DNA from: Actinomycetota bacterium
GTDB lineage: Bacteria; Actinomycetota; Acidimicrobiia; Spongiisociales; UBA11373
Assembly (NCBI GenBank): GCA_016870535.1
Contig: VGBK01000005.1
Coordinates: 1 to 57,327 of the forward strand
Reading direction: 5' to 3'
DNA length: 57,327 bases
Made by a program: the position numbers and the translations under genes. Every line of letters begins with the position of its first letter. The stretch's first letter is position 1. Shown piece by piece: positions 1 to 57,327 of this stretch. The notes beneath the pieces were generated by a model. That model did not search any database, was not told the origin of the DNA, and saw only the letters and a program-made list of their open reading frames with translations.

Positions 1-852
1 CTCGTCGTAGGACGTCTTCAGGGCGTAGTAGGTGCCGCGGAACACGACACCGAAGAGGTGGGCCACCGGCTCACCGTCGAGATGCAGCAGTTCGATCCGC
101 AGCCATCCTCGGGCGGCGCAGTCCCGAGCCACCCGGGTGTAGAAGGCTCGGGCCCCCGGCTCGGAGAGCAGCGAGGTTCCCTCCCGGTCCTTCCAACTCC
201 GACGCTCGATGCCCAGCACCTCGGTCAGAGCCCGGTCTGCTTGGGCGGCATCGGCGACACTGACCCACTTGGCGTCCCATTCCGCCTCGAGCCGCTTCCG
301 CTTGCGACTCAGCTGGTGACGGACGCGGCGATCCCGCGACCTCAGGTAATCGTCCCAGTCGCCCTCCAGGCGGATGATCGGGGTGCCCTCCTTCACGCGC
401 ATCACATGGCGGGAGCCGCACGCCTCGAACGCCGCCACCGCCGGGGAGGCGGCATCGCAGCAACGCAGCCGAACCCGGGAGCGTCGGCGGGTCCGCTCCA
501 GGTGGGCCAGCACCGCCTCGACCACCGGCCCCGGATCCCTGAACGCGAGCAGCGCGCAGCGCCGGGCATGCGGGTTCACCGGGGTGACCAGCGAGCGAGG
601 GCAGCCGATGCTTCCCTCCCGGTCGTCGAGCAGCGGCGCCAGGCCGACCAAGTCGTCGCCGTCGTATAGGAAGAGGAAGGCAAGGGGCCGACCCTTCCAG
701 TAGGTGTCCAGCCAGGCCGTGATCCACGGGTAGGTCTCGAACAACTCGGCGCCTGGAGCCCGTTCCGCCAGGTCCTCCCACTTCGCCCGGTGGCCGCTCA
801 AAGCCTCTGCCGACGTGATCTCCTCGACCCGCAGGCCGGCGCCGGTGCTCAT
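1..852 (-). CDS. FemAB/BioF2-like GNAT acetyltransferase domain protein, C-terminus runs off the left edge
   Basis: Read manually on minus strand from ATG at 852 (MSTGAGLRVEEITSAEALSGHRAKWEDLAERAPGAELFETYPWITAWLDTYW...; ...LLSEPGARAFYTRVARDCAARGWLRIELLHLDGEPVAHLFGVVFRGTYYALKTSYDE). Absent from the ORF track because it is open at the edge. Fold pattern of acetyltransferase_6 (BioF2-like). Confidence 0.75.
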   Translation of the reverse strand, partial: MSTGAGLRVEEITSAEALSGHRAKWEDLAERAPGAELFETYPWITAWLDTYWKGRPLAFLFLYDGDDLVGLAPLLDDREGSIGCPRSLVTPVNPHARRCALLAFRDPGPVVEAVLAHLERTRRRSRVRLRCCDAASPAVAAFEACGSRHVMRVKEGTPIIRLEGDWDDYLRSRDRRVRHQLSRKRKRLEAEWDAKWVSVADAAQADRALTEVLGIERRSWKDREGTSLLSEPGARAFYTRVARDCAARGWLRIELLHLDGEPVAHLFGVVFRGTYYALKTSYDE

Positions 853-1367
853 GCCCGCTCCAGCCAGGCTTCCTTCCAGAAGAGGAAGCAGGTGCGATGG
901 CACCCGGAGTAGTCGTCGGTGCCTCCGGCCGGGGGCTCGCAGTAGACCTCGTCGAGGATCACCGTGTGGCGAATCCGCAGCATGCGGCGGGTGCGCTCGT
1001 CGAAGAAGCGCTCCACTCGCTTGCGCACGGTGAACTCCCGGCCGCAGAAGGCGGCCTGCACCGGCATGAAGCCCAGGCCCTGGCAGTCGCCCACCTCGTC
1101 CAGCGTGGCCCGGATCTGCTCGAGGGGCCTCACCCGGACGCGCTCACCCTCCTGCAGGTGCAGCGGCGCCGGCACCACCGGTTCGGGGCCCCCCCGATAC
1201 GACTCGCGAGGACGGCGCGGCACCAGGCGCGCCTTCTCGAGCAGCAGGCGCGGGTCGGCGGCAACGCGGCCGGCCCGGCGCAGGAGGCGGGAGACGCGGA
1301 GACGCCGGCGCTGGCCGCGCGACAAGCCCGCGCCGGCGGCGGGCAGATTCTGCAACTGGCACTCCAT
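849..1367 (-). CDS. Conserved hypothetical protein (C-terminal ...GCHRTCFLFWKEAWLERA)
   Basis: ORF 172 aa; stop overlaps the start of the downstream FemAB-like gene (ATGA-type coupling). Confidence 0.65.
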   Translation of the reverse strand: MECQLQNLPAAGAGLSRGQRRRLRVSRLLRRAGRVAADPRLLLEKARLVPRRPRESYRGGPEPVVPAPLHLQEGERVRVRPLEQIRATLDEVGDCQGLGFMPVQAAFCGREFTVRKRVERFFDERTRRMLRIRHTVILDEVYCEPPAGGTDDYSGCHRTCFLFWKEAWLERA

Positions 1368-1485
1368 GTAGCCTCTTTCGGTGCGGGCGCGGCCCTACTG
1401 CTGCAGACTCATCGGGCCTCGGGGTTGAGTACTGAAGCCGAGTCGGGCAGTCCGGCGGGAGCATCCGGAGAGGGAAGCCCCTTCG

Positions 1486-1686
1486 CCTCCCCCGTGGGGA
1501 CGGGGAGGGAGGCGGCCAGGCCCGGCAAGCCGCCGGAGCGTAAAGCCCCTGTCTCCTCCCCCGCCCCAGCGGGGGAGGTGGGTGAGGCCGCCAGGCCGAA
1601 CCCGGAGGGGGCTGCTACCCACGTAAGCCTCCGCCGCGCCCTTCGCTTCCCTCCCCCCGACCCCCTCCCGCTGGAGCGGGAGGGGG
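1486..1686. repeat. Cluster of three GC-rich palindromes (REP/BIME-like)
   Basis: CCTCCCCCGTGGGGACGGGGAGG (1486-1508), CCTCCCCCGCCCCAGCGGGGGAGG (1555-1578), CCCCCTCCCGCTGGAGCGGGAGGGGG (1661-1686), in an intergenic gap. Confidence 0.7.
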
Positions 1687-1748
1687 AGTCGTCCGCTGCT
1701 CTCCCCGCCGCCGCGGAGGAGGGAACCCCACCCTGGGGTGCTGCTACC

Positions 1749-2588
1749 TCACTGGATCTGCCACCACATGGTGACCGCGCCCTGCTCGGCGCCCAGGCTG
1801 AGCCGGCCGTCCTGCTCCACGACGCCGGGAGCCAGCAGGCCGGCCAGTTCTGCCCTCCGTTCCATAGGCACCAGCAGGCGCCTCCGGTAGAACTCCACCA
1901 GTTCCTGCAGGTCCGTGAAGAACATGCGGGCCCGGCCGCTCCAGTGCTCCACCTCGGGCGTTACTCCAAGCACCTCCGCGATCACGTCCAGCAGCAACCC
2001 GCCCGTAGGGCCGTCGGGGCGTTCCAGGCCGTGCAGGGCCCGGTAGTAGGGGATCAGGCCGGCCCAGGGGTGCCGCTCCCCCGCCTCCAGCACCACCGCC
2101 CTCCGGGCCACCCCGTGCAGCGCCCGGAGGAACGGGGCCAGGTCGGACACGTCGTACACCACGTGGGCGCAGACGGCGACGTCGTGACCCCCCACCGCGG
2201 CGGCCACCTCCGGCCAGGACCCCTCAATCACCCGCACCTCGACCCCGGCCGCTTCCGCCTCAGCCCGCAGCGCCGCCACCATGCCCGGGTTGCGCTCCAC
2301 GGCGGTGAGGGGATGGCCCGCGGCCGCCACCCCCAGCGAGGCCCGGCCGGTCCCCGCACCTACATCCAGCAGCGACCCGCCCTCCGGCAGCACCTCCCCC
2401 AGCACCCGGGCCGTCGGGCCGGAGGGGATTCCCGCCTCCTCACGCTGGAGCCGCCGGTAGAGATCTGCCGGCCAGACGTAAGGCGAATCGGGCACCGCCG
2501 CCAGCAGATCTGCCGGCAGGGCCCAGGCTTCCAGGCACGCCCGCCAGCGGGCGGCGGCGCTCACGCTGTGCCCAGGTAGTCCCGGCAC
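1749..2588 (-). CDS. Class I SAM-dependent methyltransferase
   Basis: Motif LLDVGAGTGRASLGVAAAGHPLTAVERNPGM. Confidence 0.8.
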   Translation of the reverse strand: MPGLPGHSVSAAARWRACLEAWALPADLLAAVPDSPYVWPADLYRRLQREEAGIPSGPTARVLGEVLPEGGSLLDVGAGTGRASLGVAAAGHPLTAVERNPGMVAALRAEAEAAGVEVRVIEGSWPEVAAAVGGHDVAVCAHVVYDVSDLAPFLRALHGVARRAVVLEAGERHPWAGLIPYYRALHGLERPDGPTGGLLLDVIAEVLGVTPEVEHWSGRARMFFTDLQELVEFYRRRLLVPMERRAELAGLLAPGVVEQDGRLSLGAEQGAVTMWWQIQ

Positions 2589-3040
2589 CGGGCCAGCACC
2601 CCGCCCCAGGCGGAAGCGAAGTAGGCCGCGTCCTCATCCCACGCCGGGCCCTCGCCGAAGCCGGTCTGCACCAGGCGGATCCGCGTGGGCCCCTCCGGCG
2701 TTCCCCGGAAGGTGACCACGACCCAGGTGTGGAGAGGGCGGATCTCCGGGAGGTGCGGCGGCGCGTTCCACGAGAAGGCCAGCATCTCGCCCGGCACGTA
2801 GGCCAGGACGCGGCAGCCCTCGGCGCCCTGCTCCCCTTCCGGAGCGTCGAGCAGGAAGAGGATCTCGTAGCGCCCGCCGATGCGCAGGTCGATGCGCGCC
2901 TCGGCCCCCAGGAAGTTGACCACCCGCTGCGGGTCGACCCAGGCCTGCCAGGCGTCGGCCGGGGAGGTTGCCACCACGACCTCGTGCTCCACCCGACGCG
3001 TCGGCACCCCGGCCACGGCAAAGGATCCCAGATCGCTCAC
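2561..3040 (-). CDS. SRPBCC/AHSA1-like domain protein
   Basis: VVVATSPADAWQAWVDPQRVVNFLGAEARIDLRIGGRYEILF ... SWNAPPHLPEIRPLHTWVVVTF, AHSA1-like pattern. Confidence 0.75.
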   Translation of the reverse strand: MSDLGSFAVAGVPTRRVEHEVVVATSPADAWQAWVDPQRVVNFLGAEARIDLRIGGRYEILFLLDAPEGEQGAEGCRVLAYVPGEMLAFSWNAPPHLPEIRPLHTWVVVTFRGTPEGPTRIRLVQTGFGEGPAWDEDAAYFASAWGGVLARCRDYLGTA

Positions 3041-3062
3041 CTCGCGATCGTAACCCCGGCGC

Positions 3063-3908
3063 TCAGCGCAGGCCGGCGAAGAGGTCGGGGGCGTCCTCGG
3101 GCGAGGCCACCCGGGAGAACACCCGGATGAAGGCCTCCCGGCTGAAGGCCCGGCGCCGCACCTCCTCGGGGATGGTCAGCAGCCAACCCGTCTCGGCGAT
3201 CTGGGTGCGGTGGGCCAGGATCGCCGCCCACTTGCGGTCGAACCAGGGGGCCACGTCCACGAAGGTGCTGATGTGCTCCTCCATGGTCCCGGAGTCGGGT
3301 TCCACCTCTGCCTCCTCGGCGGGGATCTCCCCGGCCTCCGCCGCCAGGCGGCGGCGCTGGCGGGTGCGCTCCCGCGGCCAGGTGACCCAGTAGAGCTTGG
3401 CGGGCTGCCAGGCCTCCTCCCCCTGCTCCACAGGGAAGCGCCCCACGTCCGCCGCCCCGAAGAAGGCGGCGGTCCCCACCCGGTGCACCTGGATGTGGTC
3501 GGGATGCCCGTAGCCGCCGAAGGGGTCGTACGCCGTCATCACCTCGGGCCGGTATCGGCGGACGAGCCGCACCAGGCGGCCCACCGCCTCCAGGAAGTCG
3601 GCCCGGCAGAAGCATTCCGGGTGACCGTTCTCGGGAGTGCCCGCCATGCCCGAATCGCGATAGCCCAGGAACTCCACGGCCGTCACACCCAGGAGCGCGC
3701 CGGCGGCGCGGGTCTCCGCCTCGCGGATCTCCCCCAGGCGCTCGCGCAGCGACTCGGGCTCCTCATGGTTGAGGATCTCGCCGGCTTCGCCGCGAGTGGC
3801 CACGACCACCGCCACCTGCTCCCCGGCGGCGGCGTAGCGGGCCAGCGTGCCGCCCATGGACAGCGACTCGTCGTCGGGGTGGGCGTGGAAGGCGAGCAGT
3901 CCGGGCAC
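3063..3908 (-). CDS. PIG-L family deacetylase (MshB/Mca-like)
   Basis: AFHAHPDDESLSMGGTLARYAAAG and YGHPDHIQVHRVG metal-binding motifs; GTG start at 3908 favoured over the track start at 3944. Confidence 0.85.
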   Translation of the reverse strand: MPGLLAFHAHPDDESLSMGGTLARYAAAGEQVAVVVATRGEAGEILNHEEPESLRERLGEIREAETRAAGALLGVTAVEFLGYRDSGMAGTPENGHPECFCRADFLEAVGRLVRLVRRYRPEVMTAYDPFGGYGHPDHIQVHRVGTAAFFGAADVGRFPVEQGEEAWQPAKLYWVTWPRERTRQRRRLAAEAGEIPAEEAEVEPDSGTMEEHISTFVDVAPWFDRKWAAILAHRTQIAETGWLLTIPEEVRRRAFSREAFIRVFSRVASPEDAPDLFAGLR

Positions 3909-4014
3909 GGCGCGGCAGCGTAGCGAAGACCCGATGGCAGGCAACCGCGAGCCGCAGTTCTCGTGCGCCCCTGCCTGGCGGCGCGCGCGACGGGACGCGG
4001 CGTCGCGACTTCTG

Positions 4015-4430
4015 TTAGTCCGCCTCGGTATTCGGCACGGTTGCCAGGCGGCCGGCCCCCTCCACCGCCCCCGGGCTGCCGCCGGCCGCCCCGCCGAGAT
4101 CCGTCAGCGCCGCCGCCAGCAGCAGCGCCTGGCGACGGGCCTCCTCCACGGCCTCCGAGCCTTCTCCTTCGACTACCTGGGCCAGGTCGGTCAGCAGGGT
4201 CACCCGGTTGGCCACGATCTGCAGGAAGCCCCCCCGGACGGCCAGCACCACCTTCGGCCCGTCGACGGGGGTGATCGCCGCACTCCAGGGCACCAGGGAC
4301 GCCATGAGAGGCTGGTGGTTCGCCAGCACCCCGATCTCCCCCTCGGTGGTCCGGGTGATGAGGAACACCGCCTCTCCCGACCACAGCACCGCTTCGGGGC
4401 TGACGACGTCGAGGCGGAAGGCATTGGCCA

Positions 4431-4431
<1 letters not shown>
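4015..4431 (-). CDS. atpC: ATP synthase F1 epsilon subunit
   Basis: FRLDVVSPEAVLWSGEAVFLITRTTEGEIGVLANHQPLMASL; position at end of atp operon. Confidence 0.9.
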
Positions 4432-6744
<2,313 letters not shown>

Positions 6745-6749
6745 GGCGG

Positions 6750-8264
<1,515 letters not shown>

Positions 8265-8279
8265 GGATGTGCCCTGCTC

Positions 8280-8816
8280 CTATCGCCGCTGCAGCGCTTG
8301 CCGCAGACCTTCCAAACGGTGCCGCAACGAGCCGTCGATCACGGTGTCCCCCACCCGGGCCACCACCCCGCCCAGCAGCGAGGGATCGATGACCGCCTTG
8401 ATCTCCACCTGCTTGCCGGTGGCCCGGCTCAGCGCCTCGGCCAGCCGCGCCGTCGTCTCCTCGTCGAGTTCCCGGGCGGTGCGCACCTCGGCCACAGCCC
8501 GCTCCCGCTCGGCCGCCGACAGCGCCGCCAGCCGGTCGGCTATGGCGGGCAGGTCGCGGCTGCGCTCCGCCGCCACCAACAGGTTCACCAGGTTCAGCGT
8601 CAGCGGCAGCACCCGGCTGCCCAGGAGGTCGGCCACGATCCCGTGCTTGCGCTCCGGGGGCAGGCGGGGGTCGCTCAGGGCGAGGCGAAGGTCCGCTGAG
8701 GACTCCAGCGCGCGCGCGATGCGGTACAACTCGTCGCTCACCCGGTCCGCCACTCCCTCGGCGCGCGCCAACTCGAGGAGGCCGGAGGCGTAGCCGCGGA
8801 CCCGGTCGTCGGCCAT
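8280..8816 (-). CDS. atpH: ATP synthase F1 delta subunit
   Basis: MADDRVRGYASGLLELARAEG ... VDPSLLGGVVARVGDTVIDGSLRHRLEGLRQAL; start at 8816. Confidence 0.9.
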   Translation of the reverse strand: MADDRVRGYASGLLELARAEGVADRVSDELYRIARALESSADLRLALSDPRLPPERKHGIVADLLGSRVLPLTLNLVNLLVAAERSRDLPAIADRLAALSAAERERAVAEVRTARELDEETTARLAEALSRATGKQVEIKAVIDPSLLGGVVARVGDTVIDGSLRHRLEGLRQALQRR

Positions 8817-8818
8817 GG

Positions 8819-9382
8819 CTAGCGGGGCATCCCTTCGAGTTCCTCGATGTAGCGGTCTACCAGGGCCTGCTGGACGGCGGCATCCACGCTGCCCGACACC
8901 ACCTTCTGAGCCAGTTCCAGCGAGAGGACGGCGACCAGATCGCGCATCTGGGCGGCGGCGCGCTCCTTGTCGGCCTCGATGGCTTCGCGCGAGCGACGGG
9001 TCAATTCGTCGGCCTCGGCTTTGGCCTTGGCCAGGATCTCGGCCCGCGCCGCCTCGGCGGAGCGCCGGCCTTCCTCGATAATCCGGTTGGCCTCGTCGCG
9101 CGCCCCGGACACCTCGCGCCGGCGCTCGGCCAGCAACCCCTCGGCCTTCACCTTGGCTTCCTCCGCCTCGGCGAGCGGCCGGCGTACGGCCTCCTGCCGG
9201 GCGGTGACCATCCGGCCGATCAGGCCGCGTCCCTTCCACCAGATGAACCCGAACACGATCAGGAAGGAGATGACCCCGGCCACCAACTCGTGCATGTTGG
9301 GAAGCACCAGGTCGATGCCGCGGGACTCACCCTCGGCCGCGGCCAGCAGGGCCCCGTGCGCCAGCAGTTTCAGCACGAACAC
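8819..9382 (-). CDS. atpF: ATP synthase F0 subunit b
   Basis: Single TM then long charged helix KVKAEGLLAERRREVSGARDEANRIIEEGRRSAEAARAEI. Confidence 0.9.
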   Translation of the reverse strand: MFVLKLLAHGALLAAAEGESRGIDLVLPNMHELVAGVISFLIVFGFIWWKGRGLIGRMVTARQEAVRRPLAEAEEAKVKAEGLLAERRREVSGARDEANRIIEEGRRSAEAARAEILAKAKAEADELTRRSREAIEADKERAAAQMRDLVAVLSLELAQKVVSGSVDAAVQQALVDRYIEELEGMPR

Positions 9383-9389
9383 CGTCCTC

Positions 9390-9656
<267 letters not shown>

Positions 9657-10466
9657 TCAGTGCTCGGGATGCAGGGACGTCTGGATGTACACCGCCGCCA
9701 GCAGCGTGAAGATGTAGGCCTGCAGGATGGCGACGAAGACCTCGAAGGCGAAGATCGGGATCCCCAGGGCGAACCAGAGCACGCCCAGGACCGAAGTCCC
9801 ATCGAACCGGGTGATGAAGATGAGGCCGCCCACCATGAGGACGCTGAGCAGCATGTGGCCCGCCACCATGTTGGCGAAGAGCCGGACCGCCAGAGTCAGC
9901 GGCCGCAGCAGGAAGGTGGAGAAGAACTCGATGAGCCCCACCAGCGGGCGGAGGGCCAAGGGCACGCTCGACGGCCAGACGATGTCGCGCAGGTACTTGA
10001 AGCCGTTCCGGGCGAAACCCAGGATCACGAAGATCACCCAGGTGACCAGGGCCAGGAAGGCAGGGATGGCCATGCGCGAGGTCACGGGGAAGTTGACCAG
10101 CGGGGTGATGCCGAAGAGGTTCCCCACCAGGATGAACAGGAACAGCGACAGCAGGTAGGGGAAGTAGCGCACCCCCTCGGGGCCGATGACACCGACGGCC
10201 ACCTCGTCGCGCACGTAGCCCACCACGCCCTCGACCATGACCCCGAACCGGGTGGGTACCAGTCGAGGTCGGCGGTAGGCGGCCAGGAGCAGGGCGATAA
10301 CCACCAGCGCGGCCAGCACCATCAGCAGCATGGCGCGGTTCACCCCGAAGCCGCCGATGCTGAAAAGGGTGGGTGTCTCGAACAGCTCATTGGTGTTGGC
10401 CGGGGCACAGGCCGCCGGCTGAGCCGGATCGCACTCGATGGCGAGCACTACCTGATCTGCCGTCAT
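9657..10466 (-). CDS. atpB: ATP synthase F0 subunit a
   Basis: LRPLTLAVRLFANMVAGHMLL and LQAYIFTLLAAVYI motifs; start ATG 10466. Confidence 0.95.
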   Translation of the reverse strand: MTADQVVLAIECDPAQPAACAPANTNELFETPTLFSIGGFGVNRAMLLMVLAALVVIALLLAAYRRPRLVPTRFGVMVEGVVGYVRDEVAVGVIGPEGVRYFPYLLSLFLFILVGNLFGITPLVNFPVTSRMAIPAFLALVTWVIFVILGFARNGFKYLRDIVWPSSVPLALRPLVGLIEFFSTFLLRPLTLAVRLFANMVAGHMLLSVLMVGGLIFITRFDGTSVLGVLWFALGIPIFAFEVFVAILQAYIFTLLAAVYIQTSLHPEH

Positions 10467-10849
10467 CCGCCTCTCCGTCGCCGCGACACCACGATCGCCT
10501 CCCAGCTGAGCAGCACCAGGTAGCTCGCCACCACGGCCACCGCCATCGCCGGCCGATCGACGTCCCAGATCCAGGCTACGCCGAACATCACCAGCATGAT
10601 GAGACCAAGCCGGATGATGAAGCCGCCGAGGGCAGCCGCATGATAGAGGCCCGGGGAGTGGCGGGCGGCCCACGAAAGCAGCAGTCCCGACAACACGAAG
10701 TTCCCTGCCACGACGGCCACTCCCGCCGCGGCGGCGACGGCGCCCGGACGGCCGCGCCAAAGCCACATCGCCGCCACCAGTACCGGCCCCACCACCAGCG
10801 CTCTCGCCGCGGTGGCTCGGCCCAGAGCGGCCTCAACGTCGGGGGTCAT
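10463..10849 (-). CDS. atpI: ATP synthase protein I-like membrane protein
   Basis: Four-TM 128 aa protein immediately upstream of and overlapping atpB. Confidence 0.65.
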   Translation of the reverse strand: MTPDVEAALGRATAARALVVGPVLVAAMWLWRGRPGAVAAAAGVAVVAGNFVLSGLLLSWAARHSPGLYHAAALGGFIIRLGLIMLVMFGVAWIWDVDRPAMAVAVVASYLVLLSWEAIVVSRRRRGG

Positions 10850-11087
10850 CGAGCCTCGCGGCGTACTGCCACATCCTCCAGAACCCGGTCCCTGCTCCGG
10901 CGAAGATGCCGAAGATGGTGAGCCCCGGGCCGGTACCCAGCCACCGGTCGGCGAAGAAGCCCAGGAGGAAGCCGCTGAGCAGAGAGGCGAAGAAGGCGGC
11001 CGACTCGGCGCCGGAGGTGACCGCCCGGCCGAGACGACGAGAGACGGAGTCGGTGTGCTCCGAGCCGGAACCCTCGGCCGGGGGCAT
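10833..11087 (-). CDS. AtpZ/AtpI-family small membrane protein
   Basis: SAAFFASLLSGFLLGFFADRWLGTGPGLTIFGIFAGAGTGFWRMWQ, AtpZ/AtpI pattern; ATG at 11087. Confidence 0.7.
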   Translation of the reverse strand: MPPAEGSGSEHTDSVSRRLGRAVTSGAESAAFFASLLSGFLLGFFADRWLGTGPGLTIFGIFAGAGTGFWRMWQYAARLDDPRR

Positions 11088-11698
11088 TACGGGCGCGGCC
11101 TCCGCCGCACCGGCGGCTTCGTTTCGCCGACCGGCCGATTGAGCGCCCGCCGCTCCGCCATGGCGTCGGCCCAGGCGAGCGCGGGCAGAGGGAGCAGCGG
11201 GGCCACGATCACGCCGATCAGCAGAGCGATGCGCAGCAGCACGAAGAGGTACACGGTGACCAGCACCGCGGCCAGCACCCGCCGTCCCACCGTGTGCTCC
11301 GGCTCCATCCGAAGCGCCACCAGGCCCCCGGCGCCGAAGCCGGCCACCATGGGGGTGTAGGGCTCCCCGGTCACGAACGGGAGCCACAGCCACATGGCGG
11401 CCCCGAGAACCCCGGCCACGGCAACGGCGCGCGCCGGGCGAACCCGCCGGGAAACCAGGGCCAGAGCGGTGAAGCCCGCCAGCATCAGCAGCAACCCCCC
11501 GCCCAGGGCGGCTCCGACGGCACGGGTGAAGGGCACCTCGGCCCCGGCCCTGATCTCCTCGACGGTGGTGTCGCCCAGCCAGAGGTTGAAGGCGAGCAAG
11601 ACCAGCCAGAAGGCGCCCGTCAGCAGGGCCGTCGCCACCCCGATGGCCGTCCACTTCCGCCGGGTGGAGGTGCGCTCACCCGCCTCCGAGCCGATCAC
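11087..11698 (-). CDS. Multi-pass membrane protein of unknown function
   Basis: 203 aa, about five hydrophobic segments, overlaps both neighbours (coupled). Confidence 0.65.
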   Translation of the reverse strand: MIGSEAGERTSTRRKWTAIGVATALLTGAFWLVLLAFNLWLGDTTVEEIRAGAEVPFTRAVGAALGGGLLLMLAGFTALALVSRRVRPARAVAVAGVLGAAMWLWLPFVTGEPYTPMVAGFGAGGLVALRMEPEHTVGRRVLAAVLVTVYLFVLLRIALLIGVIVAPLLPLPALAWADAMAERRALNRPVGETKPPVRRRPRP

Positions 11699-12291
11699 GG
11701 CCCGCCCCAGACCACAGGACCGGAACGCACCACCCGGGGAGCGGGACCGGTGAAATCGACCACCGTCGATGGAGCCAGGCCCCCTCCCGGCCCGGGCAGG
11801 TAAGCGGCCACCCGCGCCCCGAACATCGCCCGGGCGCCGGCGGCGTCAACGGCCGGCACCTCGCCGGACCGGTTGGCGCTGGTCACCGCCAGGGGGCCCG
11901 AGGCCGTCAGCAGGGCGAGCGCCGCCGGGTGGTCGGGCACCCGGATCCCCACGGAGTCGCCCTCCGGGTCGCCGACCCATTCGGGCAGGCCCGGAACGCG
12001 GGGCACCACCACCGTCAGGGCGCCGGGCCAGTAGGCGCGCGCCGCCTCCAGGGCTGCCCCCTCGATCACCCCCAGCCGGGCGGCGTGCTCCACCGAGGCG
12101 GTCAGGATGGGGATGGGCTTGACCGCCGGCCGGCCCTTCAGCGCAAAGAGCGAGGCCACCGCCTCCGCGGAGAACGGGTCGGCCCCCAATCCGTACACGG
12201 TGTCCGTGGGCAGGCCCACCACCGCCCCCTTCCGCAGGGCGGCGACCGCCTGCGCCAGGTCGCAGGGCCGGGGAGCGCTCAGCGGCAGCAT
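11695..12291 (-). CDS. tsaC: Sua5/YciO/YrdC threonylcarbamoyl-AMP synthase
   Basis: GAVVGLPTDTVYGLGADPFS, LKGRPAVKPIPIL, GIRVPDHPAALALL; start ATG 12291 (12354 possible). Confidence 0.9.
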   Translation of the reverse strand: MLPLSAPRPCDLAQAVAALRKGAVVGLPTDTVYGLGADPFSAEAVASLFALKGRPAVKPIPILTASVEHAARLGVIEGAALEAARAYWPGALTVVVPRVPGLPEWVGDPEGDSVGIRVPDHPAALALLTASGPLAVTSANRSGEVPAVDAAGARAMFGARVAAYLPGPGGGLAPSTVVDFTGPAPRVVRSGPVVWGGP

Positions 12292-13082
12292 GAAGCTCCT
12301 CTCCTCGCCACCACGAAGCGGGGGCGACCGGCCAGGTCGGCCCGCACCTCGCACTCGTACTCCCCGAAGAGGCCCAGGACGGCCTCGCCCTGAGTCTCGC
12401 CGATCTCACAGATCAGCCGGCCCCCGATGCCCAGCCACCAGTAGGCCTCGGCGGCCAGGCGGGCCAGCACCTCGGTGCCCTCCGGCCCGGCCACCAGGGC
12501 CTCCCGGGGTTCGTGGAGGCGGATCTCGCCGGGGAGGGCTTCCCACTCGGCGTCCGACAGGTAGGGAGGATTGGAGACGATCATCTCCACCCGGCCGCGG
12601 AGCCCTTCCGGCAGGGGCCCGAGCAGATCGCCCTCGAGGAAGGTGACCTCCAGGCCGTTGACGGCAGCGTTCTCCCGGGCCAGGTCGAGGGCCGTTGAGC
12701 TGAGGTCGATCCCGTACACCGGAGCGGTGGGGAAAGCGGCCCGGAGGGCGAGGGCCAGCGCCCCCGACCCCGTGCCCACATCGACCAGAGGAGTCCCCGG
12801 CCCGGCCTGCCCCAGCAGGCCCACGGCCAGTTCCCACAGTTGCTCGGTCTCGGGGCGGGGGATCAGCGCCCGGCGGTCTACCCGCACCTCCACCGGCCCA
12901 AAGGGGACCGTCCCCTCCAGGTACTGCAGAGGCTCCCCGTCCAGCCGGCGGCCGATGAGGGAATCGAGGCGGGCCTGCTCTTCGGGAGCAGTCACCGGCA
13001 CGGCGAGGAGAGCCGCCCGGGAGCGGCCCGTAGCCGTCATGGCCAGGCGCTCCAGTTCGTGCGAAGGCAGGGCGGACGCCAC
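12279..13082 (-). CDS. prmC: Peptide chain release factor N5-glutamine methyltransferase
   Basis: LVDVGTGSGALALALRAAFP, IVSNPPYLSDAEW; precedes tsaC. Confidence 0.93.
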   Translation of the reverse strand: MASALPSHELERLAMTATGRSRAALLAVPVTAPEEQARLDSLIGRRLDGEPLQYLEGTVPFGPVEVRVDRRALIPRPETEQLWELAVGLLGQAGPGTPLVDVGTGSGALALALRAAFPTAPVYGIDLSSTALDLARENAAVNGLEVTFLEGDLLGPLPEGLRGRVEMIVSNPPYLSDAEWEALPGEIRLHEPREALVAGPEGTEVLARLAAEAYWWLGIGGRLICEIGETQGEAVLGLFGEYECEVRADLAGRPRFVVARRGASCCR

Positions 13083-13142
13083 GGCACCATCATGCCAGGA
13101 CCACGGCGGCTAGCGTCGGCCGAGCCGAGCCGAGGAGTACCC

Positions 13143-15062
13143 GTGGTCACTGCACCCTACGGCGCCTGGGGGTCCCCCATCACCGCCCCGGCGGTGACTC
13201 GCGCCTCCCTCCGTTTCTCCGACAGCCTGGAAGCGGATGGGGACGATCTCTACTGGGCGGAGAGCCGCCCCGCCGAGGGAGGGCGCACCGTGGTGGTGCG
13301 CCGCGCCGCCGACGGTGCCACCACCGACGTGACCCCTCCCGGCTTCGACGCCCGCACTCGCGTCCACGAGTACGGCGGCGGGGCCTATGCCGTCCGCGAC
13401 GGTGGGGTCTGCTTCGCCAACTTCACCGACCAGCGGCTCTACCGGCACCGCCCCGGCGAGGATCCCCGGCCCATGACCCCGGAGCCGGCGCTCGCGGCAG
13501 CACGGCGCTTCGCCGACTTCACCTTCGGCGACGGCTTCCTCGTGTGCGTCCGTGAGCGCCATGAGGACGGCGAGGTGGTGAACGAGTTGGCCCGCCTCCC
13601 CCTCGGCGGCTCGGAAGAGGCCCGGGTGATCGCCTCCGGGCACGACTTCTTCTCCTCTCCCCGCATCTCCCCAGACGGGCGCCGCCTGGCCTGGCTGGCC
13701 TGGGACCACCCCGACATGCCCTGGAACGGGACCACCCTCTGCCTGGCTGCGCTCTCGCCCGACGGCGCTCTCGGTGAGGCCCGCGCCGTGGCCGGGGGGC
13801 GGGGCGAGTCGATCTTCCAGCCGGAGTGGTCCCCCAACGGGGTGCTGCACTTCGCCTCGGATCGCACCGGGTGGTGGAACCTCTACCGCCTCCAGGACGG
13901 CGAAACAGTCCCGGTGGCGGCGGTGACGGGGGATTGCGGCGTGCCCCAGTGGGTGTTCCGGCTGCGCCGCTACGCGTTCCTCGACGATGGCTCGATCGCC
14001 GCGGTGTACTCGTCTCCTTCGGGGACCACCCTGCTGGTGCACGCGACCGACGGTACGGCCCGAGCCCTGCCCGCCCCCGGCACCTGGCTGGCCGGGCCGG
14101 TGGCGGCGAACGGCCGCCTCTTCCTCATTGCCGGATCCCCCACCGCCTTCCCCGCAGTGGTGCGCCTCGACCCCGCCACCGGCCGCTCCGAGACAATCCG
14201 GGCACCCGAAGGGCCGGGCCTCGACCCCGCCCTCATCTCGATCCCCGAGCGGGTTGCCTTCCGCACTCCCGACGGCCCGGCCTACGCCTACTACTACCCC
14301 CCTACCAACCCCGGGTTCCGGGCACCTGCCGGCGAACTGCCCCCGCTGCTGGTGACCATCCACGGCGGACCTACCTCGGCCGCCCGGCCGGTCCTCGATC
14401 CGGAGGTGCAGTACTGGACCAGCCGGGGCTTCGCCCTGGCCGACGTGGACTACGGCGGGTCCACCGGCTACGGCCGGGCCTACTGGGAGCGCCTCCAGGG
14501 CACCTGGGGGATCGTCGACGTACGCGACTGCGCCCTGGCCGCCGCCCACCTGGCGGCCACGGGCCGGGCCGACCCGGCGCGCCTCGCCATCCGGGGCGCC
14601 AGCGCCGGCGGGTACACCACCCTGGCCGCCCTGGCCTTCCGTCGCGAGTTCGCCGCCGGGGCCAGTCACTTCGGGGTGGCCGACCTGGAGTTGCTGGCCC
14701 GGGACACCCACAAGTTCGAGTCCCGCTACCTCGACTGGCTGGTGGGCCCCTACCCGCAGGCCGCCGAGTCCTGCCGGGAGCGCTCCCCCATCCATCACCT
14801 GGACGGCATCGATCGGCCGGTCATCCTCTTCCAAGGGCTCGAGGATCGGGTAGTCCCCCCGGAGCAGGCCCAGATCATGGCCGCCGGCTTGCGGGAGCGC
14901 GGCGTGCCGGTGGCCCACCTCACCTTCCCCGGGGAGGGCCACGGCTTCCGCCGGGCGGAGAACATCGCCCGCACCCTGGAAGCCGAGTTGTCCTTCTACG
15001 GGCAGGTTTTCGGCTTCGACCCGGCGGGAGGCATCGAGCCCGTGCTGGTAGAGGAGCTCTAG
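13143..15062 (+). CDS. S9 (prolyl oligopeptidase) family peptidase
   Basis: GASAGGYTTLAALAF nucleophile elbow, GLEDRVVPPEQAQ acid, GEGHGFRRAEN His; GTG start at 13143. Confidence 0.88.
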   Translation: MVTAPYGAWGSPITAPAVTRASLRFSDSLEADGDDLYWAESRPAEGGRTVVVRRAADGATTDVTPPGFDARTRVHEYGGGAYAVRDGGVCFANFTDQRLYRHRPGEDPRPMTPEPALAAARRFADFTFGDGFLVCVRERHEDGEVVNELARLPLGGSEEARVIASGHDFFSSPRISPDGRRLAWLAWDHPDMPWNGTTLCLAALSPDGALGEARAVAGGRGESIFQPEWSPNGVLHFASDRTGWWNLYRLQDGETVPVAAVTGDCGVPQWVFRLRRYAFLDDGSIAAVYSSPSGTTLLVHATDGTARALPAPGTWLAGPVAANGRLFLIAGSPTAFPAVVRLDPATGRSETIRAPEGPGLDPALISIPERVAFRTPDGPAYAYYYPPTNPGFRAPAGELPPLLVTIHGGPTSAARPVLDPEVQYWTSRGFALADVDYGGSTGYGRAYWERLQGTWGIVDVRDCALAAAHLAATGRADPARLAIRGASAGGYTTLAALAFRREFAAGASHFGVADLELLARDTHKFESRYLDWLVGPYPQAAESCRERSPIHHLDGIDRPVILFQGLEDRVVPPEQAQIMAAGLRERGVPVAHLTFPGEGHGFRRAENIARTLEAELSFYGQVFGFDPAGGIEPVLVEEL

Positions 15063-15079
15063 AGAAGCGCCGGTAGCCC

Positions 15080-15517
15080 TCAGCCCTCGGCGGAGCAGGC
15101 ACAGGCCTTCAAGTAGGCCAGGGCAGCCTGCCGCGGCAGGAATCGTCCCACCACGACCTCGCGCCCCGGCATGCCGGCGAAGACCTCCTTCGCGAAGCGA
15201 GTGAGGGCGGGACGGAGCGCCTGCATGCCGGGCCACGCCTCCCCCACCGGCACCGCCACGACGTTGTGATCGACGAAGCCCGCCTCCGTTTGCTCCATCA
15301 GCCCGACGGGCTCGCAGTCCACCAGTTCGCCGGTGCTCAGCGGAAGGCCGGTGACCACGAAGCAGTCCACGCAGTCCCCGTCGGGAGCCAGGGTGCCGGG
15401 GATGAACCCGTAGGGGAACGGGTAGGGCGCCCGCACCTGCTCGGTGCGCAGGAAGGCCAGCGTCTCCTCATCGTGGTGGTGCTTGAGGTCGGAGCCGGCC
15501 TCGTTCTCGATGAACAC
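15080..15517 (-). CDS. ppa: Inorganic pyrophosphatase (family I)
   Basis: VFIENEAGSDLKHH...APYPFPYGFIPGTLAPDGDCVDCFVVTGLPLSTGELVDCEPVGLMEQTEAG; GTG at 15517 is the nearest convincing start, true start may be slightly upstream. Confidence 0.75.
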   Translation of the reverse strand: MFIENEAGSDLKHHHDEETLAFLRTEQVRAPYPFPYGFIPGTLAPDGDCVDCFVVTGLPLSTGELVDCEPVGLMEQTEAGFVDHNVVAVPVGEAWPGMQALRPALTRFAKEVFAGMPGREVVVGRFLPRQAALAYLKACACSAEG

Positions 15518-15570
15518 CCGCAGCCGGGGGCCATCCTGCCGCCCACCGCGGCGGTTCCCGGGGCCGCCGG

Positions 15571-16011
15571 TCAGTTGCCCAGCCCCTGGTCGAATCCCCG
15601 CACTCGCGCCGTAAGGGCCAGAAGGAGGCGCAGGGCCAGCCGTCCGTCGGACTCGACCAGGCGGCGGAAGGAGGCCCCCTCGATCGCCAGAGTGATCACC
15701 GGTTCGTCGGCGGTGACCGTGGCCGACCGCAGCCCGCGGTCGATCACCGCCATCTCGCCGAAGAAGTCGCCCGGGCCGAGCCGGACGACGACGTGCCCCC
15801 TCACGGACACGGTCGCACGACCGCTCGCCACCACGTGCAGAGCATGAGCCACCGCTCCCTCGCTGACGATGGCGTGCCCGGCAGAATGGGGCACCTCGCG
15901 CGCCAGAGCGGCGACGGTCCGCAGGGTCCCCTGGGGCAGACCGGCGAAGAGCGGGACACCGCTCAGCAGCGACGCTCTCGCCTTGCCGGTGATGGCGGCG
16001 CCTCGTTGCAT
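15571..16011 (-). CDS. Cyclic nucleotide-binding domain protein without a DNA-binding domain
   Basis: LFAGLPQGTLRTVAALAREVPHSAGHAIVSEGAVAHALHVVASGRATV...LGPGDFFGEMAVIDRGLRSATVTA; ends after the cNBD. Confidence 0.85.
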   Translation of the reverse strand: MQRGAAITGKARASLLSGVPLFAGLPQGTLRTVAALAREVPHSAGHAIVSEGAVAHALHVVASGRATVSVRGHVVVRLGPGDFFGEMAVIDRGLRSATVTADEPVITLAIEGASFRRLVESDGRLALRLLLALTARVRGFDQGLGN

Positions 16012-16278
16012 CGCGCCATCGTATCTCGCTCGCCCTCCACCGTGGGAGGCGATCCCCTTCGGCACGCCGTCGCGCCCTTCTGGAGCGGACGCGGCGGCAC
16101 CTACGGGCCACGCTCGAAGCCGTGGCCGCCGCCGTAGCGGAGAAACGAGGCAGGAGGACGACCACTGAGGAGATGCCGCGGCGCTCGCGGACTTCGACCC
16201 CGCCCGGCACGAAGAGGAGGCCCGGCGCAGCGCATGCCGGCAGCCATCGCGGCCCACGAGGGATGACCGATGGGGCCC

Positions 16279-17358
16279 TCAGCCCGACTGAGCCAGGCGG
16301 CGCGCCTCATCCTCCTGGGTGAGGGCGTCGACGAACTCGTCGAGGTCGCCTTCGAGGATTTCGGGGAGACGTTTGATCGTCAGCCCGATACGGTGGTCGG
16401 TGACCCGGTTCTCCCGGTAGTTGTAGGTCCGGATCTTCTCGGCCCGCTCCCCTGTGCCCACCTGGGAGCGGCGGTCGGCAGCCTGCTCGGCATGCTGACG
16501 GTCGGCCTCGATCTGGAAGAGGCGAGCGCGGAGCACACGGAGCGCCTTCACCTTGTTCTGCAACTGGCTCTTCTCGTCCTGGCAGATGACCACCAAGCCG
16601 GTGGGCCTGTGGGTGAGGCGCACCGCCGAGTCGGTGGTGTTGACCGACTGGCCACCGGGGCCGGAGGAGCGGAAGACATCGATCTCCAGGTCGCCCTCGG
16701 CGATCTGCACCTCGACCTCCTCCACTTCGGGCAGCACCGCCACGGTGGCAATCGAGGTGTGGATGCGCCCCTGGGATTCTGTCTTCGGGACCCGCTGCAC
16801 CCGGTGCGGCCCCGCCTCGAACTTGAGCCGGGAATAGGCGCCGCGCCCCTTGACGGCGAAGATCACCTCCTTGAAGCCCCCGCTGTCCCCCGGAGACGAC
16901 ACCATGGGCTCCACCCCCCAGCGGTGCCGTTCGGCGTAGCGCTGGTACATGCGGAACAGGTCGCCCGCCCAGATGCCGGCCTCATCGCCGCCGACGGCGG
17001 CCCGTATCTCCATGATCACGTCCCGGTCGTCGTTGGGGTCGCGCGGGGCCAGCATCAGCCGCAGGCGGCCCTCCAGTTCGCTCGCGTCGGCCTCCCGGCT
17101 GCGGGCCATGGCCGCCAGTTCACCCGCCATCGCGTCGTCGACCTCGGCGGCGGCCAGTTCCCGGGCCTCGGCGGCATCGCGCCCGGCCGCCAGATAGGCA
17201 TCGAAGGCGTCGGCCACCGGCTTCAGTTCGGCGTGGCGGCGGGCCGCCTCGGCGTAGCGGACGCGATCGGCCAGGACCTCGGGGTCGGCCAGGGCTTCCA
17301 AGGACTGCTCCAGCGCCCGGCGCACCTCGCGCAAGCGAGCGAGCAGGGTGTCGTCCAT
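16279..17358 (-). CDS. prfA: Peptide chain release factor 1
   Basis: GGQ motif [21 protein letters not shown], recognition region, ATG at 17358. Confidence 0.97.
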
Positions 17359-18287
17359 CAGGTGAACTCGGCTTCGAGGGCCCCCGCCGCAATGGGCCCC
17401 CGGCGCTCCACGCCCTCCCGCTCCGCCGGGTCGAGGGCGGCCAGCAGGCTGGTGACCGCCACCTCCACCTGGTCGTCGTCGGGCGGCCGCGTGGTGAGGG
17501 CCTGCAGCCACATGCCGGGGATGGCCAGGAAGCGCAGCCAGCGCCGGTCGGAGCCCAGTTTCAGCACCTCGTAGGCCAACCCGGCGATGACCGGGATCCC
17601 CAGTACCCGGCTGGTGATCAACCAGGGCCAGGCGGGCCGGCCGAGCATGGTGAAGGCGATCAGGGCGATCAGCACCACGATCATCAGGAAGTTGGTGCCG
17701 CAGCGGGGATGCCGGGGGCTGTAGCGCTGAATGGCCTCCAGGGTCAGCGGGTCGCCGGCCTCGTAGGCGTGGATGGTCTGGTGCTCGGCCCCGTGGTAGG
17801 CGAAGACGCGACGGATCTCCTTGGAGAGGCCGATCAGCCAGATGTAGGCCACGAACAGCCCCACCCGCACCACCCCGTCGACCACGTTGAACAGCACGGC
17901 CGACTTCCCCCACACGTGCTCCATGCTCCGCGCCACCGCCAGCGGCACCACCATGAACACGGCGATGAAGAAGGCCAGAGCGAAGACCATGGAGAGCACG
18001 ATCTGGTAGCGCTTGACCTCGCCCTCCTCTTCGCTGCCTGCCTTGGCTGCCGACCAGGAGAGGGCGCGGAAGCCCAGGCTCAGCGACTCCCCGAGCACCA
18101 GCACCCCCCTAATGAAGGGCACCCGCGCCCAGCGGGAGCGAGACGACAGCCGGGGCAGGTCGTGGGAGACGGCCTCGATGACCCCGTCGGGGCGACGCAC
18201 CGCCACCGCCCACTTGGCGGGGGCGCGCATCATGACCCCTTCGATGACCGCCTGGCCGCCGACGGTGGCGCCCGGGGCTCGGCTCAC
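17358..18287 (-). CDS. DUF1385 membrane protein
   Basis: [14 protein letters not shown]...[19 protein letters not shown]...[15 protein letters not shown] start 18287. Confidence 0.9.
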
Positions 18288-18601
18288 TAGCCCTCCGCGG
18301 GCTCGGACTCGGCGGCGGCGCCCTTGGCCGCCTTCTTGGCGGGCCGGCGGGTGACGGGTTGCTCGCCGTAGCGGCGGCGGAACCGCTCCACCCGCCCCCC
18401 GGAGTCCACCAGGATCTGCTTCCCGGTGTAGAAGGGGTGACTGGCGCTGGAGATCTCGACCCGGGCCAGCGGGTAGGTATTGCCGTCCTGCCACTCCACC
18501 GTCTCGTCGGTGCGAACGGTGGAGCGAGTCAGGAACGAAAAGCCGGACGAGGTGTCGAGGAACACCACCGGCCGGTAGTTGGGATGGATGCCTGCTTTCA
18601 C
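18287..18601 (-). CDS. rpmE: 50S ribosomal protein L31 (Cys-less type B) with basic/Ala tail
   Basis: [28 protein letters not shown]...[12 protein letters not shown]; no CxxC zinc residues. Confidence 0.92.
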
Positions 18602-18628
18602 TTCACTGCTCCTCTGCGGCCCCGCATG

Positions 18629-20143
18629 TTATGCGCCCCCGGAACCCGACTTGGCCACATCGGCCAGGAACTCACGGTTCGACTTGGTCTGGCGCAGCCG
18701 ATCGATGAGCAACTCCAGCCCGGCCGCGGGCTCGGGGAGGGCCAGCAGCACCCGCCGCAGCTTCCAGACCTGGACCCGCTCGGCGTCGTCGAAGAGCAGC
18801 TCCTCCTTGCGGGTGCCCGAGGCCTCGATGTCGATGGCCGGGTAGACCCGCTTGTCGGCCAGCTTGCGGTCGAGGCGCAGCTCCATGTTCCCGGTGCCCT
18901 TGAACTCCTCGAAGATCACCTCGTCCATTCGGGACCCGGTCTCCACCAGGGCCGTGCCCAGGATGGTCAGGCTCCCCCCCTCTTCGATGTTGCGCGCCGC
19001 CCCGAAGAACCGCTTCGGCGGGTAGAGGGCGGTGGAGTCGACCCCGCCCGACAAGATGCGGCCGCTGGCAGGAGTGGCCAGGTTGTAGGCCCGGGCGAGG
19101 CGGGTGATGGAGTCGAGCAGGATCACGACGTCCTGCCCCATCTCGACGAGCCGCTTGGCCCGCTCGATGGCCAGTTCGGCCACCTGGGTGTGCTCCTCGG
19201 CGGGGCGGTCGAAGGTGGAGAACACCACGTCGCCTTTGACCGAGCGCTGCATGTCGGTGACCTCTTCGGGCCGCTCGTCCACCAGCACCACGATGAGCTT
19301 GCACTCCGGGTTGTTGTGGGAGATGGAGTTGGCGATCTCCTTGAGCACGGTGGTCTTGCCCGCCTTGGGCGGGGAGACGATCAGGCCGCGCTGGCCCTTG
19401 CCGATCGGGGCGATGAGGTCGACGATCCGGGCCAGTACGTGGTTGGGCTGCCCCTCCACTTCGAGGCGAAGGCGCTGATCGGGAAAGAGCGGCGTCAGGT
19501 CCCCGAACTTCGGGCGGGCGCGGGCCTCGTCGATGGTCATGCCGCTGACGTGATCGATGCGGACCAGGGCGGGGAACTTCTCCTGGGTGCGGGGCGGACG
19601 CACCGGCCCGGCCACCACGTCGCCCTTGCGCAGCCCGTACTTGCGGATCTGGTTGGCGGCGACGTAGACGTCGCGCTCGCCCGGCAAGTAGCCGGTGACC
19701 CTCAGGAAGCCGTACGACTCGGGGAGGATGTCGAGGATGCCCTCGCGCACTTCGAGATCCGACTCGTCGTAGTAGGGCTCGCGGCGCTCGCCGCCGCCGC
19801 TGCCGCTGCGCCGGCGGCGCCGCTTGCGCTGACCGCTCTCCCAGCGGTCGTCGCCGGAGTCCTCGCCCTCGGCGGCAGCCTCCTCGCTCCCCTCCTCCCC
19901 CTCAGCCCGGGGGCTCCCGCCTTCGGGTTCGGGCCGCACCTCGCCGTCGGCGGGACGCACCTCCTCGATGGCCGGAAGCGCGATCTGCACCGGCTCGGCG
20001 CTGGCTTCGAAGCCGTCCGAGCCGACGATGGCGGTGATGAGCTTCGACTTCTGGAGGTTCTCGTGGTCGGGCACGCCGAGCGAGGCGGCGATCACCCGCA
20101 GCTCGTCGAGTGACTTCTCCTGAAGCATGGCTCTGCTGGTCAT
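18629..20143 (-). CDS. rho: Transcription termination factor Rho
   Basis: [51 protein letters not shown]. Confidence 0.97.
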
Positions 20144-20162
20144 AGGTTCCTTTCGGCGGGCC

Positions 20163-20828
20163 TCAGCCGCGCCCGGCGGCCAGGGCGCGCTGGTAGGCCT
20201 CCCAGTCGGCGTTGAAGCGCGCCATCCCAATGTCGGTCAACGGGTGGTGGAACAGGCGTTCCATGACGGCGAAGGGCATGGTGGCGCAGTCGGCGCCGAT
20301 GCGGGCCGCCTCGACCACGTGCACCGGGTGCCGCAGGCTGGCGGCGAGCACCTGGGTGTCGTAGCCCTGGGCGGCATACACCTCGACGAGATCGTGGAGC
20401 AGGCCCAGCCCGTCGTTGCCTGCGTCGTCCACCCGGCCCAGGAAGGGGGAGACGAAAGTGGCTCCGATGCGGGCGGCCAGGATGGCCTGCGCCGCCGAGA
20501 ACACCAGCGTCACGTTGATCGACATGCCCTCATCCACCATGCGGGCCCCGGCGGTGACGCCTTCCTTGCTCATGGGCACTTTGACCACCACGTTGTCGGC
20601 GATGGCGGTGAGGTCGCGGGCCTGGGCCAGCATCTCCTCGACCTCGGGAGCGACCACCTCGGCAGAGACGGGCCCCGGGGTGATCTCGCAGATGCGGGCG
20701 ATGAGTTCGGGGAACTCGAGGCCCTCCCTGGCGGCCAGGCTCGGATTGGTGGTCACCCCGTCGAGGATGCCCCACTCATGGGCGGTACGGATGTCGGACA
20801 AGTGCGCTGTATCGAGGAACAGCTTCAC
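20163..20828 (-). CDS. Transaldolase / fructose-6-phosphate aldolase family protein
   Basis: [35 protein letters not shown]...[15 protein letters not shown] start 20828. Confidence 0.9.
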
Positions 20829-20974
20829 GGCACCTCCAGAGGACCCGGGCACCTTCGTCACGCACGCATGCGCCGAGATCGGCACCGGTACTGGGAACAA
20901 CGGGTCGCAGACCCGAACCGTGATTCTAGGGCCTTTCCTCCCCGGAGCAAGGCCGAACCCCGGAACCGGCCGGG

Positions 20975-22471
20975 TCAGTCGCCGGCCGGCGGCTCAGGCA
21001 CCAGATAGACCGTGATCGGGCGCAGGCCGCTCACCACCCGCCAGGGCTTCCCCAGGGCGTCGACGTAGGCCCGGCGCGCCGCACCCTGCGGCTCCAGCCG
21101 GTGCCCGGTGAACATCACGAAGGCGGGCCCCCCGGCACGGGAGGGGAGCCTCACCTCCTCGCGGGGGAAGAGGACCGCGTCGCACCCCGAATACCACATC
21201 ACCTGCGGCACCCGCTGGGTCATCACCACGCAGGGCCGTCCGCCGGCCTGCTCCCCAACGGCCGCCGCCGCCGCGCGCAGTGGCCGCCGGCTGCCGCCCA
21301 AGTCGCGATTGCGGTCCCGCCCCAGCCCGATCGCGGCCGCCGCCAGCGCCAGCAGCAGCACCAGCGCCAGCGCCGGGCGCATCCTGCCGGGCAGCCGCCG
21401 GCCCAGCCCCTCCAGCCCGGGAGCGGCGGCCACCCACAGCCACGGGTAGACGGGCGCCAGGTAGCGAACCTCCCCATGCAGGACCGTGGCGATCGCCGCG
21501 GCGGTGGCCACGCTGATGCCCGCCGCCGCGATCCAAGCGCCGCGGTCGACCTCCCGGCGGCGCACCCAGCCGATGGCCGGCACCAGGCCGGCCAGGGCCA
21601 AGATCACCGCCGCCGGGGCAAGGACCTGGCCGCTGAGATCGAGGTAGTCCCCGAATCCGGCGAAGTTCAGCCATCCCCGGGTGCCCACCGCGCCCAGCGG
21701 CGCGCCCCCCGCCCCGGTCAGCCGAGGAACGGCCAGGACGGCCGCCACCGCACCGGCCCCGAGGAGGGCGGTGGAGACGGCGGGCCAGGGGAACCGCCAC
21801 AGGAGGCGCCATCGCCACAAAGCCACCCCCAGGAAGCCCACCGCCATGGGCAGCGGCGCCCCGAACCGTAGGAAGGTGGCGGCCGCCACCACCGGCACGG
21901 CAAGGAGCATCCACCACGAGGCACGCTCCCCACCCGTGGCGAAGACGAAGAGGGCCACGGCCAGCAGACCCAGCGCGGCGCCGGGCACATCGGGCCACAC
22001 CTGGGTGGCGGAGAGCACCAGAGGCGGCGTCACCGCCACGCCGGCGGCGGCCACCAGGGCAGGCCGCGCCCCGAAGAGGTGGCGGGCGAGCAGCCAGGTG
22101 ACCCCGATGAGGCCCAGGCCGAAGCCGGCCACGGCCAGGCGGAAGACGCTGGCCTGGCTGCCCAGGCCCCACAGCAGGTGCAGCATCCAGGGGAGGCCCG
22201 GCGCCCGATAGGTGTTCCAGTAGGCGCCGGGAGCGGCCCCCTGAGCGAAGTCCCGGGCGCGCAGGCTGTAGACCGCCTCATCCCAGCCCAGCGGGGGCCC
22301 CCGCCGCACCACCAGCACCACGACGATCAGGTACACCGCGAGGATCGCTCCCAGGATGACCCACTCGTTGCGGGCGAAGGATCCGCCCACCGAGAATCGC
22401 CGGCGAGCCGCGGGAGCGGGAGCGGCCTCGGGGGCAGGAGCGGGATCGGGGGCAGGAGCGGGATCGGTCAT
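20975..22471 (-). CDS. GT-C type integral membrane glycosyltransferase (GT39/83-like)
   Basis: Acidic loop motif PLGWDEAVYSLRARDFAQG after TM1, about ten TM segments. Confidence 0.75.
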   Translation of the reverse strand: MTDPAPAPDPAPAPEAAPAPAARRRFSVGGSFARNEWVILGAILAVYLIVVVLVVRRGPPLGWDEAVYSLRARDFAQGAAPGAYWNTYRAPGLPWMLHLLWGLGSQASVFRLAVAGFGLGLIGVTWLLARHLFGARPALVAAAGVAVTPPLVLSATQVWPDVPGAALGLLAVALFVFATGGERASWWMLLAVPVVAAATFLRFGAPLPMAVGFLGVALWRWRLLWRFPWPAVSTALLGAGAVAAVLAVPRLTGAGGAPLGAVGTRGWLNFAGFGDYLDLSGQVLAPAAVILALAGLVPAIGWVRRREVDRGAWIAAAGISVATAAAIATVLHGEVRYLAPVYPWLWVAAAPGLEGLGRRLPGRMRPALALVLLLALAAAAIGLGRDRNRDLGGSRRPLRAAAAAVGEQAGGRPCVVMTQRVPQVMWYSGCDAVLFPREEVRLPSRAGGPAFVMFTGHRLEPQGAARRAYVDALGKPWRVVSGLRPITVYLVPEPPAGD

Positions 22472-22512
22472 CGAGCCGCGATCCTATCGCCCGGCCTCGC
22501 CGTGCGCCCCGC

Positions 22513-24177
22513 CTACATGTGCTCGGGGGCGGAGATCCCGAGCAGGCCGAGCACGGCGAGGAGCACGCTCTCGGCGGCAGCCACCAGCCAGAGCCGGGCC
22601 CGGGAGAGGGCGGGATCCTCCGTCACCACCCGGCAGTCGGTGTAGAACTTGTGAAAGGCGGCGGCGAAGTCCTGCCCGTAGGCAGCAATGCGGTGCGGCG
22701 CCCGGCGCGCCGCCGCTTCGGCCACCTCCTCGCCCAGGCGATCGGCCTGCTTGAGCACCTCGACCTCGGCCGGATCTCGGAGCAGGGACAGGTCGGCCTC
22801 CTCCAGCGGCCCCCGCTCCACTCCTTGGGCGGCGGCGAAGCCCTGCAGGCTGCGCACCCGGGCGTAGGCGTACTGAAGGTAGTAGACGGGGTTCTCCATG
22901 CTGCGCCGCTTGGCTTCCTCCAGGTCGAAGTTGAGGGTGGTGTCGGGGCTCACCGCCACCAGGTAGTAGCGGGCGGCGTCGGCGCCCACCTCCTCGATCA
23001 CCCGGCGGAAGGTGACGAACTCCCCCGCCCGGGTCGACATGCGCACCGGTTCACCGCTGCGGAAGAGGTTCACCATCTGAGTGATGATCAACTCCAGGCG
23101 GTCCGGGTCGAAGCCCAGGGCGGCCACCGCCGCCTTCAGCCGCGGCACGTAGCCGTGGTGATCGGCTCCCCAGATGTTGATCAAGCGGTCGAAGCCGCGC
23201 CGGAACTTGTCGAGGTGATAGGCCACATCCGGGGCCAGGTAGGTGTAGCGCCCGTCGCCGGTGACCAGCACCCGATCCTTCTCGTCGCCGAAGTCGGTGG
23301 AGCGGAACCACAGCGCCCCTTCGGCCCGGTACACGTGCCCATTGGCTTCGAGGAGGCCGATGGCCTCCTCCACCTCACCGCGGCGGTGCAGGTCGGCCTC
23401 GCTGAACCACGCGTCGAAGGGAATCCGGGCCAGGGCCAGGGTCTCCTCGATGTCCTGCATCGCCCGAGCCAGGCCCCAGCGCAGCACCACCGGCTCCCAT
23501 TCGGCGGCCGGCAAGGACCGGAGCGTGCCTCCCATCTCCTCCGCCAATTCGCGGCCCCAGGCTTCCAGGTAGGCGCCGTGGTAGCCGTCCTCCGGTACCG
23601 CCGCCTCCTCCCCCAGGGCCCGCCGGCAGCGGGCCTCGAGGCTGGCGGCGAAGCGTCCCATCTGCGCCCCGGCGTCGTTGTAGTAGTACTCCCGCTCCAC
23701 CCGATGGCCGGCGTAATCCAGCAACCGGCTGAGCACGTCCCCCACCACCCCGCCGCGCCCGTGGCCGATGTGCAGCGGGCCGTTCGGGTTCGACGAGACG
23801 AACTCCACCTGCACCCGCTCCCGGCTCCCTGCCGGCGCCCGGGCGTGGTCCGCCCCTCCCCGCGCTGCCCGCGCCAGCACCACGGCGTACCAGGAGGGAG
23901 CCAGGGTGAAGTTGATGAAGCCGGGCCCGGCCACCTCGACCCGCTCCAGGTGGGCAATCGGAGGCAGGTGGCGCACCACGGCCTCCGCCACCTCCCGGGG
24001 GGAACGGCGGGCGGCCCGGGCCGCCACCAGGGCGGCGTTGGCCGCCCAGTCGCCGTGGCTGCGGTCGCGGGGGCGCTCCACCACGAAGGCCACCTCGCCC
24101 GGGTCGGGGAGGTCCCCGGCGGCCGCGGCCGAGCGCAGGGCGGCGGCGACGGCCTCGTGGATAGCGGAGGGGAACAT
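22513..24177 (-). CDS. argS: Arginyl-tRNA synthetase
   Basis: VEFVSSNPNGPLHIGHGRGGVVGDVL HIGH motif, WGADHHGYVPRLKAA, C-terminal anticodon-binding region; ATG 24177. Confidence 0.97.
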   Translation of the reverse strand: MFPSAIHEAVAAALRSAAAAGDLPDPGEVAFVVERPRDRSHGDWAANAALVAARAARRSPREVAEAVVRHLPPIAHLERVEVAGPGFINFTLAPSWYAVVLARAARGGADHARAPAGSRERVQVEFVSSNPNGPLHIGHGRGGVVGDVLSRLLDYAGHRVEREYYYNDAGAQMGRFAASLEARCRRALGEEAAVPEDGYHGAYLEAWGRELAEEMGGTLRSLPAAEWEPVVLRWGLARAMQDIEETLALARIPFDAWFSEADLHRRGEVEEAIGLLEANGHVYRAEGALWFRSTDFGDEKDRVLVTGDGRYTYLAPDVAYHLDKFRRGFDRLINIWGADHHGYVPRLKAAVAALGFDPDRLELIITQMVNLFRSGEPVRMSTRAGEFVTFRRVIEEVGADAARYYLVAVSPDTTLNFDLEEAKRRSMENPVYYLQYAYARVRSLQGFAAAQGVERGPLEEADLSLLRDPAEVEVLKQADRLGEEVAEAAARRAPHRIAAYGQDFAAAFHKFYTDCRVVTEDPALSRARLWLVAAAESVLLAVLGLLGISAPEHM

Positions 24178-24221
24178 GGTGGCCCGGCATCGTAGCCCGG
24201 GGAGCGCTCCCCTCGCCTTGG

Positions 24222-24227
24222 TACAAT
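24222..24227 (+). promoter_or_regulatory. Candidate -10 box (TACAAT) for tRNA-Arg
   Basis: TACAAT ending 9 nt before tRNA position 1; no clear -35 seen. Confidence 0.5.
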
Positions 24228-24236
24228 CGGCGGGTC

Positions 24237-24308
<72 letters not shown>

Positions 24309-24309
24309 C

Positions 24310-25086
24310 CTAGAAGAGAGCGCGTGCCATCGCCGCCCAGCCGATCTCCCGGCCGATCACGAAGGCATCCATGGTGATGGCCACCACCCAATGGAGCGCG
24401 GCACCCAGAAGGAACGACCGGGAACGCAGCGCCAGGTAGCCGAGCGCCGCTCCGGCCAGGATGGCGGCGAAGGTCTCCGGCATGGGCTTGCCGAAGTGGA
24501 TCATCACGTAGGGGATGACCGTCACCGGGATGGCGTTCCAGCCGAGACGCGGGAAGAGGCCGAACAGCAGGAACCCGCGGAAGAAGGCCTCCACCCCGAG
24601 GAACTGGAGCCCGTAGAACAGCTGGAATCCCCAGAAGTGCCAGCCGCCCGCCACCGCCCCGTCGTAGAACGGGTACTTGCGCTGGAAGGAGGCCAGGGCG
24701 GAGGCGCCGAAGAGCACCGGGAGCATCACCCCGAGGAACACCGCATAGGGCCAGATGTGCCGCCAGGTCCGGGGAAGATGCCAGCCCCACTCGCGCGGGG
24801 ACTCGCGCAGCACCAGAGCCACCACGGCCAGCGGCACCAGCACCCGCAGCACCAGCGAACTGACACCCCAGTACTGATAGGGCAGCAAGTCGAAGTAGTC
24901 CCGGTAGCCCGGCCCGAGAGCGTCGGCCAGTGAGCGATGCAAGGCGGTGCCCTTGAAGCTCGCCGGCAGTCCCCAGTACTCGAACACGATCAGCAGCACC
25001 ACCGCCGCGGTGAAGACCACCAGGGTGCGGCGATCGGGACGAAGCCCGGCGGCGCCGGCCCGCAGCGACGTTTCGGTATCAGCCAA
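24310..25086 (-). CDS. CPBP family intramembrane metalloprotease (CAAX-like)
   Basis: GVEAFFRGFLLFGL, VIPYVMIHFGKPMPETFAAILAGAALGYLALRSRS; start uncertain (TTG 25086 proposed). Confidence 0.8.
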   Translation of the reverse strand: MADTETSLRAGAAGLRPDRRTLVVFTAAVVLLIVFEYWGLPASFKGTALHRSLADALGPGYRDYFDLLPYQYWGVSSLVLRVLVPLAVVALVLRESPREWGWHLPRTWRHIWPYAVFLGVMLPVLFGASALASFQRKYPFYDGAVAGGWHFWGFQLFYGLQFLGVEAFFRGFLLFGLFPRLGWNAIPVTVIPYVMIHFGKPMPETFAAILAGAALGYLALRSRSFLLGAALHWVVAITMDAFVIGREIGWAAMARALF

Positions 25087-25234
25087 GGTGGTGGACTCGC
25101 ACGGGGCATCCCACCCTAATGGGGATTCGCGGGCTCCCGCGGTCTGGGAGTCTGGTGGTTGAGCCGTCGGCTGCGGGGGCGGCCGCCGCGGGGACCACCG
25201 GGCCCACCGACGGACGTGGAAGCGGATGACCCGG

Positions 25235-25384
25235 TCAGCCGGCCAGGCTGCGGCGCCAGGCTTCCCGATGATCGTCGGCGATCCGACGAGCGCGCACTTG
25301 GGCGACAAACAGCAAACCGACGAGCGACCCGACTCCGGTAACCACAGCGGTGGCGGCGAGCATGGGATCCATTATCCCCAGCAT
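25235..25384 (-). CDS. Small single-pass membrane protein (49 aa)
   Basis: Manual read: MLGIMDPMLAATAVVTGVGSLVGLLFVAQVRARRIADDHREAWRRSLAG*; below the track length cut-off. Confidence 0.4.
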   Translation of the reverse strand: MLGIMDPMLAATAVVTGVGSLVGLLFVAQVRARRIADDHREAWRRSLAG

Positions 25385-25428
25385 CGTCGGCTGAGCCGGG
25401 TAGGTTGAACCGGGGCGCTGAGCGGCTC

Positions 25429-25890
25429 TCAGCCGGCGCCGAGCTCCTCCCGCACCAGGCGGCCGACCAGGGCGCCGTCGACCGTTCCCCCGGCCGCCTT
25501 CATCACGTGCCCGATGACTCGGCCGGCCATCTTGGGGTCGCCGGCTCCCAACTCGGCGATGGCGGAACGCACCAGCTCCCGGGTGGCCGCCTCATCGAGG
25601 GTAGACGGCAGCCATCTAGCGAGATACTCGATCTCGAAGGCCAGCTTCTCCGCCTGAGCCCGCCCCCGCTCCCCCGCGGCGGCGAACTCCAGGCGGGCCT
25701 TCTCCATCTTCTTGCAGTACGCCCCGATGACCCGCCGGTACAGCTCGTCGCCCGCCTCCCCGCTGAAGCCCGGCTCGGTGCGCGCTCGCGAGACCTCGGT
25801 CTCCACCTGCCGGATCACATCGAGGCGCTTCCGGTCACGAGCCCGCAGGGCGTCCCTCAGTTCCGCAGCGAGTTCTTCGTGAATTCCCAT
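25429..25890 (-). CDS. GatB/YqeY domain protein
   Basis: LAAELRDALRARDRKRLDVIRQVETEVSRARTE ... DPKMAGRVIGHVMKAAGGTVDGALVGRLVREEL. Confidence 0.9.
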   Translation of the reverse strand: MGIHEELAAELRDALRARDRKRLDVIRQVETEVSRARTEPGFSGEAGDELYRRVIGAYCKKMEKARLEFAAAGERGRAQAEKLAFEIEYLARWLPSTLDEAATRELVRSAIAELGAGDPKMAGRVIGHVMKAAGGTVDGALVGRLVREELGAG

Positions 25891-25956
25891 CGTCCATCAG
25901 GGTAGTGGCCGTCCCGCCCATCGCGATCTTCCTGGGAAGCGCTTTCAGGAGATCGG

Positions 25957-25985
25957 TTGACGAGGCCCCGCCGCCGCCCTATCTT
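25957..25985 (+). promoter_or_regulatory. Candidate sigma70-type promoter for whiB
   Basis: TTGACG (25957-25962), 17-nt spacer, TATCTT (25980-25985). Confidence 0.55.
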
Positions 25986-25999
25986 GTGTAAGGCCCATT

Positions 26000-26015
26000 T
26001 GTGAACTGCTTCACA
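26000..26015. promoter_or_regulatory. Palindromic operator TGTGAA-CTGC-TTCACA (CRP/FNR- or Rex-type)
   Basis: Perfect 16-bp inverted repeat matching TGTGA-N6-TCACA, 35 nt upstream of the whiB start. Confidence 0.6.
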
Positions 26016-26049
26016 TTCCAGGGCACCGAACAGAGAAAAGAACCGGATC

Positions 26050-26322
26050 TTGATAACCCTGACCGTAATCGATTGGCGTGACGCCGCCGCCTGCCGAGAC
26101 TCCGAACCCAACCTCTTCTTCCCCATAGGCTCCACCGGACCGGCCGTCGACCAGATAGAGGCCGCCAAGGCCATCTGCACCGAGTGCACCGTCCGGGAAG
26201 ACTGCCTGACGTACGCCCTGGAGACCAACCAGGAAGCCGGGGTGTGGGGAGGCTACGCCGAGGACGAGCGGCGCCGGCTGCGCAAGCGCTGGCTGGCCGA
26301 GCGGCGCCGCCGCGCCGGCTGA
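26050..26322 (+). CDS. WhiB-family Fe-S transcriptional regulator (WhiB1-like)
   Basis: DWRDAAACRDSEPNLFFPIG...AKAICTECTVREDCLTYALETNQEAGVWGGYAEDERRRLRKR; four Cys and GVWGG; TTG start. Confidence 0.93.
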   Translation: MITLTVIDWRDAAACRDSEPNLFFPIGSTGPAVDQIEAAKAICTECTVREDCLTYALETNQEAGVWGGYAEDERRRLRKRWLAERRRRAG

Positions 26323-26359
26323 GACCCGCCGCGTCCTCTCCCCGGTCGTCCCGGGGGCT

Positions 26360-26584
26360 TCACTCTTTTCCGAAACCGATCCGGGGGGACTTGTCCGCTT
26401 CGACGTCGAGATAGGCGATCTTGTCGACCACCAGGCCGTGGCGGCGGCCCTCCTCGTCCACCAGCCAGAGGATCTTCTCCCCGTCCTCCACGGCCTGCCG
26501 GAAAGAGCGGATCACCTCCTCGGCGTCGGCCACCTCGAGATCCAGTTCCCGCGCCGTCATGGTCACGCCGATCCTCACCCGCAC
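26360..26584 (-). CDS. DUF3107 family protein
   Basis: MRVRIGVTMTARELDLEVADAEEVIRSFRQAVEDGEKILWLVDEEGRRHGLVVDKIAYLDV. Confidence 0.85.
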   Translation of the reverse strand: MRVRIGVTMTARELDLEVADAEEVIRSFRQAVEDGEKILWLVDEEGRRHGLVVDKIAYLDVEADKSPRIGFGKE

Positions 26585-26599
26585 CTGTGCCTCCTCGCG

Positions 26600-27682
26600 C
26601 TATTGCAGCTTCAGTCCCGGCGGGCGCCGCACCCGGGGCCGCCGCGCCGCCAGCCCGGCGGCGATCTCATCGAAGGCGGCGGCTGCCTCGGAGCCGGGCG
26701 CGGCCAGCACTGCCGGTTCCCCGCGGTCGGCCCCTTCCCGCAACGCCGGGACCAGCGGCACCCGGCCGAGCAGCGGCACCCCCAGGTCGTCGGCCAGCGC
26801 CCGGCCTCCTCCGGCGCCGAAGATCTCGTAGCGCTTGCCGTCGTCCCCGGTGAACCACGACATGTTCTCCACCACCCCGGCCACCTCCTGCTCCATCTTG
26901 GCGACCATCAGGGCGGCCCGGCGCGCCACGCGCTGGGCCGTGGGCTGGGGAGTGGTGACCACCACGGTCAGGGCACCGGGGAGGAACTGCGCCAGGGAGA
27001 TGGGCACGTCGCCGGTGCCGGGAGGCAGGTCGAGCAGCAAGAACTCGGGTTCGTCCCAGTAGACCTCATCGAGGAACTGCTCCAGCGCCTTGTGCAGCAT
27101 GGGCCCCCTCCACACGACCGCCTGGTCGGGAGGGACGAAGAAGTCCATCGAGATGACCCGTACCCCGTGAGCGGCAGGCGGCACGATCAACCCGCCGACC
27201 ACCGCCGGCGGCTCCTGGACCCCCAGCATCCGCGGGATCGAGAAGCCCCAGACGTCGGCGTCGAGCACGGCGACGTCGTGGCCCGCCGCGGCGAGCGCCA
27301 CAGCGGTGTTGGCCGTCACCGAGGACTTGCCCACCCCGCCCTTGCCCGAGGCGATGGCGATCACCCGGGTGCGGGATCCCGCTCCGCCCGGCCGGGCGGG
27401 GCGCCCGGCGGTGAGCCGGGCGGCCAGAGCCTCCTCGGCGGAGGAACCCATGGGCGCCGCGTCCACCCGGATGCCGGCTGCCCCGGCCGCTCCGGCGGCG
27501 GCGAAGACGGCAGCCCGCAGTTCGGTTTCGAGGGCCAGGCCCTCGGGCAGAGCCAGGCTCACCCGTCCCGAGCCGTCTCCGGCCAGATCGAACCCCGTCA
27601 TCAGGCCCAACTCTCCTACGGAGCGGCGCAGGCGAGGGACCACCACGGCTCCGACGGCGTCACGGATGGCTTGCCGATCCAC
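26600..27682 (-). CDS. mrp: Mrp/NBP35-family P-loop ATPase (Fe-S carrier)
   Basis: IASGKGGVGKSSVTANTAVALA, DADVWGFSIPRMLG, N-terminal MIP18-like domain. Confidence 0.93.
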   Translation of the reverse strand: MDRQAIRDAVGAVVVPRLRRSVGELGLMTGFDLAGDGSGRVSLALPEGLALETELRAAVFAAAGAAGAAGIRVDAAPMGSSAEEALAARLTAGRPARPGGAGSRTRVIAIASGKGGVGKSSVTANTAVALAAAGHDVAVLDADVWGFSIPRMLGVQEPPAVVGGLIVPPAAHGVRVISMDFFVPPDQAVVWRGPMLHKALEQFLDEVYWDEPEFLLLDLPPGTGDVPISLAQFLPGALTVVVTTPQPTAQRVARRAALMVAKMEQEVAGVVENMSWFTGDDGKRYEIFGAGGGRALADDLGVPLLGRVPLVPALREGADRGEPAVLAAPGSEAAAAFDEIAAGLAARRPRVRRPPGLKLQ

Positions 27683-27744
27683 TGCGGGGCTCCCGAACGA
27701 GGACGCGTCGAGACTAGCGACGCCGTCGCCTCTACCCTTCCCTC

Positions 27745-28434
27745 ATGCCCGTCCCCGACTTCAACCAGGCCCTGGGCCGCCTAACCGGTTCCCTGGGCGA
27801 CCCCACCCGGCGGGCCATCTACCTCACCGTGCGCGAGTCCGACGACGAGATCACCGCGGCGCGCGTCGCCGATCTCTTCGGCATCCACCCCAACGTGGCA
27901 CGGCACCACCTGGACCGTCTGGTGGCCGACGGCTACCTGCGGGTGCGAGATCGTGACCCCGCCCGTCCGGCAGGGGTAGGCCGTCCGCCCCGGGTCTTCG
28001 AGGCCACCGAGGACGACGTCGCCGTCTCCTACCCGGCTCGCCGCCACGACCTCCTCGCCGAACTCCTGGTGCGGGTGGTGAAGCGCCTCGCTCCCGAGGA
28101 AGGGCCCCGGGTAGCAGAAGAGGTGGGGCAAGCCTACGGAGAGGAACTGGCCGCCGCCATCGGCCTGCCCACCGAGCAGGGCTTCGCCCCGGCCCTGGCG
28201 GCGGTGGCCCGGGCGCTGACCGGCGCCGGCTTCGAGATCACCGCCGACCTCGAGGCGGGCCGCCTGGTGGCGGGGGCTTGCCCCTTCGGGCGCACCGCCG
28301 CCGACCACCCCGAGGTGGTGTGCCGCCTGGACCTGGGCATCGTGAAGGGCCTCATGGCTGCCGCCGGGGCCCCGGCTCGCCGCGTGGTCATCACCCCCCG
28401 GCGGCGCCCCAACCGGCCCTGCGTCGCCTCCTGA
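27745..28434 (+). CDS. ArsR/SufR-like HTH transcriptional regulator
   Basis: GDPTRRAIYLTVRESDDEITAARVADLFGIHPNVARHHLDRLVADGYL; C-terminal CPFG...C sensory segment. Confidence 0.8.
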   Translation: MPVPDFNQALGRLTGSLGDPTRRAIYLTVRESDDEITAARVADLFGIHPNVARHHLDRLVADGYLRVRDRDPARPAGVGRPPRVFEATEDDVAVSYPARRHDLLAELLVRVVKRLAPEEGPRVAEEVGQAYGEELAAAIGLPTEQGFAPALAAVARALTGAGFEITADLEAGRLVAGACPFGRTAADHPEVVCRLDLGIVKGLMAAAGAPARRVVITPRRRPNRPCVAS

Positions 28435-28490
28435 AAGGCCGCCGGCACCCGGTTATCCTCCTCCAGCCTGCCCCACGGAGCCTCCTGCCC

Positions 28491-31160
<2,670 letters not shown>

Positions 31161-31248
31161 AGCCGGGCGTGCCCCGGGGGCCGACGCGGCGGCCCGAGCG
31201 CCGCAAAAGGCGCGTCTCCCTGCCCGCCCACCCCTAGGGTTCTCAGAC

Positions 31249-31797
31249 ATGCGCCCCGGTGCCCTCCGCGCCCTGCTCCCCGCCGCCGTCCTCGCCCTGT
31301 CGGCCGCCGCTTGCGGAAGCGCGGCTCCGCAACTCACCGCCCCGGCAGACTCGCTCGCCTCTCCCAGTACCAGCGAGGCCCGCCCGCCTGCCCCGGTCTT
31401 CGAGGTGGCTCTGTTCGACGGCACCAGTTTCAGCCTGACGCGGCACCTGAGCCGGGACGGACGACCGGTGGTGTTGAACCTGTGGGCCTCCTGGTGCCCG
31501 CCGTGCCGCGAGGAGATCCCCCGGATCGAGGCCGCCGCCCGCCGTCATCCCCAGGTGCTCTTCCTCGGGGTTGCCGTCCAGGACGAGCCCGCGGCCGCGG
31601 CGGCGGCGGTGGCCGAACTCGGGGCGACCTATCCGACCGGGGCCGACCTCGACGGCACGTTGGACGCCGCCTTCCCCTCGCCCGGGCTCCCCGCCACCTT
31701 CCTCATCGCCGCCGACGGCACCCTCATCGGGGCACACTTCGGCGCCCTGACGGCCGCCGACATCGAAGCCCTCGTGACCCGCTACCTGGCCGGGTAG
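31249..31797 (+). CDS. TlpA-type thioredoxin-like lipoprotein
   Basis: Lipobox-like LSAAACG; NLWASWCPPCREEIPRIEAAA. Confidence 0.9.
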   Translation: MRPGALRALLPAAVLALSAAACGSAAPQLTAPADSLASPSTSEARPPAPVFEVALFDGTSFSLTRHLSRDGRPVVLNLWASWCPPCREEIPRIEAAARRHPQVLFLGVAVQDEPAAAAAAVAELGATYPTGADLDGTLDAAFPSPGLPATFLIAADGTLIGAHFGALTAADIEALVTRYLAG

Positions 31798-31805
31798 CGG
31801 CCGCC

Positions 31806-33005
31806 TCAGACCCCGGCGACGCCCCGGCGACGCAGCACTCGGCGGAGGGCGGCGAGCACTGCGGGGTCGTACTCGTAGGCGCTGCCCTGATGGAGGATCT
31901 CCAGCGCGTCGCCGGGTTCCATGCCGCCGCCCACGGCGTAGTCGTAGGCGGTGGCCACCTTCACCACCTGGGCGGCAGGAGACACGCCGGGATCACGCTC
32001 CTCCCCGGGGCGGCGGTAGGGATGGGACGACTGGGCCACCAGCGCCGCTACCGGCTCCAGGGTGGGAGCGGCAGCAACGATGGCGGCGCTCCACCGGGCG
32101 AGGTCCGCCGTGGTGACCACCCGGCCGGGGGTCGGCATCACCCCCGCCATCGCCACCCTCCCGATGTCGGCCAGGAAGGCGGCTTGCTCCACCCGGCGGC
32201 TTGCCTGAGCCCGCATCCCCAGTTCCCCGGTCAGGGCCACCGCCACCTCGGCGGAGCGCTCGGCGTGACCGGGGGGCGAGAGGCCGCCGGCCTCCGGCAC
32301 CTTTCCCAGGACCCGGATCGTCTGCCGATAGGTCAGGTCGCTGGCCGCCAGGCGGCCGAAGGCCAGGTGGGCGAAGCCGTACGGCAGACCCGCCAGGAGC
32401 ACGGCCCAGGCCCCCAGCGCCGGGGCGGTGAGCCCGTAGAGGCTTCCCGCCGCCACCAGCACGAGGTAGACCGGCCACTCGGACAAAGCGGTCCGCCAGA
32501 GCAGCCCGCCGGAGAGCCGCCGCCGCGTGCCGGTCCAGGCGGCGCGCGCCGCCGCCGACGCCAGGTACCAGGCCACCATCGCCGCGACCAACACCGCCAG
32601 CTGCCCCCAGGGACCGCTGCGGTGGGCCACCGGCGCCTCCAGGAGAGCGAAGACGCCCACGAAGCCGGCCAGCCCGGCGGCTTCGCCCGGCACGAGGTCG
32701 GCCGCCTGCCGCTCGCCGAAGCGGAGACGAGCCGCCACCCAGCCCAGAGGCACGCCCATCGCCGCGCCCCACAACAGGGGCACCAGCAGCTGGCTCAGCA
32801 CGGCTGCCGTGGCGACCGCCGGGCCCACCGGCTGCAGCCTCCCGCCGCCGAAGCGCAAGGGGAAGAGGTGCCCCAGGGCGAAGGCGGCGGCGAGGACCAC
32901 CGCGGCCGTTGCCTCCCCGCGCCCGATGGCCGCCGCCAGCCCGGCGGCGCCTACCGCGCCGGCCGCGACCGCTCGCCAGGAGAAGCGCTCAGGCACGGAG
33001 GGCAC
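31806..33005 (-). CDS. Membrane protein with degenerate HD-like C-terminal domain
   Basis: Multi-TM N-terminus; GHAERSAEVAVALTGELGMRAQASRRVEQAAFLADIGRVAM aligns with the neighbour's HD domain but HD is AD. Confidence 0.7.
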   Translation of the reverse strand: MPSVPERFSWRAVAAGAVGAAGLAAAIGRGEATAAVVLAAAFALGHLFPLRFGGGRLQPVGPAVATAAVLSQLLVPLLWGAAMGVPLGWVAARLRFGERQAADLVPGEAAGLAGFVGVFALLEAPVAHRSGPWGQLAVLVAAMVAWYLASAAARAAWTGTRRRLSGGLLWRTALSEWPVYLVLVAAGSLYGLTAPALGAWAVLLAGLPYGFAHLAFGRLAASDLTYRQTIRVLGKVPEAGGLSPPGHAERSAEVAVALTGELGMRAQASRRVEQAAFLADIGRVAMAGVMPTPGRVVTTADLARWSAAIVAAAPTLEPVAALVAQSSHPYRRPGEERDPGVSPAAQVVKVATAYDYAVGGGMEPGDALEILHQGSAYEYDPAVLAALRRVLRRRGVAGV

Positions 33006-34287
33006 GCTCCTTGACCAGGCGGGCCACCTCGGCGGCGCTGGCGTCGTCGGGGGCGCCGTAGGCCTCCCCGCGGCGGGTTATCCCGCCAATGAGCGCCTCG
33101 ACGACCTCCCCGCCGAGGGCGGCGGCCCGCTCCCGCAGCCGGGCGAAGGCCTCAGCCTGGGTCAGAGCGGCCCGATAGGAACGCGTGCTGGTCATCCCGT
33201 CGAAGGAGTCGGCCACCGCCAACACCCGCGCTTCGACAGACCCGCGCCCCCCCACCGCCACCCGATGGGATTCTTCGATGAGGCGCACCGCCGGCGCCAG
33301 CACGTCGATCCCGGCCAGCAGGTCCTCGACCACCCTCATGTGACGGGCCACCGCCGCCTCCTCCGCCGGGCCGAGCGGTTCGGTCCGGCGCAACAGGGCG
33401 GCCGGCACCGCCAGCTTGCCTACGTCGTGGAGGAGGGCGGCGGAGCGCAGGCGCTCCATGCGGCCGGGATCCAGCCCCAACTCCGTCCCGGCGACCGACA
33501 CCAGGTGGAGCACCCGGTCGGTGTGGCCCCGGGTGTACGGATCGAGGGCCTCGACGGCCTTCACGAAGCCGTGCACCGTGTCCAGGTGGGCCCGGCGCAC
33601 CCGGGCGTAGGAGGCGAACCCGACGTGCCCCGCCACGAAAGTCAGGCCGACCAGCGGAAGGATCACCGGCCCCACCAGCAGGTACGCCGCCCCGGCCAGG
33701 CTGCCGACCACGGCCAGCAGCGTCATGGCCAGGTGGTTGGCGCGCAGGGCCGACCACGCCTCCGGCGGCCGGTCCGGGTACAGGCGCCGGGTCATGAAGG
33801 CCACCAGGTAGAAGTTCACCCAGTCGTAGGCCAGGGCGGCGGGGACGGTGGCGGCCAGGATGCGGGGCACGGCGGCCCGGGTCACCGGCCCCGCCGGCAG
33901 CAGCGCCGCCAGGAGCCCCACGCCCACCGTGGAGGAGAGCACCAACTGGCCGAAGTTGGCCACCGGCAGGGTCCAGCGCCGCCGGGCGAAGTAGGAGGGA
34001 TGCACCAGCGCCAGGGCGGCCATCAGCGCCACCGCCAGCACCCCGCTCTGCGGTCCCATCACCACCGCCGTGCCGAAGGCCACCGCCACTGCGGAACTGA
34101 CCAGGAGGCGGTCGCCCACCTCCACGGCGGCGTACTCCAGAGCCACGTAAGCGGCGGCGAGGGCTCCCCACAGCCACAGCGGCCGGGGGAGCGACTGAAA
34201 CCGAACGAGCAAAACGAGCGCCGCCGCGCCGGCGGCGCCCAACACCACCGCGGGGAAGGTGGTCCGGTCCCGTGCTCGTAGGCTCAT
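32989..34287 (-). CDS. Membrane protein with HD phosphohydrolase domain
   Basis: GHTDRVLHLVSVAGTELGLDPGRMERLRSAALLHDVGKLAVP...ARVLAVADSFDGMTSTRSYRAALT after multi-TM region. Confidence 0.85.
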   Translation of the reverse strand: MSLRARDRTTFPAVVLGAAGAAALVLLVRFQSLPRPLWLWGALAAAYVALEYAAVEVGDRLLVSSAVAVAFGTAVVMGPQSGVLAVALMAALALVHPSYFARRRWTLPVANFGQLVLSSTVGVGLLAALLPAGPVTRAAVPRILAATVPAALAYDWVNFYLVAFMTRRLYPDRPPEAWSALRANHLAMTLLAVVGSLAGAAYLLVGPVILPLVGLTFVAGHVGFASYARVRRAHLDTVHGFVKAVEALDPYTRGHTDRVLHLVSVAGTELGLDPGRMERLRSAALLHDVGKLAVPAALLRRTEPLGPAEEAAVARHMRVVEDLLAGIDVLAPAVRLIEESHRVAVGGRGSVEARVLAVADSFDGMTSTRSYRAALTQAEAFARLRERAAALGGEVVEALIGGITRRGEAYGAPDDASAAEVARLVKERALRA

Positions 34288-34586
34288 ATGGGTAGCGGGC
34301 GCCCGGGTCCCGGCCTAACCGATCCTCCAGTTCACCGGAGGCTCGGCAGGCAGCTCGGTGACTCTTCGTCTTCGACGCGGTCGACCTTCCGGCTCACCTA
34401 CCGACCCCCTTCTTCGAGGCTCGACGCCGGCGCTACTCCGGCGGCGGCGCTCCGCTTCGCTCTTCTCTTGGGGTTTGCTCGTCCGTAGGTTGACCCGGGC
34501 GGCCCGTCTCCGGAACGGCCGTCCGCTCGGGTGGCTCATCGGCAGGATCACCGCCGACCTTCACCCTCTCGCGACCGCTCCTGCTA

Positions 34587-34610
34587 CCCGGCCGGCACGG
34601 GCCGGCCGGG
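34587..34610. repeat. Perfect GC hairpin in long intergenic region
   Basis: CCCGGCCGGC-ACGG-GCCGGCCGGG, 10-bp stem, 4-nt loop. Confidence 0.6.
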
Positions 34611-34733
34611 GACACTGTACCCCCGCCGGCCGGGAGTTCGCGGGCGCTCCCTCCCGCCACCCGCCACCGCATGACAGACCGTTGCCGCACCGACTACGCT
34701 ATGTGGCCGGGCGGTGCTGGGGAAGGCGGAGGC

Positions 34734-35348
34734 ATGGACTTCAGGGAACTCGAGGAGACCCTCGCCCGGTTGCCCTCGGTGCACGCGGTGCGGGTGAGCG
34801 GCGACCGCTCCCGGGTGCGCGAGGTCCACGTGCTCGCCGCCCCCGACAAGGCGGCCAAGCAGGTAGTCCGCGACGTGCAGACGCTGGCCCTGGCCCGCTT
34901 CGGGGTAGACCTGGACCGCCGCATCATCTCGGTGGTGCAGATCGGGCCGGACCGCATCCGTCCCGAGGAGGACCGCCCGGCCATCCTCGGGGTGCACGAG
35001 ATCCCCGAAGGGGCCCGCACCACGGTGGCGGTGTCCCTGCGCTGGCACGGAGAGGAGTACTCCGGCACGGCCACCGGGCCGGCCGCCGCCTCCGCTCGAC
35101 TGCGCCTGGTGGGCGAGGCGGCCCTTCGAGCGGTGGAGCGCATCGTGGGCGACGAGGCCCTGGCGCTCGACGCCGTCGGCGCCCCGGCAGTAGGGATGCG
35201 CCGGGTGATCGTGGTGGTGGTGCTCAGCACCGGGTCGCGCGGCGAGGCGGTGGCAGTGGGGTCCGCGCTGAGCCAGGGAGACGACGCCGAGGCCACGGTG
35301 CGCGCCGTGCTCGACGCCCTCAACCGCCGCATCGTTCGCCCCGACTGA
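34734..35348 (+). CDS. Conserved hypothetical protein
   Basis: MDFRELEETLARLPSVHAVRVSGDRSRVREVHVLAAPDKAAKQVVRDVQTLALARFGVDLDRRIISVVQI; clear codon bias and SD-like GGAAGGCGGAGG. Confidence 0.75.
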   Translation: MDFRELEETLARLPSVHAVRVSGDRSRVREVHVLAAPDKAAKQVVRDVQTLALARFGVDLDRRIISVVQIGPDRIRPEEDRPAILGVHEIPEGARTTVAVSLRWHGEEYSGTATGPAAASARLRLVGEAALRAVERIVGDEALALDAVGAPAVGMRRVIVVVVLSTGSRGEAVAVGSALSQGDDAEATVRAVLDALNRRIVRPD

Positions 35349-35375
35349 GGCCCGCCTTCGCTAGGTTGGGCGGCC

Positions 35376-36980
35376 GTGCCCTTCCCGGTGCCCGCTCCCT
35401 CCCGCCCCGCCGTCTCCGCCGTAACCGGTCGAGGCGGAGTGGCGGTGACCCCGCACCACCTGGCCACCGCCGCCGCCGTGGAGATGCTGGCGGCCGGGGG
35501 GAATGCCGCCGACGCGGCGATCGCCGCCAACGCCGTGCAGGGCATGGTCGACCCCACCACCTGCGGGCCGGGAGGCGATCTCTTCGCCCTGGTGCACCGG
35601 CCCGGGGCTTCCGTCCCGGACGCCCTCAACGCCTCCGGCCGGGCCGGATCGGGGTTGAGCGCCTCCGCGCTGCGAGTCGCCGGCCACGCTCGGGTTCCGC
35701 ATGACGCCCCCGAAGCGGTGACGGTGCCCGGCTGCGTGGATGGCTGGCTGGCCCTGGCGACCCGGCACGGCAGCCTGCCGCTCACCGCCTTGCTCGCCCC
35801 CGCCATCCGCCTGGGCGAGGAGGGCTTCCCCGTCTCCGCCGACCTGGCCGACGCCCTCGCGCGGCTTCACCCCAGGCTGGCGGCACAGCCTTCGGCATCC
35901 GACCTCTACCCCGCCGGGCTCCCGGCCCGCACGGGCACCACCCTGCGCCGCCCGCTCCTGGCGGCCACCCTGCGGTCCATCGGCGACGGAGGCCGCGAGG
36001 CCTTCTACGGAGGAGAGCCCGGCATCGCCCTCACTGCGGTGACCGGCGGCGGCATCAACGCCGCCGATTTCGCCCGGTCTCAGGCCGAGTGGATGCCACC
36101 CATCGGCCTGGACGTCTTCGGCCGGCGCTTCTGGACGGTGCCGCCCAACAGCCAGGGCTACCTGACCGGGGCGGCCTCCTGGCTCCTGGAGCGGGCTCTC
36201 CGCTGCGCCGATCCGGGCGAGGCCGCCTTCCACCATGCCGTGATCGAGTGCTACCGGGCGGTGGCCGCCGAAGGCGACCACCTGGTGGCCGACCCGGGGC
36301 ACCTGCCCCTGCCTGCCGAGCGCCTCCTGGAACCCGAGCGGCTTCGCTCCCTCCTCGCCTCGATCCGCCCCGATCGCGCCGCCCACCATCCCCCACCCTC
36401 GCCCGAGCCCGGAGGTACCGCCTACCTGGCGGTGCTCGACGCCGCCGGCATGGGGGTCTCGCTCATCCAGTCCAACTTCACCGGCATCGGCAGCGGACTG
36501 GCGGCCGGAGCCACCGGCGTCTGGCTCCACAACCGGGGCGCCTGCTTCACTCTGCAGCCCGGCCACCCGAACGAGGCGGGGCCGGGGAAGCGCCCCCGGC
36601 ACACCCTCTCTCCCACCTTGTGGACCCGGGAGGGGCACCTCGCCCTGCTGCTGGGCACCCGGGGCGGCTACCAGCAACCCCAGTACCTGCTGCAGGCGGC
36701 GGCTCTGCTGTTCGCCGCCGGGCTGTCCCCGGCCGAGGCCCAGGCCCACCCGCGTTGGCACCTCGAGAGCGGGCCGGGAACCGGGTCACTCGTCGTCGCG
36801 GAATCCCGGATGCCGGAAGATCTCGTCGCCGGGCTGCGCCGTCTGGGGCACCCGGTGGCCGCGGGCCCGGCCCTGGCCCCCGGCTGGGGTCCGGTTTCCA
36901 TGATCGCGGTCGCCGCCGACGGGACTCGCACCGCGGCCGCCGACCCCCGCGTGGCGACGGCGCAGGCCGCCGCCCACTGA
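35376..36980 (+). CDS. Gamma-glutamyltransferase family protein
   Basis: GRGGVAVTPHHLATAAAVEMLAAGGNAADAAIAANAVQGMVDPTTCGPGGDLFALV; GTAYLAVLDAAGMGVSLIQSNFTGIGSG. Confidence 0.92.
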   Translation: MPFPVPAPSRPAVSAVTGRGGVAVTPHHLATAAAVEMLAAGGNAADAAIAANAVQGMVDPTTCGPGGDLFALVHRPGASVPDALNASGRAGSGLSASALRVAGHARVPHDAPEAVTVPGCVDGWLALATRHGSLPLTALLAPAIRLGEEGFPVSADLADALARLHPRLAAQPSASDLYPAGLPARTGTTLRRPLLAATLRSIGDGGREAFYGGEPGIALTAVTGGGINAADFARSQAEWMPPIGLDVFGRRFWTVPPNSQGYLTGAASWLLERALRCADPGEAAFHHAVIECYRAVAAEGDHLVADPGHLPLPAERLLEPERLRSLLASIRPDRAAHHPPPSPEPGGTAYLAVLDAAGMGVSLIQSNFTGIGSGLAAGATGVWLHNRGACFTLQPGHPNEAGPGKRPRHTLSPTLWTREGHLALLLGTRGGYQQPQYLLQAAALLFAAGLSPAEAQAHPRWHLESGPGTGSLVVAESRMPEDLVAGLRRLGHPVAAGPALAPGWGPVSMIAVAADGTRTAAADPRVATAQAAAH

Positions 36981-37937
36981 GGGCCGCACCGCCGCGCCCC
37001 CACCGTCGCCCGGGCCGTCCGCCGCGGGCGCCAGAGCCAGTCGGCGCAGCGCCATCTCCGCCTGCAGCCGCGAGCGCCGACCCATCCAGGCGAAGCCGAC
37101 CGCCGCCGCCAGCAGGACCGCGGTCGCCGCCACGCCGGCAATCCACCCCTTGGATCCCCCGGGAATGGCCCCCGACTCGTCGAAGAGGGCCTGTCGCCAG
37201 CCCTCGTCGAGAGCCGCCAGACGGTCCGGATCTGGAGAGGCCAGGTAGCCCGCCCCCTCGGCGGCCACCACGAAGGAGGTGAAGTCCCCCGCTCCCCCGT
37301 AGCCGAACTCCGGACGCCACAGGATGGGATCGGCCAGGGTGCTGATGGCCCAGGGGAACGGGGGCCACGGCTCCCGCAGCCCGATGTTCTGCCTGAGGAA
37401 GATGCTGTGGATGGCCTCGGTGGTGCCGTCCAGCCGGCCGAGGTACCAGCCGATGACGTCGTCGGCGAAGGGCTGCGGGTAGTCGCCGCCGCTCGCCCGC
37501 CAGAGGGCGATGTGGATCAGTCCCACGACCCCGGCATCCTGCAGGTAGCGGGTCATCCAGGCGGAGACGGCCACCGCCCCCAACTCCCCAAAAGCCACCG
37601 CGCGCAGCGGGTGGTCCGAGTACCAGCCCAGCGCCTCCGCATCGAGGGCTATCTCGTCGGCGAACAGACAGACCTCCACCCCGTCCAGAGGTCCGATGTC
37701 GGCCTCCAGCCACTGCACGATCAACGAGAACTCGCCGGCGAAGCGCTCGGTCATCTCGACGTTCACCCCCGCGCCGCGCACCACCACCGGCCCGGTGCGG
37801 GCGGCGGTGTCGAAGGCCGCCTCCGGGAAAGCCGCGGCGCAGCCGCCCGGCCGGAACGGCCTGCCGGCCTGGGCAACTGCCGGTACCGCGACGAGGATCA
37901 GCCCGAGCAGGGTGAGCAGGGGAAGGAGCCGGCGCAT
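36786..37937 (-). CDS. Secreted/membrane-anchored hypothetical protein (signal peptide, C-terminal TM)
   Basis: MRRLLPLLTLLGLILVAVPAVAQA... and WIAGVAATAVLLAAAVGFAWMGRRSR; C-terminal tail antisense to the GGT gene. Confidence 0.65.
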   Translation of the reverse strand: MRRLLPLLTLLGLILVAVPAVAQAGRPFRPGGCAAAFPEAAFDTAARTGPVVVRGAGVNVEMTERFAGEFSLIVQWLEADIGPLDGVEVCLFADEIALDAEALGWYSDHPLRAVAFGELGAVAVSAWMTRYLQDAGVVGLIHIALWRASGGDYPQPFADDVIGWYLGRLDGTTEAIHSIFLRQNIGLREPWPPFPWAISTLADPILWRPEFGYGGAGDFTSFVVAAEGAGYLASPDPDRLAALDEGWRQALFDESGAIPGGSKGWIAGVAATAVLLAAAVGFAWMGRRSRLQAEMALRRLALAPAADGPGDGGGAAVRPSVGGGLRRRHAGVGGRGASPVGGDRDHGNRTPAGGQGRARGHRVPQTAQPGDEIFRHPGFRDDE

Positions 37938-38018
37938 GTGGATCTCCGACTGGGTCACCCGTCATGCTACCGGTCCCGCGCCCGCGCCTCCGGGGTACAC
38001 TCGTGCCTGGAGGCTCCG

Positions 38019-38363
38019 ATGAAGAAACTGCTTCGCTTCCTGCTGTTCGTCGCCGTGATCGCCGGGGTGGTCGCGGCCGTCTCCCGAATCCGCGAGCGCC
38101 TGGCGGCTCCGGTGCGCCTGGGATCACCGGAGACGCCCGCCGGGGAGCCGCCTGCGTCCTCCGCGCCCCTCCCCGCCGCCGGCGACCTGGCTGCGATCAA
38201 GGGCATCGGCCCGGTCTACCGGGCGCGCCTCGAGGAGGCCGGCCTGGCGACCTTCGCCGCTCTGGCGGCGGCACCACCGGCCCGGGTCGCCGCCGCCGCC
38301 GGGATTCCAGCCGCACGCGCCGCCGACTGGATCGCTCAAGCCGCGGCTCTCGGCGGCGACTGA
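38019..38363 (+). CDS. Membrane-anchored helix-hairpin-helix protein
   Basis: MKKLLRFLLFVAVIAGVVAAVSRIRERL ... DLAAIKGIGPVYRARLEEAGLATFAALAAAPPARVAAAAG. Confidence 0.75.
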   Translation: MKKLLRFLLFVAVIAGVVAAVSRIRERLAAPVRLGSPETPAGEPPASSAPLPAAGDLAAIKGIGPVYRARLEEAGLATFAALAAAPPARVAAAAGIPAARAADWIAQAAALGGD

Positions 38364-38370
38364 CCGCCCG

Positions 38371-39402
38371 GTGCCCTACCTCACCCCGCCCGAAGACCTG
38401 GGGTCGCTGTTCCCTGAGGAGCCTGCCTACCGGGTGCGCCAGCTCCGGCGCTGGCTGTACCGCACGCCGGTGCTCACCGCCGATGCCATGACCTCCCTGC
38501 CGGCGGCGCTCCGCCCTCGCCTCGAGCCCCTCTGGCCCTTCGCCGTCGAAGCCGAGCAGGCGGGCGACCGGGGAAGCACGGTGAAGTGGCTGCTGCGCGC
38601 CCCCGACGGTGCCTCGTACGAGGCGGTTCTGATGGCCTACCCCCGCCGCACCACGCTCTGCCTGTCGAGCCAGGCGGGCTGCGCCATGGGATGCAGCTTC
38701 TGCGCCACCGGTCAGTTCGGTTTCGAACGCCACCTGCAGGCCGGCGAGATGGTGGCCCAGGCCGCCTACGCCGCCGCCCGCCTGCGGGCCCGGCCCCTGC
38801 CCGGCGGGCCGGACCGCCTGGGGAACGTCGTCTTCATGGGCATGGGCGAGCCGCTGGCCAACTACGAGAACCTCCGGGAGGCGCTGCGCCGCCTCGTCGA
38901 GGAGATGGGCCTCTCGGGACGAGCCATCACGGTGTCGACCGTGGGCGTGATCCCGGGGATGCTGCGCCTCGCCGCGGAACCGTGGCCGGTCACCCTGGCG
39001 CTGAGCCTCCACGCCGCCGACGACGACACCCGGGCCGCCCTGGTGCCCCTGGCCCGCCGCTACCCCATCGACGACCTGGTGGAGGCGGCGCGGCGCTTCT
39101 CCGCCGGGCGAGGCCGGCGGGTGACTCTGGAGTGGACGCTGATCTCCGGGGTGAACGACACCCCGGAACAGGCGCGCGGCCTGGCCGCCATCGCCGTAGA
39201 ACTGCGCGCCCACGCCAACGTCATACCGCTGAACCCCACCCCGGCCTCCCGCCACCGCGCCCCGCCGCCGGAGCGGGTCCGCGCCTTCGTGGAACAGGTC
39301 AGGCGCGCCGGGGCGAATGTCACCCAGCGCGACACCCGCGGTCGCGGGATCGACGCCGCCTGCGGCCAACTGCGCTCGCGCCGGGCCGAGGAAACGCCCT
39401 AA
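38371..39402 (+). CDS. rlmN: 23S rRNA (adenine2503-C2)-methyltransferase
   Basis: SSQAGCAMGCSFCATGQFGFERHL radical-SAM CxxxCxxC; VVFMGMGEPLANYEN. Confidence 0.95.
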   Translation: MPYLTPPEDLGSLFPEEPAYRVRQLRRWLYRTPVLTADAMTSLPAALRPRLEPLWPFAVEAEQAGDRGSTVKWLLRAPDGASYEAVLMAYPRRTTLCLSSQAGCAMGCSFCATGQFGFERHLQAGEMVAQAAYAAARLRARPLPGGPDRLGNVVFMGMGEPLANYENLREALRRLVEEMGLSGRAITVSTVGVIPGMLRLAAEPWPVTLALSLHAADDDTRAALVPLARRYPIDDLVEAARRFSAGRGRRVTLEWTLISGVNDTPEQARGLAAIAVELRAHANVIPLNPTPASRHRAPPPERVRAFVEQVRRAGANVTQRDTRGRGIDAACGQLRSRRAEETP

Positions 39403-39449
39403 GGGGGCTAGCGGATAGGCGGTGGGCTTCGCCCGCCGTCTGGTCTGTT

Positions 39450-39479
39450 CCGCCCGAAGAAGCTGCGCCTTCGGGCGGG
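39450..39479. terminator. Bidirectional hairpin terminator candidate
   Basis: CCGCCCGAAG-AAGCTGCGC-CTTCGGGCGG between convergent rlmN and esterase; flanked by hairpin GGTGGGC-TTC-GCCCGCC. Confidence 0.55.
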
Positions 39480-39525
39480 GGTCCGGCGGATGGGGCTCGC
39501 TCCGCTCGCCCAATCAGCGCGGCCC

Positions 39526-40296
39526 CTAACCCGCCGCGAAGAGGAACTCCAGAGGGCGCCACACCCGGGCCGCCCAGGCGTCTTCGAAGTGCTCCGCGGC
39601 CGGGTCCACCACCACGTCGAGGCCTTTCCCCCGCCGGAAGCCCTTCGCCTCGAGCACGGCGAGCATGCCTTCCAGCCCGGGTTGGAGTTCGGCGTCCAGT
39701 CCCACTCCACCGTTGTCGAGGTAGAGGCGGAAAGGCCGGTCCGGCCAGGCCGCATCCGCCACCCCGGCGCACAGGCCCGGCGAGAAAGCCGGCGAGAGGC
39801 ACCCGGCGCCGCCGAAGGTCTCCCCGCAGTGGTAGAGGGCCAGGAAGGAGATGAGGCCTCCCATGGAGGAGCCCATCACCATCGTGGACTCCCGGCCGGG
39901 GAGCGTCGGGTAGCGGGCGTCGATCAGAGGCTTCAGCCCTTCGACCAGGAATCTCAGGTAGGCCCGGCCGGCGCTCCCCTCCCCGTACTCCTCCCGCCGC
40001 TCGGCGGTGCACTCGGCGCCCACGACGAGGATGGGCGGGATGCGGCCCGCCGCGATGAGCCCGGCCGCCACTTCGTCCACCTGCCAGTCGGCCCCGAACG
40101 ACGCCGTACGCGGGTCGACCAGGTTCTGGCCGTCGTGCATGTAGACGACGGGATGGGCCGTGCCGGCGTCGTAGCCGGGGGGCCGCCACACGAAGACGCG
40201 GCGCTCCCGGATGCCCGGAGCGGGGAACATGCCGAGTTCGTCGATGCGGCCCACGACGTCGGAGCGGCCCGTGGGCAGAAAGGGCGAGCCCGGCAT
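39526..40296 (-). CDS. Alpha/beta hydrolase, esterase D / enterochelin-esterase-like
   Basis: VVYMHDGQNLVDPRTASFGADWQVDEVA, GSSMGGLISFLALY nucleophile elbow; ATG 40296. Confidence 0.88.
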   Translation of the reverse strand: MPGSPFLPTGRSDVVGRIDELGMFPAPGIRERRVFVWRPPGYDAGTAHPVVYMHDGQNLVDPRTASFGADWQVDEVAAGLIAAGRIPPILVVGAECTAERREEYGEGSAGRAYLRFLVEGLKPLIDARYPTLPGRESTMVMGSSMGGLISFLALYHCGETFGGAGCLSPAFSPGLCAGVADAAWPDRPFRLYLDNGGVGLDAELQPGLEGMLAVLEAKGFRRGKGLDVVVDPAAEHFEDAWAARVWRPLEFLFAAG

Positions 40297-40398
40297 GGCC
40301 GCCAGCGTACCGGCGCCGCGACGGCCCCGTCTTCGACGCCTTCCCGCCGACCGACGACCACTACTCCGAACCGCCGTTATCATCCCCGAGCCGCAGTC

Positions 40399-42195
40399 AT
40401 GTCGAAGCCCCTCCGCATCACCCTCATCGCTGCCTCGGTGCCCGTCGCCCTGGCCCTGCTCGTGGGCCTGGGGTTCGCCGGGGATCGCCTGAGCAACGGC
40501 GGCCAGGTGCTGGGCCGGGTGACCGTGGCCGACGTCGATTTGGGCGACCTCAGCCGGGGGGACGCCCTGGCAGCCGTCCGCCGGCTGGAAGACCGCCTGG
40601 CGGCCACCCCGGTGCCGGTCACCGTCGCCGGCCGCAGTTTCGCCCTCGACCCGAGGGCAGTCTCCTTCGACATCGATGAGGTAGCCATCGTCGACCGCGC
40701 CATGGAGCCGGGGCGCGAGGGGCACCTGGGCAACCAGTTCGTCTGGTGGGTGCGCCACTTCTTCGACCGGGAAGTCCTCCCCCTGGACCTCCCGTACAGC
40801 TACGACGAGGCCGCCCTCGCCGAGATCATCGCCGCCTGGGAGGTGGAAGGCATCGACCATCCTCCCTTCCCCGGAGAGGTGGCGGTGGCCGACGGCCGGG
40901 TCGTCTTCCGCTACCCGGAGGCCGGGGTAGGCATCGAGCGCGACCCGGCCGCCGCCCTGCTCGGAACCGCCCTGGGCGACCCCGACCGGCGTGGCGTCGA
41001 TTTGCCCAGCCGCCCGCTCACTCCCCCGCTCACCGAGGCCGACATCGACGCCGTGATCGCCGAGGCACAGGGCCTGATCGGTGACGGCGTCAGCCTGATC
41101 AGCGCCCCGACGGAGGACCGGCTGACCATCCCACCCGCCGTACTCGGCCGCTCGCTCTCCGTGGCCCGCGACGACGCCGTCTCCCCTCCCGTATTCACCT
41201 TCTCCTGGGACCCGGAACCGCTGCAGGCCTTCCTCGAGCCCCATATGGCGCGACTCTCCACCGAGCCGGTGAATGCCGAACTGATCATCGACGTCGAGAC
41301 GGACGAAGTCACCATCATCCCCAGCGTGGCCACTCAGGAACCCGACCCCGAAGCCCTCGCCGCCGAGGTGGACCAGGCTGCCCGGTCGCCCCGGCGCACC
41401 TCCGATCTGGCTTACCGGGAAGGGGCCGAGCCCGAAGTCACCACCGCCGACATAGAGGCCCTCGGCATCACCGGGCTCATCGGCGAGTTCACCACCCCCC
41501 ACAACTGCTGCGAGGCCCGGGTCACCAACATCCAACTGATCGCCCGCGCCACCGACGGCGCCATGGTGATGCCGGGGGAGGTCTTCTCGCTCAACGCTCA
41601 TGTGGGACAGCGCACCTCGGCCAAGGGCTACGTCCCCGCCCCGGCGATCATCAAAGGGGTCCTGGAGTGCTGCGACAGCATCATCAACATCGGCGGGGGG
41701 ACCAGCCAGTGGACCACCACCCTGTACAACGCCGCCTTCTTCGCCGGCCTCGAGGACGTCGCCCACACCCCGCATTCCACCTGGATCTCACGCTATCCCG
41801 AGGGTCGTGAGGCCACTCTCGGGTGGCTCGAGCCCGACCTCAAGTTCCGCAACAACACCGGGAACGCCATCGTCATCCGCGCCACCTACACCGACACCTC
41901 GGTGACGGCCAAGATCTACGGGGACAACGGCGGGCTGCAGGTGGAGGCCGGCCTCTCGAACCGCTACAACTTCTCCGGCATCCGCACCCGCCGCGAAGCC
42001 AACCCCGACCTCCCCTGCGACACCGAGCGGGTGAAGTCGGCCGGATCGGGAGGGTGGTCGGTGGACTACTACCGCTACATCACTAATCCCCTTGGGGAAC
42101 AGACCACCGAGAAGTGGACCTGGCACTACACCGGCCTGTTCGAGGTCATCGAATTCGGCCCCAAGTGCCCCACCCCGCCCCCCACGGAGCCCTGA
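40399..42195 (+). CDS. VanW family protein with peptidoglycan-binding-like repeats
   Basis: GEFTTPHNCCEARVTNIQLIARATDGAMVMPGEVFSLNAHVGQRTSAKGYVPAPAI...GGGTSQWTTTLYNAAFFAGL. Confidence 0.92.
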   Translation: MSKPLRITLIAASVPVALALLVGLGFAGDRLSNGGQVLGRVTVADVDLGDLSRGDALAAVRRLEDRLAATPVPVTVAGRSFALDPRAVSFDIDEVAIVDRAMEPGREGHLGNQFVWWVRHFFDREVLPLDLPYSYDEAALAEIIAAWEVEGIDHPPFPGEVAVADGRVVFRYPEAGVGIERDPAAALLGTALGDPDRRGVDLPSRPLTPPLTEADIDAVIAEAQGLIGDGVSLISAPTEDRLTIPPAVLGRSLSVARDDAVSPPVFTFSWDPEPLQAFLEPHMARLSTEPVNAELIIDVETDEVTIIPSVATQEPDPEALAAEVDQAARSPRRTSDLAYREGAEPEVTTADIEALGITGLIGEFTTPHNCCEARVTNIQLIARATDGAMVMPGEVFSLNAHVGQRTSAKGYVPAPAIIKGVLECCDSIINIGGGTSQWTTTLYNAAFFAGLEDVAHTPHSTWISRYPEGREATLGWLEPDLKFRNNTGNAIVIRATYTDTSVTAKIYGDNGGLQVEAGLSNRYNFSGIRTRREANPDLPCDTERVKSAGSGGWSVDYYRYITNPLGEQTTEKWTWHYTGLFEVIEFGPKCPTPPPTEP

Positions 42196-42219
42196 CCGCC
42201 GGCACCGGGGTGGCCCGCC

Positions 42220-43224
42220 TCACCAGCGCAGCAGGAACGACCCCCAGGTGAAGCCGCTCCCGAAGGCGGCGCCGCAGACCACCATCCCCTCGCGGAGGAG
42301 TCCCGCCTTCAGAGCTTCGTGGAGGCCCAGAGGGATGGTGGCCGCGGTGGTGTTGGCGAAGCGGTCGATGGTGTTGAACACCCGCTCCGGAAGCAGGCCG
42401 AGCCGCTCGGTGACCGCCTCGTTGATGCGCAGGTTGGCCTGGTGGAAGAGGAACAGGTCCACGTCGTCCACCCCCAGACCATTGGCCGCCAGCGACTCCA
42501 CCACTGCCTCGGCCATGCGCTTCACCGCGTTGACGTACACCGCCCGGCCGTTCATCTGCGGGAAGTGCAGCCGGCGCTCCAGCAGGTCGGCCGACATGAA
42601 CCGCTCGTAGGCCATGCCCGGAGCGGGCAGCCACAGGTCCCCGGCCCCGGACCCGTCGGCGTGCAAGTGGGTGCTGAGGATGCCGGGAGCGGCGGGATCG
42701 TCGGTTTCGCCGGCTTCGAGGACCACCGCCCCGGCCCCGTCGCCGAAGAGCACGGCCACGTCGCGACCTGTGGTGGAGATGTCGAGCCCCTTGGAATGCA
42801 CCTCGGCTCCCACCACCAGAATGCGCCGGGCGAATCCGGTGCGCAGGTACTGGTCGGCGATCGAGACGGCGTAGACGAACCCGGTGCACTGCTGGCGCAC
42901 GTCGAGGGCGGGCTGTCCGGAGACCCCCAGCTTGGCCTGCAGGAAGCACGCCGTCCCCGGGAACTCGTGGTCGGGGCTCAGGGTGGCCAGGATGACCATG
43001 TCGAGGTCCGACCCCGAGAGGCCGGCGTCGGCCAGGGCTTCTTGCGAGGCCTCCAGGGCCAGGTCGGAGGTGGTGACGTCGGGGGCTACCCAGCGGCGCT
43101 CCCGGATGCCGGTGCGCTGCACGATCCACTCATCGGAGGTGTCCATGACCGCGGCCAGATCGTCGTTGCCGACCACCCGCGGCGGCAGGCACGAGCCCAC
43201 CCCGGTGATGCGCGCCCTGATCAC
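42220..43224 (-). CDS. fabH: 3-oxoacyl-ACP synthase III
   Basis: Catalytic VRQQCTGFVYA Cys, LFHQANLRI His, FANTTAATIPL Asn. Confidence 0.92.
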   Translation of the reverse strand: MIRARITGVGSCLPPRVVGNDDLAAVMDTSDEWIVQRTGIRERRWVAPDVTTSDLALEASQEALADAGLSGSDLDMVILATLSPDHEFPGTACFLQAKLGVSGQPALDVRQQCTGFVYAVSIADQYLRTGFARRILVVGAEVHSKGLDISTTGRDVAVLFGDGAGAVVLEAGETDDPAAPGILSTHLHADGSGAGDLWLPAPGMAYERFMSADLLERRLHFPQMNGRAVYVNAVKRMAEAVVESLAANGLGVDDVDLFLFHQANLRINEAVTERLGLLPERVFNTIDRFANTTAATIPLGLHEALKAGLLREGMVVCGAAFGSGFTWGSFLLRW

Positions 43225-43327
43225 TCAGTCCTCCCGTCGGTGACGCCGGGAGGGTAGCCGTCGCCACCTGCCTCCGGGAGAGGCGGCCCTCGGTAGTTAC
43301 CATCGCCGGGCGCGACCAGGAGGCGGC

Positions 43328-44317
43328 ATGAGCGAGGTGACCTTCTACCGGGAACGGGACGCCGACCCGTCGGCCCTGCGCGGGACCTGTGTGGCGGTGA
43401 TCGGCTACGGCAACCTGGGCCGGTCGATGGCGCTCAACCTGCGCGACTCCGGTCTCGAGGTGGTGGTGGGCAACATCGACGACGACTACCGGGGTGCCGC
43501 CGACGACGATGGCTTCGATACGCTGGACATCGCCGACGCGGTGGCGGCGGCGGGATTGGTCTACGTGCTCCTCCCCGACGAGGCGACTCCGGAGTGCTTC
43601 GCCGGGGAGATGCGCCCGCATCTCCGTCCCGGCGCGGCCGTGGCCTTCGCTTCGGGCTACGTGCTGGCCTTCGGGCTCATCGAGGTGCCCGACTTCGTCG
43701 ACGTCCTGATGCTGGCGCCCCGCATGCTGGGCGAGGAAGTACGCCGCTCCTACCTGGACGGCACCGGGTTCTTCGGGTATGTGTCGGTGGAGCAGGATGC
43801 TTCCGGCCAGGCCACCCGCCGGCTCCTGGCCCTGGCCCACGCCTCCGGATGCCTCCGCAGAGGAGCCATGCCCCTCGCCGCTCGCCAGGAGGCCCTGCTC
43901 GACCTGCTCATCGAGCAGACGGTGGGGCCCTACCTGGGCACGGCCATCCAGTTGGCCTTCATGATGGGTGTGGGGGCGGGCCTGCCGGCCGAGGCCATGG
44001 TCCTCGAGATGTACATGTCGGGCGAGATGGCACGCACCTTCCAGGCCTTCGCCGAGGCCGGGTTCATGGAGTCGGTGGGCTGGCACGGGGCGGTGGCCCA
44101 GTACGGGGGCTTCGTTCGCACGCTGGAGGTGGACCGCGAGGCGATGCATCGCATGTTCGGCGCGGTGCTCGAGGACATTCGCGGCGGCGGCTTCGCCCGC
44201 CGCTTCCAGCAGGAGCACGCCGCCGGGTATCCCACTCTGGCCGCCATCGAAGCGGTCAAAGCAGCGGGCACTCTCATGACCGAGGCCGAGAGCCGGGTAC
44301 GCGCCGCCCTGGACTGA
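43328..44317 (+). CDS. Divergent ketol-acid reductoisomerase-like protein
   Basis: VAVIGYGNLGRSMALNLRDSGLEVVVG Rossmann, QEALLDLLIEQTVGPYLGTAIQLAF helical domain; catalytic His motif altered. Confidence 0.85.
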   Translation: MSEVTFYRERDADPSALRGTCVAVIGYGNLGRSMALNLRDSGLEVVVGNIDDDYRGAADDDGFDTLDIADAVAAAGLVYVLLPDEATPECFAGEMRPHLRPGAAVAFASGYVLAFGLIEVPDFVDVLMLAPRMLGEEVRRSYLDGTGFFGYVSVEQDASGQATRRLLALAHASGCLRRGAMPLAARQEALLDLLIEQTVGPYLGTAIQLAFMMGVGAGLPAEAMVLEMYMSGEMARTFQAFAEAGFMESVGWHGAVAQYGGFVRTLEVDREAMHRMFGAVLEDIRGGGFARRFQQEHAAGYPTLAAIEAVKAAGTLMTEAESRVRAALD

Positions 44318-44332
44318 GAGCGGGCCCCCGCC

Positions 44333-45796
44333 TCAACGGCCCGCCAGCAGGCGCAGCAGGCCCCTCCGCAGCCTCATGCCGCCCCGCCGCGGGAACCAGT
44401 AGGCCTCGCGTCGGCGCCGCCAGCGGGGCTCGGTCACCGCCACCAGGTCGCAGAAGCCCTGCACCCCCTCGGCTCCCCCCATGCGTCCCCAGCCGGAGTC
44501 CCCCACCCCGCCGAAGGGCAGCCCCGGAATGCCGTAGTTGACCAGAGCGTCGTTGATGGCCACCGTCCCCGCCCGGAGTCGGGCTGCCACCCGCCTCGCC
44601 GCATCGGGGTCGCCCGACCACACCGAGGCATGCAGGCCATAAGGGGAGTCGTTGGCTCGAGCTACCGCCTCCTCCTCGTTCGCCACCCGCATCACCGGCA
44701 GCACCGGGCCGAAGGTCTCTTCGCGCATCACCGCCATAGAGTGATCCACCCCGAGCAGCACCGTGGGCTCGTAGAAGGACTCCCCCACCCGCCGACCCCC
44801 GGAGAGAAGGATCGCCCCGGCGGCCACCGCCTCCGCCACCTGGGCTTCCACCACCTCCATCTGGCCCGGCCCGAAGACCGGGCCGATCCCGCGAGGCGGC
44901 TGCGCGGAGGCTTCCACCTCGGCCACGGCGCGGCGCAGCGCGGCCAAGAACTCCTCGTACGCCTCCGCCACCACATACACCCTCTCCACCGAGACGCAGG
45001 CCTGGCCGGCGTTGAAGCATCCCCCCCACACCGCCCCGCGTGCCGCCCGGACGGGGTCGGCGTCGCCCAGCACCACCATGGGATGCTTTCCCCCCAACTC
45101 CAGCAGCGTGGGCACCAGGCGGGCCGCCGCCGACGCCGCCACCTCCCGGCCCACCGCCGAGGACCCGGTGAAGGAGAGCACGTCGACCCCGGCACCCACC
45201 AGGGCCCGGCCGGTGGCCGGCCCGCCCTGGACCACCTGCACCAGGCCCTCCGGCAAGCGTGCGGCGTCGACCACCTCGGCCACCAGGGCCCCCGACCGGG
45301 GAGTGGCGCTCGCCGGCTTGAGCACCACGGAACACCCCGCCGCCAGAGCGGTGAGCGCCGGCTGGAAGGACAGGAAGAAGGGGAAGTTCCAGGGCGAGAT
45401 CACCCCGGCCACCCCGCGCGGCCGGTACTCCACCCAGGCTCGCTTGGTGAGCACCGGTTGCGGGCCGACCCGGCGCGGGGCGAGGTGCCGATGGGCGGTG
45501 CGTGCCAGATAGCGGGCTTGCACCGCGGCGGGAAGGACCTCTCCTTCCAGCGCATCGAGGGGCGCCTTCCCCGTCTCGTCGGCAACCACCTCCACGATGT
45601 GGTCCGCCGCCTTCACCAGCGCCCGCTTCACCGCCTGCAGGCCGGCGCGCCGCTCCCCGAGCGTCAGCGACGACCACACCACCTGCGCCGCCCGGGCGGC
45701 GGCCACCGCCGCCACCGCTCGCCCTGCAGCAGCCTCGGCCGCGACGTCCGGCGGCGGGAGGCTCAGACCTCCCGGATCCCTTCGATCGCCATCCAT
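44333..45796 (-). CDS. NAD(P)-dependent aldehyde dehydrogenase
   Basis: GVAGVISPWNFPFFLSFQPALTALAAGCSVVLKPAS, LELGGKHPMVVLGDAD, FNAGQACVSVERVYV. Confidence 0.95.
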   Translation of the reverse strand: MDGDRRDPGGLSLPPPDVAAEAAAGRAVAAVAAARAAQVVWSSLTLGERRAGLQAVKRALVKAADHIVEVVADETGKAPLDALEGEVLPAAVQARYLARTAHRHLAPRRVGPQPVLTKRAWVEYRPRGVAGVISPWNFPFFLSFQPALTALAAGCSVVLKPASATPRSGALVAEVVDAARLPEGLVQVVQGGPATGRALVGAGVDVLSFTGSSAVGREVAASAAARLVPTLLELGGKHPMVVLGDADPVRAARGAVWGGCFNAGQACVSVERVYVVAEAYEEFLAALRRAVAEVEASAQPPRGIGPVFGPGQMEVVEAQVAEAVAAGAILLSGGRRVGESFYEPTVLLGVDHSMAVMREETFGPVLPVMRVANEEEAVARANDSPYGLHASVWSGDPDAARRVAARLRAGTVAINDALVNYGIPGLPFGGVGDSGWGRMGGAEGVQGFCDLVAVTEPRWRRRREAYWFPRRGGMRLRRGLLRLLAGR

Positions 45797-46317
45797 ATCC
45801 CGGCCAAGAGTAGGAGCGCCCCCAGCACTCGCGAGGCCCACACCAGCACCCGGTCGGGCAGCGGACGCCGGGGCAGGAAGCCCAGGGCGATCAGCACCGC
45901 CAGGGCACCGCCCGCCGCCCCCAGGGTGGCGGCCACCCCTTCCCGAGCGCCGCTCGCCACCGCGACCACCAGCACCTCGGGGCCCAGTAGCAGGGGGAAC
46001 GCCACCGGCCACAGCGCCGCCCGCCAGCGCCGCGGCACCGGCTCGTCGGCCGGGCGGGGAACGGCCAGCACCACGCCGGCGGCGACCACGGCGGTGAAGC
46101 CGGCGGCGATGCGGAAAGTCTCGGGAGTGATCTGCAGAGAGCGCAGCAGCGGCCCCGAGGCCGCGGCGAGCCCGACCACCACGCCCAGGGCCAGCAAAAC
46201 GCCGGCCAGGAGCACGAAGGGACGCGCCCGGCGCGCCTCGCCTTCGGGTACCCCGAGCCGCGTCCGCGCCACGTTGAACGCGGCCAGGTAGGCCACCGTC
46301 AGGAGCGCCGCCGTCAT
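45763..46317 (-). CDS. MarC-like integral membrane protein
   Basis: Six-TM, LLRSLQITPETFRIAAGFTAVVAAGVVLAV, FPLLLGPEVLVVAVASGARE. Confidence 0.6.
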   Translation of the reverse strand: MTAALLTVAYLAAFNVARTRLGVPEGEARRARPFVLLAGVLLALGVVVGLAAASGPLLRSLQITPETFRIAAGFTAVVAAGVVLAVPRPADEPVPRRWRAALWPVAFPLLLGPEVLVVAVASGAREGVAATLGAAGGALAVLIALGFLPRRPLPDRVLVWASRVLGALLLLAGIWMAIEGIREV

Positions 46318-47489
46318 CCCGTCACCTCCCTTGCCTGCAGCAGCGGGCGGGCGGCCAGCAGGCCCGACAACACGTGCTGCACGTCGTCCATCTGCACGAA
46401 TCCCCGATAGAACCAGGCTCCCTGCACCAGGCCCGGCCGCGGGTAGGCGGCCGCCTCCAGGGAGGTGGACTGACGCTCCACCATCATCCCGGCGAAGCAG
46501 GCCAGGCGATCCTCGATGTTGGGGAGCAGGTCGCCCATCCGGGACTCATCCTGGGCCAGGTGCCAGAGGGCGCCGATCCCCTCCCCGGCGGTACCCACCC
46601 CGGCGGGAGTGCCCGGCACCCAGCGCAGCAGCAGGTTGATGCCCGTCCCCCGGCGCTGCGCCTCGAAACGCAGCCGTATCCCGAAGTAGCCGGCCAACTG
46701 CCGAGCGTACCCGGCGCGCACCTCGTCCAGATGCCCGGAGCCCACCTCCGCCAGCGCGTAGGCGGCCCAGTGGTCGGGCATCCGGGTCAGGTAGCCCTCA
46801 TCCCGGTCGCGGTGGAGAGCCAGGTAGTCCAGGGTGACCAGTGCCGCCTCCGTCCAGCCTTCGCCGGGGAACTCCCCTTCGAGCAAGGCGAGGGCCCACG
46901 CGGCTTCGCCGGTAGCGAACTTTGCCGGTATCGGGATGGTCCGAGCGGCCACCGGGTCCCAGTAGCCGTGCATGCTGCCGTCGGCCTGCTGCTGCGCCAG
47001 CATGAAGCGGCCCAGACCCCGCAGAACGGCGTCATGCGCCCCGTCCCCCACCGCCTGCCGCCGGAACACCAGGGCGGCGGTGAGCAAGGCATTGGCCCCC
47101 AGTTCCACGTCGTGTCCCGGCGGCCGCCACGCCAGCCAATCGGCGTGAGCGATCAGTTCGTCCAGCATGGAGTCGAGGCCCCGGTTCGCCGCCGCCAGTA
47201 CCGCGGCATCCTCGAAGAAGGTGGCGTACTGGTACAGCGACATGGTGACCCCGGCGTGGCGAACGAAGTTGTACTCGGTGCTCACTTCGTCGCGCCCGCG
47301 GTGGTAGCCGTACAGGTACCGCCCGTCCTCCGACTGGTTGCGGGCGAGCCAGGCAGCGGCCTCGTGGACGGCGGCCTCGGCCTCAGCGGCGGTGACCTCG
47401 GGGCACACCTCGGCCGGCACCACGGCCAGGCGGAGCCCGGCCGCGACCACGGCCAGCAAGGAGAGGTGGAGCAGCAGGCGCCGGCCCAT
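46314..47489 (-). CDS. Secreted alpha/alpha-toroid-like protein of unknown function
   Basis: Signal peptide; repeated helical motifs NQSEDGRYLYGYHRGRDEVSTEYNFVRHAGVTMSLYQYA, QQADGSMHGYWDP, FATGEAAWALALLEGEF. Confidence 0.65.
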   Translation of the reverse strand: MGRRLLLHLSLLAVVAAGLRLAVVPAEVCPEVTAAEAEAAVHEAAAWLARNQSEDGRYLYGYHRGRDEVSTEYNFVRHAGVTMSLYQYATFFEDAAVLAAANRGLDSMLDELIAHADWLAWRPPGHDVELGANALLTAALVFRRQAVGDGAHDAVLRGLGRFMLAQQQADGSMHGYWDPVAARTIPIPAKFATGEAAWALALLEGEFPGEGWTEAALVTLDYLALHRDRDEGYLTRMPDHWAAYALAEVGSGHLDEVRAGYARQLAGYFGIRLRFEAQRRGTGINLLLRWVPGTPAGVGTAGEGIGALWHLAQDESRMGDLLPNIEDRLACFAGMMVERQSTSLEAAAYPRPGLVQGAWFYRGFVQMDDVQHVLSGLLAARPLLQAREVTG

Positions 47490-47512
47490 GGCGGGAGGTT
47501 AGGCGGTGCGGC

Positions 47513-47971
47513 TCAGTCGAGGGGCAGGCGCAGCACCTCCTCGCCGTCGTCGACCTCCCCGGTGGCGGTGAACCCCAGCCTCTCGTAGAAGGGCCGCGGG
47601 CCGCCTTCGCCGGGGACGCAGGAAGTGAGCAGCTCCCGGACGCCCGGCAGGGAGCGGAGCCGGTCGATCACCAGCCTCAGGGCCCGCCACCCATAGCCTC
47701 GCCCCTGGTACTCGCCGGCGATCATCAGGCGCCACAGGTAGTACTCGGCCTTCTCGGGGTCCTCGTAGAGCATCACGAAGCCCACCGGGTCCGAGTCGGC
47801 GTAGATGGCCCGGAACCACGCCTTCGGCTCGAAGTAGGCCTCGGCGATGGACACCGCGTTGGGCGCCACGAAACCATCCTGGCCCGGTCCCACCTGCAGG
47901 CGGCAGACCGCCCGCACCGTGTCCCGGGTGACCTCCCGCAACGTGACCTCGGCCGATCCTTCACCTCTCAC
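47513..47971 (-). CDS. GNAT family N-acetyltransferase
   Basis: LWRLMIAGEYQGRGYGWRALRLVIDRLR acetyl-CoA site; PRPFYERLGFTATGE. Confidence 0.9.
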   Translation of the reverse strand: MRGEGSAEVTLREVTRDTVRAVCRLQVGPGQDGFVAPNAVSIAEAYFEPKAWFRAIYADSDPVGFVMLYEDPEKAEYYLWRLMIAGEYQGRGYGWRALRLVIDRLRSLPGVRELLTSCVPGEGGPRPFYERLGFTATGEVDDGEEVLRLPLD

Positions 47972-48071
47972 GGCACCGGGAGCCTAATGCTGCGGGGATC
48001 CCGGCCCGGGTGACCCGCCCGGGTCCGCGAGAATGGGCGGCGGGGACCGAAGCCGTACCGAGGAGCAGGCA

Positions 48072-48707
48072 ATGGACGAGATGCTGATCACCCCAGAGGT
48101 CGCGGCGAGCTTCACCGACGGGCCGGTGCTGGCTACGGAGTGCAAGGTGGTAGTGGCCAACGCCGTGGCCCACATCCTGCGCGCCGTCGGGGAGGACCCG
48201 CAGCGGGAGGGACTGCGCGACACCCCCTCCCGGGTGGCCCGCATGTACGACGAGATCCTGGCCGGGTACGCCGTCGACCCGGTGGCGCTGCTGAACAACG
48301 CCCTGTTCGATGTGGACTACCCCGAGATGGTGATCGTGGGGGACATCGACTTCTGGAGCATGTGCGAGCACCACCTCCTCCCCATCTTCGGTAAAGCCCA
48401 CGTCGGCTACATCCCTCGCGACAAGGTGGTGGGCCTCTCCAAGATCCCCCGGGTGGTCGACACCTTCGCCCGGCGCCTGCAGGTCCAGGAGCGCATGACC
48501 CGCCAGATCGCCGAGCTGCTACAAGAGCTGGCCAACCCCCTCGGCGTCGGTGTGGTCATCCGGGCTACCCACCTCTGCATGTCGATGCGGGGCACCCAGA
48601 AGGCCAACGCCCACATGCGCACCACCTACCTCACCGGAGCCTTCCTTACCCACCCCGAAACCCGCGCCGAGTTCCTCGGCTCGATAGGGGCCACCACCCG
48701 GGACTGA
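48072..48707 (+). CDS. folE: GTP cyclohydrolase I
   Basis: [54 protein letters not shown]. Confidence 0.97.
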
Positions 48708-48791
48708 ACCCCGCCCCGCAGCCCGGCAGCGGCGAGCGCGGCCGTGTAGCCTCGCCCATTCAGAGAACCCCCGAGCGGAAGGCAGCCAGAG

Positions 48792-50495
48792 ATGAGGTTC
48801 CGGGTCGCCGTAGAAGCCAGCACCGGGGAGGTCTACCTGCCGGTGGAGGAGCGAGGCCGCCAGCTCCTCGAGGAGCCCCTCCTCAACAAGGGCACGGCCT
48901 TCACCCCTGAAGAACGCGAGAGTCTGGGGCTCGAAGGACTGCTCCCCGCCCGCACCAGCACCATGGAGCAGCACCTGCAGCGGGTGCGGACGCAGTGGGA
49001 GAACAAGCCCACCCCGCTCGAGAAGCACATCTTCATGGCCGCCCTGCACGACCGCAACGAGACCCTCTTCCACCGCTTCATCCTCGAGAACCTCGAGGAA
49101 GCGGTGCCCATCGTTTACACCCCCACGGTGGCCGAAGCCTGCCGCTTCTGGAGCCGCATCTTCCGCCACGCCCGCGGCATCTACCTCACCCCCGCCGACC
49201 GCGGTCACATCGCCCGCGTGCTGCGCCGGCGCGGCATCCGCGAGGCGGCCATCGTGGTGGCCACCGACAACGAGCGCATCCTGGGCATCGGCGACCAGGG
49301 GTGCGGGGGCATGGGAATCCCCATCGGCAAACTGGCGCTCTACAGCGTGGCCGCCGGCATCCACCCCTCCCTCTGCGTCCCCATCTCCCTCGACGTGGGC
49401 ACCGGCAACCAGGCCCTCCTCGCCGACCCGCTCTACCTGGGGTGGCCTCACCCCCGCCTGCGCGGCGAGGAGTACGACGCCTTCATCGAGGAGTTCGTCG
49501 CTGCCGTCAAAGAGGTCTTTCCCGAAGCGGTGCTGCAGTGGGAGGACTTCGCCAACACCACCTCCTTCCGCAACCTCGAGCGGTTCCGCGAGGTGATCCC
49601 TTCCTTCAACGACGACATCGAAGGCACCGCGGCCACCGTCCTCGCCGGGATGCTGGCCACGGGCCGGTTGACCGGGGCGAGCCTGGCCAGCCACGTCTAT
49701 GTGATCCACGGAGCGGGATCCGCCGGCGACGGGATGTTCGACCTGCTGGTCGCCGCCATGGGCCGGGAAGGAGTACCCGCGGCGGAGGCGAAGCGGCGCA
49801 TCCTGGTCCTCGACAGCAAGGGACTCATCCACCAGGGCCGTCGCGACCTGGATCCCCGCAAGGCTCGGCTCGCCGCCGACCGCGACCTGCTGAAGGCCTG
49901 GCGGGCACGGGGCGACACCATCCCCCTGGAGCAGGTGCTGGAGCACAGCGGGGCCACGGTGCTCTTCGGCGTCTGCGGCCGGGCGGGGGCCTTCACCGAG
50001 CCCATGATCCGCACCATGGCGGCGAACACGCCGCACCCCATTGTGATGCCGCTCTCCAATCCCACCGCCAACGCCGAGGCGGTGCCCGAGGACATCCTCC
50101 GGTGGTCCGAGGGACGGGCGATCATCGCCACCGGGAGCCCTTTCCCGGATGTCGTCTTCGAGGGCCGGCGGCACCGCATCGGCCAGGCGAACAACATGCT
50201 GATCTTCCCCGGAGTGGGTCTCGGCATGCTGGTCTCCCGGGCATCCAAGGCCACCCAGGGGATGTTCCTCGCCGCCGCCGACGCCCTCGCCGGGTGCATC
50301 ACCGCCGAGATGGTGGCCGAGGGAACCCTCTATCCGCCCATCACCGCGGCCCGCGAAGTCTCCCGCCGCGTCGCCCACGCCGTGGCCACCCAAGCGTCGG
50401 CCGAAGGCCTGGCCGCCTCCCCATGCATCGACGTCGAGGGCACCATTGCGCAGATGATGTGGTACCCGGCCTACATCCCCTACCGGCCGGCCTGA
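48792..50495 (+). CDS. Malic enzyme (large, MaeA/ME-type), copy 1
   Basis: VPIVYTPTVAEAC, IPIGKLALYSVAAGI, WEDFANTTSF, SFNDDIEGTA, GAGSAGDGMFDLL. Confidence 0.95.
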   Translation: MRFRVAVEASTGEVYLPVEERGRQLLEEPLLNKGTAFTPEERESLGLEGLLPARTSTMEQHLQRVRTQWENKPTPLEKHIFMAALHDRNETLFHRFILENLEEAVPIVYTPTVAEACRFWSRIFRHARGIYLTPADRGHIARVLRRRGIREAAIVVATDNERILGIGDQGCGGMGIPIGKLALYSVAAGIHPSLCVPISLDVGTGNQALLADPLYLGWPHPRLRGEEYDAFIEEFVAAVKEVFPEAVLQWEDFANTTSFRNLERFREVIPSFNDDIEGTAATVLAGMLATGRLTGASLASHVYVIHGAGSAGDGMFDLLVAAMGREGVPAAEAKRRILVLDSKGLIHQGRRDLDPRKARLAADRDLLKAWRARGDTIPLEQVLEHSGATVLFGVCGRAGAFTEPMIRTMAANTPHPIVMPLSNPTANAEAVPEDILRWSEGRAIIATGSPFPDVVFEGRRHRIGQANNMLIFPGVGLGMLVSRASKATQGMFLAAADALAGCITAEMVAEGTLYPPITAAREVSRRVAHAVATQASAEGLAASPCIDVEGTIAQMMWYPAYIPYRPA

Positions 50496-50616
50496 GCCCC
50501 GGCCGGGGGAGGGTTCGGGGCCATTGCCCCGTAACCTTGGGCCTTGGATCCCTACCCGTTGCCGCCGCCGCGGCGTAGCGTGGCTGCCAGCCGGATCCGA
50601 AGAAAGGCGGCTCGCC

Positions 50617-52317
50617 ATGCGGTTCCGTCCGGCCATGGACGCCATCACCGGGGACCTCTACCTGCCCGTGGAGGAGCGGGGAAGCCGGCTGCTCGAGACA
50701 CCCCTGCTAAACAAGGGCACCGCCTTCACCCCCGAGGAGCGTGAGGCGCTCTCGCTGCGCGGACTGCTCCCCGCCTCCACCAGCACCATGGACGCCCAAC
50801 TGGCGCGGGTGCGCAGTCAGTGGGATGCCAAGCCCAGCGCCGTCGAGAAGCACATCTACCTGGCCAGCCTCCACGACCGCAACGAGACCCTGTTCCACCG
50901 CTTCATCCTCGAGAACCTCCAGGAGGCGGTGCCCATCGTCTACACCCCCACGGTGGCCGAAGCCTGCCGCCACTGGAGCCACCTCTTCCGGCAGGCCCGC
51001 GGCATCTACGTGACCCCCGGGGACCGTGGCTCGGTCTCCCGGGCGCTGCGCTGCCGGGGGGTGCGCGAGGCCGCCGTGGTCGTGGTCACCGACAACGAGC
51101 GCATCCTGGGAATCGGCGACCAGGGGTGCGGGGGCATGGGGATCCCCATCGGCAAACTGGCGCTCTACAGCGTGGCCGCCGGCATCCACCCCTCCCTCTG
51201 CGTCCCCATCTCCCTCGACGTGGGCACGAACAACGAAGAGCTGCTGCGGGATCCCCTCTACCTGGGCTGGCGCGCCCCGCGCTTGCGCGGCGAGGCCTAC
51301 TGGTCGCTGGTGGAGGAGTTCGTCATGGCGGTCAAGGAGGTCTTCCCCAATGCCCTGCTGCAATGGGAGGACTTCGCCAACGTCACCTCGTTCCGCGCCC
51401 TGGAGACCTACCGGGAAGTGGTTCCCTCGTTCAACGACGACATCGAGGGCACCGCCGCCATGGTGGTGGGCGGCCTGCTCGCCGCCCTGCGGCGCCTGGG
51501 GGGTCGCCTGGGGGACCAGGTCTACGCCATCCACGGCGGGGGTTCGGCCGGTACGGGCATCTACCGCCAACTCCTGGCCGAGATGGTCGGCGAGGGCTGC
51601 TCGCCGGAGGAGGCGGCCGCCAGGTTGTTCGTCATCGATCAGCAGGGCCTCCTGGTCGAGGGCGACAAGGGCCTCGATGACCGCACGCGGGCCATGGCCG
51701 CCAAGCGAGAGGTGGTGCGGACCTGGCAGGGGCGCGGGGACCGTGTCGGCCTGGAGCAGGTGGTGGCGCATGCCCATCCCACGGTGCTCATCGGAGTCTG
51801 CGCCCGGCCGAACCAATTCACCGAAGCGGCCATCCGAGAGATGGCCTCATACTGCCCGAGCCCCATCGTCATGCCGATGTCCAACCCCACCGCCAACGCC
51901 GAGGCGGTGCCAGAGGACATCCTCCGGTGGTCGCAAGGGCGGGCCATCGTCGCCACCGGCAGTCCCTTCGAAGATGTGGTGCTCGACGGTCGCCGGCACC
52001 GCATCGGGCAGGCCAACAACGTGTTCATCTTCCCCGGCATGGGCCTTGGCGTCCTGGTCTCGAAGGCCACCAGGGTGACTCCGGGCATGTTCGGTGCGGC
52101 CGCCCGGGCCCTGGCCCGCTGCGTCGACGAGGACATGCTCGCCCAGGGAGCGCTGTATCCGCCGATCACCGAGGTTCGCGATGTCTCCCGCCGGGTGGCC
52201 CACGCCGTCGCCGAACGGGCGGTGGCCGACGGGGTGGCCCACCCCGTGGTGGACGTAGAGGCGGTCATCTCCCAGGTCATGTGGTACCCGGCCTACCTCC
52301 CTTACCGCCCCGCCTGA
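50617..52317 (+). CDS. Malic enzyme (large, MaeA/ME-type), copy 2
   Basis: Paralogue of the upstream gene with the same catalytic motifs; GGGSAGTGIYRQLL. Confidence 0.95.
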   Translation: MRFRPAMDAITGDLYLPVEERGSRLLETPLLNKGTAFTPEEREALSLRGLLPASTSTMDAQLARVRSQWDAKPSAVEKHIYLASLHDRNETLFHRFILENLQEAVPIVYTPTVAEACRHWSHLFRQARGIYVTPGDRGSVSRALRCRGVREAAVVVVTDNERILGIGDQGCGGMGIPIGKLALYSVAAGIHPSLCVPISLDVGTNNEELLRDPLYLGWRAPRLRGEAYWSLVEEFVMAVKEVFPNALLQWEDFANVTSFRALETYREVVPSFNDDIEGTAAMVVGGLLAALRRLGGRLGDQVYAIHGGGSAGTGIYRQLLAEMVGEGCSPEEAAARLFVIDQQGLLVEGDKGLDDRTRAMAAKREVVRTWQGRGDRVGLEQVVAHAHPTVLIGVCARPNQFTEAAIREMASYCPSPIVMPMSNPTANAEAVPEDILRWSQGRAIVATGSPFEDVVLDGRRHRIGQANNVFIFPGMGLGVLVSKATRVTPGMFGAAARALARCVDEDMLAQGALYPPITEVRDVSRRVAHAVAERAVADGVAHPVVDVEAVISQVMWYPAYLPYRPA

Positions 52318-52406
52318 GGTGTTCGCCGTGGCGTGCCGGGCTGCGCCGGAGTAACCTCGCGGCAGCGGAGTAAGGGGCCCCCGCAAGGGGTGACCTTGCA
52401 GCAGCG

Positions 52407-52439
52407 AGCCCCCGGCGGCGTGACCCGTCACCGGGGGCT
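52407..52439 (+). terminator. Strong hairpin, possible terminator of malic-enzyme transcript or leader-RNA element
   Basis: AGCCCCCGG ... GTGACCCGTCAC ... CCGGGGGCT followed by TCTGC. Confidence 0.5.
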
Positions 52440-52475
52440 TCTGCATCACCGGAGGAGCCGAGCGCAAGGAAGGGT

Positions 52476-53268
52476 CGTGGGCCGGGGCGAGCCGGGGATC
52501 TGGCGGGCCGCCGCCCGGCCCACCGAGCACGGCGGGTGGGGGTTCACCCTGGAGCCCGTGCTGCTGGGCCTGGCGGTGGCCCCGAGCCGGGCGGGAGGGG
52601 GGTTGGCGGCGGCCGCCTTCGCCGTCTTCCTGGCCCGCCGTCCTCTCCGCCTCCTGGCGGAAGACGTTCGCCGGCGCCGCCACCTCCCCCGCACCCGAGC
52701 GGCGGGAGGGGTGCTGGCAGTCTGCCTCGCCGTCGTCGCCGTTGGGCTGATCGCCGCCGCCCGTCTGGCCGACGGGCCGTTCTGGTGGGCGCTGCTCGCC
52801 GCGGCGCCGGCGGCGGCGTTCCAGGCGGGAGCCGATCTCGCCCGCCGCGGCCGCACCTTTCCCGCCGAAGCGGCGGGGGCCATTGCCATGGGGGCTGCCG
52901 CCCCCGCCATCGCCCTGGCCGCCGGATGGGGGCCGGGCCCGGCGTTCGGCCTCTGGGCGGTGGTGGCGGGGCGAGCCCTCCCTTCCATCCTGCTGGTGCG
53001 CGCCCAGATCCGCCGGGGCCGGGGAGGGTCGGCGGCACCCCTCCCCTGCCACGCCGCCCACCTGGTGGCCGCCGCCGCCCTGAGCGGGTTGGCGGCGGGC
53101 GGGCAGGTGCCCTGGACCGCCGGCGCGGCCGTCGCCGCCCTGTGGGCCGGGGCGTCGGCGGCTTTGGGCCGGCCCCCGGTGCCGGCCCGCACATTGGGCT
53201 GGACCCAGGTGATGGCCGGCCTGCTCTTCGTCGCGGCCACCATCGCCGGTCACCACCTCGGCTGGTGA
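52476..53268 (+). CDS. YwiC-like membrane protein
   Basis: RPTEHGGWGFTLEPVLLGLAVAPS N-terminal motif and multi-TM layout; start at GTG near 52476 preferred over 52333. Confidence 0.7.
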
Positions 53269-53350
53269 GGGCCCGGCCTGCCGTGCCCGGCCGATGCGTC
53301 GGGCCGAAGCGGCACTTCTCCTGCCGGTGCCGGGCCCGGTTCGCCGGCAC

Positions 53351-55021
53351 TCAGCGAGCGGGGAGCACCTCGCACTCCTCGGAGAGCCCCGTTGCCCCCT
53401 CGTCGGTCTCCACCTCGACCAGAGCCGACTGCACCCGGCGGCGGATCCGCTCTGAGTCCACGATGGGCAGGTTGCGGAAATCCAGTTCCGGGGCGTAGTA
53501 GGGATGCCCGAAAACCACGGTGGCGATGTCGTCGTAGTCGAGCAGCGCGGCGTAGCCGATGAGATCGGGGAGGAAGGACAGCGGCAGGTTGGTGGTGGTG
53601 CTCTCCCGCACCGCCCGGGCGATCTGGGGGAAGTGCCACGCCAGGGTGGCCGGAGTCGCCTGGGCCGCCAGGGCGCGCAACGTGCAGCGCTGGCGGCGCA
53701 TGCGGGCGGCGTCGTTGGTGTTGGTCCGGTTGCGCACGAAGGCCAGCGCCTGATGCCCGTCGAGGTGGTAGTTGCCCGGTTCGGCGATGGTGACCACCAC
53801 CGGGTCTTCACCGGGGCGAGCCGGGGAGAACCCGACATCCATGGTCTCGGTGATGTACAGGTCGAGGCCGCCGAGGGCGTCCACCAGATCGACGAAGCCG
53901 GCCATGTCGACCAGCACGTAGTAGTCGATGGGCAGGCCCAGCATCAGGCTCAGGGCCTGGCGCAGCGCCTCCATGCCGGGATCGGGAGCCCGAGGGAAGG
54001 TCCGCACCCAGGTGCTGGTGAAGGTCCAGAGGCCGTTGATGCGGTCCGGGAAGCACCGGCAGGACTCGAAACCCTCGCGCGCCGGCGGCTCCTCTCCGGC
54101 CTTTTCGGCCTCCCTCACCGCCAGGCTGTACTGCATGTCGATGAAGGACTGGTCCCACCCCCGCGGGAGCGGCGGGTTGATCATGTCGCGAGAGATGCTG
54201 AAGAGCACCGCCCGCCCCGTCTGCAGGTTCATGGTGGCCACGATCATCACGTCGGTGCGCAGGCTCCACCGTCCCGGCCCGGCGTCGCCCCCGGCGAGGA
54301 GCACGGTGAGGCGATCCTTCTCGAGGCGCTCGTGCAGGGGGGGGAACGGCGCCTCGAACAGAGTGGCCTCACGCGGGGTGATCACCGGCCGCACCGGGTG
54401 CAGGTCGTCCTCGGGGATCCAGGTCTCCTTCCCCCACTCGAAGGCGTTGGGGGGGAGGGTGGAAGGGGTGATCACCGGGAGGAGGGTGGTGGTGGGGCCC
54501 AGGTCCTCCTCCCGCACCCCCTGCTCGCGCAGTTCGCGCTCCCGCTCCTCCAGGGATGGCACCTTGCCGGGCGCCGCCAGCGCCTGGACGGTGCTGATAC
54601 CTTCTACGCCGTAGTAGGCCACCACGGCGTGCGGCACCGCCACCGCGACCAGGAGCAGGACCACGACGATGCGAGCCGGCCAGCCCCGGCCCGGTTGCCT
54701 GCCGGGGCGCCGGCGGCGCTCCAGCAGGTAGGCGTCCACCACGGCGAACCCCCGCACCGCCAGCACCAGCAGGTTCACCGCCAGCAGCACCCACAACCAG
54801 CGGGGCTGGACGAAGATGCGCAGCAGGTAGATCTTCCCGCGAGCGGCGAACCAGAGGGTGGCGCCCAGGCCGGCTCCGGCCCAGGCCAGCAGCAGCACCG
54901 CCCGCCTTCGCCGCCCGGCATGCCACTGCCCCGCTCCCGGCAGCAGGGCCGACATGAAGGCGGCCAGGGTGGGCCGCCCTCGGCGGCCCGGCGCGTCGGC
55001 ACCACTGCCCAGGTCGATCAA
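53351..55021 (-). CDS. LytR-CpsA-Psr (LCP) family cell-wall transferase
   Basis: LRTDVMIVATMNLQTGRAVLFSISRDM, INGLWTFT, VDMAGFVDLVDALGGLDLYI, YHLDGHQALAFVRNRTNTNDAARMRRQ. Confidence 0.92.
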   Translation of the reverse strand: MIDLGSGADAPGRRGRPTLAAFMSALLPGAGQWHAGRRRRAVLLLAWAGAGLGATLWFAARGKIYLLRIFVQPRWLWVLLAVNLLVLAVRGFAVVDAYLLERRRRPGRQPGRGWPARIVVVLLLVAVAVPHAVVAYYGVEGISTVQALAAPGKVPSLEERERELREQGVREEDLGPTTTLLPVITPSTLPPNAFEWGKETWIPEDDLHPVRPVITPREATLFEAPFPPLHERLEKDRLTVLLAGGDAGPGRWSLRTDVMIVATMNLQTGRAVLFSISRDMINPPLPRGWDQSFIDMQYSLAVREAEKAGEEPPAREGFESCRCFPDRINGLWTFTSTWVRTFPRAPDPGMEALRQALSLMLGLPIDYYVLVDMAGFVDLVDALGGLDLYITETMDVGFSPARPGEDPVVVTIAEPGNYHLDGHQALAFVRNRTNTNDAARMRRQRCTLRALAAQATPATLAWHFPQIARAVRESTTTNLPLSFLPDLIGYAALLDYDDIATVVFGHPYYAPELDFRNLPIVDSERIRRRVQSALVEVETDEGATGLSEECEVLPAR

Positions 55022-55154
55022 CTCGCCGGCTCCCGCCTCACGTGATCACGATAGGGTGGTTCGCCGACTGCGCCGGCCGGAGGGGCGGCACAGGGCGCCG
55101 GAAGACCCCCGGCCCGGACCGCCCCGGTCTCCCGAGTGCGCGAGACTCAGGGCT

Positions 55155-56090
55155 ATGAGCGGCGGATCGGCGGTGGCCCGTCTGGCCCGGCAAGGGGTCT
55201 TCCTGGGCACCTGCTCCTGGACCGACCCCACCCTGATCGAAGCCGGCACCTTCTATCCCCACCGGCAGATGACCGCCGCCGAGCGCCTCGCCCACTATGC
55301 CGCCCAGTTCCCTCTCGTCGAGGTCGACGCCACCTACTACGCCCCGCCGGCCGCGCGCACTGCCGGGCTCTGGGTGGAGCGCACCCCGGCCGACTTCACC
55401 TTCGACGTCAAGGCTTTCCGCCTGCTCACCCAGCACCCCACTCCGCTCCGTTCGCTATGGAAGGACATCGCCGCCGCCCTGCCGGAGGAGTTGAAGGCCA
55501 GGAAGAACCTCTACGCCCGGGACCTCCCGCGGGAGTTGCTGGCGGAGGGGTTCGATCGCTTCGTGTCGGCCCTCCTGCCGCTGCACTCGGCGGGGAAGCT
55601 GGGGGTGGTTCTCTTCCAGTTGCCCCCCTACGTGGCCCCCTCTAGAGGCGCCTACGGCTACCTGGCCTGGGCGGCGGAGCGCCTCTCCGAGTACCGGGTG
55701 GCGGTGGAGTTCCGCCAGGAGCGCTGGATGGACGAAGCGCACCGGGGCTCCACCCTCGCCTTGCTGGAGGAGCACGGCCTCACCTATGTGTGTGTGGACG
55801 CTCCGCAGGGGTTTCGCAGTTCGGTGCCGCCCGTGGCCGCCGCCACCGCATCGCTCGCCGAGGTCCGCTTCCACGGCAGGAACACGGAAACCTGGGAGGC
55901 GCCGGGCATCGGCGCGGCCGAGAGGTTCCGTTACGACTACACGTCGCCCGAACTCGGGGAGTGGGTACCCCGGGTGAGGGCTCTGGCGGAGCAGGCGGGC
56001 CGGGTCCACGTGCTGATGAACAACTGCTACGCCGACTACGGGGTGAGGAGCGCCCGCCTGCTGGCCGACCTGCTCGACCAGGCCTGGTGA
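55155..56090 (+). CDS. DUF72 family protein
   Basis: FLGTCSWTDPTLIEAGTFYP, YYAPPAARTAGLW, VEFRQERWMDE, VHVLMNNCYADYGVRSA. Confidence 0.92.
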   Translation: MSGGSAVARLARQGVFLGTCSWTDPTLIEAGTFYPHRQMTAAERLAHYAAQFPLVEVDATYYAPPAARTAGLWVERTPADFTFDVKAFRLLTQHPTPLRSLWKDIAAALPEELKARKNLYARDLPRELLAEGFDRFVSALLPLHSAGKLGVVLFQLPPYVAPSRGAYGYLAWAAERLSEYRVAVEFRQERWMDEAHRGSTLALLEEHGLTYVCVDAPQGFRSSVPPVAAATASLAEVRFHGRNTETWEAPGIGAAERFRYDYTSPELGEWVPRVRALAEQAGRVHVLMNNCYADYGVRSARLLADLLDQAW

Positions 56091-56163
56091 GAGAAGCAGG
56101 AAGCAACCCCATCTGGTAACGACTGGTTCACCGCGCCGGGTCTCTTGTGCTACTACGTAGCAC

Positions 56164-56437
56164 ATGACTGAGATCGGAGTCCGAGCCCTCAAGCAGAACG
56201 CTTCCGCGGTGGTGGCTCGTGCCGCCGCCGGAGAGTCGCTCACCATCACCGATCGGGGCCGAGCCGTCGCCCAAATGGTCCCCCTCCAGACAAGCCGTCT
56301 CGACACCCTCATCGCCGGAGACCAGGCACGGCCGGCGCTGCGGTCTTTGCACGGGCTGCCCCCCGACGCGGCGCCGGCGCGGCCGGCCCCCTCTCTCCGC
56401 CGTGCTGGCCGAGATGCGCCAGGAGGAGCGATCCTGA
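56164..56437 (+). pseudogene. Phd/YefM-type antitoxin with apparent frameshift
   Basis: MTEIGVRALKQNASAVVARAAAGESLTITDRGRAVAQMVPL in frame 1; expected tail PLSAVLAEMRQEERS* in frame 2, ending 1 nt before the toxin start. Confidence 0.7.
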
Positions 56438-56438
56438 C

Positions 56439-56828
56439 GTGTTCTACCTCGACACGTCGGCAGCGGTCAGGCTGGTGGTAGCCGAGGCCGGTTCCAGGGC
56501 ACTGCGCACGTGGCTCTCCTCTCGCCAGGATCGCATCGCCTCGAGCGACCTGCTCCGCACCGAATTGCTGCGGGTGACCCGCCGGGCGGCGCCTGAGGCC
56601 ATGGTCCAGGCGCGAGCCGTGCTCGATGCGGTGATCCTCCTGAAGATGACGACCGCGATGTTCGAGCGGGCGGCGACCCTGGATCCCGAGGCGCAGCGGA
56701 GCCTCGACTCGCTGCACCTCGCCGCCGCCATGGAGTTCGGAGATGACCTCGAAGGGATCATCACCTACGACACCCGCTTGGCCGCCGGCGCCGCGGCCGT
56801 CGGAGTCACCGCCGTAGCGCCGCGCTGA
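56439..56828 (+). CDS. vapC: VapC-type PIN domain toxin
   Basis: FYLDTSAAVRLVV, RTELLRVTRR, LDSLHLAAAMEFGDDLEGIITYDTRLA. Confidence 0.9.
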   Translation: MFYLDTSAAVRLVVAEAGSRALRTWLSSRQDRIASSDLLRTELLRVTRRAAPEAMVQARAVLDAVILLKMTTAMFERAATLDPEAQRSLDSLHLAAAMEFGDDLEGIITYDTRLAAGAAAVGVTAVAPR

Positions 56829-56945
56829 CCCAGGCAGACGGCATCAGCCTTCCGCGAAGCCCGACGCGACGATCCGACGGCGCCCGCGCCTTCCCGGCAT
56901 CCCCCGGGCTCGGCGGCCTCCCGAAGGGGCCTTGCGGACTCGGGC

Positions 56946-57154
56946 TCATTGCCGAGACGGCCGAGTCGTCGATGAGGGCTCGATCCGAGCGCTGGTCGGA
57001 ACGTGATCGAGCGAGCGATCCGACGAGACGATCTCCCGGATTCCGGCAGCCTCCGCCGAGGCGCCGAAATGGGCCCCGGCGAAGTTGCCGCCGCGCGCCT
57101 CGCACATCTCGATCGACCGGAGCGGCAGGGCGGAATCGAGTGGACGCATCGCCG
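56946..57154 (-). pseudogene. 3' remnant of a second PIN-domain toxin gene, abutting the IS end
   Basis: Frame reads CEARGGNFAGAHFGASAEAAGIREIVSSDRSLDHVPTSARIEP..., resembling the C-terminal half of VapC PIN domains. Confidence 0.5.
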
Positions 57155-57327
57155 TGTCAATGGCCAAGTTGTGGTCCCCGCTGGTGGCCAACTGGAAGTC
57201 CCCACCCCTCGGGGTTGATCAGGGCTTCGGTTTGGGGCCACCACCCCCTTTCGCTCTCGCCTGGCGCATCCTGAACGATTCGCCGTCGGTGACTACGACG
57301 ACGCTGTGGTGGAGGAGGCGGTCGAGG
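57155..57327. mobile_element. IS21-family element, one terminus plus istB 3' end (continues past window)
   Basis: TGTCAATGGCC terminus; 19-bp imperfect direct repeats tggccaagttgtggtcccc (57161-57179) and tggccaactggaagtcccc (57185-57203); IstB C-terminus. Confidence 0.75.
57219..57327 (-). CDS. istB: IS21 helper ATPase IstB, C-terminus only
   Basis: Reverse strand reads LDRLLHHSVVVVTDGESFRMRQARAKGGGGPKPKP*, matching the IstB C-terminal pattern. Confidence 0.85.
   Translation of the reverse strand, partial: LDRLLHHSVVVVTDGESFRMRQARAKGGGGPKPKP

Follow-up and report, generated by a model that had tools for sequence, protein, structure and literature searches.

The window, by which we mean the whole 57,327-nucleotide stretch of DNA that was analysed, carries a short gene of the whiB1/wblE class behind a promoter and a palindrome (Table 1). 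An earlier sequence-only reading had proposed these three elements, with whiB starting at 26050, and every letter was found where that reading had placed it. The pair TTGACG-N17-TATCTT was the sole sigma-70-type match within 25880-26400, a region for which shuffled sequence gives an expectation of 0.0. The core palindrome, TGTGAACTGCTTCACA, occupies 26000-26015, and its arms reach one base further on each side to give TTGTGAA-CTGC-TTCACAT (25999-26016), a single mismatch in 14 positions from the full Rex consensus TTGTGAA-N4-TTCACAA. It is separated by 13 nt from the -10 box, and, with transcription taken to start near 25992, its position of approximately +8 to +25 fits promoter blocking. The promoter and the palindrome were found to move together, with TTGAC(C/G)-N17-TAnnnT preceding the operator by 10-14 nt both in the window and in nine of its close relatives (L104, L105, L108, L117, L118, L121, L122, L124, and L137).

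Table 1. Features of the whiB1-like locus (positions in the window).
Feature	Position	Strand	Basis and remarks
YqeY-family gene	25429..25890	-	Divergent neighbour; Pfam YqeY, 1.4e-22; outside the regulation claimed here
Second palindrome, GGAAGCGCTTTC	25935..25946	+	Perfect-type; 10 nt ahead of the -35 box
-35 box, TTGACG	25957..25962	+	Read in the sequence; sole promoter-like match of the region
-10 box, TATCTT	25980..25985	+	17-nt spacer to the -35 box; transcription start inferred near 25992
Predicted Rex operator, TTGTGAACTGCTTCACAT	25999..26016	+	About +8 to +25; sequence match and conservation
whiB1/wblE-class gene	26050..26322	+	90 aa, TTG start; Pfam and PDB matches

The second palindrome of Table 1, GRAAGCGCTTYC, resembles operators of the LacI family. 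It lies upstream of the -35 box at the promoters of the whiB1-like and group-2 sigma genes of this genome and of whiB1 in a congener (25935-25946 in the window, L010 1422-1433, and L104 2042-2053), and no further independent place was found among the 332 loci fetched. In other relatives, palindromes resembling GGAACCGGTTCC take the same upstream position.

The product of the whiB1-like gene contains the four cluster cysteines at positions 15, 43, 46, and 52, a pair of phenylalanines at 23-24, and GVWGG at 64-68, and it matched the Pfam family Whib at 1.2e-24. The label of WhiB1-like was upheld by the search of the PDB, where the WhiB1 entries 5oay (3.7e-28) and 6ono (1.9e-27) were followed by the next other WhiB protein at 1.7e-15, making WhiB1 the nearest relative of solved structure, with an E-value margin of more than 11 orders of magnitude. 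The residues W3, F17, F18, and W60 of WhiB1, which are needed for sigma binding (PMC10245118), correspond to W9, F23, F24, and W66 here. The protein is accordingly placed in class I of the Wbl proteins (WhiB1/WblE), and it is predicted to hold a [4Fe-4S] cluster and bind region 4 of a sigma factor.

The sequence-only reading had suggested a scan of the genome for the palindrome, and this was carried out on the 2,565,459-base assembly, a fragmented MAG of 322 contigs and 96% completeness in which the absence of a gene is not absolute. For the expected counts, a first-order Markov model was fitted to the window. The 12 fixed bases of TGTGAA-N4-TTCACA occurred in three exact copies against 0.007 expected, while copies with one mismatch numbered zero in the 2.57 Mb against 0.38 expected, and those with two mismatches numbered 10 against 9.8 expected, which is the chance number. 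The occurrence of the 12-base form is not due to chance. All three exact cores sit just upstream of a regulator gene, namely the whiB1-like gene, a group-2 sigma-70 factor of 322 aa with regions 1.2, 2, 3, and 4 (TTGTGAAGCGCTTCACAA, contig C15), and an Lrp/AsnC regulator (TTGTGAACCCCTTCACAA, contig C19). None of the sites with up to 2 mismatches in 12 was seen to adjoin a respiratory gene of this genome, and no site was seen at cyd, nuo, atp, or rex, the start of rex keeping a half-site only. The 10-base CRP-style pattern TGTGA-N6-TCACA, with 5 matches in the genome against 0.47 expected, is weak evidence by itself and was dropped as a statistic, as two of the five matches lacked the inner bases. 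The ten sites with two mismatches were inspected and set aside, being a chance number that includes two copies of one sequence. These identical copies of TGTGAAGCATGCCACA (L029 1501, contig C63:9918 of this genome; L033 1501, contig C167:3896) lie on two contigs, one of them adjoining a transposase-like gene, and were assigned to a repeated element rather than to a Rex site.

Conservation was assessed in the 300 nt upstream of 80 orthologous whiB loci, mostly from MAGs titled Acidimicrobiia, and the counts that follow come from related genomes and hence are not independent. Phylogenetic footprinting was among the checks proposed in the sequence-only reading, which would have fallen had orthologs lacked the palindrome, and the palindrome was found to be kept: a site with no more than 2 mismatches in 14 to TTGTGAA-N4-TTCACAA was present upstream of 70 of the 80 orthologs (0.1 in shuffles), and one with no more than 3 mismatches was present in 74 (about 0.55 in shuffles). 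Among the loci failing the site test was L116, which has just 56 nt of upstream sequence. The distance from the sites with up to 2 mismatches to the matched whiB start varied between 30 and 228 nt. The letters have thus been held while their flanks shifted, and the conservation is not merely that of a shared flank. The operator-anchored logo read TTGTGAA-A-N3-(T/A)TCACA(A/T)-(T/A)C and thus retained TTGTGAA and TCACA, the Rex arms including the left inner A. Approximately 20 of the 70 sites had A for the inner right-hand T (TTGTGAA-N4-ATCACAA), a form that CRP could also read, and many of the acidimicrobiial sites ran on as TTCACATTCACAA, adding a half-site. That control might be conserved in the lineage, with a geometry suggesting repression, had also been proposed, and both points agree with a site kept at the orthologs and placed at about +8 to +25.

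The genome was found to contain one Rex gene (contig C177), whose product scored 304 bits against the NCBIfam Rex model (cut-off, 226), contained PF06971 and PF02629 (the winged helix and the NAD-binding fold), and aligned over its length to solved Rex structures. When compared with the DNA-contact residues of Thermotoga maritima Rex as listed in PMC8836258, 10 of the 12 were kept (R12, S33, E34, R48, K49, S52, G58, R60, G61, and Y64) and two were changed (K43 and Q46). R48 and K49, which read the bases, are among those kept. The NAD contacts N92, A96, and Y100 were also kept. Rex was found in 58 of the 59 relatives searched, and the one relative without it (G037, 89% complete) had no site of either form. 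The sequence-only reading, which would have been undone by a genome with no CRP, FNR, or Rex regulator, had left the choice between redox control by Rex and cAMP control by CRP; the presence of Rex in this genome and in the relatives, together with the ortholog-conserved site, upholds the former, and the latter was not borne out, as no Crp-type helix-turn-helix (HTH) reached the cut-off. On the evidence of the sequence, its conservation, the promoter geometry, and a Rex whose contacts to DNA and NAD are intact, the palindrome is very probably a Rex operator (ROP) at the whiB1-like promoter, with Rex predicted to stand above other regulators in this lineage. Binding, release by NADH, and the direction of control are proposed by analogy with wblE of Streptomyces avermitilis.

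The first candidate considered was a CRP site controlling whiB1 in the manner of Mycobacterium tuberculosis, where the CRP Rv3676 is a dual regulator of whiB1 (PMC3430963). The core TGTGA-N6-TCACA does match the CRP consensus, and some relatives possess a strong Crp-type HTH. However, no such HTH over the family cut-off was found in this genome or in the congener, the best match in the genome having an E-value of 6.9e-4, and the candidate was rejected on that ground. Of the three proteins with a cyclic-nucleotide-binding domain encoded in the genome, the two short ones were scanned and contained no HTH, and the third is on C66. (In the window itself, 15571-16257 on the minus strand encodes a cyclic-nucleotide-binding-domain protein without a DNA-binding domain.) Moreover, the whiB1 site is kept in many relatives that lack a strong Crp HTH, its arms are conserved out to TTGTGAA, and its position downstream of the -10 box is not an activating one. 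CRP control is thus considered very improbable. Hardly better is the prospect that a second regulator, for example another protein of the CRP/FNR type, shares the operator with Rex and that the conservation reflects dual use. The ATCACAA arm variants at about 20 of 70 sites and the Crp-type HTH proteins in many members of the order would accord with such sharing, but what the genomes have in common is Rex (58 of 59), a site lies at the start of rex itself in 7 of 28 loci, and a second factor of the CRP/FNR type was not found in this genome; we regard dual use as very improbable.

The palindrome could also be thought to act in the mRNA, as a 5'-leader hairpin, rather than as a DNA operator, as it lies downstream of the presumed transcription start and, once transcribed, could form a 6-bp stem with a 4-nt loop. 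Against this, the letters of the arms are fixed and do not covary, approximately 30 of the 70 sites have a mismatched outer pair (T facing T), no terminator was found, and the same palindrome occurs upstream of unrelated genes at varied distances. The hairpin and terminator readings were rejected on the conserved letters, the broken outer pair, and the lack of a terminator, and an RNA element is scarcely credible.

The reading as a Rex operator was supported by the predicted targets in the order-level relatives. Sites with no more than 1 mismatch lay upstream of whiB1, of ATP-synthase subunit-I-like genes (a name based on their resemblance to one another and on a single Pfam match under the threshold, with the site 200-320 nt away), of HemN (the oxygen-independent coproporphyrinogen oxidase), and of genes for a heterodisulfide-reductase-like Fe-S protein, a pyridine-nucleotide-disulphide oxidoreductase, molybdopterin oxidoreductases, ArsR regulators, and a conserved membrane protein without Pfam assignment. 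A site with up to 2 mismatches overlapped the beginning of rex itself in the 7 loci mentioned above. A Rex operator, unlike a CRP site, is expected at rex and at genes for respiration and redox enzymes, and this set favors Rex. As a separate observation, a conserved membrane protein of approximately 240-250 aa (SLQAFSEAQNVTLSYNEDGQLIDRGTTEG), which has no Pfam match, has a Rex-type site in about ten relatives (loci L088, L083, L095, L103, L060, L102, and L062), and in several relatives an ArsR-type regulator with a Rex-type site of its own lies near it.

Outside the order, a whiB1 site with no more than 2 mismatches was found in 11 of 27 Rex-bearing and in 0 of 7 Rex-less genomes (P = 0.07). 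Phylum-wide, the agreement between site and Rex presence was weak, in the expected direction but not significant (Fisher P = 0.07-0.09), and the association is suggestive rather than conclusive. In three Rex-less genomes, which we take to be mycobacteria and whose WhiB1 is nearly identical to that of M. tuberculosis, the site was absent or degenerate, with 3-6 mismatches. As a positive control, the Rex footprint on wblE of S. avermitilis, reported as TCGTGAAAGCGTTCACAT plus the half-site TTCACAA (PMC5355995), was recovered letter for letter in a genome of the phylum (G081).

The sigma factor with the second exact core is taken to belong to group 2 and not to be the principal sigma, as relatives have longer RpoD-type proteins in addition to it, and its score fell below the cut-off of every curated RpoD/SigB model. 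This sigma is about 81-96% identical across the order, and its promoter, GGGGGTTCACAA-N12-TGTGnCATAGT, is conserved in most families (L283-L312). In this genome, 16 nt separate the CATAGT box from the start of the Rex-type site, a geometry very close to that of whiB1 (13 nt). Of the 13 members of the window's family that could be tested, 10 had such a site, as did G048 and G053, whereas the search of most other families of the order gave none. A different sigma paralogue (57-60% identical) had a site in families f8 and f2 (L094, L313-L316, L093, L318, and L320), which indicates that more than one paralogue would have gained, or retained, the group-2 sigma control by Rex. These sigmas keep the RHP motif, with the histidine in sigma region 4 that WhiB proteins contact; by reading the motif, we take this histidine to be the counterpart of H516. 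A WhiB1-type protein might bind this group-2 sigma.

It is established that Rex occupies its DNA sites while NADH is low relative to NAD+ and dissociates as NADH rises. With NADH scarce, a Rex dimer would sit directly after the -10 box of the whiB1-like promoter and block RNA polymerase. When NADH accumulates, as when an electron acceptor is short, Rex would be released and the [4Fe-4S] WhiB1-like regulator would be produced. Rex would likewise be placed over the group-2 sigma gene, where the operator position is similar, and at the Lrp-type regulator, where the copy lies upstream. By analogy with S. avermitilis cydA1, at which Rex protects -3 to +25, and with wblE (PMC5355995), Rex bound at about +8 to +25 would be expected to prevent initiation or promoter escape. 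It is conceivable, although on balance doubtful, that Rex in this lineage has ceased to work mainly at respiratory genes and stands atop a cascade, with one type of NADH-released operator co-controlling a group-2 sigma factor and a protein of the WhiB1 class. If so, the two partners of a WhiB-sigma complex would become available together at high NADH. The recurrence of the operator at group-2 sigma genes, in two paralogues and different families, suggests that sigma supply is under the control of NADH, which was unreported in the literature searched.

The WhiB1 class regulator is essential in mycobacteria. The present data would extend the Rex-WhiB1 link from Streptomyces to Acidimicrobiia and suggest a very old tie between NADH sensing and an iron-sulphur regulator. 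They also offer a testable account of the CRP control of mycobacterial whiB1, as the Rex-less genomes with near-identical WhiB1 lack a good Rex site. Compared with M. tuberculosis whiB1, which is controlled by CRP (Rv3676), the target is orthologous and the core palindrome nearly identical, but no CRP-type regulator was found in this genome. The operator consensus is also that of the Staphylococcus aureus Rex regulon, TTGTGAAW4TTCACAA (PMC2883068), although the Rex targets there are genes of fermentation and anaerobic respiration rather than wbl or sigma genes.

The closest known system is S. avermitilis, where Rex repression of the WhiB1 ortholog wblE has already been shown (PMC5355995). Rex control of the WhiB1 class is thus known in Streptomyces, and what is seen here is almost certainly its counterpart in a distant, uncultured actinobacterial class. 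The two share the repressor family, an orthologous class I Wbl target, the operator consensus, an operator downstream of the promoter, and, in many of the relatives, the arrangement of TTCACAT followed by a TTCACAA half-site. They differ in the position of the operator, which is at about +8 to +25 here and at +108 to +135 in S. avermitilis, and in the other Rex-type sites of this genome, which are at sigma factor and Lrp genes. Less expected is that all detectable Rex-type sites of the lineage lie at regulators, including a sigma factor.
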